From: Caulobacterales bacterium
Lineage (GTDB): Bacteria; Pseudomonadota; Alphaproteobacteria; Caulobacterales; Caulobacteraceae
Direction of reading: 5' to 3'
DNA: 34,809 nucleotides
NCBI GenBank assembly: GCA_947474805.1
Contig: CANJKM010000006.1
Span: 1-34,809 of the forward strand
In this document: positions 1 through 34,809 of the stretch, in pieces
Position numbering within the stretch: the stretch's first letter is position 1
Layout of the letters: every line of letters begins with the position of its first letter
Program-made: the position numbers and the translations under genes
Notes under the pieces: generated by a model
What the model was told of the DNA's origin: nothing
Databases searched by the model: none
What the model saw: the letters and a program-made list of their open reading frames with translations, nothing else

Positions 1-1429
1 AGCTCTTGTTGATGTTGTTGGTCCGCACCTCGCCGCCCGCCGCGGCGGTCATGATGTTTAGGCCGTAGATGGTGTTCGGGTACTCGACCTGGGCCTGACC
101 ATAGGCGTCGCCGGCGCTCAGCGACTTGGTCACCGTGTTACGGTCGTAGAGGAAGATGCCCGCCACATAGGTCAGCTTCTTGCCAACGGGCGAGATCAGC
201 CGCAGCTCCTCGGACCACTGGTAGCCGACGTACTGGTTGTTGAGGAAGTTGTTGTTGCGGAAGCCCGAGCCCGACGGGCCACGGAAGTTGCGGCTCATGA
301 AGCGGTAGGCGGTCAGCGAAGAGATGGTGAAATCGCCCAACTGATGCTCGATCGACACGGCCGCGCCGCCGGCGCTGGTGTGGCGGTAGGCGTCGTCGCG
401 TTCGGCGATCACCGAGTTGGTCGGGCCGACCCGGTTGCCGAGCACTTCCAGCGCGCTGTTGCAGCCCGGCAGGGTGCGGTCGGCGGCGGGGGCGCTGTTG
501 GGCGTGAAGGCGAAGCCGACCTGAGTCGCCTGGGCCCGCGCCAGGTTGGCGGGATAGCTGCCGTTCAGCGCCGCCGCGGTCGGATAGGGCAGGGTGATCC
601 CCGGCCCGCATTTAGCCCAGGCTTGTGGGAAGTTCGGCTTGTCGAACTGCTGTCGGGCGTCGGCGCTGAAGATCACCGTGGTCTTGTCGGTGGGCTCCCA
701 CAAGAACTTGCCGCGGATGCCCTTGGCCTCGCGGCCGCCTTGCTTCTCGCCGAGCGCTATATTCTCGAACACGCCGTTGCGCTTCTGGAACATGACGCTG
801 AAGCGCGCCGCCATCTTGTCGTTGATCGGGACGTTCAGCTGGGCGTTGTCGCTGGTGTCGCCGTGCTCGCCGTAGGTCCCGTTGAAGGCGCCTTCGAACA
901 CGCCGATCTTCGGTCGCTTGGTCATGGTCGAGACCACGCCGGCCGAGGCGTTCTTGGCGAACTGGGTGCCCTGCGGGCCGCGATAGACCTCGATGTGGTC
1001 GAGATCGGAGATATCACCGCCGATGTCGTCGACGAAGCCCATCAGCACGCCGTCGATCACCATGCCCACAGACTGTTCGGTGCCGCCGTTCTGGCTGTTG
1101 GTGCCCGAACCGCGGATGTAGATGGCGTTGGCGCCCTGGATCGAGACCTGGATGCTGGGCGACAGGAACTGCAGGTCGCGCGGCTCCTTGAAGCCCGAAT
1201 TGGTGAATTCGATCGCCTGTACGGCTGTGACGGCCATCGGCACCTCTTGCACCCGGGCGCTCCTCTAAGCGCCGGTCACCACCACCTGCTCGAGCTCATT
1301 GCTTGTCTCGGCGGCAGGCGCCGCGGCTGCGGCCGCTGTCACTATGGCCTGCTGCGCCATGGCCGGCGCGGCCAAGACGAGCGCGCTGGCGGAGCCAAGC
1401 AGCCATGCTGCAATCTTTGTCGATTTCAT
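1..1429 (-). pseudogene. TonB-dependent receptor, N-terminal part, interrupted by an in-frame TAG
   Basis: The ATG at 1429 begins a clear signal peptide (MKSTKIAAWLLG...APAMAQ) preceded by GGGGA. The product continues to the TonB-box-like stretch ELEQVVVTGA, where codon 55 is TAG (1265-1267). Directly after it the same frame resumes with RSARVQEVPMAVTAV and stays open to the window edge. Plug-domain motifs follow: the DLQFLSPSIQV segment, VIDGVLMG, and a RGPQGTQFAKNASAGVV variant of the usual RGPQGT-LYG-KN motif. Family role: outer-membrane, TonB/ExbBD-energised uptake of a large or scarce substrate, unknown here. The rest of the barrel lies outside the window. An internal start after the TAG (ATG within EVPMAV) would lack the signal peptide, so I call it a probable pseudogene. 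Amber suppression or a base error would make it an intact receptor. The receptor identity is secure; the inactive state is less so. Confidence 0.8.
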
Positions 1430-1676
1430 TGCGGGTCCCCTTCGCGCAACCCAGTGGGCTGGCCAAAGAACGGGAGGCGCCAGCCGTTGGGACTTTAATT
1501 AAGCCGCGTTGGCGGGGACCGGTTGACGATAATGTTTGAAACTGCTGCGCCGCAGCAAATCTCGCCAGGATGTCGCAGGCGAGTATCTTCGGATCATGCC
1601 GGGTTCGACTTGTCCAACCTCTCAAGGTCGTGCGGGCGTGCCGGTTTTTCTTCTGTTTTCTGGTTCCCCTGACCCT

Positions 1677-1708
1677 GCGCCGTCGCTATGCGACGGCGCT
1701 TTCTTTTC
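1677..1708 (+). terminator. Rho-independent terminator, plus strand, no recognised gene upstream
   Basis: A perfect 10-bp stem (GCGCCGTCGC / GCGACGGCGC) with a TAT loop is followed by TTTCTTTT on the plus strand. No plus-strand gene precedes it between 1430 and 1677. It also lies just downstream of the minus-strand permease stop, but on that strand no U-tract follows. It therefore either ends an unannotated plus-strand transcript or serves as a 3' hairpin for the permease mRNA. The remainder of 1430-1726 shows nothing coding. Confidence 0.6.
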
Positions 1709-1726
1709 GGGTCCTGGGATTGGCGA

Positions 1727-3118
1727 CTAGTGCAGCGTGTCGCCGCTGGCGGTCTGTGTCGTCGCCTCGGTCGAGCCGAGGCCGTTGTAGAAGAGGTTGA
1801 GCAGCACCGCTCCGGCGGTCGCTAGCACGATGCCGGAATTCAGCAGCGGGGCCAGGCTCGGCGGCATGAATTGGAAGAATTTGGGCGCGACCAGCGGGAT
1901 CATTCCGAGCCCGATCGATATCGCCAGAACGAACAGGTTTGAGCGTCGGGAGAAGTCGACGGTCGACAGGATCCGCACCCCCGTGGCGGCGACCACCCCG
2001 AACATCACCAGACCCGCGCCGCCCAGGACGAACTGAGGCACGGCCTCCACCAGGGCGCCGAGCTTGGGGCTGAGGCCCAGCACGATCATCAGCCCGCCCG
2101 CCGCCGCGCAGACGAAGCGGGAGCGCACACCGGTCACCCCGACCAGGCCGACGTTCTAGGAGAAGGAGGTGTAGGGGAAGGTGTTGAACAGCCCGCCGAT
2201 GACGGCGCCCAGCCCGTCGGCGCGCAGCCCCCGGATCAGGGCCTTCTGGTCGGCGGGGCGGCCGGTCATCCGGCCGATGGCCAGGAACATGCCCATCGAC
2301 TCGATCATCACCACCAGCATGACCAGGCAGAGATTGAGGATGGAGGCGGGCTCGAACACCGGGACCCCGAAGGCGAGGGGGCGGATGAGGCCGAACCAGG
2401 GCGCGGCGGCGACGCGCTCGAAATGCATCAGGCCGAGCGCGCTGGCGAGGACCGCCCCGGCGCCGAGGCCCAGAAGGATGGCGATATGGCCGACGAAGCC
2501 CTTGGCGAAGCGGGTTAGGCCAAGGATGACCATAAGCACGAAGAGGGCGATGCCGAGGTGCATCGGCGCGCCGTAGTTGGGCGCGGACGACTGTCCGCCC
2601 GCGGCCCAGTCGACCCCGATCCGCATCAGCGAGATGCCGATCACCAGGATGACCGTCCCCGTCACCAGGGGCGGGAACAGTCTGACTAGCCGCCCGATAA
2701 AGCCCGCGGCCAGGAAGCCGAACACCCCCGCCGCGATCACCGCGCCATATATGACCTGCAGGGTGGAGCTGGAACTGGCCCCCGCGCTCTGGCCGGCGGC
2801 GATCATCGCCAGCATGGGCGCGACCGAGGCGAAGGTGACGCCCATCATCACCGGCAGGCGTATGCCGATGCCGAACAGGCCGAGGGTCTGGACCAGGGTG
2901 GCCAGGCCGCAGGCGAACAGGTCGGCGCTGACCAACATGGCCACCTGCTCGGGCGACAGTTTGAGCGCCCTGCCGATAATCAGCGGCACCGCGACCGCGC
3001 CCGCGTACATGACGAGTACGTGCTGAAAGCCCAGCACCAGGAGCTGCTGCGGCGGCGGGACGGCGTCGATGGGATCGGGTCCCATGGCCGTGTCGGTCGG
3101 TTCGATCGTGTTTGACAT
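1727..3118 (-). pseudogene. NCS2 nucleobase (xanthine/urate-type) permease with in-frame TAG at a conserved Gln
   Basis: This is a polytopic inner-membrane nucleobase:cation symporter of the NCS2 family. The start chosen is ATG at 3118 (MSNTIEP), preceded by CCGGGGGACCC. Early motif LGFQHVLVMYAGAVAVP is typical of xanthine/urate permeases, and many hydrophobic helices follow. The frame runs 355 codons as far as FNTFPYTSFS, meets TAG at 2156-2158, and resumes in the same frame with NVGLVGVTGVRSR to a normal TAG at 1727. In the family the stop position is the Gln of the signature SFSQNVGLV-T-V-SR, so a CAG-to-TAG change explains it. Total length (463 codons) is normal for NCS2, and no other damage is visible. 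As written it would yield a truncated carrier lacking the last helices. A nearby LysR gene is divergent. Family assignment is firm; the substrate within purines is not. Confidence 0.85.
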
Positions 3119-3244
3119 CTGGGTCCCCCGGAGCCGGCAGGATAGGCGGGTCTCGCCGGCCCGTGCGCGCCTTAACTGCGGAAGCAGCCTCAAACGGATT
3201 TGGAAGCTGGCGCTCTGCGGCATTTGCGCGAGCGACGCCGATTG

Positions 3245-3274
3245 GGCGCCGCGCCGAGCCGGCGCCTATTTTTT
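3245..3274 (+). terminator. Terminator-like hairpin with T6, plus strand
   Basis: The stem GGCGCCG/CGGCGCC (3245-3251 with 3260-3266) has an 8-nt loop and is followed by TA and six T residues. It sits in the 313-bp divergent gap between the permease (3118, minus) and the LysR gene (3432, plus). No plus-strand gene is visible upstream of it, so a short leader or small RNA transcript is possible. Nothing else in 3119-3431 looks coding. Confidence 0.4.
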
Positions 3275-3431
3275 GGGCGCATGCCTCGTCTTTCAGCCAT
3301 TCGGCTCTTTTTATCTGTGATGGGTGCGGGTTTCGGCGCCACGCAGAAGGGCAGGAATTGCTGCTGAAGGGATCCGTTGGATCGCAATTTCATCGCGCTA
3401 GAGCGATGTGCGGGACGGCGGTCATAAGCCG

Positions 3432-4358
3432 ATGCTGAATGAAATCGCCGTCTTCGTCCGCGCCGTGGAGCTGAAGAGCATCTCCGCCGCCGCCCGCAGC
3501 CTCAACCTCTCGGCCGCCGCCGCCAGCCACCGGCTGCAGCAGCTCGAAGAACAGATGGGCGCGCGGCTGCTCAACCGGACCACGCGAAGCCTGCAGCCCA
3601 CCGAGGCCGGCCGCATCTTCTACGACCACGCCGTCGGGGTCCTTCAGGCGGTCGAGGAGGCCAAGAGCAGTATGGCCCAGGCCTCCGGGGTCGCCACCGG
3701 CTCCCTGCGGGTCGCCGCGCCGCTCGGCTTCGGGCGCCGCTTCCTGGCGCCCCTGGTGTCCGAATTCCACGGCCATTACCCCAAGGTCGATGTCCGACTG
3801 CGCCTTTCCGACCACGTCGTCGATCTGCTGTCCGAGGCCATCGATATCGCGGTGCGCATGTCGATCATGCACGACTCCAGCCTGATCTCGCGCAAGCTGG
3901 CCGACTGTCCGCGCGTGCTCTGCGCCTCGCCCGCCTATCTGGAAAAGCACGGCCGGCCGGAGAAGCCCTCCGATCTCCTCGGCCATAACTGCCTGATCCT
4001 GCGCTTCCCCGGTTCGACGGATTCGCGCTGGGCCCTCACCACGCCCGAGGGTCCCGTGACCGTTCCGGTCTCCGGCTCGTTCGACGCCGACGACGGCGAC
4101 GTCCTGACCGAATGGGCGCTGCAGGACGACGGCATCGTGATGAAGTCCTATTGGGAAGTGGCCGACCAGCTGGCCCGCGGTGAGCTCGAGACGGTGCTCG
4201 ACGAGTTCGCGCCCGAGCCGCTCAGCCTAGTGCTGGTCTATCCGCACCGACAGCTGCTGCCGATGAAGGTCAGGGTCTTCGCTGACTTCCTGATCGAGAG
4301 GACCAAGGGCCTGATCGTCCAGCCGCCCAGCCGCGCGCTGCTCTCGCACGCGGCCTGA
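3432..4358 (+). CDS. LysR-family transcriptional regulator
   Basis: A DNA-binding transcription factor of about 308 aa, standard for LysR proteins. The N-terminal winged helix-turn-helix is obvious: MLNEIAVFVRAVELKSISAA, then the recognition region SHRLQQLEEQMGARLLNRTTR and T-EAG. A periplasmic-binding-protein-like effector domain follows from about residue 85 (VAPLGFGRRFLAPLV, then YLEKHGRPEKPSDLLGHNCL). The ATG at 3432 is preferred because LysR proteins usually begin a few residues before the first helix; an in-frame GTG at 3408 would add eight residues. It is divergent from the nucleobase permease across 313 bp, the usual arrangement of a LysR regulator and its target, so the permease is the first candidate target. 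Co-inducer unknown. Confidence 0.92.
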   Translation: MLNEIAVFVRAVELKSISAAARSLNLSAAAASHRLQQLEEQMGARLLNRTTRSLQPTEAGRIFYDHAVGVLQAVEEAKSSMAQASGVATGSLRVAAPLGFGRRFLAPLVSEFHGHYPKVDVRLRLSDHVVDLLSEAIDIAVRMSIMHDSSLISRKLADCPRVLCASPAYLEKHGRPEKPSDLLGHNCLILRFPGSTDSRWALTTPEGPVTVPVSGSFDADDGDVLTEWALQDDGIVMKSYWEVADQLARGELETVLDEFAPEPLSLVLVYPHRQLLPMKVRVFADFLIERTKGLIVQPPSRALLSHAA

Positions 4359-4467
4359 TCTCCGGTTTCAACCGCGTCGCGGCTGTTTCAGGTGCGGCCC
4401 GATCCCGGCCTTTATCCACGCCTAGCTTGGCTGCTGGGTGGAGCCCAGGGCAGGCGAGGATCTGGTC

Positions 4468-5208
4468 ATGAGCAGGCGTCGCGTATCGTTATCCGCAGCC
4501 GTGTGGCTGCTGGCGTCCGCCTTGGCGCCGCTACCCGCCCTGGCGCAGAGCTGGCGGGTCCATTCGTTTCCCGAGGCCGGGTTCGCGGTCCAGTTCACCG
4601 CCCCGCCCACGACCACCGACGGCGTCTTCAAGACCGCCGGCGGCGTGTCGGTCCCGGCCAAGGTCTACGGCTTCGGCAAGCTGGACGCGCGCTTCGCCGT
4701 GACCGTCGCCGACTTCAGCGCGACCGCGATCGACAAGGACCCGGCCATCGCTGCCGCCGTCGAGCGCTGGCGAGGGCAAGGCGAGATCAAGCTCGACGTC
4801 GAGGCCCGGATCGACCGTGAGTTCGGCCGCCAGCTCAGTGTGCTGGGGCCCGACGGGAACCGCGTCATCGTCTCCATCTTTTTCGTCGGCCGCCGGCTCT
4901 ATCTGCTTGAGGCGGAGGCCCCGCCCAGCGCCGCCGGCGACGCCATCCATTTCCAGCAGTCGCTCGAACTGATCGGCCTGGGCGCCGAGGCCTTTCGGCC
5001 CGAGAACCGGCCGCAGGGCCAGGGACCTGGCGGTCCCGGCGCCGGCCACCGGCCCATGCCCCCGCCCGAGGCCATCGCGGCCTGCAACGGCAAGACCGTC
5101 GGGTCGGAGGTCGAGTTCACCGCGCCGCGCGGAAAGGTGGCCGGGACCTGCGCCCAGTCGCCGATGGGGCTGGTTGCGCGGCCCGGCAGGCCTCCCGGGC
5201 CCCGATAG
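4468..5208 (+). CDS. Secreted protein of unknown function
   Basis: I do not recognise a characterised family. The ATG at 4468 follows GAGGA and opens a signal peptide (MSRRRVSLSAAVWLLA...ALAQ). The mature part starts SWRVHSFPEAGFAVQFTAPP, a pattern common in alphaproteobacterial envelope proteins, with mixed alpha/beta content. A Gly/Pro-rich linker (about residues 180-210) leads to a C-terminal segment, PPPEAIAACNGKTVGSE and later GKVAGTC, with two Cys that could pair. About 246 aa. An in-frame upstream start at 4438 would spoil the signal peptide. An FNR-type box begins seven bases after its stop, so it is transcriptionally separate from the next gene. Likely periplasmic; role unknown. Confidence 0.75.
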   Translation: MSRRRVSLSAAVWLLASALAPLPALAQSWRVHSFPEAGFAVQFTAPPTTTDGVFKTAGGVSVPAKVYGFGKLDARFAVTVADFSATAIDKDPAIAAAVERWRGQGEIKLDVEARIDREFGRQLSVLGPDGNRVIVSIFFVGRRLYLLEAEAPPSAAGDAIHFQQSLELIGLGAEAFRPENRPQGQGPGGPGAGHRPMPPPEAIAACNGKTVGSEVEFTAPRGKVAGTCAQSPMGLVARPGRPPGPR

Positions 5209-5215
5209 GCAAGCT

Positions 5216-5263
5216 TTGACCGTTATCAATCGCCCCCGGGGCGTCGCCTTTTAATCTCCGCCC
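5216..5263 (+). promoter_or_regulatory. FNR/FixK-type box with matching -10 (class II geometry)
   Basis: TTGACCGTTATCAA at 5216-5229 matches TTGAY-N4-RTCAA, the site of CRP/FNR-superfamily regulators of the FNR/FixK/Dnr type. A -10 hexamer TTTAAT (5 of 6 to TATAAT) lies at 5250-5255. This predicts a start near 5262-5263 and places the box centre about 41 bp upstream, the classical class II activator position. The extradiol dioxygenase gene follows after a leader of about 44 nt. Confidence 0.75.
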
Positions 5264-5306
5264 AAAGTGGTTGTTCGGGCCGGTCGGTCCGAGGAGGAGG
5301 TGAACG

Positions 5307-6314
5307 ATGGTTCCGATTGCATTGGGATATTTGGGGCTCAGCTCCGCCGACCTCAGCGATTGGCGCAGCTACGGCACGCGCCTCCTGGGCTTCCAGGCCG
5401 TCGACAAGACCGCCAAGACCCTCAGCTTCCGCATGGACGACCGCAAGCAGCGCTTCCACATCGAGGAAGACGGCGGCCAGGGCGTGAAATTCTTCGGCTG
5501 GGAAGTGGCCGACGCCGCTTCGCTCGACGCCCTCGCCAAGCGGGTCGAGGAGGCCGGCATCCCCGTGGCGCGCGGCTCCCGCGCCCTGGCCGAGGAGCGT
5601 CACGTCAAGGATCTGATCGTCTTCGCCGATCCCCTCGGGCATCGCGTCGAAATCTTCCATGGCCCGGAGATCGCCTCCGATCCCTTCACCGCCGGCCGAA
5701 CCATGTCGGGCTTCCGCACTGGCCCGCTCGGCATGGGCCACATCGTGATGACCGTGGAGTCGATCGACGCCATCGCGCCCTTCTACGAGAACGTCATCGG
5801 CATGAAGCTGAGCGACTGGTACTCGCACCCGTTCAAGGCGCGCTTCTTCCACGTCAACCAGCGGCACCACAGCCTGGCGATCGTGGAGACCGGCAAGCTC
5901 GGCATTCACCACATGATGGTCGAGACCTTCATGTACGACGACATGGGCCAGGCGCTCGATCTGGCCAATATGGAGCAGGGCAGACTGGCCGTGACGCTCG
6001 GCCGCCACGCGGGCGACTGCATGACCTCCTTCTACACCTGGACCCCGTCGGGGTTCATCTGCGAGTACGGCTGGGGCGGCGAGTCGATCGACACGAAGAA
6101 CTGGGTGCCGTTCGAGCGCACCCAGGGGCCCAGTATCTGGGGCCACGACCGCTCCTGGCTGCCGCCCGATAAGCAGCTGGCGGCGCGGGCGATGCGGATG
6201 AAGAACGCCGAGAACGGCGTCCGTCGCCCGGTCCAGGTCATCGACGGCAACTACAACCGCATGGAAGGCGCCTGTCCCTGGTGGGACAAAATGAAGGCCC
6301 AGGGCGCGCGCTAG
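5307..6314 (+). CDS. Type I extradiol ring-cleavage dioxygenase (BphC-like)
   Basis: A vicinal-oxygen-chelate enzyme that cleaves catechol-type rings next to the hydroxyls using Fe(II) and O2; the aromatic substrate is unknown. There are two VOC modules, about residues 5-120 and 140-290. The active site in the second is complete by motif and spacing: H145 (GMGHIVMT), H202 (GIHHMMVE) and E253 (ICEYGWG) as iron ligands, with H187/H188, H234 and Y243 (TWTPSGF region) in the second shell. The H234-Y243-E253 spacing equals the 241-250-260 spacing of BphC. At 335 aa it is longer than BphC (about 298) through a C-terminal tail rich in Trp and basic residues. The ATG at 5307 has a strong GAGGAGGAGGTG ribosome site. 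It is monocistronic, between an FNR-type promoter and a strong terminator. Oxygen-linked control of an O2-consuming enzyme is notable. Confidence 0.88.
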   Translation: MVPIALGYLGLSSADLSDWRSYGTRLLGFQAVDKTAKTLSFRMDDRKQRFHIEEDGGQGVKFFGWEVADAASLDALAKRVEEAGIPVARGSRALAEERHVKDLIVFADPLGHRVEIFHGPEIASDPFTAGRTMSGFRTGPLGMGHIVMTVESIDAIAPFYENVIGMKLSDWYSHPFKARFFHVNQRHHSLAIVETGKLGIHHMMVETFMYDDMGQALDLANMEQGRLAVTLGRHAGDCMTSFYTWTPSGFICEYGWGGESIDTKNWVPFERTQGPSIWGHDRSWLPPDKQLAARAMRMKNAENGVRRPVQVIDGNYNRMEGACPWWDKMKAQGAR

Positions 6315-6340
6315 CCGCCGACGGATCAACACAAGGCGAC

Positions 6341-6375
6341 GGCCCCGGATCACAGCGATCCGGGGCCTTTTCTTT
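6341..6375 (+). terminator. Rho-independent terminator of the extradiol dioxygenase gene
   Basis: A perfect 11-bp stem GGCCCCGGATC/GATCCGGGGCC with loop ACAGC is followed by TTTTCTTT. It lies 27 nt after the dioxygenase stop codon. Confidence 0.9.
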
Positions 6376-6736
6376 GTCCGGTCGATCCGGAGGGGCGGGC
6401 GCCTCGGCCACGCTCCAGCCCTGTCTCAGGCTCTAAGGTCGGAAGCCGAGCCCCCAGAACTCAGCCACCGAACTGAGCCTCGGGTCTGAGGCCCCGGGCC
6501 ACGCCTCAGCGCAATGCCCCGACACGGGCCGGTATCGAAACCCTAGGGACCAATTCAGATCAGCCTCACCCCGCCCAAGGTTGTCGCTCAAGGCGCAAGC
6601 CAAAGCCCGGGGCCGTCAGGGTTCCCGGGCTTCTGCTGTAGAGGGCGCAAGAGGAAGGGCCCGCTCCGGGGGAAGCGGGCCCTTTAGACGGCGAGCCTTA
6701 ACGGACCTGGGGGAGGCCGCTCGGCTAAGTCGCCGA
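6376..6736. other. Non-coding gap with several hairpins
   Basis: No credible gene is present between the dioxygenase terminator and the next minus-strand stop. The stretch contains several inverted repeats, including AAGCCCGGG/CCCGGGCTT (6603-6611 with 6624-6632) and several CTGAGG/CCTCAG-type elements around 6420-6510. The hairpin at 6655-6685 is listed separately. No tRNA cloverleaf was found. It may be the structured 3' region of the minus-strand membrane-protein transcript. Confidence 0.4.
6655..6685 (-). terminator. Hairpin terminator downstream of the four-helix membrane protein pair
   Basis: The 11-bp stem AAGGGCCCGCT/AGCGGGCCCTT has an 8-nt loop and lies about 50 nt beyond the minus-strand stop at 6737. 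On the minus strand it is followed by CCTCTT, a weak U-tract, so termination may be inefficient or Rho-assisted. Confidence 0.55.
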
Positions 6737-7225
6737 CTAGATCAGGAAGCCGACCTTGCGGGCGCAGATGATCACGGCGGCCCAGAAAACGATCGACAGC
6801 AATCCGGCGATCTTGGCGGCGCCGGTCGTCGGACCGACATCCCAGCTGTCCACATTGCGGTAGGTCATGAAGTGGAAGATCACCATGTTCAGGCCAGCCA
6901 GGGCCATGAAGATGTACTTGGCGTAGAAGTAGCCCAGCGCCATATAGTCGGCCGCGCGGGCGGTGAAGAGCACTGTGCCGGTGATCGCCGCGAAGACGAA
7001 GGCGGTCCATGTCCAGGGAAGCAGGTCCTTGGTCAGAGCGCTGACGCGTTGATTGGTCGAGGCGACGCCTAGAAGCCGCAGATCCACCACCAGGATGCTC
7101 CCGGCGACGATGGTCAGGGCGAAGACGTGCAGGGTTTCAACGGTCGGGAATATCCAGGTCGATTCGGCGACCAGCCGCCCGATCGGCGATGCCTGTAGGG
7201 GTTCGAAGAGGGTAGAGAGGGCCAT
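6737..7225 (-). CDS. Four-helix membrane protein, H-x16-R signature (DUF6644-like)
   Basis: A 162-aa predicted inner-membrane protein with four hydrophobic helices. Signature residues are H33 (VETLHVFAL), R50 (VVDLRLLG), the Pro of DLLP, T-G eleven residues later (AITGTVLF), and K in YFYAK twenty residues after that; it ends in ARKVGFLI. The same spaced residues recur in the adjacent gene, in the 163-aa protein at 27054 and in the C-terminal domain of the 468-aa protein at 25470. No biochemical role is known to me; the family name DUF6644 is from memory and unchecked. A conserved membrane-embedded His suggests haem b or quinone binding (inference). It is the second gene of a two-gene unit with an FNR-type promoter, 66 bp downstream of its partner. 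Confidence 0.8.
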   Translation of the reverse strand: MALSTLFEPLQASPIGRLVAESTWIFPTVETLHVFALTIVAGSILVVDLRLLGVASTNQRVSALTKDLLPWTWTAFVFAAITGTVLFTARAADYMALGYFYAKYIFMALAGLNMVIFHFMTYRNVDSWDVGPTTGAAKIAGLLSIVFWAAVIICARKVGFLI

Positions 7226-7291
7226 GTTTGCGGCTCCTTGGTTGCGCCCGCGGGCGCTGGGAGAAAGGTGGAGGCTGAGGCTTGCCGCGGC

Positions 7292-7774
7292 TTAGGGGCC
7301 GTAGGCGATCCACCGGCCGGCGGTGATGATCAGGGCCCACAGGACCAGCGAGATGATGGCGATCAGCTTGGCCGTGCCTTGGGTTTCAGGCGCGCCCCAG
7401 AGCGGAGAGTCGGCCTTGGCGCCCGCGGCCATCGCCCAGGTCAGCGTCCCGACGATCACCAGGGCGGCCATCTTGATCTGGAAGTAGAGATTGAGGATCG
7501 CCCGCGTCGGCTCGGCCGCCATCAGCAGCAAGCCGGTCAGGAGCAGCACCACGACGCCCCAGCCGATCCAGGGGGCGAAACGGCGCGAGAGAGGGGCGAA
7601 GGGTTGCCCTCGGCCCACGACGCCCAGGATTCTCATGTCGAGCCACAGGGCCGAGAAAAAGACCGCCGCAACGGCCATGATATGGACCGCTTGGATGGTC
7701 GGGATCGTCCACGCCGTATCCCCCAAGTAGAGGCTGAGCGGCGTGCGACCCACCCAGTCTAGGAATGAATTCAT
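7292..7774 (-). CDS. Four-helix membrane protein, H-x16-R signature (DUF6644-like)
   Basis: A paralogue of the downstream neighbour, 160 aa from the ATG at 7774 (MNSFLDWVGR). A TTG at 7801 could add nine residues but is less likely. Signature residues: H31 (IQAVHIMAV), R48 (LDMRILG), Pro in RRFAP, LLTGLLLM, K in YFQIK, and the end ITAGRWIAYGP. Spacings H-R (17), P-TG and G-K (20) are the same as in the neighbour, so the pair arose by duplication and may form a heterodimer (inference). It is the first gene after the FNR-type box at 7850-7863, which gives a predicted leader of about 41 nt. Likely an integral inner-membrane electron-transfer or sensor component; function unproven. Confidence 0.8.
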   Translation of the reverse strand: MNSFLDWVGRTPLSLYLGDTAWTIPTIQAVHIMAVAAVFFSALWLDMRILGVVGRGQPFAPLSRRFAPWIGWGVVVLLLTGLLLMAAEPTRAILNLYFQIKMAALVIVGTLTWAMAAGAKADSPLWGAPETQGTAKLIAIISLVLWALIITAGRWIAYGP

Positions 7775-7814
7775 CGATTCGTTCTCTTTGATTTTCTCCA
7801 AGAAAACCTTGGAT

Positions 7815-7863
7815 CTTGGCCATTAGGCCGCGCGGCGCGCCCTGCCTCCTTGATCCCGGTCAA
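7815..7863 (-). promoter_or_regulatory. FNR/FixK-type box and -10 for the membrane protein pair
   Basis: TTGATCCCGGTCAA at 7850-7863 fits TTGAY-N4-RTCAA and is nearly symmetric. On the minus strand a -10-like CCTAAT (7827-7822, four of six) predicts a start near 7815. That puts the box centre about 41.5 bp upstream, ideal for class II activation. The rest of the divergent gap, 7864-8129, has a small hairpin GCCTCC/GGAGGC near 7974-7988, no gene, and no obvious promoter for the amine oxidase. Confidence 0.72.
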
Positions 7864-8129
7864 GGCTGGCGGGAAAACTTTGGAAAAAAGCGCCGCTCAA
7901 GGCGCGGGCGCGTTGTCGAAGACGCGAGCGGGCGGCGCGGCGGACGGTTTTCCATCCGCGATCTCAACCTGCCTCCGTTGGAGGCGGAAGCCCGATTTGG
8001 CGCGCAAATTTTGACCGTTCCGCCAGGTCTTCCAGCCGTTTGGGCCCGCCGCGGGGAACCGCGCGAGCGTGCGCCGCCGAACCGGTCGTAACTGACCCGA
8101 CAGTGCAGAGTCAGCCGGAGTACGGATCC

Positions 8130-9716
8130 ATGTTTACAGATATCGACGGCCTCAGCCGCCGCGCCTTTCTAGAACGCCTCAGCGCCGCGGGAGGCACGGC
8201 CCTCCTGATGACCGGCATGAGCGCGCTCGGTTTCGGCATAGCCTCTGCGGCGGTGGCGCCCCCGGTGATGAGCGGCGGCAAGGGCAAGAAGGTGATCGTG
8301 CTCGGCACCGGCGTCGCCGGCCTGACCTCGGCCTATGAACTGACCAACGCCGGTTACGACGTCACCGTGCTGGAGGCCCGCGACCGGGTCGGCGGCCGCT
8401 CCTGGACCGCCAAGAAGGGGACCAAGCTGACCGAGCTCGGCGGCGAGGCCGAAGTCTGCGACTTCGAAGAGGGCCAGTACATCAACCCCGGCCCGTGGCG
8501 GATCCCGTATTTCCACCGCGGCTATCTCCACTACGCCAAGAAGTTCGGCGTGCCGCTGGAGCTGCTCAACAACGACAACGACCGCTCCTACATCAACTAC
8601 GAGAAGGGCACGGGCCCGCTCGCCGGCAAACCGATCCGCAAGGTCGAGGTCGCCGCCGACATGCGCGGCTACGCCGCCGAGATGCTGGCCAAACAGGTCA
8701 AGCAGGGGGCGCTCGACGCCCAGTTCACCGCCGGCGACAAGGAGCTGTTCCTCGACTACCTGAAGAGCGAGGGCTACCTCGAAGGCGCGGACCTGAAATA
8801 CTTGGGCGCCGAGGGCCGCTCGCCGCTCGTCAATCCGGGCGCGGGTCTCGATCCCGGTCCGGGCGTCGAGTCCAAGCCCTACGCCATGACCGACATCCTG
8901 CACTCCAACACCTGGAAGGTGCTCCGCTCCATCTCCAACCTCGACCAGCAGCGGACCATGTTCCAGCCGGTCGGCGGCATGCACGAGCTGCCCAAGGGCT
9001 TCGTGCGCAATATGAAGCCGATCATCAAGCTGCAGCATGTGGTCGAGAAGATCAGCCAGACCCCGGGCAGCATCACCGTCGCCTACACCGACGAGAAGGG
9101 GGCCAAGGGCTCGATCACCGCCGACTTCTGCGTCTGCACCATCCCGCTATCGGTGCTGCGCACCATCGAGATCGACGCCTCACCCAAGTTCAAGGAAGCC
9201 ATCGGCGGCGTCTCCTACGCCCTCGTCGGCAAGATCGGCATCCAGATGAAGTCGCGCTTCTGGGAGGACAACCACCAGATCTACGGCGGCCACATCTATG
9301 TCGACGACCCCTTGATCTCGACCATCAGCCTGCCCTCGACAGGCTGGCTCGGCCAGAAGGGCGTCGTGCTCGGCTTCTACCCGCACGGCGCCGCCGCCGC
9401 GCGCCTCAGCGGCATGAGCCTGGCCGACCGCAAGGCCTACGCTCTGGCCGCCGGCAAGAAGGTCTTCCCCGAATACGCCGACAGCGCCGAGGGCAGCTTC
9501 TCGATGTTCTGGCACCGCACCCCGTTCAACATGGGCGGCTGGGCCGAGTGGACCGAGGAGAGCCGTGCCAAATACTACCCGACCCTGCTTGAGCCCGAGG
9601 GCCGGCTCTACCTGGCCGGCGAACACCTCTCCTACCTGACCGGCTGGCAAGAGGGCGGCATCGAGTCCGCTTGGCAGCAGATCGCCAAGCTCCACACGCG
9701 GGCCATGGCGGCCTGA
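8130..9716 (+). CDS. Tat-exported flavin amine oxidase/dehydrogenase
   Basis: A 528-aa FAD enzyme of the flavin monoamine oxidase superfamily, predicted to oxidise an amine (unknown) in the periplasm. The ATG at 8130 gives a twin-arginine signal, LSRRAFLERL then a hydrophobic stretch, so folded export with FAD is expected. The dinucleotide-binding motif VIVLGTGVAGLTSAYEL and the following EARDRVGGRSW are at about residues 54-90. The C-terminal FAD-binding motif is GRLYLAGEHLSYLTGWQEGGIESAW. In-frame upstream starts exist but would bury the Tat motif. A c-type cytochrome gene follows 21 bp downstream. This matches the nicotine oxidoreductase (NicA2) precedent, where a cytochrome c rather than O2 takes the electrons, so dehydrogenase behaviour is a reasonable inference. 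The substrate cannot be read from the sequence. Confidence 0.88.
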   Translation: MFTDIDGLSRRAFLERLSAAGGTALLMTGMSALGFGIASAAVAPPVMSGGKGKKVIVLGTGVAGLTSAYELTNAGYDVTVLEARDRVGGRSWTAKKGTKLTELGGEAEVCDFEEGQYINPGPWRIPYFHRGYLHYAKKFGVPLELLNNDNDRSYINYEKGTGPLAGKPIRKVEVAADMRGYAAEMLAKQVKQGALDAQFTAGDKELFLDYLKSEGYLEGADLKYLGAEGRSPLVNPGAGLDPGPGVESKPYAMTDILHSNTWKVLRSISNLDQQRTMFQPVGGMHELPKGFVRNMKPIIKLQHVVEKISQTPGSITVAYTDEKGAKGSITADFCVCTIPLSVLRTIEIDASPKFKEAIGGVSYALVGKIGIQMKSRFWEDNHQIYGGHIYVDDPLISTISLPSTGWLGQKGVVLGFYPHGAAAARLSGMSLADRKAYALAAGKKVFPEYADSAEGSFSMFWHRTPFNMGGWAEWTEESRAKYYPTLLEPEGRLYLAGEHLSYLTGWQEGGIESAWQQIAKLHTRAMAA

Positions 9717-9737
9717 TCCACCAACGAGGTCTGTAAA

Positions 9738-10139
9738 GTGTCCTTCAAGCTATTCGTTTCGGCGGCCGCCCTCGTTGGCGCGGCCGCCGTGGCCGGCGCC
9801 GTGATCGCCGCGCCCGTGGACGGCGCCGCGACCTTCGCGGAGAACTGCGCCGCCTGCCACCAGCCCCAGGGCCAGGGCGTGACCGGCGCCTTTCCCAAGC
9901 TCGCCGCCAGCGTCGTCGTCCAGGGCGATCCGGCCAATCTCGGCTGGATCCTGACCCACGGCCGCGGCGGCATGCCCAACTTCAGCGAGGATATGTCGGA
10001 CGATCAGATCGCCGCCGTCCTGACCTATATCCGTTCGTCCTGGGGCAATGCGGCGGGGCCGGTCGACGCGGCCCTGGTCAAGGCCCAGCGCGGCGCGCCC
10101 AAGCCGGTCGACACCGGGGCGGGCCTGCCCTTCCACTGA
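9738..10139 (+). CDS. Periplasmic class I cytochrome c
   Basis: A GTG start at 9738 follows GAGGT at a good distance. The protein has 133 aa: a signal peptide ending near VIAA, one haem-attachment motif CAACH, and a downstream Met ligand candidate in RGGMPNFSEDMS. The fold ends with DDQIAAVLTYIRSSWGN, as in mono-haem cytochromes c of oxidoreductases. It is co-transcribed with the amine oxidase and most likely accepts its electrons (inference). Confidence 0.9.
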   Translation: MSFKLFVSAAALVGAAAVAGAVIAAPVDGAATFAENCAACHQPQGQGVTGAFPKLAASVVVQGDPANLGWILTHGRGGMPNFSEDMSDDQIAAVLTYIRSSWGNAAGPVDAALVKAQRGAPKPVDTGAGLPFH

Positions 10140-10141
10140 CG

Positions 10142-10618
10142 ATGCGTGCCGGCCGCTCAGCGCTGGCGCTCGCCATCGCCTTGACAGGTGTCGGGCTGGC
10201 GCGCGCGGCCGAGCCCCCAACCGTGCAGGTCGAGATACGGCGCGCCGTCGGGATCGTCGGCGGCTTCACCAGCGAGGAGCCGGCCCTGCGCCAGGAGCGG
10301 CGGGCGCGAGAGCCTTCGCCGGGCTTCCTGCTCGGAGTGGCCCTCGGCGCCTGGATGAACGCCGCCGCCCAGCTCGACTTCGACCTGAAGAACCCCCAGG
10401 CTATGGGCCCGGCTCACGCTCACCTCGGCAAGGAAGCGAACGACCTCCTGCGAGATGAGTGTCGCGAGGAGGCCGTGGCCTTCGACCATATGGAGAGCCG
10501 CGCCAAGGCGCTCGAACTCACACCCGAGCAGGTGGTCGCCGCTGGCAGGGTGTCCGACGGCGGCACGGTCGAGCTGTGGATGCAGCGCCGGCCGGGACCG
10601 CCCAAAGCCTGCCTCTAA
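10142..10618 (+). CDS. Small secreted protein, unknown
   Basis: I do not recognise the family. The 158-aa product has a signal peptide ([22 protein letters not shown]) and a charged mature part with a helical middle ([23 protein letters not shown]) and one C-terminal Cys (PPKACL). It starts two bases after the cytochrome stop, so it belongs to the amine oxidase transcript. Its TAA stop overlaps the TAG of convergent actP within the four bases 10615-10618. No clear ribosome site of its own is visible, so translational coupling is likely. Confidence 0.65.
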
Positions 10619-12315
10619 TGCCCAGCCGCCACCGACGCCCCGATCCCCGTCTCTGAACGCACCCTCTGCTCGTCGAACCCGGCCCGGTCGATCAGGGCCC
10701 GCGGGCTGTTGTCCAGCAGTGAGACCAGCCAGATCGTCAGGAAGGCGACCGCCATCGAGAAGATGGCCGGCGAAGTGTAGGGGAAGATCGCCTTCTCGTG
10801 GTGCAGCACCGTAACCCAGATCGAGGGCGACAGGATCATCAGCACGAGCGCCGTCAGCAGGCCCGCGAACCCTCCGACAACAGCCCCGCGCGTGGTGCAG
10901 CCCTTCCAGAGCAGCGACAGCAGCAGGACCGGGAAATTGCCCGAGGCCGCCAGGGCGAAGGCCAGCGAGACCATGAAGGCGATGTTCTGCTTTTCAAACA
11001 CGACGCCCAGCAGGATGGCGAAGACGCCGAGCACCACGGTGGTGATCCGCGAGACCCTCAGCTCCGCCCCGGAATCGGCGGCGCTCTTGCAGAAGACCGT
11101 CGCATAGAGGTCGTGGCTGATGGCCGAGGCGCCCGACAGTGTCAGGCCCGACACCACCGCGAGAATGGTCGCGAAGGCCACCGCCGAGATGAAGCCGAGG
11201 AAGACATCGCCCCCGACCGCCTTGGCCAGGTGGATGGCGGCCATGTTGCCGCCGCCGAGCAGCGCGCCCGCAGCGTCCAGATACTGCGGATCCGACGCCA
11301 CCAGCACAATGGCCCCGAAGCCGATGATGAAGGTCAGGAGGTAGAAATAGCCGATCCAGACCGTGGCCCAGAGCACCGATTTGCGGGCCTCCCGCGCGTT
11401 CGGCACCGTGAAGAAGCGCATCAGGATATGGGGCAGGCCGGCGGTGCCGAACATCAGCGCCATGCCGAATGAGATGGCGCTGATCGGGTCCTTGATGAAG
11501 TTGCCGGGCCCCATGATCGACCGGCCCTTGGCGGCGGCCGCGACCGGATCGAGGCCGGTGGCGGTCGCCAAATCGGTCTTCACCTGCACCGCCCGCATGA
11601 ACAGGCTCTCGGGCGAGAAGCCGACCTTGGCCATCACCATGACCGACATGAAGCTCGCCCCGCCGAGCAGCAGCACCGCCTTGGTGATCTGCACCCAGGT
11701 CGTCGCCTTCATGCCGCCGAACAGGACGTAGAAGATCATCAGCACCCCGACGATGGCGACGGCGGAACCATAGGGCAGGCCGAACAGCAGCTTGATCAGC
11801 TGCCCCGCCCCGACCATCTGGGCGATCAGATAGAAGGCCACCACAGTCAGGGTCGAGAAGGCGGCGAAGCTGCGCACCGCGGGCTGGGCGAAGCGGAAGG
11901 AGGCGACGTCCGCGAAGGTGAACCGGCCGAGGTTTCGCAGCTTTTCGGCCATCAGGAACATCAGGATCGGCCAGCCGACCAGAAAGCCGATCGAGTAGAT
12001 CAGCCCGTCGTAGCCGTCGGTGAAGATCTGCGCCGAAATGCCCAGGAAGGAGGCCGCCGACATATAGTCGCCGGCGATGGCCAGGCCGTTCTGGAAGCCC
12101 GTCACTCCGCCGCCCGCGGCATAGAAGTCGGCGACCGTATGGGTGCGCTTGGCCGCCCAGCGGGTGATGGCCAGTGTCAGGGCGACGAAGCCCGCGAACA
12201 TCGCGATCGCCGTCCAGTTGGTCGGCTGGCGCTGGGTCTGTCCCTCGATGGCGGCGGCCAGGGCGGGGAGGGGAAGGAATAGGGCGGCGGCGGCCAGCAG
12301 GTTGCGAGCCCTCAC
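10615..12315 (-). CDS. actP: Cation/acetate symporter ActP
   Basis: A sodium:solute symporter family protein of 566 aa importing acetate or similar short monocarboxylates. There is an N-terminal hydrophobic leader ([20 protein letters not shown]) as in ActP, then [31 protein letters not shown], the characteristic SSS/ActP segment, and about 13 helices. The start is a GTG at 12315 that overlaps the upstream DUF485 gene stop (GTGA), the classic yjcH-actP pairing. It would supply acetate for acetyl-CoA, the co-substrate of malate synthase encoded farther along the window. Confidence 0.93.
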
Positions 12316-12623
12316 TGGGCGGCCTCGTCGACGATGGCCTTGGTCAGGGCGTCGAACTCGGCGTTGGCGCGCCAGACATAGAGACCGGTGATGGTCACGG
12401 TGAAGACGATCAGCCCGAACCCGATCGGCACGCCCCAGGAGATGATTCCGTCGCCCACGGGCTTCGCCAGCAGAGCCTTGTCGAAGGCGATCAGCGAGAC
12501 GTAGCCGAAATAGGCGATCAGCATAGCGACGGTCAGCGTCCAGCCGAAGCGCGTCCGTTTTCTCGTCAGTTCCTGGTACTTGGCGCTGGCCTGAACCCGC
12601 GCCGCCAGTTCGCTCGTCGTCAT
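12312..12623 (-). CDS. yjcH: DUF485 membrane protein of the acetate symporter operon
   Basis: A 103-aa protein with two hydrophobic helices ([20 protein letters not shown] and [20 protein letters not shown]) and the C-terminal [17 protein letters not shown] typical of YjcH/DUF485 proteins. It lies directly upstream of actP with a four-base overlap. A GGGGAA ribosome site precedes the ATG at 12623. Its role is thought to be an accessory to ActP. Confidence 0.92.
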
Positions 12624-12807
12624 CGTGCGTTCCCCGGTCGTCTCTGACGCCTAGTAGGGCCGCTTGAGCGTCGCGAGGAAAGCAATTCCAGCGCGACGTC
12701 CGGTCCCGGATCGGTTTGTGCGAAATTTAGCCGAGACGAGGCGCGCGCATCGGGCTGATATGGCGATCAACCCGCCGCGCGGACGGTGGGAACGCGCCGG
12801 AGGAACC

Positions 12808-13305
12808 ATGTCCAAAGCCATCGCCGTCCTGACCCTGGCCTGCGCCCTCGTGGCCACCGCGGCGGCCGCTAAGCCAAGGCCGCTGACGACCCAGGACTAT
12901 ATCGACATCCATCAGCTGAACGGCCGCTACGCCCTGGCCACCGACACCGGGGACGGGCTGGGCCGCGCGGCCACCTTCACGCCCGACGGCAGCTTCCGGG
13001 GCTTCGGCAACAACGGCCCCTACGAACCGATCGCGGGGGTCGCCGCCCGCACGACGCAGAACGGCAACACCGGCGGCCGGCACTTCATGGCCAATGAGGT
13101 GATCACGGCGACCGAGGAGGGCGCTGATATGACCAGCTACGCCCTGATCCTGCGGCCGCAGAACCAGGAGCGTCAGCCGGTCGTCGGGATCGCCTGCTTC
13201 TACACCGACAAGCTAGTGCGCACGCGTCAGGGCTGGCGGTTCAAGACCCGAGCGGTCTGGTGCGACAGCGACCCGGCCTCGCCGTTCAAGGCCAAGGTTC
13301 CTTAG
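12808..13305 (+). CDS. Secreted NTF2/SnoaL-like protein
   Basis: The start is ATG at 12808, after GGAGGAACC. A signal peptide (MSKAIAVLTLACALVATAAA) precedes an NTF2-fold pattern: LTTQDYIDIHQLNGRYALATDTGDG, FTPDGSFRGF, GGRHFMANEVIT, GWRFKTRAVWCDS. SnoaL-like domains of this size (about 165 aa) occur in isomerases, hydrolases and non-catalytic binding proteins. The D near the start of the domain is present, but the catalytic role is unclear. It is convergent with the cytochrome gene at 13312, with a gap of only six bases. Confidence 0.78.
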   Translation: MSKAIAVLTLACALVATAAAAKPRPLTTQDYIDIHQLNGRYALATDTGDGLGRAATFTPDGSFRGFGNNGPYEPIAGVAARTTQNGNTGGRHFMANEVITATEEGADMTSYALILRPQNQERQPVVGIACFYTDKLVRTRQGWRFKTRAVWCDSDPASPFKAKVP

Positions 13306-13311
13306 CGGAAT

Positions 13312-13644
13312 CTAGCGTTCCAGCGTCTTCAGATATCGGATGATGTCGGCGATCTGGGTCGCATCGAAGCGAAACGCCGGCATGGCGTTGTGTCCGGTGA
13401 CGATGCCCTCCGCGAGCGCCTCCTCCAGGTTCTGCACGTCATAGCGTTTGTGCAGGTCGCGGAAGAGGGGCGCTCGCGGCTCGGGGCTTGCGCCCGTGCG
13501 CCCGACCGCGTGGCAGGGTGAACAGTTCTGCCGCACCAGGGCGCCGCCTCGCGTCACCGAGGCGCTGGTCTGCGCCGCCGGCGCGGGACTGGCGGCCAGG
13601 GCCGCCAGCAGGGCTAGCGATGCGCCAAAGTGGCGGTTTTTCAC
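13312..13644 (-). CDS. Small periplasmic cytochrome c
   Basis: A 110-aa protein: signal peptide (MKNRHFGASLALLAALAASPAPA), one CSPCH haem motif, a Met ligand candidate in HNAMPAF, and the terminal helix QIADIIRYLKTLE. This is a minimal mono-haem class I cytochrome. It stands alone, convergent with the NTF2-like gene. Its electron partner is not identifiable from position. Confidence 0.88.
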   Translation of the reverse strand: MKNRHFGASLALLAALAASPAPAAQTSASVTRGGALVRQNCSPCHAVGRTGASPEPRAPLFRDLHKRYDVQNLEEALAEGIVTGHNAMPAFRFDATQIADIIRYLKTLER

Positions 13645-13669
13645 AGCGGGTGCGTCCTACGCTTCTCGA

Positions 13670-14449
13670 TCAGGCCTGCACGACCCACTCGCCGTTCGCG
13701 GCTCGGCAGGCGGTGTAGCGCTGGGTCTCGGGCGAGCCCGCCTGGGTCCGGATCGTCTGGTCGAAGGTGCGGCAGTTGGAGGCTTGGGTGGTTCCCGCGG
13801 CTGGCCGGACGACTGACTCGGCCACATAGCCCACTCCGACACCGTTGCGCCCGGCCAGAAGCCAGGAGCCGGTGCGGGCCAGGGCGTCGAAGCCTTCGCC
13901 AGGCGCGAGCCGGCCCACGACGGGCGAGGAGGTGGAGGGCGAGCCCCGCAGATTGGCGGTGTTCCTGGCCTGGTAGCGGCCGCCGGCCCCTTCATAGCTG
14001 GACGCCAGTTCGACGCCCGAGGCCAGCCGCAGGCCGCTCATCGACACGGGCGCGGCCTGGCCGCCCACCATCCGGATGTCGCCCGAGGCGCCGGTCTCGT
14101 TGTTGCTCCAGCTGCCGTCGCGGTTGCTGTTCAGCGCCTGCTGCGTGGCCGCCTGGGCCTTGCGCTGGTCGCTCTTGTTCATGCGGCAGCCGATGTAGGA
14201 GCCCGCCGCCGCGCCGACCGCCGCGCCGAGGACGGTGCCGAGCGTGCGGCTGTTGCTGCCGGCGACGCGATTGCCGACCACCCCGCCGACTACGCCGCCG
14301 ATCACTGCGCCCTGGCCCTGTTTCCCGCCGCCCGCCTGGCAGCTGAAGATCGACGACAGGGGCTTGAGCACCTGGGCCGAAACGGTCGGCGCTTGCGGGA
14401 TGGCGAGGGCGAGGGCGGCCAGGGCCGCCGTGGCTTGAACTGCGCGCAT
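13670..14449 (-). CDS. Glycine-zipper/SH3 envelope protein
   Basis: The start chosen is ATG at 14449 (MRAVQATAALAAL), after GGAGGAGACACCC. A signal peptide is followed by a glycine-zipper 2TM segment (about residues 40-85: GAVIGGVVGGVVGNR and VLGAAVGAAAGSYIGC) as in 17-kDa rickettsial surface antigens. Next come an SH3-like module (NLRGSPSTSSPVVGRLAPGE, then VGYVAESVV) and a short C-terminal domain with two Cys (NCRTFDQTI; RYTACRAANGEWVV). About 259 aa. Predicted outer-membrane or periplasmic structural protein; the exact role is unknown. Confidence 0.82.
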   Translation of the reverse strand: MRAVQATAALAALALAIPQAPTVSAQVLKPLSSIFSCQAGGGKQGQGAVIGGVVGGVVGNRVAGSNSRTLGTVLGAAVGAAAGSYIGCRMNKSDQRKAQAATQQALNSNRDGSWSNNETGASGDIRMVGGQAAPVSMSGLRLASGVELASSYEGAGGRYQARNTANLRGSPSTSSPVVGRLAPGEGFDALARTGSWLLAGRNGVGVGYVAESVVRPAAGTTQASNCRTFDQTIRTQAGSPETQRYTACRAANGEWVVQA

Positions 14450-14553
14450 GGGTGTCTCCTCCATGACCGCTCGGGAGTCGGTCTTAATGGCCAAGCTTGA
14501 ACCTGGGACGCTCGGCCGTCGAGCTGAGAAGGAGTCGCAAGTCTCGCCAAGGA

Positions 14554-16155
14554 TCAGTGCGGTATCATCCCGGGGAAGAGGTACTGCTGGGCCATGACCA
14601 GAAGGCCCATCAGCAAGGTCAGGATCACGCTGTGCTTGAAGGTCCGGGCCAGGACCTCGCCCTCGCGGCCGCGGAGCTCGTTGGTCGAGGTGCCGGTGGA
14701 GATGTTCTGCGGCGAGATCATCTTGCCCAGGACGCCGCCCGAGGAATTGGTCGCGGCCATCAGCACCGGATCGAGGTTGAGCTGACGCGCGGCCACGACC
14801 TGAAGATTGCCGAACAGGGCGTTGCCCGAGGTGTCGCTGCCGGAGAGGAAGACCGCGACCCAGCCCAGGAAGGCCGACAGCAGAGGGAACAGGAAGCCGA
14901 CCGAGGCGACCCCGAGGCCCAGGGTGTAGGTCATGCCGGTGTAGTTCATCAGATAGGCCAGGCCGACAATCAGCATGACGGTCAGGGCGGCGAGCCGGGT
15001 CTGCACCGCGGCGGCGGCGATGGCGGTCAGGAACTGGCGGGGCTTTAGCCCGACGATGGCGGCGGTGATGACGGCCGAGACCAGGATGGCCGTGCCGGTG
15101 GCGAGCGGCTGGAAGTTCCAGATCGCCGGATAGGCCTTCTCATAGAGGGTGATGAAGACCTGATTGTGCAGGGCGGGCCATTCGACGGCGATCTGGCCGA
15201 TGGCCGAGACCTTGAAGTGGGTCCAGGCGATGACGAGGGCGGTGAGCACCAGCCAGGGAATCCAGCCCTGCCAGGTGGCGACGGTGGAGGCCGGCGCGGC
15301 CGTCTCCGGCGCGGCCGCCAGGGCGAACTCCGGGTCGTGCGGCAGGCGCCACAGCTTCAGGAAGGCCAGGGTGACCAGAAGGGAGATCAGCGAGGCGAGG
15401 ACGTCGGTGAGGGCGTAGCCGATGAAGTTGGAGGTCGCGAACTGGGCCAGGGCGAAGGAGCCGCCGGCCACGACCAGCACCGGCCAGACGCCCTTCAGCG
15501 CCCGGAAGCCGGCGTAGAGAACCACGGCGTAGAAGGGCAGCAGCATGGCCAGGAAGGGCAGTTGCCGCCCGACCATGGCGCCGAGCACTTCGGGGGAGAG
15601 CTGGGTGACGGCGCCGAGCGTGGTGATCGGGGCGCCCAGGGCGCCGAACGCCACTGGCGCGGTGTTGAACATCAGGGTGAAGACCACCGCCTCCAGCGCC
15701 GGGAAGCCGAGGCCGATCAGCAGGGCGCTGGTGATGGCGATCGGGGCGCCGAAACCGGCGACGCCTTCCAGCAGGCAGCCGAACGAGAAGCCGACCACCA
15801 CCAGCACAACCCGGCGGTCGTTGGGCAGATGCTGCACCAGCCAGCGGCGGAAGGCGTCGAACCGGCCCGAAGCGACCGCGATATTGTAAACAAGCAGGGC
15901 GTTGAGCACGATCCACATCACCGGCCAGACGCCGAAGGTGGCGCCCGCCGCGATGCTCGACAGGGCCATGACCGGCGGGGCCTTCCAGACGAACAGGCCG
16001 ATCAACAGTCCCACCGCCAGGCCGGCCGCCGCCGCCTGCCAGGCCGGACGCCTTAGGATCCCCAAGAGCACCAGCACCGTCGCGATCGGTATGGCCGCGA
16101 CCAGGAAGGAGAGCGGCAGGTTGCCGGCGACCGGCGTGACGAGCTGATGGAACAT
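14554..16155 (-). CDS. L-lactate/glycolate permease (LldP/GlcA family)
   Basis: A 533-aa polytopic permease for 2-hydroxymonocarboxylates. The ATG at 16155 (MFHQLVTPVAGNLPLSFLVAAIP) follows GGGAGA; longer in-frame starts run into the divergent gene's leader. Family motifs are FGCLLEGVAGFGAPIAIT, FNTAPVAFGALGAPITT, the late FLGWVAVFLSGSDTSGNALFGNLQV and GKMISPQNISTGT. The adjacent glc operon makes glycolate a good candidate substrate, and the LarA-like gene makes lactate equally plausible; LldP and GlcA both carry lactate and glycolate. It is divergent from the glycerate kinase across 103 bp. Confidence 0.92.
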   Translation of the reverse strand: MFHQLVTPVAGNLPLSFLVAAIPIATVLVLLGILRRPAWQAAAAGLAVGLLIGLFVWKAPPVMALSSIAAGATFGVWPVMWIVLNALLVYNIAVASGRFDAFRRWLVQHLPNDRRVVLVVVGFSFGCLLEGVAGFGAPIAITSALLIGLGFPALEAVVFTLMFNTAPVAFGALGAPITTLGAVTQLSPEVLGAMVGRQLPFLAMLLPFYAVVLYAGFRALKGVWPVLVVAGGSFALAQFATSNFIGYALTDVLASLISLLVTLAFLKLWRLPHDPEFALAAAPETAAPASTVATWQGWIPWLVLTALVIAWTHFKVSAIGQIAVEWPALHNQVFITLYEKAYPAIWNFQPLATGTAILVSAVITAAIVGLKPRQFLTAIAAAAVQTRLAALTVMLIVGLAYLMNYTGMTYTLGLGVASVGFLFPLLSAFLGWVAVFLSGSDTSGNALFGNLQVVAARQLNLDPVLMAATNSSGGVLGKMISPQNISTGTSTNELRGREGEVLARTFKHSVILTLLMGLLVMAQQYLFPGMIPH

Positions 16156-16258
16156 GGGTCTCCCTTGGCCCCGTCTCGGGAGCCCGGTTCTTATCGTTGA
16201 AGCCCAGCAAAGCAGGCTTTGCCTTGCCTGACCACGGGGGACCGGCGAGGTTGCGCCG

Positions 16259-17515
16259 ATGATCCCCGACGAGTCCTGGACCGACGCCCGCGCCCGCGCC
16301 GCCCTTCGCCGCATGTTCGACGCCGCCGTCGACAGCGCCGATCCTCGAAAGGCGCTCGCCCCCTACCTGCCCGAGCCGCCCAAGGGCCGCTGTGTCGTGG
16401 TCGGCGCCGGCAAGGCCGCCGCCTCCATGGTCGTGGCCGTCGAGGGCGCCTGGCCCCATGTCGATCTCTCCGGTGTGGTGGTTGCGCCCCACGGCTATGT
16501 CTTGCCGACCGCGCGCATCACGCTCATGCAGGCCCGCCACCCCGTGCCCGACGAAGGCAGCGAGGCGGCCGCGCGGGCGATCATGGCCGCTGTCCGGGGC
16601 CTGTCGCCCGACGATCTGGTGCTCGCCCTGATCTCGGGCGGCGGCTCCTCCCTGATGGCCCTGCCGGGCGAGGGACTGACCCTTGCCGACAAACAGGCGG
16701 TGAACCGTTTGCTGCTGGCGTCGGGCCTCGATATCCGGACGATGAACATGGCCCGCAAACGGCTCTCGGCGATCAAGGGCGGCAAGCTCCTGGCCGCTGC
16801 GGCCCCGGCCCGGGTGGTGACCCTGGCGATCAGCGACATCCCCGGCGACGACCCCGCCGCCATCGCCTCGGGCCCAACGGTTCCCAACCCGGACGCGGAG
16901 GCCGACCTCTCCGCAGTCGTGCAAAAACTGGGAGACGCCTTGCCGCCCGCCGCAGCCCAGCGACTGATGCGTCCCGAGCCCGCCGCCGGCGGCGCGGTCG
17001 ACTTCCACCTCATCGCCACACCGGCCAAGGCCCTGGCCGCTGCGGCGAGGGCGGCCCGTGAACTGGGACTGGAGCCCGTCGTCCTCGGCGACGCCATCGA
17101 GGGCGAGTCCCGCGAGGTTGCGGTGGCGATCTGGCGGCGAAGTGGTGTTCGATTTGCGGCGCCGACCGTCCTGCTCTCGGGCGGCGAAACCACCGTCACC
17201 CTGTCCGGAACTAAGCCCGGTCGCGGCGGCCGAAACACCGAATTCGCCCTGGCGCTGGCCTGCGAACTGCAAGGAAAATCAGGCGTCTGGGCCCTGGCGG
17301 CCGACACCGACGGCGAGGACGGCGCCAGCGGCGGCGGCGCCGGAGCGATCGCTTCTCCCGACACCCTGGCGCGCGCCGCCAAGGCGGGTCTCGACCCGGT
17401 CGCCATGCTCGACGGTCACGACAGCGGCAGCTTCTTCGACGCTCTGGGCGACCTTCTGGTCACGGGACCAACGCTGACCAACGTCAACGACTTCCGCGCT
17501 ATCCTGGTCGTCTAG
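16259..17515 (+). CDS. Glycerate 2-kinase, MOFRL family
   Basis: The 418-aa product phosphorylates D-glycerate to 2-phosphoglycerate, the exit of the glycerate pathway from glyoxylate or hydroxypyruvate. Motifs: VVVGAGKAAASM near residue 45, ALISGGGSSLMALP about 125, MNMARKRLSAIKGGKL about 165, VTLAISDIPGDDPAAIASGP about 190, and the MOFRL module LLSGGETTVT, GRGGRNTEFALAL, ADTDGEDG, then TGPTLTNVNDF. Older annotations call this family hydroxypyruvate reductase TtuD, but the kinase activity is the better supported one. The next gene is convergent, and the two stops share the palindrome CTAG at 17512-17515. No glyoxylate carboligase or tartronate semialdehyde reductase lies in the window. Confidence 0.92.
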   Translation: MIPDESWTDARARAALRRMFDAAVDSADPRKALAPYLPEPPKGRCVVVGAGKAAASMVVAVEGAWPHVDLSGVVVAPHGYVLPTARITLMQARHPVPDEGSEAAARAIMAAVRGLSPDDLVLALISGGGSSLMALPGEGLTLADKQAVNRLLLASGLDIRTMNMARKRLSAIKGGKLLAAAAPARVVTLAISDIPGDDPAAIASGPTVPNPDAEADLSAVVQKLGDALPPAAAQRLMRPEPAAGGAVDFHLIATPAKALAAAARAARELGLEPVVLGDAIEGESREVAVAIWRRSGVRFAAPTVLLSGGETTVTLSGTKPGRGGRNTEFALALACELQGKSGVWALAADTDGEDGASGGGAGAIASPDTLARAAKAGLDPVAMLDGHDSGSFFDALGDLLVTGPTLTNVNDFRAILVV

Positions 17516-18792
17516 ACTAGGCGCGGCACGACATAGGGGCCTTCGGGGATGAAGGCGACGGCAGGGTCGCCCGAGGCCGCCACGCTGCGCGCGATCGCGG
17601 CGGCGAGATCGGCGATGATCTCCACGCCGGTAAGGGCCTGTTCGCCTTCGGTCAGGCCTGGGGCGTAGAGCTGAATTCTGCCCTTACGCATGGGCTTGAG
17701 CTGCATCTCGGTCTGCCACTCGTCGATGTCGGCCAGCGACTTGGCGGCGATGGTCGCTAGGAACCGGTCGGGCCCGAGCTCGACCAGCCGGGCCTGCGCC
17801 TCCCGGAATTCGGGCGAGCCAAATCCCTCGGAACAGGCCGAGGCTACGATCAATGTGCCGCCCGGCTCCAGGATATCGAGCGGCGTCACCATCGACTTGA
17901 TGGTCTGGTAGTAGGTCTTGTCGAGCGGATAGCCGGCGCTGGATGTCACCACCGTCTTGTATCGGCGCGGGGTCGGGGCGCGCACCCCGTCCTCGACGAA
18001 GCGGACGGCGTCGGCGTGGCTGGCCAGCACCTCGCCGAAACTGACCTTCACCAGGTCGCGGTCCTCGTCGAGCACGGTGTTGACCGCATAGGCCTCCCCG
18101 ACCTTCTTCAAGACCTCCAGCTGCTCCTCGTGCAGCGGGTTGCCGATCAGGTTGCACTGGACCGCCAGCGGGTCGGACATGAAGCGCGAGGAGTGGAAGG
18201 TGCGGATGGTCTTATGCCCCGCCACGCCCGGCGCGATCACCTTGCGGCCGCCAGACCAGCCAGCCATGAAGTGCGGCTCCACCAAGCCGGTGACCACGCG
18301 CAGGTCGGCTTCCATGAACACCCGGTTGACGAAGACCGGCGTGGCGCGCGTCGGGGTCGGGCCAAGGTCGACCATGGCCTGATCGTCGCGGGCGTAGTGG
18401 TTCAAAACCTCGACATTCGCCGTCACCCAGGGATCGCCGACCAGCTCCTCCAGCTCCTCGCCGAGGTTGGGGCGATGAAGCCCGGTGGCGATCAGCACCT
18501 TGATCTCAGACGCCGGCACGCCCGCGCCCATCAGCCCTTCGATCAGGGGCCGAAGAAAGAGGTGGTTCGGCACCGGCCTCGTGATGTCGCAGATGACGAT
18601 GCAGGCGCTCTTCCGGCCCCTGATCAGCTCGGCGTAGGGGGCGGAGCCGACGGGATTGGACAGGGCGTCGAGCACCGCCGCGCGCCCGTCCGCCAGTTTA
18701 GCGAAGGCTGTCTTGTGCAGGACGGTCGCCTCGACGCCCTCGGGCAAGTCGACGCCCAGATGGCCCCGGTCGAAGGCGAGGTCGACGCGCAT
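17512..18792 (-). CDS. LarA-type nickel-pincer 2-hydroxyacid racemase homologue
   Basis: A 426-aa LarA/DUF2088 protein. LarA interconverts L- and D-lactate using a Ni pincer nucleotide; homologues act on other 2-hydroxyacids. The pincer-binding and catalytic residues are all visible and nearly co-numbered with the Lactiplantibacillus enzyme: R72 (DITRPVP), H106 (ATGLHRPN), H174 (VEPHFMAGWSGGRK), K184 (the pincer-linked Lys), H200 (TIRTFHSS), Q296 and K299 (DKTYYQTIKSM). The start is ATG at 18792, overlapping the malate synthase stop as TGATG, so it is the last gene of the glc operon. A TTG three bases upstream is the alternative. No larB, larC or larE cofactor genes lie in this window. The substrate is inferred to be lactate, glycerate or malate. 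Confidence 0.88.
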   Translation of the reverse strand: MRVDLAFDRGHLGVDLPEGVEATVLHKTAFAKLADGRAAVLDALSNPVGSAPYAELIRGRKSACIVICDITRPVPNHLFLRPLIEGLMGAGVPASEIKVLIATGLHRPNLGEELEELVGDPWVTANVEVLNHYARDDQAMVDLGPTPTRATPVFVNRVFMEADLRVVTGLVEPHFMAGWSGGRKVIAPGVAGHKTIRTFHSSRFMSDPLAVQCNLIGNPLHEEQLEVLKKVGEAYAVNTVLDEDRDLVKVSFGEVLASHADAVRFVEDGVRAPTPRRYKTVVTSSAGYPLDKTYYQTIKSMVTPLDILEPGGTLIVASACSEGFGSPEFREAQARLVELGPDRFLATIAAKSLADIDEWQTEMQLKPMRKGRIQLYAPGLTEGEQALTGVEIIADLAAAIARSVAASGDPAVAFIPEGPYVVPRLV

Positions 18793-20918
18793 CAATGCTC
18801 CGCCTTGGCCCGCTGCCGGAACCTGTGCAGCAGGGGCTCGGTGTAGCCGCTCGGCTGGGCCACGCCTTCGAACACCAGCGCGCGCGCTGCCTGGAAGGCG
18901 AGGCTCTTGTCCTCACGGCCGGCCATCGGCTGGTAGAGCGGATCGCCCGCGTTCTGGCCGTCGACCTTGGCGGCCATACGCTTGAGCGCCGCGTCGATCT
19001 GTTCGGCCGTGGCGACGCCGTGCAGCATCCAGTTGGCCATATGCTGGCTGGAGATCCGCAGGGTGGCGCGGTCCTCCATCAGGCCGATGTCGTGGATGTC
19101 GGGCACCTTGGAGCAGCCGACGCCCTGGTCGATCCAGCGGACTACGTAGCCGAGGATGCCCTGGGCGTTGTTGTCGAGTTCGTCGGCGACGTCCTTGGCG
19201 GTCCAGTTGCGACCCGGCTCGGCCAGCGGGATGGTCAGGAGATCGCCCAGCGGCGCGACCGGCTCGGCCGCCCGCTCGGCCTGGCGCTTGAAGACATCGA
19301 CCTGATGGTAGTGGGTCGCGTGCAGCACGGCGGCGGTGGGGGAGGGCACCCAGGCGGTGTTGGCGCCGCTCATCGGGTGGCCGATCTTCTGGACCAGCAT
19401 GTCGGCCATGCGGTCCGGCGCGGCCCACATGCCCTTACCGATCTGGGCCTTGCCCGATAGGCCGCAGGCGAGGCCGATCTGAACATTGCGGTCCTCATAG
19501 GCCTTGATCCAGGCCGAGGCCCGCATCTCGGCCTTGGCGACCATGGCGCCCGCGCGCATCGAGGTGTGCATCTCGTCGCCGGTGCGGTCGAGGAAGCCGG
19601 TGTTGATGAAGACCAGACGCTCGCGCACGGCGTGTATGCAGGCGGCGAGGTTGGCGCTGGTGCGGCGCTCCTCGTCCATCAGGCCGAGCTTGATGGTGTG
19701 GCGTGCAAGGCCAAGCATGTCCTCGACGCCGTCGAAGAGCCGGTTGGCGAACTCGGCCTCGTCGGGGCCGTGCATCTTGGGTTTGACGATGTAGATGGAG
19801 CCGGCGCGGCTGTTGATGAACTGGCCCTGGCGCTTCAGATCGTGCATCGCGATCAGGCTGGTGCAGACCGCGTCGAGGACGCCTTCGAAGGCTTCCGAGC
19901 CATCCGGCAGCAGGACCGCCGGCGTGGTCATCAGATGGCCGACGTTGCGCACGAACAGCAGGCTGCGGCCGGGCAGGACCAGCTCGCCTCCGCCGATGGC
20001 GGTGTAGGCGCGGTCAGGCTCCAGGGCGCGGGTCATGGCCTTGCCGCCCTTGTCGAAGGTGGCCGCGAGGTCGCCCGTCATCAGCCCGAGCCAATTGCGA
20101 TAGGCCTCGGCCTTGTCCTCGCCGTCGACCACGGCGACAGAGTCCTCAAGATCGACGATGGTCGAGAGGGCCGCCTCCAGGATCACATCCGAAATCCCGA
20201 CCGGATCGGTCTTGCCGATCGGGTGACCGCGGTCGACCACGAGCTCGATGTGCAGGCCATAGTGCTTGAGCAGCACCGCCGAGGGATTGGCGGCGTCGCC
20301 GCGATAGCCGACCAGGGCGGCGGGGTCTTTCAGCTTGAGCTGGGCGACGCCGAGGTCGCTCACATCCGCCCAGGCGCCCGATTGCAGGGGGGCGGCCTCG
20401 TCCAGGAAGGCCCTGGCCTTGGCGATCACGGCTGCGCCGCGGACCGGATCATAGCCCTTGCCGACTGCCGCGCCGGGCAGGGCGTCTGTTCCGTAGAGGG
20501 CGTCATAAAGGCTGCCCCAGCGGGCATTGGCGGCGTTAAGGACGAAGCGGGCGTTCAGCACCGGCACCACGAGCTGTGGTCCGGCGAGGCGCGCGACCTC
20601 GTCGTCGACGTTCATGGGGCTGACGGAGAAGGGCGCGGGCTCGGGGGCCAGATAGCCGATCTCGCGCAGGAAGGCTTGATAGGCCGCCGGGTCGGGCTTG
20701 CCGGGGTTCGTCAGGTGCCAGGCGTCGATTCGCGACTGCAGCGCGTCGCGGGTCGCCAGGAGCTCGCGGTTCACCCGGGTCGCGTGCGCGTAGATGCCGG
20801 CGAGGCCCGACCAGAAGCGTTCGGCTCCGATGCCCGTGCCCGGCAGGGCCTCGGCTTCGATAAAGTCGGCCAGGGCCTTGTCGACCTTCAGCCCCTCGCG
20901 GTCGAGATAGGCGGTCAT
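18792..20918 (-). CDS. glcB: Malate synthase G
   Basis: Condenses glyoxylate with acetyl-CoA to malate in the cytoplasm. At 708 aa it has the usual length of isoform G (E. coli 723). Motifs include [37 protein letters not shown] with the catalytic Arg, [22 protein letters not shown] with the Mg-binding Glu region, [15 protein letters not shown], and the C-terminal [21 protein letters not shown] with the catalytic Asp. The start ATG overlaps the glcG stop by four bases (ATGA) and its stop overlaps the LarA-like start, so it is translationally coupled on both sides. Confidence 0.96.
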
Positions 20919-21340
20919 TGGCTGCAGAGGCCCGCGGCCGCGATCCCGGCCAGGGCGCAGGTCTCGTCGTTGTCGGAAGTGTCGCCCGAGACGCCGACCG
21001 CGCCGATGACTTCGCCGTCCTGGTTCAGCACCAGCACGCCGCCCGCGGCGGCGATCATTCCCATCGGGGCGTTGGCGGCGGCGCTGGCCATGAAGCCGGG
21101 CCGGGCCTTGGATAGCTCCTCGAGCGCGCGCGAGGGGCGGCCCATCTGCAGAGCGCCGGCGGCCTTGCCCGTGGCCAGGGCGAAGCGGCCGAAGGGCGAG
21201 GGGTCCTGGCGCTGGAAGGCGACCACATGGGCGCCGGGATCGAGCACGGCCACGCCGAGCGGTGCGAGGTTCATTTCCGCCGCCTTGGCGAAGGCGGCTT
21301 CGATGATGGTGTTGGCCTGAGCGAGGCTGATGCGGGTCAT
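20915..21340 (-). CDS. glcG: GlcG/HbpS-family protein
   Basis: A 141-aa DUF336 protein with the family pattern [66 protein letters not shown]. HbpS homologues bind haem, and GlcG is a constant companion of glycolate oxidase genes, with its role unsettled. It lies between glcF and glcB with four-base ATGA overlaps on each side. Confidence 0.92.
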
Positions 21341-22647
21341 GAGAGTCTCCGAGAAAAATCGTGGCCCGCCAGGGCCGGGGGAAGGGGGCCGCCGGTCGCC
21401 CAGTCGATCAGCTCGACCGTGTGGACCACGGGAATGTTTGCGCCGCTGGCGATTTGGACCATGCAGCCGATATTACCGGCGGCGATGATATCGGGCGACA
21501 AGGCCTCGATGTTAAACAGTTTTCGATCGCGCAATTGAGCCGCGATCTTGGGCTGCATGATGTTGTAGGTGCCGGCTGAGCCGCAGCAGAGGTGGCCCTC
21601 GGCGGGACTGGCGACGGTGAAGCCGGCGGCGGCCAGGAGCTGCTTCGGCGCCTCGGTCACCGATTGGCCGTGCTGGAGCGAGCAGGCCGAATGGTAAGCG
21701 ACCTTGAGTCCCCGCCCGTCGCCGGGCGGCAGGGGCGCATCGGCCAGCACCTCGGTGATGTCCTTGGCCAGGGCCGAGACCCGCGCGGCCTTTTCGGCGT
21801 AGGCCGGGTCGGCGCGCAGCATGAAGCCGTAGTCCTTTATCGTCGTGCCGCAGCCCGAGACGGTGACGACGATGGCGTCGAGGCCGTTCGTGTCGATCTC
21901 GCGGGTCCACAGGTCGACGTTGCGGCGAGCCGCTTCCAGCGCCGCCTCGTGGCGCCCCATGTGATGTACGAGCGATCCGCAGCAGGCCTCCCCAGGGACG
22001 AAGGCCACATGGAGCCCGGCCCTGTTCAGCACCCGCACCGCCGCCGCCCGGATTCCAGGACGCAGCACCGGCTCGGCGCAACCCTGCAGCAGGGCGACGC
22101 GGCCCCGGCGCACGGGGGCCGGAGAGGTCTCTGGCGCGACCGGCCTCGCCTGGGTGCGGGGGGTGAGGGCGAACATGGCGGCGACGGGCGGGCCGACGAT
22201 CAGGGCGCCGATGGGCGCCGCCGGTCGTGTCAGCCGCGCGAGCGCCAGGGCCAGGCGGAAGCGTTTGGGATTGGGCAGGACCCAGGCCAGCAGGCTGCGC
22301 ATCAGCCGCTCGCGCCAGGGCCGCTTGTAGCGTTCCTCGATATAGGCCCGGGCGTGATCGACGAGGTGCATGTAGTTCACGTCGGACGGGCAGGTGGTCA
22401 TGCACGACAGGCAGGACAGGCAGCGGTCGATATGGAGCACCACCTCGGCCGTCGGCTGGGCCTCGGTCTCCAGCATCTCCTTCATCAGATAGATGCGGCC
22501 GCGCGGGCCATCGAGTTCGTCGCCGAGCAGGAGATAGGTCGGGCAGGTGGCGGTGCAGAAGCCGCAGTGGACGCAGCGGCGGATCACCGCCGCCGAGGCG
22601 GCCATCTCGGGATCAGCCAGCTGGGCGGGCGAAAACCTAGTCTGCAT
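21337..22647 (-). CDS. glcF: Glycolate oxidase iron-sulfur subunit
   Basis: A 436-aa electron-transfer subunit of glycolate oxidase. There are two 4Fe-4S motifs near the N-terminus ([12 protein letters not shown] and [17 protein letters not shown]) and two CCG-type cysteine domains ([13 protein letters not shown] and [13 protein letters not shown]). The chosen start, ATG at 22647 ([14 protein letters not shown]), matches the usual GlcF N-terminus; the frame extends further upstream only inside glcE. It overlaps the end of glcE by 11 bases. It passes electrons from the GlcD/GlcE flavins to the quinone pool. Confidence 0.95.
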
Positions 22648-23794
22648 GGCGCGTGTCCAGGAAGCGGCCGGTCTCGAACACGCCCGAGGGGTCGAAGGCC
22701 GCGCGTATGCGGGCCTCCAGCCGCGCAACCCCCGACGGCAGGGGATGCAGGAAGGGCGTCGCCGCCCTCAGCCTCTCGTCGGCGCGGACCAGGACGGCGT
22801 GGCCCCCGGCCGCCCCGGCCGCGGCGCGGACCAGGGCCGGGTCGCCGTCGAAGGTCAGCCAGGTCAGGCCGCCGGCCCAGTCGAACAGCCAGCGCGCGCC
22901 ATGCGGTGCCAGGGCCTCCACCACCATCGGCCCGCCCGAGGGCGGGGTGTTGATCCGCCAGAGCGGCCGGCCGTCGTCGAGCGGCGCGAGGGTCTTCAGG
23001 TCATTCCAGAGCGCGTCGGCGTCGGCGCCCGACAGGGCCATGGGGGCTCCCAGATCGCTCCACAGCGCCCGAACCATCTCGACCCGCGCGGCGATGGAGG
23101 GGCCAAAACCCTCAAGCCGGATCGCCGTGAGCGAACTGCGCGCGCCCGGCAGGACGGCGGCGGCCTGGATGTCGGTCGGGGCGGCCAGCACGCGGGCGAG
23201 CGCCGCCTGGGCCGCCTTGGGCGTGAGGCCGTCCAGAGCCAGTGTGGTCCGTTCGCGGCCCTTGGGCAGCACCTTCAGCGTCACCTCGGTCATGGCGAAC
23301 AGCCGCCCCCAGCTGCCGGCGGCCAGCTTGGGCAGGTCGTAGCCGGTGACGTTCTTCACGACCTTGGCCCCGGCGACGAAGCGTTCGCCCCGGCCCGAGA
23401 CCGCCTCGAAACCCAGCAGGTGATCGCGCGCTCCGCCGGCCGAGAGGCGGCGCGAGCCGGAAACCCCTGCCGCGACAACACCGCCGATGGTGGCCGCGCC
23501 GACGGCCTGGCCGAAGATGGGGCCGTGGTCGAAGGGCTCGAACGCCAGGTGCTGGCCCTCGGCGTCGAGCAGGGCTTCGATCGTCGATAAGGGCGTTCCG
23601 GCCCCAGCGGTCAGCACGAGTTCGGGAGGGTCGTAGTCGATCACGGCGCCAAAGCTGGTCATGTCGAGGATGGCCGCCTCGTGCGGGGCGCCGATCAGGA
23701 CCTTGGAGCCGCCGCCCCTTATTTCCAGCGTCTCGCCGGCGCGGGCCGCGTCGAAGATGGCGTCGATGACGTCGTCCGTGGTTTCGGGCTTCAT
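22637..23794 (-). CDS. glcE: Glycolate oxidase FAD-binding subunit
   Basis: A 385-aa flavoprotein subunit. The N-terminal FAD-binding half has [47 protein letters not shown] and [20 protein letters not shown], all typical of GlcE. The C-terminal part ends [20 protein letters not shown]. The ATG at 23794 overlaps the glcD stop as TGATG. The frame stays open far upstream in this GC-rich DNA, but only in the shadow of glcD. Confidence 0.94.
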
Positions 23795-25287
23795 CAGAAC
23801 CGCGGCAGTTCGGGAAAGCGCATCTGGCCGCCGTGGACATGGGTGCGTCCGAGCTCGGCGCAGCGGTGCAGGGTCGGGAAGACCTTGCCCGGATTGAGCA
23901 GCAGCTCCGGGTCGAAGGCGCATTTGACCCGCTGCTGATGCGCAAGGTCGGTCTGCGTGAACATCACCGGCATCAGGTCGCGTTTCTCGATCCCCACTCC
24001 GTGCTCGCCTGTCAGCACCCCGCCGACCTCGACGCAGAGCCGCAGGATGTCCGACCCGAAGGCCTCGGCGCGGTCGAGCTCTCCCGGCGCGTTGGCGTCG
24101 TAGAGGATCAGGGGGTGCAGATTGCCGTCGCCGGCGTGGAAGACATTGGCGACCGCCAGGCCATGGACCTTGGAGAGGGCGGTCATCCGGGTCAGGACCT
24201 CGGGCAGACGCCGGCGCGGGATGGTGCCGTCCATGCAATAGAAGTCGGGCGCTATGCGTCCCATGGCCGGGAAGGCCGCCTTCCGGCCGGCCCAGAAGGA
24301 CAAGCGCTCGGTCTCGTTGGTCGAGGCGCGGCAGGAGACGGCGCCGTTGCGCAGCGCAATGGCTTGCACCGCCTCGACCAGGTGGTCGCACTCGGCCCCC
24401 GGGCCGTCGAGCTCGACGATCAGCAGGGCGTCCACGTCGAGCGGATAGCCGACATTGACGAAGGCCTCGGCGGCCGCGATGGCCGGGCGGTCCATCATCT
24501 CCATCCCGGACGGGATCACCCCAGCGGCGATCACGTCGGCGACGCACTGGCCGCCCTGCTCCACGGTCGGGAAGCCGATCAGAAGGGCGCGCGCGGTCTG
24601 GGGCTTGGGCAGGATGCGGACGGTGACCTCGGTGACGACCGCCAGCAAGCCCTCGGACCCCACCATGAGTCCGACCAGATCCAGCCCGGCCGGATCGAGG
24701 TGGCCGCCGCCCAGCCGCAGCACCTCGCCGTCTATGGTCACGATCTCCAGCCCGATGACGTTGTTGGTGGTCAGGCCATACTTCAGGCAGTGCACGCCGC
24801 CGGAGTTCTCTGCGACATTTCCGCCGATGGAGCAGGCGATCTGGCTGGAGGGGTCGGGGGCGTAATAGAAGCCGGCCGCTTCGACGGCGCGGGTCACGGC
24901 CAGGTTGGTCACGCCGGGCTGAACCACGGCGGTGCGGTTCTCATAGTCGACCGCCAGGATGCGGTTGAAGCGGGCCATACAGAGCAGGACCGAATCGGCC
25001 AGGGGCAGGGACCCGCCCGAAAGCGAGGTGCCTGCGCCGCGCGGCACCACCTTCACGCCTTCCCTGCGACACCATGACAGGACCGCCGCGACCTGCTCCA
25101 CCGTGGTGGGCAGGACGGCGACCATCGGCGGTTGGCGATAGGCCGTCAGAGCGTCGGTTTCATAGGCCTTGAGACTGGGCGGATCGCTGATCACGCCTTC
25201 GCCTGGAACAATAGCCCGTAGGGCCGCGACAATCTGCTCGCGGCGGGCGAGGACGGCCTGATCCGGCGCTGGCATGCAGATGGTCAT
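23794..25287 (-). CDS. glcD: Glycolate oxidase catalytic subunit (FAD)
   Basis: A 497-aa FAD-dependent 2-hydroxyacid dehydrogenase, the same length as E. coli GlcD (499). It oxidises glycolate to glyoxylate, and the family also takes D-lactate. FAD_binding_4 motifs: VVPRGAGTSLSGGSLPLADS, PDPSSQIACSIGGNVAENSGG, GLMVGSEGLLAVVTEVTVR. The C-terminal FAD-oxidase domain contains HAGDGNLHPLILYD and VLTGEHGVGIEKRDLM and ends with the substrate-domain FDPELLLNPGKVFP. The start is ATG at 25287 (MTICMPAPDQ) after AGGAGGAAGGG. First gene of the minus-strand operon glcDEFGB-larA-like; divergent from the FNR-boxed membrane operon. Confidence 0.96.
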   Translation of the reverse strand: MTICMPAPDQAVLARREQIVAALRAIVPGEGVISDPPSLKAYETDALTAYRQPPMVAVLPTTVEQVAAVLSWCRREGVKVVPRGAGTSLSGGSLPLADSVLLCMARFNRILAVDYENRTAVVQPGVTNLAVTRAVEAAGFYYAPDPSSQIACSIGGNVAENSGGVHCLKYGLTTNNVIGLEIVTIDGEVLRLGGGHLDPAGLDLVGLMVGSEGLLAVVTEVTVRILPKPQTARALLIGFPTVEQGGQCVADVIAAGVIPSGMEMMDRPAIAAAEAFVNVGYPLDVDALLIVELDGPGAECDHLVEAVQAIALRNGAVSCRASTNETERLSFWAGRKAAFPAMGRIAPDFYCMDGTIPRRRLPEVLTRMTALSKVHGLAVANVFHAGDGNLHPLILYDANAPGELDRAEAFGSDILRLCVEVGGVLTGEHGVGIEKRDLMPVMFTQTDLAHQQRVKCAFDPELLLNPGKVFPTLHRCAELGRTHVHGGQMRFPELPRF

Positions 25288-25415
25288 GACGCCCTTCCTC
25301 CTGGAAAGGATTGGCGAGGTAAAGGCCCATATGGGATTATCCCCCTGGCCGCGCAGGGAACGTCCCACTGGCCGATGTTGCGCGAGACGCCATTGACGCC
25401 GTAAAAAAGAACGGC

Positions 25416-25429
25416 TTGATAGAGATCAA
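25416..25429. promoter_or_regulatory. Perfect FNR/FixK box in the glcD / membrane-operon gap
   Basis: TTGATAGAGATCAA is an exact match to TTGAT-N4-ATCAA. It lies 47 bp (centre) before the ATG at 25470, which at class II spacing implies a very short leader for the plus-strand operon. It lies 135 bp from the glcD start on the other strand. I see no good -10 at the ideal distance in either direction, so the direction of control is open; proximity favours the membrane operon. Nothing else stands out in 25288-25469 apart from a run of seven G just before the ATG. Confidence 0.75.
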
Positions 25430-25469
25430 TAATAACACGTCTGATCGGTGGTGATCGGCGGGGGGGCAT

Positions 25470-26876
25470 ATGCATCTGATACCGACGGATCCGTCGCACT
25501 TCCATTTGCTCGTGAGCGTCTTCCCCTCGGTTGGCCTCCTGTTCGCTCTGTGCCTGTTCACGGCGGCCATCGTCGCCAAGAACGCGCTGATGCAGCGGAT
25601 CAGCTTCTTCGTCTTCGGCGGTCTGGCCGTCCTCGGCGTGCCGACCTACCTCAGCGGTATGGGATCGATGAAGGGCCTGCCCGCGCGGCCCACCGTCTCG
25701 ATTGACGCCCTCAACTACCACTATCCCTGGTCGTTCGCCGCGTTCGCGGCGCTTGGGATCACCGGCGCTCTGGCGCTCTGGTCGCTGTGGAAGTCCTGGA
25801 AACTTGAGCGTCCGACCCAGAACTCGCTTCACCAGGTTCTCGGCTTCGGTCTTTTCACAGCCGTGCTGATGATCATCGTCGGCGAGCAGGGCTGGGAGAT
25901 CGCTCACCGCGAGCTGTTCCTGACGTTCAACTACGATCTGACGTCGGCGATCTGGTCGCACATCCACATCATCCTGAACCACTTCCCGACCGTGGGCTTT
26001 GTGTTCGGCCTGTTCTTCTACGCGGCCGGCCTGCTCCGGAAGAGCGACCTGATGCTCCGCAGCGGCCTTGTGCTGTTCGTGGCCTGCGCCGTTCTCGCCG
26101 CCACCACCTACGTCACCGGCACCGCGGCCATGCTGTCCCTGATCGACTACGAGCAGCCGGGGATCTCCCTGGTCCGGATCAATCAGCACCGCGACTTCGC
26201 GATCTACTCGCTGATCGGCCTGGCCTTTACCGGCGGCCTCTCCTGGTTCGAGATCTGGCGCTACCGCTACCTCGGCCGCTTCTCCAAGGTCTCGCTCTAC
26301 ACGGTGCTGGGTTTCGCCATCGTCACCTTCTTTGTCCTGGCCGAGACCGGTCACCTGGGCGGCCAGATCAACCACCCGGAAATCCGCGAGCTGGGCGAAA
26401 AGCTGCCCACCGATGCGGCGGCCTTCCTGGGTGCTAAGGTCGAGCTGGCGATCAACACCATCATCTGGTTCGTGCCTTGGCAGACGGTGCACTTCTTCGG
26501 CTACACTCTGGTGTTCGCCACCGTGCTCGCCGTGTCCCTGCGCATCTGGGGCGTCTGGAAGGGCATGTCCTTCTCGGCCGTCCACCGGCTGCTGCCGCTC
26601 GGCGCCTTCGGGGTTCTGTTCAACATCTTCAGCGGCATGCTGATGGTGATGGCCGATAGCCACCGCTATCTGAACGAGCTCGCCTTCTGGCCGAAGATGT
26701 TCTTCCTGCCGATCGGCGCGATCGCGGTGCTGTACTTCTCGCTTTCGGACAAGCTCTGGGCCACCAAGGCCGGGGACGACGCTCCGATGCTGGCCAAATG
26801 GGTCGCGGTTCTGGTCTTCGTTTCGTGGACCGTCGTGATCATGGGCGGGCGCCTTCTGCCCTACCTGTTGCTCTAG
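25470..26876 (+). CDS. 468-aa polytopic membrane protein with duplicated His-rich half and H-x16-R C-terminal domain
   Basis: I do not recognise a characterised protein. Residues 1-305 are an internal tandem repeat: SHFHLLVSVFPSVG (9-22) recurs as SHIHIILNHFPTVG (163-176); H84 (LNYHYPW) corresponds to H240 (INQHRDF); VLGFGLFT...H146 corresponds to VLGFAIVT...H302. Each half looks like a DUF2231-type four-helix unit. Residues about 325-468 are a third module with H341 (WQTVHFFGY), R358 (SLRIWG), Pro in RLLP, FSGMLM, K in FWPK, and the end GGRLLPYLL. These are the same spaced residues as in the proteins at 6737, 7292 and 27054. About 12 helices. The repeated membrane histidines suggest haem b or metal ligation (inference). 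It heads an operon with a 39-aa helix and a 163-aa paralogue of its third module, behind a perfect FNR box. Confidence 0.82.
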   Translation: MHLIPTDPSHFHLLVSVFPSVGLLFALCLFTAAIVAKNALMQRISFFVFGGLAVLGVPTYLSGMGSMKGLPARPTVSIDALNYHYPWSFAAFAALGITGALALWSLWKSWKLERPTQNSLHQVLGFGLFTAVLMIIVGEQGWEIAHRELFLTFNYDLTSAIWSHIHIILNHFPTVGFVFGLFFYAAGLLRKSDLMLRSGLVLFVACAVLAATTYVTGTAAMLSLIDYEQPGISLVRINQHRDFAIYSLIGLAFTGGLSWFEIWRYRYLGRFSKVSLYTVLGFAIVTFFVLAETGHLGGQINHPEIRELGEKLPTDAAAFLGAKVELAINTIIWFVPWQTVHFFGYTLVFATVLAVSLRIWGVWKGMSFSAVHRLLPLGAFGVLFNIFSGMLMVMADSHRYLNELAFWPKMFFLPIGAIAVLYFSLSDKLWATKAGDDAPMLAKWVAVLVFVSWTVVIMGGRLLPYLLL

Positions 26877-26893
26877 ACCGCGGAGGATCACAG

Positions 26894-27013
26894 ATGGTCG
26901 CGCTAAAGCTTTTCTCCGTCGTTATGGCCGTGGTGCTCGTGGTGCTTGGCATCGCGTTCGCGGGCCTGGTCCGCCTCAACAAGGCTGTCGATCAAAGCGA
27001 TCCCGGGGCCTAG
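26894..27013 (+). CDS. 39-aa single-helix membrane protein
   Basis: The ATG at 26894 has a good ribosome site, CGGAGGATCACAG, 17 bp after the stop of the 468-aa gene. The product MVALKLFSVV...GLVRLNKAVDQSDPGA has one transmembrane helix (about residues 4-27) and a short polar tail. Size and position resemble the small subunits of respiratory oxidases (CydX, CcoQ), but there is no sequence evidence for homology. A longer in-frame start at 26798 lies inside the previous gene and lacks a ribosome site. Confidence 0.75.
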   Translation: MVALKLFSVVMAVVLVVLGIAFAGLVRLNKAVDQSDPGA

Positions 27014-27028
27014 TCCGCTCAAGCGGAC
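27013..27028 (+). other. Intra-operon hairpin
   Basis: GTCCGC-TCAA-GCGGAC forms a six-bp stem between the 39-aa gene and the next start, with no U-tract after it. It is probably an mRNA stability or processing element, not a terminator. Confidence 0.4.
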
Positions 27029-27053
27029 GCAACGATAATAAGGGGGACCCTCA

Positions 27054-27545
27054 GTGGGATTTCTTGAGAACCTAGCAACGACCCCCTATTCGGAGTGGGT
27101 CCAGGCGTCTTGGGGGTGGGCTTGGGCCCTGACCATCCATGCATTCGGCAATGCGACCGTGGTCGGTCTGTCGTGGATCATCGCCCTGCGGCTGTGGGGC
27201 TTCTTCCGCACCATCCCGGTCACGTCTCTGAAGACCCTGTTCCCGATCATCTGGATCGGCGTCGCCTTCCAGGTCTATAGCGGCGTCACCCTGTGGATAT
27301 CCAAGCCGCACAAGTACGTTCTGGACTGGGTGTTCGACACAAAGTTCGCCTGCGTCATCCTGGGCGCCGCCCTGACTGTCATCTTCCAGCGCCTCTACAA
27401 CCGTGAGGCCGCCGGCTGGCAGTCCAACGGCGCGGTCAGCAAGGACGCCAAGACGTGGGGTACGGCCATGGCCATCGCCTGGGGCATGGTGACGGTGATG
27501 GGCCGACTGACGGCCTATCTCGGCCAGCTCTACGGCGGCGGCTGA
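27054..27545 (+). CDS. 163-aa four-helix membrane protein, H-x16-R signature
   Basis: A GTG start at 27054 with AAGGGGGACCC upstream. The protein has four hydrophobic helices. Signature residues: H29 (LTIHAFGNA), R46 (ALRLWG), Pro in TLFP, VYSGVTLW, K in VFDTK, and the end VTVMGRLTAYLG. It aligns without gaps at these sites with residues 341-461 of the 468-aa protein (the R-to-P spacing is 18 in both, against 20 in the proteins at 6737 and 7292). It is therefore a free-standing copy of that protein's C-terminal module and probably its partner in one complex. Last gene of the operon; a strong terminator follows at 27576. Confidence 0.8.
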   Translation: MGFLENLATTPYSEWVQASWGWAWALTIHAFGNATVVGLSWIIALRLWGFFRTIPVTSLKTLFPIIWIGVAFQVYSGVTLWISKPHKYVLDWVFDTKFACVILGAALTVIFQRLYNREAAGWQSNGAVSKDAKTWGTAMAIAWGMVTVMGRLTAYLGQLYGGG

Positions 27546-27575
27546 TCGCACGCGAGCGATTGGCGAACGTCTTCA

Positions 27576-27608
27576 AACGCCGGGCCCTCGGGTCCGGCGT
27601 TTTTCGTT
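27576..27608 (+). terminator. Rho-independent terminator of the membrane operon
   Basis: AACGCCGGGCC pairs with GGTCCGGCGTT (one G-U pair) around a CTCG loop and is followed by TTTTCGTTT. It lies 30 nt after the last operon stop. The same hairpin on the minus strand follows the convergent cytochrome c gene but has a poor U-tract there. Confidence 0.88.
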
Positions 27609-27618
27609 TGGGCGTTTT

Positions 27619-28110
27619 CTATTTCTGTGTCGCCAGATAGGCGATGATGTCATCGGCGTCCTTGGTGGTGGAGAGGCCCTTGAACGCCATCCGCACGTTC
27701 GGCAGGGTCTTCAGGGGGTTCATCAGATAGGGCTTCATGACGGCGGGGGTCCAGGTGACGCCCGAGGTCTTCATGGCCTGCGAGTAGCGGAAGCTCGGCC
27801 CAGTCCCCGCCTTGCGCCCGACAACGCCCCAGAGGTTGGGCCCGATCTTGGTGCGCAAGTCGTTGAGGGTCGCGCCCTTCAGCGAGAAATGACAGCTCTC
27901 GCAGATCGCCTTGAACCGCTTCTGCCCATTGACCGGATCGCCGGCAGCGGGGGCCGGCGCGGCGGCCGGCGCGGGCTTTTTCACCGGAACCGCCGGCTTG
28001 GTGGCGGCCAGGGTCGGGACGGCGAGCAGAGACACTAGGGCGGCCGCGGTCAGGCGGCGGACGGCGACGCTACGCGAAGAGATCAACGGACGGCCTCTGG
28101 TTCGAAACAC
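27619..28110 (-). CDS. Cytochrome c2-like protein with Ala/Pro-rich linker
   Basis: About 163 aa: N-terminal signal (RRLTAAALVSLLAVPTLAA), a KPAPAAAPAPAAG linker (about residues 40-56), then a cytochrome c2-type domain, GQKRFKAICESCH, GPNLWGVVGRKAGTGPSFRYSQAMKTSG, MKPYLMNP, and VRMAFKGLSTTKDADDIIAYL with the Met ligand in RMAFKGL. The GTG at 28110 opens the frame. A TTG at 28086, with AGAGG upstream, would give a tighter signal peptide and may be the real start. It is convergent with the His-rich membrane operon and a plausible soluble electron partner for it (inference from proximity only). Confidence 0.87.
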   Translation of the reverse strand: MFRTRGRPLISSRSVAVRRLTAAALVSLLAVPTLAATKPAVPVKKPAPAAAPAPAAGDPVNGQKRFKAICESCHFSLKGATLNDLRTKIGPNLWGVVGRKAGTGPSFRYSQAMKTSGVTWTPAVMKPYLMNPLKTLPNVRMAFKGLSTTKDADDIIAYLATQK

Positions 28111-28138
28111 GGACTCGATAAGTAGCGACGGCGCGGCC

Positions 28139-28912
28139 TTAGTTCCAGCCGCGCGCGGTGATCAGCGCCTGCAGCGCGGCGATCCGGGTCTCGTCGGAAG
28201 GGTGGGTCGAGAGGAACTGCGGCGGAGCGCCGCCCGCGGTGCGGTTCTGGGCCATCAGCCGCCAGAGGGCGACCGATTCCGACGCCCGATATCCGGCCTT
28301 GACCATATAGCCGACCCCGAGGGTGTCGGCCTCCAGCTCGTGCTTGCGCGAGAAGGGCAGCAGAACCCCCACCTGTGCGCCCAGGCCTCCGAGGCTCGCC
28401 AGCGCGCGGGCGTTGTCGGCGCTGGTCACGCGGCCGGCCGCCGCCTGGGCGCCCGCGATCACCAGCTGCGAGGCCGCGGCCTGGGAGTAGCGCTCGGCCG
28501 CGTGCTGGGCGGTCATATGGCCGATCTCGTGGCCGATCACGGCGGCCAGCTGGTCGTCGTTGCGCACGATGGCGAGGAGGCCGGTGTTGACCCCGACCTG
28601 ACCGCCCGGCAGCACGAAGGCGTTGGCCGTCGGGTCGTCGAACACGACATACTCCCAGGGCCGGTTGGCCAGGCCCACCGCCTGCACCAGCCGCGTCCCC
28701 ACCGCGCGGACGCGGGCGTTGGCCTGGGCGTCGCGCGAGACCTTGCCCTTGCTGAGCGTGGTGGCCCAGGCGTCCTGCGAGGCCTTGGCCAGCGAGTCGT
28801 TGTTGACCAGCAGCAGCTGGTTGCGGCCGAGGTCCTCGTTGTAGGCGCAGGCGCCGAGCGCCAGGACTGAGCTGAGCGCAAGAGCACAGCGCGTGCGTTT
28901 CAGGATGGGCAT
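28139..28912 (-). CDS. M48-family metalloprotease lipoprotein
   Basis: The ATG at 28912 (MPILKRTRCALALSSVLALGAC) gives a lipoprotein signal with the lipobox LALGAC, so membrane anchoring is expected. The zinc motif HEIGH lies in DDQLAAVIGHEIGHMTAQHAA, and the third ligand Glu is in RKHELEADTLG. The C-terminal pattern FLSTHPSDETRIAAL is typical of LoiP/YcaL-like periplasmic M48 proteases involved in envelope quality control. About 257 aa. Confidence 0.92.
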   Translation of the reverse strand: MPILKRTRCALALSSVLALGACAYNEDLGRNQLLLVNNDSLAKASQDAWATTLSKGKVSRDAQANARVRAVGTRLVQAVGLANRPWEYVVFDDPTANAFVLPGGQVGVNTGLLAIVRNDDQLAAVIGHEIGHMTAQHAAERYSQAAASQLVIAGAQAAAGRVTSADNARALASLGGLGAQVGVLLPFSRKHELEADTLGVGYMVKAGYRASESVALWRLMAQNRTAGGAPPQFLSTHPSDETRIAALQALITARGWN

Positions 28913-28984
28913 GGCCGGGCTCCCCGTGGTGATCGTCGTTCCCGCCACGCTAAGGCCAAGCTTATCCGGGGGCTAGAGGCGCGC

Positions 28985-29797
28985 TCAGGCTGCGTCGGGG
29001 AGTTCCTCGCTGACAACCTTGAAGCCCACCAGATTGGCGACCCCAAAGGTGTTGGCGATCGGCACGTCGGTCGCGTCCCGGCCCCGGGCGATCAGGACGC
29101 GGGCCATCCGGGGGCGATTGTTGCGGGCGTCGAAGGTGTACCAACGGCCGGAGAGATAGACCTCGAACCAGGCGCTGAAATCCATCACCCCGACGACGGG
29201 GACGCCGATATCTCCCATATAGCCGGTGCAGTAGCGGGCCGGGATGTTCAGGCAGCGGCAGAGGGCGACCGCCAGGTGGGCGTAGTCGCGGCAGACGCCC
29301 AAACCCTCGGTATAGGCCTCGAACGCGCCCTTGGTCGGTCGGGCGTGCTCATAGCCGAAGATGATGTGGTTGTGGACGTAGTCGACCACCGCCTGGACCC
29401 GCGCCCAGCCGGTAGGGCCGTTTCCGAAATGCTCCCAGGCGAATTCGCTCAGCCGGTCGGTCTCGCAGTAGCGACTGGACAGGAGGTAGACGAGGAGGTC
29501 CTCGGGCAGATCCTCGACCGCGTGCTGGACCGCGTCGGGGGCGAAGTCGTCGACCAGACCTGTGTCGCTGACGATGAAGTCGGCGCTGAGCACCGTCCGG
29601 CCGGCGGGCGCCAGAAGGCGGGTGCAGATATTGCCGAAGCCGTCGAGATACTGGCGCGTCGGGATGACCGGGTCGGTGTGCAGGGTGTCGGGGGTCTCCA
29701 GGTCCTGCCGCCGCGAGGGGTGGACGCTGACCATCAGCAGCATCGGGACCGGAGCCGGGCAGTCATAAATGATCTCGAAGCCGGTCCGGATGCGCAT
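28985..29797 (-). CDS. Transglutaminase-like (papain-fold) protein
   Basis: A 270-aa cytoplasmic protein with an N-terminal beta domain (about 1-115) and a transglutaminase-core domain. The Cys is in GLGVCRDYAHLAVALCRCLNIPARY. The following motif reads VMDFSAWFEVYLSGRWYTFDARN, where many transglutaminase-core proteins have DFHAWFE; the usual catalytic His position is therefore Ser, while the Asp of FDARN is kept. I cannot tell whether this is normal for the subfamily. The ATG at 29797 is preceded by AGGACCTCC. Likely a peptidase-like or non-catalytic member; substrate unknown. Confidence 0.85.
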   Translation of the reverse strand: MRIRTGFEIIYDCPAPVPMLLMVSVHPSRRQDLETPDTLHTDPVIPTRQYLDGFGNICTRLLAPAGRTVLSADFIVSDTGLVDDFAPDAVQHAVEDLPEDLLVYLLSSRYCETDRLSEFAWEHFGNGPTGWARVQAVVDYVHNHIIFGYEHARPTKGAFEAYTEGLGVCRDYAHLAVALCRCLNIPARYCTGYMGDIGVPVVGVMDFSAWFEVYLSGRWYTFDARNNRPRMARVLIARGRDATDVPIANTFGVANLVGFKVVSEELPDAA

Positions 29798-29934
29798 GGA
29801 GGTCCTGGGGGAGGAGGGCTCGTGGCTCGCTCAAGCGCCACGCGCGACCACCATAGACCCCCGCGACGATATCGCCCGGCGTTTTCGTAGATCAGCGGTC
29901 GACTTCATCAAAGGAGTCGGCTCAGTCTGACCCG

Positions 29935-30129
29935 ATGCCGACCTATCGCTTCTACCCCCTGGATCAATACGGCGCGATTTGCGGGCCTTACTCGGCCGAG
30001 GGTTGCGTGGATGATCGCGCCGCCCTGGCCTGGGCGGATGAACTCGCCCGCCCGTTCGGGGTCGAGGTCTGGCAGGGCGCGCGGATGGTGGGCCGGCGGA
30101 TGCAGGCGGCGGTGGCCGACCAGGCCTAG
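29935..30129 (+). CDS. Small conserved-type hypothetical protein
   Basis: A 64-aa product beginning MPTYRFYPLDQYGAICGP, with an acidic/Ala-rich helix (DDRAALAWADELARPF) and ending VEVWQGARMVGRRM. The YRFY...DDxxAL...VEVWQGxRxVGR pattern is familiar from many short alphaproteobacterial hypotheticals (DUF6894-like), without known function. An AAGGAG sits 18 bases before the ATG, rather far. It is convergent with the next gene. Confidence 0.6.
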   Translation: MPTYRFYPLDQYGAICGPYSAEGCVDDRAALAWADELARPFGVEVWQGARMVGRRMQAAVADQA

Positions 30130-30142
30130 GGCGGCCTCGTCG

Positions 30143-30814
30143 TCAGAAGGTGAAGGGCGCCACGCTGCGCAGCCATTGCACCAGGGCGCGCCACCATTGC
30201 CGCCAAATCGGAACCGGCGCGGCGGCGGGTTTGGGCGGCGCGGCCTTCACCGGCGTAAACCAGGACGGAGCGGCGGGCGGGCGGCAGTTCTTCTGCATGC
30301 CGACACCCTTCAGATAGCCCCGGCGAACCTCGCCCGCCCGCACGGCCTGCTCGAACCTGACCTGGTTCCGGTTGGCGCCCGTCAGCTTGCGGATCCAGCC
30401 CCGGAAGGGCAGCAGCGAGCGGGTGCGGTCCTGCACGACGTCCACCGCGATCGAATGGGCCTGGCTCGCCGCCTTGCGGCCGCGTGATCGCGCATCGGGG
30501 GGCGGCGCCTCCTCCAGGTCCGGTCCCAGCACGGCGTCGAGCCTGCCGACCTCTGCGGCGATGGCCTCGCAGTGATCGAGGCCGTTCAGATCGTAGGGCG
30601 CGGCCTTGGCCCGCAGCAGCAGGTCGGGAACCTGCCGCTTCTTGAGGTTGAGGTCGTCGAGCGGCGCGGTGACGGCGTCGCGGAAGCCGGGCCGAGTCTG
30701 GATGGTGCCGCGGTCGGGCGCCGTCTGCGGCTCCGGAGGCGCGGCGAGGGCGCCGGCCGCCATGAGCGCTGCGATCAGGGCGCCCGTCGCCGTCGATTGG
30801 AAGCCTTTGGCCAT
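30143..30814 (-). CDS. Secreted hypothetical protein, basic
   Basis: I do not recognise the family. The ATG at 30814 (MAKGFQSTATGALIAALMAAGALAAP) gives a signal peptide; the frame extends upstream without a better start. The 223-aa product is rich in charged residues, with a helical middle region (LDHCEAIAAEVGRLDAVLGPDLEE), basic segments (RSRGRKAAS, WIRKLTGANRN) and a Pro/Lys linker before a Trp-rich C-terminus (WRQWWRALVQWLRS) that could be amphipathic and membrane-associated. Periplasmic location inferred. Confidence 0.65.
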   Translation of the reverse strand: MAKGFQSTATGALIAALMAAGALAAPPEPQTAPDRGTIQTRPGFRDAVTAPLDDLNLKKRQVPDLLLRAKAAPYDLNGLDHCEAIAAEVGRLDAVLGPDLEEAPPPDARSRGRKAASQAHSIAVDVVQDRTRSLLPFRGWIRKLTGANRNQVRFEQAVRAGEVRRGYLKGVGMQKNCRPPAAPSWFTPVKAAPPKPAAAPVPIWRQWWRALVQWLRSVAPFTF

Positions 30815-30960
30815 GAGCCATCCTGGCTGGCTTCGAGGGCCTAACCAAGGCGGCCGCGCCGCGCGAGAAGAGCTAAACCCCGGCCGCAAGACTTCTCGGT
30901 TGCTCGCGCCGCCGGCCGGATCAAGGATGAACTGGGCGGTCTTGCCCCAGGAGCCCGCCG

Positions 30961-32220
30961 ATGATCGGCTTAAAACCCGCCGCCGCGCTGCTGGCCGCAA
31001 CCGCCATCGCCGCCCCGTTCGCCCTCGCCGCGAACGGCCCGGCCCGCGCCGTCCAGATCCAGTCCCAGAGCCAGTCCGCTGGGCTCACCGGCCTGTGGGA
31101 CGCCACGGTGAACGTCGAGGGGACGCTGATCCCCTTCAAGCTGCAGCTTGCCCAGGATGGGTCGGGTGTGCGCGGGGTCTTCTTCGACGGCGAACGGCCG
31201 ATCAACCCCTCCAACCGGGGCAGCTTCCAGGCCGGGCGGCTGCAGCTGGCCTTCGACAGCTATGCGACCAGACTCGACGCCCGGCTGCAGAACGGCGCGC
31301 TGCGCGGGACCTACGCCTCGCCGACCCTGACCTACGCCATCGAGGCGCGGCCGGCGCGGCCCGTGGTCTACGGCAAGGGGCCAGGGATCGCGGGCGACTG
31401 GTTGATCGCCAACCCCAACTCCAAGAGCGAGAAGGCTTGGCGGCTGATCGTCCAGCAGAAGGCCGACCGCACCTACGCCACCATCCTGCGGGTCGACGGC
31501 GACACGGGCACACTAAGCGGCGGCTTCCAGAACGGGCTCTATCGATTGTCTCGCTACGCGGGCGAGCGACCGGGCCTTTTGGAGATGAGTCCGCAAAAGG
31601 ACGGCTCGCTGGATATCCGGCTGGTCGACGACGACTTCGGCAAGCAGATGCTGAAGGCCTATCGCCCCGATATGGCCGCCAAGCGCGGCGTGGCGCTGCC
31701 TGCCGACCCCGCCCGCTTCACCGGCGTGAAGGACAAGAACGAACCCTTCCGCTTCGCCGCCAAGGACTTCGCCGGCAAGACGGTCACCAACGCCGACCCG
31801 CGGTTCAAGGACAAGGTGGTTCTGGTCAACATCATGGGCAGCTGGTGCCCCAACTGCCACGACGAGGCGCCCTTCATGGAGGCCCTCTACAAAAAGTACC
31901 ATTCCAAGGGGCTTGAGATCGTCGCCCTCGATTTCGAGAAGCCCGACCAGTTGCCCAATCCCTGGCGGATCAAGGCCTTCATCAAGAAGTACGGCCTGAC
32001 CTACACCGTGCTGCTGGCCGGTGATCGGGCCAATGTGCTGAAGGTCCTGCCCCAGACGGTCAATCTGAAGGCCTGGCCGACCACCTTCTTCCTCGGCCGC
32101 GACGGCAAGGTGAAGATCGTCCATGTCGGCTTCACCAGCCCTGGCAGCGGCGCCCACGACGCCAGGCTGAAGGCGGAGATCACCCGCGAGGTCGAAGGCC
32201 TGCTGGCCCAGAAGGGCTAG
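30961..32220 (+). CDS. TlpA-like thiol-disulfide protein with extra N-terminal domain
   Basis: A 419-aa exported protein. A signal peptide (residues 1-23, ending ALAANG) is followed by a beta-rich region of about 220 residues (GLTGLWDATVNVEGTLIPFKLQL, later GIAGDWLIANPNSKSEKAW) that looks like two related beta repeats. A thioredoxin-fold TlpA/ResA domain follows from about 255: VVLVNIMGSWCPNCHDEAPFM with the WCPNC redox motif, EIVALDFEKPDQ, the cis-Pro region AWPTTFFLGRDGKVK. Probable periplasmic thiol reductase serving cytochrome c assembly or stress repair. The start ATG has AGGAG upstream. Convergent with the DUF1348 gene, gap of three bases. Confidence 0.87.
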   Translation: MIGLKPAAALLAATAIAAPFALAANGPARAVQIQSQSQSAGLTGLWDATVNVEGTLIPFKLQLAQDGSGVRGVFFDGERPINPSNRGSFQAGRLQLAFDSYATRLDARLQNGALRGTYASPTLTYAIEARPARPVVYGKGPGIAGDWLIANPNSKSEKAWRLIVQQKADRTYATILRVDGDTGTLSGGFQNGLYRLSRYAGERPGLLEMSPQKDGSLDIRLVDDDFGKQMLKAYRPDMAAKRGVALPADPARFTGVKDKNEPFRFAAKDFAGKTVTNADPRFKDKVVLVNIMGSWCPNCHDEAPFMEALYKKYHSKGLEIVALDFEKPDQLPNPWRIKAFIKKYGLTYTVLLAGDRANVLKVLPQTVNLKAWPTTFFLGRDGKVKIVHVGFTSPGSGAHDARLKAEITREVEGLLAQKG

Positions 32221-32223
32221 GCG

Positions 32224-32685
32224 CTAGAGGCCGAGGTTGGACAGGCCCGGGTGATCGTCGGGCCGGCGTCCGAGCGGCCAGTGGAATTTGCGCTCGGACT
32301 CCGCGATAGGCAGGTCGTTGATCGAGGCGAAGCGCCGCCGCATCAGGCCCGCGGCGTCGAACTCCCAGTTCTCATTGCCGTAGGAGCGGAACCACTGGCC
32401 TGAATCGTCGCGCCATTCATAGGCGAAGCGGACGGCGATGCGGTCGCCGTCGAAGGCCCACAGCTCCTTGATCAGCCGATAGTCGCGCTCCTTGTTCCAC
32501 TTGCGGGTCAGGAAGGCGACGATCTCCTGGCGGCCGACCGGAAATTCGGTCCGGTTCCGCCAGCGGCTGTCCTCGGTATAGACCTTGGTGACCCGCTCGG
32601 GGTCGCGGCTGTTCCAGCCGTCCTCGGCCATGCGGACCTTGGCGGTCGCGGTTTCCAGGGTGAAGGGCGGGACGAGCGGGGTCAT
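32224..32685 (-). CDS. DUF1348 / NTF2-like protein
   Basis: A 153-aa protein with the strong DUF1348 pattern: [30 protein letters not shown], the segment from [16 protein letters not shown] to [36 protein letters not shown], and [22 protein letters not shown]2-fold, cytoplasmic; the family has no firmly assigned reaction. It lies four bases after the GMC oxidoreductase stop and is probably co-transcribed with it. Confidence 0.9.
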
Positions 32686-32689
32686 GGCC

Positions 32690-34396
32690 TCAGCCCGCTA
32701 TCGATTCCCAGTTCTTCGCCAGGTGCTCGGCCGTGCGCCAGGCCAGGGCCTGGAGCGTCAGGGTCGGATTGCGCGAGCCCGAGGTGCCCATCACCCCGGC
32801 GCCCAGGAAGCCGAGGTTGCGGGTCTCGTGCGAGAAGCCCCAGCGGTCGGCGACATTGGTCATCGGGTTGTCGCCCATCCTTGTGCCGCCATAAGCGTGG
32901 GTCGAGGGGCCCATGGTGTTGATGTCCTGCTTCTCCACCGCGATGGCGCCCGCCTCCATGTACCAGGCGGTCATCTTCTCCTGAGCGAAGGCGGCGAGCT
33001 TGCGCTCGTTGTCCTTGTAGTCGGCGGTGATCCGCAGCACCGGCTGGCCGAGCGGGTCCTTCACCGCCGGGTCGAGGTCCAGATAGTTGTCCTCATAGGG
33101 CAGGGTGGTCTTCTGCAGATAGGCGACATTGGTGCGGTCGGCGTTCTCGCGCACGAAGGCCTTCCAGGCCGAGCCCCAGCTCGGCGCCCGGCCGAACGTC
33201 GACATTCCCGCCGCGTTGATCGGCCGGCGGTCGGGATAGACCCACATGTTCGAGCCCCCGATGAAGTCGAGATTGCCGTGGTCGAAGTTGTCGTCCGCCC
33301 AGTTGTCGACGCCGGTCCCCTGGGCGGGCAGGCCGTACCAGCTGCCGAGGTTCTGCGGGAACAGGGCGTTCACCCCGCCCCACTGGTTGTGGCTGAAATA
33401 GTGACGTCCGACCTGGCCGGAATTGTTGGCGAGGCCGTTCGGATAGGCTTTTGATTTTGATAGAAAAAGTAGCCGAACATTCTCATAGACGTGGCTGGCC
33501 AGCAGCACCGCCTTGGCCGGCTGGAAATACTCTTCCCCGCCCTTCAGATAGGTGACGCCGGTCGCCCGGCCCTTGGCGTCGACTTCGACGCGGACGACGT
33601 GGGCGTGGTCGACCACCTTCAGCTTCTTGGTCGCGATCGCCTTGGGAATGGTGGTGACCAGGGTCGAGGACTTGGCGTTCACATGGCAGCCGCCCCGGCT
33701 GCAGTAGCCGTGGTAGAGGCAGGCCGAGCGGCCCTCGTAATTGACCGAGTTGATCGCCGCCGGGCCGGGGAAGGGATCGAGCCCCATCTTCCTGGCCACC
33801 CCGCCCATCATGTCGGTGAACTCCGTGCCGCGCAGCGCCGGCATCGGGTATTCGCGGGCGCGGGGCCCTTCGTGGATGTTGCCGCGCGGGTCGAGCTTGC
33901 CCTGGATGTTGCCGGCCTTGCCCGAGACCCCGACCTCGTACTCGACGTGGTCGTAATAGGGCTCGAGCTCCTCCAGCCCGAACGGCCAGTCCTCGACCGT
34001 CGAGCCCTTGGGAATCCGGCCCGCGCCATAGCGGGTGGTGGTGGCGCTGACCACTTTGAAGTCCCAGGGGTTCAGCCGCCAGCTCTGGGCCCAATAGTGC
34101 AGGCTGGTGCCGCCGACGGCGTTCATCATCGGATGCACGGCCTGGCGCGGCGTGTAGGGCGAGTTGGCGGTGCGGCGGTGGGTCGGCACCTCGCGGTTGG
34201 CCTTCTGCACCGACTGGGGCCAGCCCCGGTAGTTGTTGCGCAGCTCGTCGGGGGCGAAGTCGGCGGCCGACAGCCAGCTGCCGGCCTCAAGCCCGATCAC
34301 CTCAATGCCCGCCCGCGTCAGCGGCAGGGCGGCGACGCCCCCGGCCGCGCCCAGGCCGACGATGACGACGTCGGTCGGTTTCTGCCTAGTGGCCAT
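32690..34396 (-). CDS. GMC oxidoreductase, gluconate-dehydrogenase-type large subunit
   Basis: A 568-aa FAD-dependent alcohol/sugar dehydrogenase. The N-terminal dinucleotide motif [17 protein letters not shown] is followed by GLEAGSW; further motifs are [20 protein letters not shown], a Cys-containing loop [23 protein letters not shown] as in gluconate 2-dehydrogenase flavoproteins, and the C-terminal active-site region [13 protein letters not shown], then [31 protein letters not shown]. The ATG at 34396 overlaps the preceding small-subunit gene by 11 bases. Such enzymes are membrane-bound periplasmic complexes passing electrons to a cytochrome c; no cytochrome gene adjoins it inside the window. 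Sugar or polyol substrate unknown. Confidence 0.9.
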
Positions 34397-34809
34397 GGTC
34401 GTGTCCCATCCCCGCGTCGTCGTCGCTCGCCTTGTGGAACATGGTCGACAGGTCGTAGGCCGAGACGTGGTTGCCCGCTGGGCGCATGTTCATCTTCTGC
34501 AGTTCGGCGCCGACGCCCATGCGGACGCCCGGATAACCGATCATGTCCCAGCCGACGAAATTCGCGTTTCCGCCGTAATAGGGGTCGCTGAAGGTCCCCT
34601 GCAGGGTGTGGCCGCGCACGGCCGCGAAGAAGGCGGCGGCGCCTGCAAAGCTCGGGATCTGGCCGCGCTCGACGGCGGCGAGCACCGCGTCCTGGGCTTC
34701 GGGCGGCAGGGCGGCGAAGACGGCGCCTTTGGTTTCGCGGGCGAAGGTGTCGACGGCCGACAGGCCTATGCGATAGGCCTCGCGCGAGGCGGACAACGGT
34801 CCGGCCAGG
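34386..34809 (-). CDS. Gluconate 2-dehydrogenase subunit 3-family protein (5' end outside window)
   Basis: The frame is open to the right edge, so the N-terminus, which would carry the Tat signal in this family, is missing. The visible 140 residues have the subunit 3 pattern: AYRIGLSAVDTFARETKG, FAALPPEAQDAVLAAVERGQI, FFAAVRGHTLQGTFSDPYYGGNANFVGWDMIGYPGVR. There is a His/Asp-rich end ([12 protein letters not shown]) that could bind metal. It is the small chaperone-like subunit coupled to the GMC gene. Confidence 0.88.
   Translation of the reverse strand, partial: LAGPLSASREAYRIGLSAVDTFARETKGAVFAALPPEAQDAVLAAVERGQIPSFAGAAAFFAAVRGHTLQGTFSDPYYGGNANFVGWDMIGYPGVRMGVGAELQKMNMRPAGNHVSAYDLSTMFHKASDDDAGMGHDHGH

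Follow-up and report, generated by a model that had tools for sequence, protein, structure and literature searches.

A rare three-gene operon of uncultured Caulobacteraceae may encode a membrane electron-transfer complex built from DUF2231 and DUF6644

Introduction

HemJ (UPF0093, PF03653) is a protoporphyrinogen oxidase with b-type haem, a small helical membrane protein that carries a histidine in its first transmembrane helix (TM1) and a lysine at or just before TM3; Skotnicova et al. are said to have identified these two residues as the haem ligands in 2018. One paper cites HemJ as a haem protein of the b type, with probable use of plastoquinone (PMC7133116); in an older view, its cofactor was not yet known (PMC7242693). 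Two further families of small membrane proteins, DUF2231 (PF09990) and DUF6644 (PF20349), have essentially no literature: across 5.4 million papers, DUF6644 is unmentioned and DUF2231 is mentioned once, and nothing usable was found there on Pfam clan membership, COG4244, DUF6152 or DUF2214.

Here we describe a locus of a Caulobacterales bacterium, contained in a 34,809-nt stretch of DNA that was analysed as a whole (hereafter the window), in which three genes, A, B and C, encode a previously undescribed membrane complex of these two uncharacterised families. The DUF6644 bundles of the locus resemble HemJ in the TM1 histidine, the TM3 lysine, and an aligned arginine and glycine, and the locus differs from HemJ in that two distinct DUF6644 bundles pair, one of them fused to DUF2231.

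Organization of the locus

Besides genes A, B and C, the locus comprises a candidate regulatory box, a terminator and a cytochrome c gene in convergent orientation; we verified all coordinates. Specifically, the FNR/FixK-type palindrome TTGAT-AGAG-ATCAA (25416–25429, no strand assigned) matches TTGAT-N4-ATCAA exactly, and its centre lies ~47 nt 5′ of the ATG of gene A. Gene A (25470–26876, plus strand) encodes 468 aa; gene B (26894–27013, plus strand, ATG start) encodes 39 aa with one predicted transmembrane helix; and gene C (27054–27545, plus strand, GTG start) encodes 163 aa. An intrinsic terminator with a 12-bp stem and a T-rich tail after it was located in the sequence at 27575–27602 (plus strand). 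A class I cytochrome c gene (PF00034; 27619–28110, minus strand) with a probable signal peptide converges on the operon. A first-pass annotation of this DNA had reported the exact box, the three-gene unit with its protein lengths, the terminator and a cytochrome c convergent with the unit, and all of them are present.

The reading frame of B is nested in a longer frame (26798–27013). An open reading frame of 35–39 aa lies between A and C at all five loci compared, and the differences between B and its L013 counterpart fall 16/12/24 on the three codon positions, favouring the third. Since homologues occur in identical order in four other genomes, we regard A, B and C as genuine genes.

Distribution of the operon

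The four other genomes, all uncultured, belong to a proteobacterium (L012), two Caulobacteraceae (L013 and L014) and a member of Caulobacterales (L015). Their proteins are 57–66% (A) and 54–60% (C) identical to those of the window, and the co-occurrence of the three genes, on which the first-pass annotation had made its proposal depend, extends to five of five loci. Searches for full-length A identified 4 carriers among 149 genomes of the family and a single one among 385 of the class (E 1e-30), the genome of the window being counted each time. A pattern-seeded scan of GTDB contigs gave at least four loci of A, and a search for A on plasmids found none. The A-B-C operon is thus rare and occurs mostly in uncultured Caulobacteraceae.

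L012, L013 and L014 keep the convergent cytochrome c gene seen in the window; L015 lacks it. The surroundings of L012 are otherwise quite different, with glutamine synthetase-like genes and an FAD oxidoreductase gene, and A-B-C together with the cytochrome c gene therefore looks like a conserved module. The cytochrome c is the likely periplasmic partner of A-B-C.

Protein A joins two DUF2231 repeats to a DUF6644 bundle

The only Pfam family that A matches over threshold is DUF2231, in two stretches (40.9 bits, cut-off 26.4); PF09990 matches each of these repeats separately and also exceeds the cut-off in four of four A orthologues. We split the alignment of A into thirds and compared them. Residues 1–156 and 157–312 constitute a tandem duplication (hhalign probability 99.8%, E 2.4e-29, 30% identity), and the last third, residues 313–468, has no relationship to the DUF2231 repeats. 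The last third instead matches the DUF6644 alignment (hhalign probability 99.5%, E 3e-23), with a score against the Pfam PF20349 model of 19.1 bits, below the cut-off of 27. The first-pass annotation had correctly seen that the C-terminal module of A resembles C, and had missed the internal duplication. An AF2 model of A contains 12 long helices, with a pLDDT of 66 overall and of 45–67 in the last third.

A had also been called histidine-rich. Its histidine content is mild (15 of 468 residues); the conservation that was expected of these histidines is evident, with 14 of the 15 invariant in the five sequences compared. The same set occurs in both repeats, H10/H12, H84 and H146 in repeat 1 being equivalent to H164/H166, H240 and H302 in repeat 2, and most stand-alone DUF2231 proteins have, by eye, comparable histidines in TM1 and TM3. 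The positive charges of A lie mainly in odd loops, and by the positive-inside rule both termini and 12 of the 14 invariant histidines are predicted to be periplasmic.

Neither an NCBIfam search with A, B and C nor a Pfam search with B and C returned anything over threshold, and PDB sequence searches with A, C and the alignments A1 and A4 gave nothing significant. A match to a characterised transporter or enzyme family, which the first-pass annotation had named as grounds against its proposal, was thus not found: DUF2231 is the single family that A matches over threshold, and the relationship of C and of the C-terminus of A to DUF6644 stays below threshold.

C and the C-terminus of A as a DUF6644 heteropair

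C matches the DUF6644 alignment in hhalign (probability 99.8%, E 3e-30) and does not match PF20349 in the Pfam search. On these profile comparisons, we read C and the C-terminus of A as divergent relatives of DUF6644 that the Pfam model misses, and not as members at the Pfam threshold. The likeness of C to the C-terminal module of A, proposed in the first-pass annotation, amounts to 28% identity and a profile probability of 97.6% (E 3e-12). An AF2 model of C shows four long helices (pLDDT 80).

In a maximum-likelihood tree of 34 rows, the five C proteins cluster with L007, L041b, L048a and L043a (support 97/93; clade I), while the five A C-termini cluster with L058, L035, L048b and L037 (support 98/94), which are the tandem gene partners of the former four. 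C and the C-terminus of A thus sit in the two clades of the DUF6644 tandem pairs. Because members of these clades form tandem pairs elsewhere, A and C together hold an old heteropair, in which A contains the beta-type partner fused behind the DUF2231 duplication and C is the alpha-type partner.

DUF6644 occurs in 43 of 398 genomes sampled from the phylum, about one in ten. If the A C-terminus is included, there are 69 matches, of which 32 belong to tandem pairs; such pairs occur in 11 of the 43 genomes with a match. The partners elsewhere are usually separate four-helix proteins, with one fusion to DUF6152 (L042); fusion to DUF2231 is confined to the A family among those seen, and a comparison of the DUF6644 and DUF2231 profiles reveals no relationship between the two families. 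The pairing shows that, in genomes carrying both genes, DUF6644 is to be approached as a heterodimer.

Several observations concern the gene neighbourhoods of DUF6644. The window contains a second DUF6644 gene pair (6737–7225 and 7292–7801, minus strand), divergent from an amine oxidase gene (8040–9716, plus strand) whose product has a twin-arginine-like start. DUF6644 genes often adjoin genes for DUF6152 or for look-alike small exported proteins (L042:5466–7178, L118, L045, L137, L138, L140 and L148–L151), whose mature end is likely to start near HH; at L042:5466–7178, DUF6152 and an alpha-type DUF6644 bundle form a single protein. At L131, L132, L146, L148 and L154, DUF6644 genes lie beside genes for a PQQ-dependent dehydrogenase or a GMC oxidoreductase, which hints at a role in accepting electrons from dehydrogenases. 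Neighbours of the GMC, PQQ or amine oxidase type recur in several genomes, and we count them in favour of the electron-transfer reading given below.

A probable remote relationship between DUF6644 and HemJ

Among 62 DUF6644 sequences, the TM1 histidine, the TM2 glycine and the TM3 lysine are conserved in 62 of 62, and an arginine in 58. We searched 3844 open frames from the collected loci with a DUF6644 HMM, and the only matches outside DUF6644 were HemJ proteins (best E 2.3e-5); some high-ranking matches without a family label proved, by inspection, to be further DUF6644 proteins. In the reverse search, a HemJ HMM ranks three HemJ-like ORFs first and DUF6644 proteins next (E 0.014–0.023). In the alignments, the histidine, arginine, glycine and lysine of DUF6644 superpose on HemJ residues; specifically, H29 and K97 of C, and H341 and K409 of A, occupy the DUF6644 columns aligned with the conserved histidine and lysine of HemJ. 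Each DUF6644 bundle has a single invariant histidine.

The best real HemJ score is 22.1, and the highest score among 3000 locally shuffled HemJ sequences is 16.6; the respective means are 6.9 and 0.4, and composition bias accounts for part of the score. Direct comparison of DUF6644 and HemJ by hhalign gives a probability of 26%, and reversed and sliced controls give ≤6%. Searches of A and C with PF03653 gave no match, and the best DUF6644 member reached E 0.058. From these sequence comparisons, we regard DUF6644 as probably, though remotely, related to HemJ. The link through histidine, lysine, glycine and arginine provides a testable prediction of a haem site for a family present in 43 of the 398 phylum genomes.

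DUF2231 genes beside HemJ-like and cytochrome genes

At L188, L189 and L190, a gene for a stand-alone DUF2231 protein adjoins a UPF0093/HemJ-like gene, with COX1 genes near; the three HemJ-like ORFs are the first three matches of the HemJ HMM. A COX2-cytochrome c gene is in the same neighbourhood at L188 (by Pfam) and L189 (by eye), and the neighbourhood of L190 also has CtaG. These loci are like A-B-C in that both building blocks, DUF2231 and a HemJ-superfamily bundle, are adjacent, and unlike it in that the blocks are separate genes by oxidase subunit genes, whereas in A-B-C they are duplicated and fused, without an oxidase. In the host genome, the protein at L119:2921–4489 carries leucine-rich repeats and a cytochrome c domain of planctomycete type besides a sub-threshold DUF2231-like region. 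Together, these cases indicate that DUF2231 meets HemJ-superfamily bundles and cytochromes in unrelated settings.

Proposed function and alternatives

Given the distant likeness of one of its two families to the haem-binding HemJ, A-B-C probably represents a new type of electron-transfer device in the membrane. From the sequence comparisons above, we give about an even chance to A-B-C being a multi-haem-b electron-transfer complex that would work with a periplasmic cytochrome c. Points that weigh against it are the single invariant histidine per DUF6644 bundle, the remoteness of the HemJ link, the many DUF6644 genes beside genes for DUF6152, the missing cytochrome c gene of L015 and the weak AF2 model of A. 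The narrower proposal, a new class of quinone/cytochrome c oxidoreductase of multi-haem-b type built from a duplicated DUF2231 unit and a HemJ-like DUF6644 heteropair, is put forward tentatively; no sequence relationship of A-B-C to known quinol-cytochrome c or quinol-oxygen complexes was detected. If it is true, the operon adds a new module to bacterial respiration.

In such a mechanism, A, B and C would form an inner-membrane b-type cytochrome complex that transfers electrons to or from a periplasmic c-type cytochrome, with the quinone pool as the probable partner on the membrane side. Each DUF6644 bundle may hold a haem b at the TM1 histidine and the TM3 lysine, while each DUF2231 repeat could provide a metal or haem site on the periplasmic face from the H-x-H of TM1 and the histidines of TM3 and TM4. 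B may stabilise the complex in the manner of other small respiratory subunits, and the neighbouring cytochrome c would give or take electrons. The first-pass annotation had proposed a haem-b-bearing oxidoreductase: the DUF6644-HemJ link and the occurrence of DUF2231 beside HemJ-like and oxidase genes favour this, and the haem itself is a prediction.

HemJ, the nearest characterised relative of DUF6644 that we found, also suggests a dehydrogenase, in which the DUF6644 heteropair would oxidise a hydrophobic, membrane-soluble substrate, for instance a porphyrinogen, and pass the electrons on through DUF2231; DUF6644 genes beside dehydrogenase and DUF6152 genes fit this idea. However, the genome already carries a true HemJ (contig C39, E 3e-47), at none of the loci did we recognise a gene for haem synthesis beside the operon, and DUF2231 and the cytochrome c neighbours suggest respiration, so that we judge a HemJ-like dehydrogenase improbable. 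We see a similarly small chance of CopD-like metal or haem handling, or of an assembly factor for respiratory enzymes, with copper or haem bound at the periplasmic histidine clusters. Some DUF6644 proteins match CopD (best E 2.4e-5), as does HemJ (9e-7), DUF2231 accompanies oxidase genes, once with CtaG too, and most A histidines are predicted to face the periplasm; yet CopC, a copper ATPase or a metal regulator was not recognised at the five A loci, and oxidase genes are not adjacent to A. A CopD (PF05425) search matched none of A, C and the C orthologues, L012 A reaching only E 0.044, in repeat 1.

The top structural matches of the weak A model are CydA chains (Z 12–14.5 over 256–279 residues), which raises the idea that A-B-C is a terminal oxidase very distantly akin to cytochrome bd, in which residues 150–460 of A form a CydA-like core and B, as short as CydX, takes the place of that subunit. 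The possible likeness to cytochrome bd lies in two similarly arranged four-helix bundles in the A model and in the tiny one-helix subunit; A-B-C differs in having no detected sequence relationship and no CydB-sized partner. A Z of ~14 is usual for unrelated helical bundles, the last third of the model has a pLDDT of only 45–67, hhalign to 30 CydA sequences gives a probability of 0.7% for A and 0.1% for C, and neither protein matches PF01654. An oxidase of this kind is highly improbable. Homology to cytochrome bd, as a candidate from the fold search, is not supported by profiles of A, C, DUF2231 or DUF6644 against the 30 CydA sequences or against CydA slices. It is also unlikely that A-B-C has no redox role and acts in the membrane as a sensor or a transporter, its conserved polar residues being there for some other ligand: DUF2231 and DUF6644 are formally without an assigned function and the haem cofactor is predicted only, but the invariant histidine and lysine sets, the relationship to HemJ and the recurrent cytochrome and oxidase neighbours speak for electron transfer by A-B-C.

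Regulation

The exact box is present in a single copy in the 2.95-Mb, 82%-complete assembly, where base composition predicts ~0.15 per genome and 8e-6 per 150-bp upstream region. Allowing at most one mismatch, the window contains three boxes against 0.22 expected, a number that none of 100 shuffles reached. Upstream of A in L012–L015 the box is absent, the best candidates within 300 bp having two to three mismatches and lying at unrelated positions.

In class II activation, the site lies ~41–45 nt 5′ of the transcription start. Such spacing at A would give a leader of ~3–6 nt that no longer includes the G-rich ribosome site; A is therefore either transcribed almost without a leader or repressed through the box. 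In the pio promoter of Rhodopseudomonas palustris, the site is at −44.5 (PMC3050613). The earlier claim that the complex works at low oxygen is weakened by the absence of the box in four of four relatives and by the near lack of a leader for class II activation; with a box that is unique in the genome, absent from the four relatives and oddly placed, low-oxygen control stays a candidate only.

Alongside the consensus site, the genome encodes a regulator of the appropriate class: a member of the Crp/Fnr family whose recognition helix reads ETVSR and which adjoins a PAS histidine kinase on contig C133. We examined seven places among the matches listed for the relaxed form TTGAYnnnnRTCAA, using mechanical ORF lists: five are intergenic, at window positions 5216, 7850 and 25416 and at one site each on C133 and C174, and the two on C2 and C48 lie within ORFs. 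The regulator and the intergenic relaxed sites make a small FixK-type regulon plausible.

Upstream of A in L013 and L014, ~50–80 bp 5′ of the gene, we observed a common TTGACG-N17-TTTTAT element and an AAAATCC(A/G)GATTTT near-palindrome, which are possibly a promoter and an operator that replace the FNR box. Elsewhere in the window, a near-perfect FNR/FixK site, TTGATCCCGGTCAA, is located at 7850–7863, between the DUF6644 pair and the amine oxidase gene, and a one-mismatch site, TTGACCGTTATCAA, is located at 5216–5229, ~80 nt 5′ of an ORF at 5307–6314.
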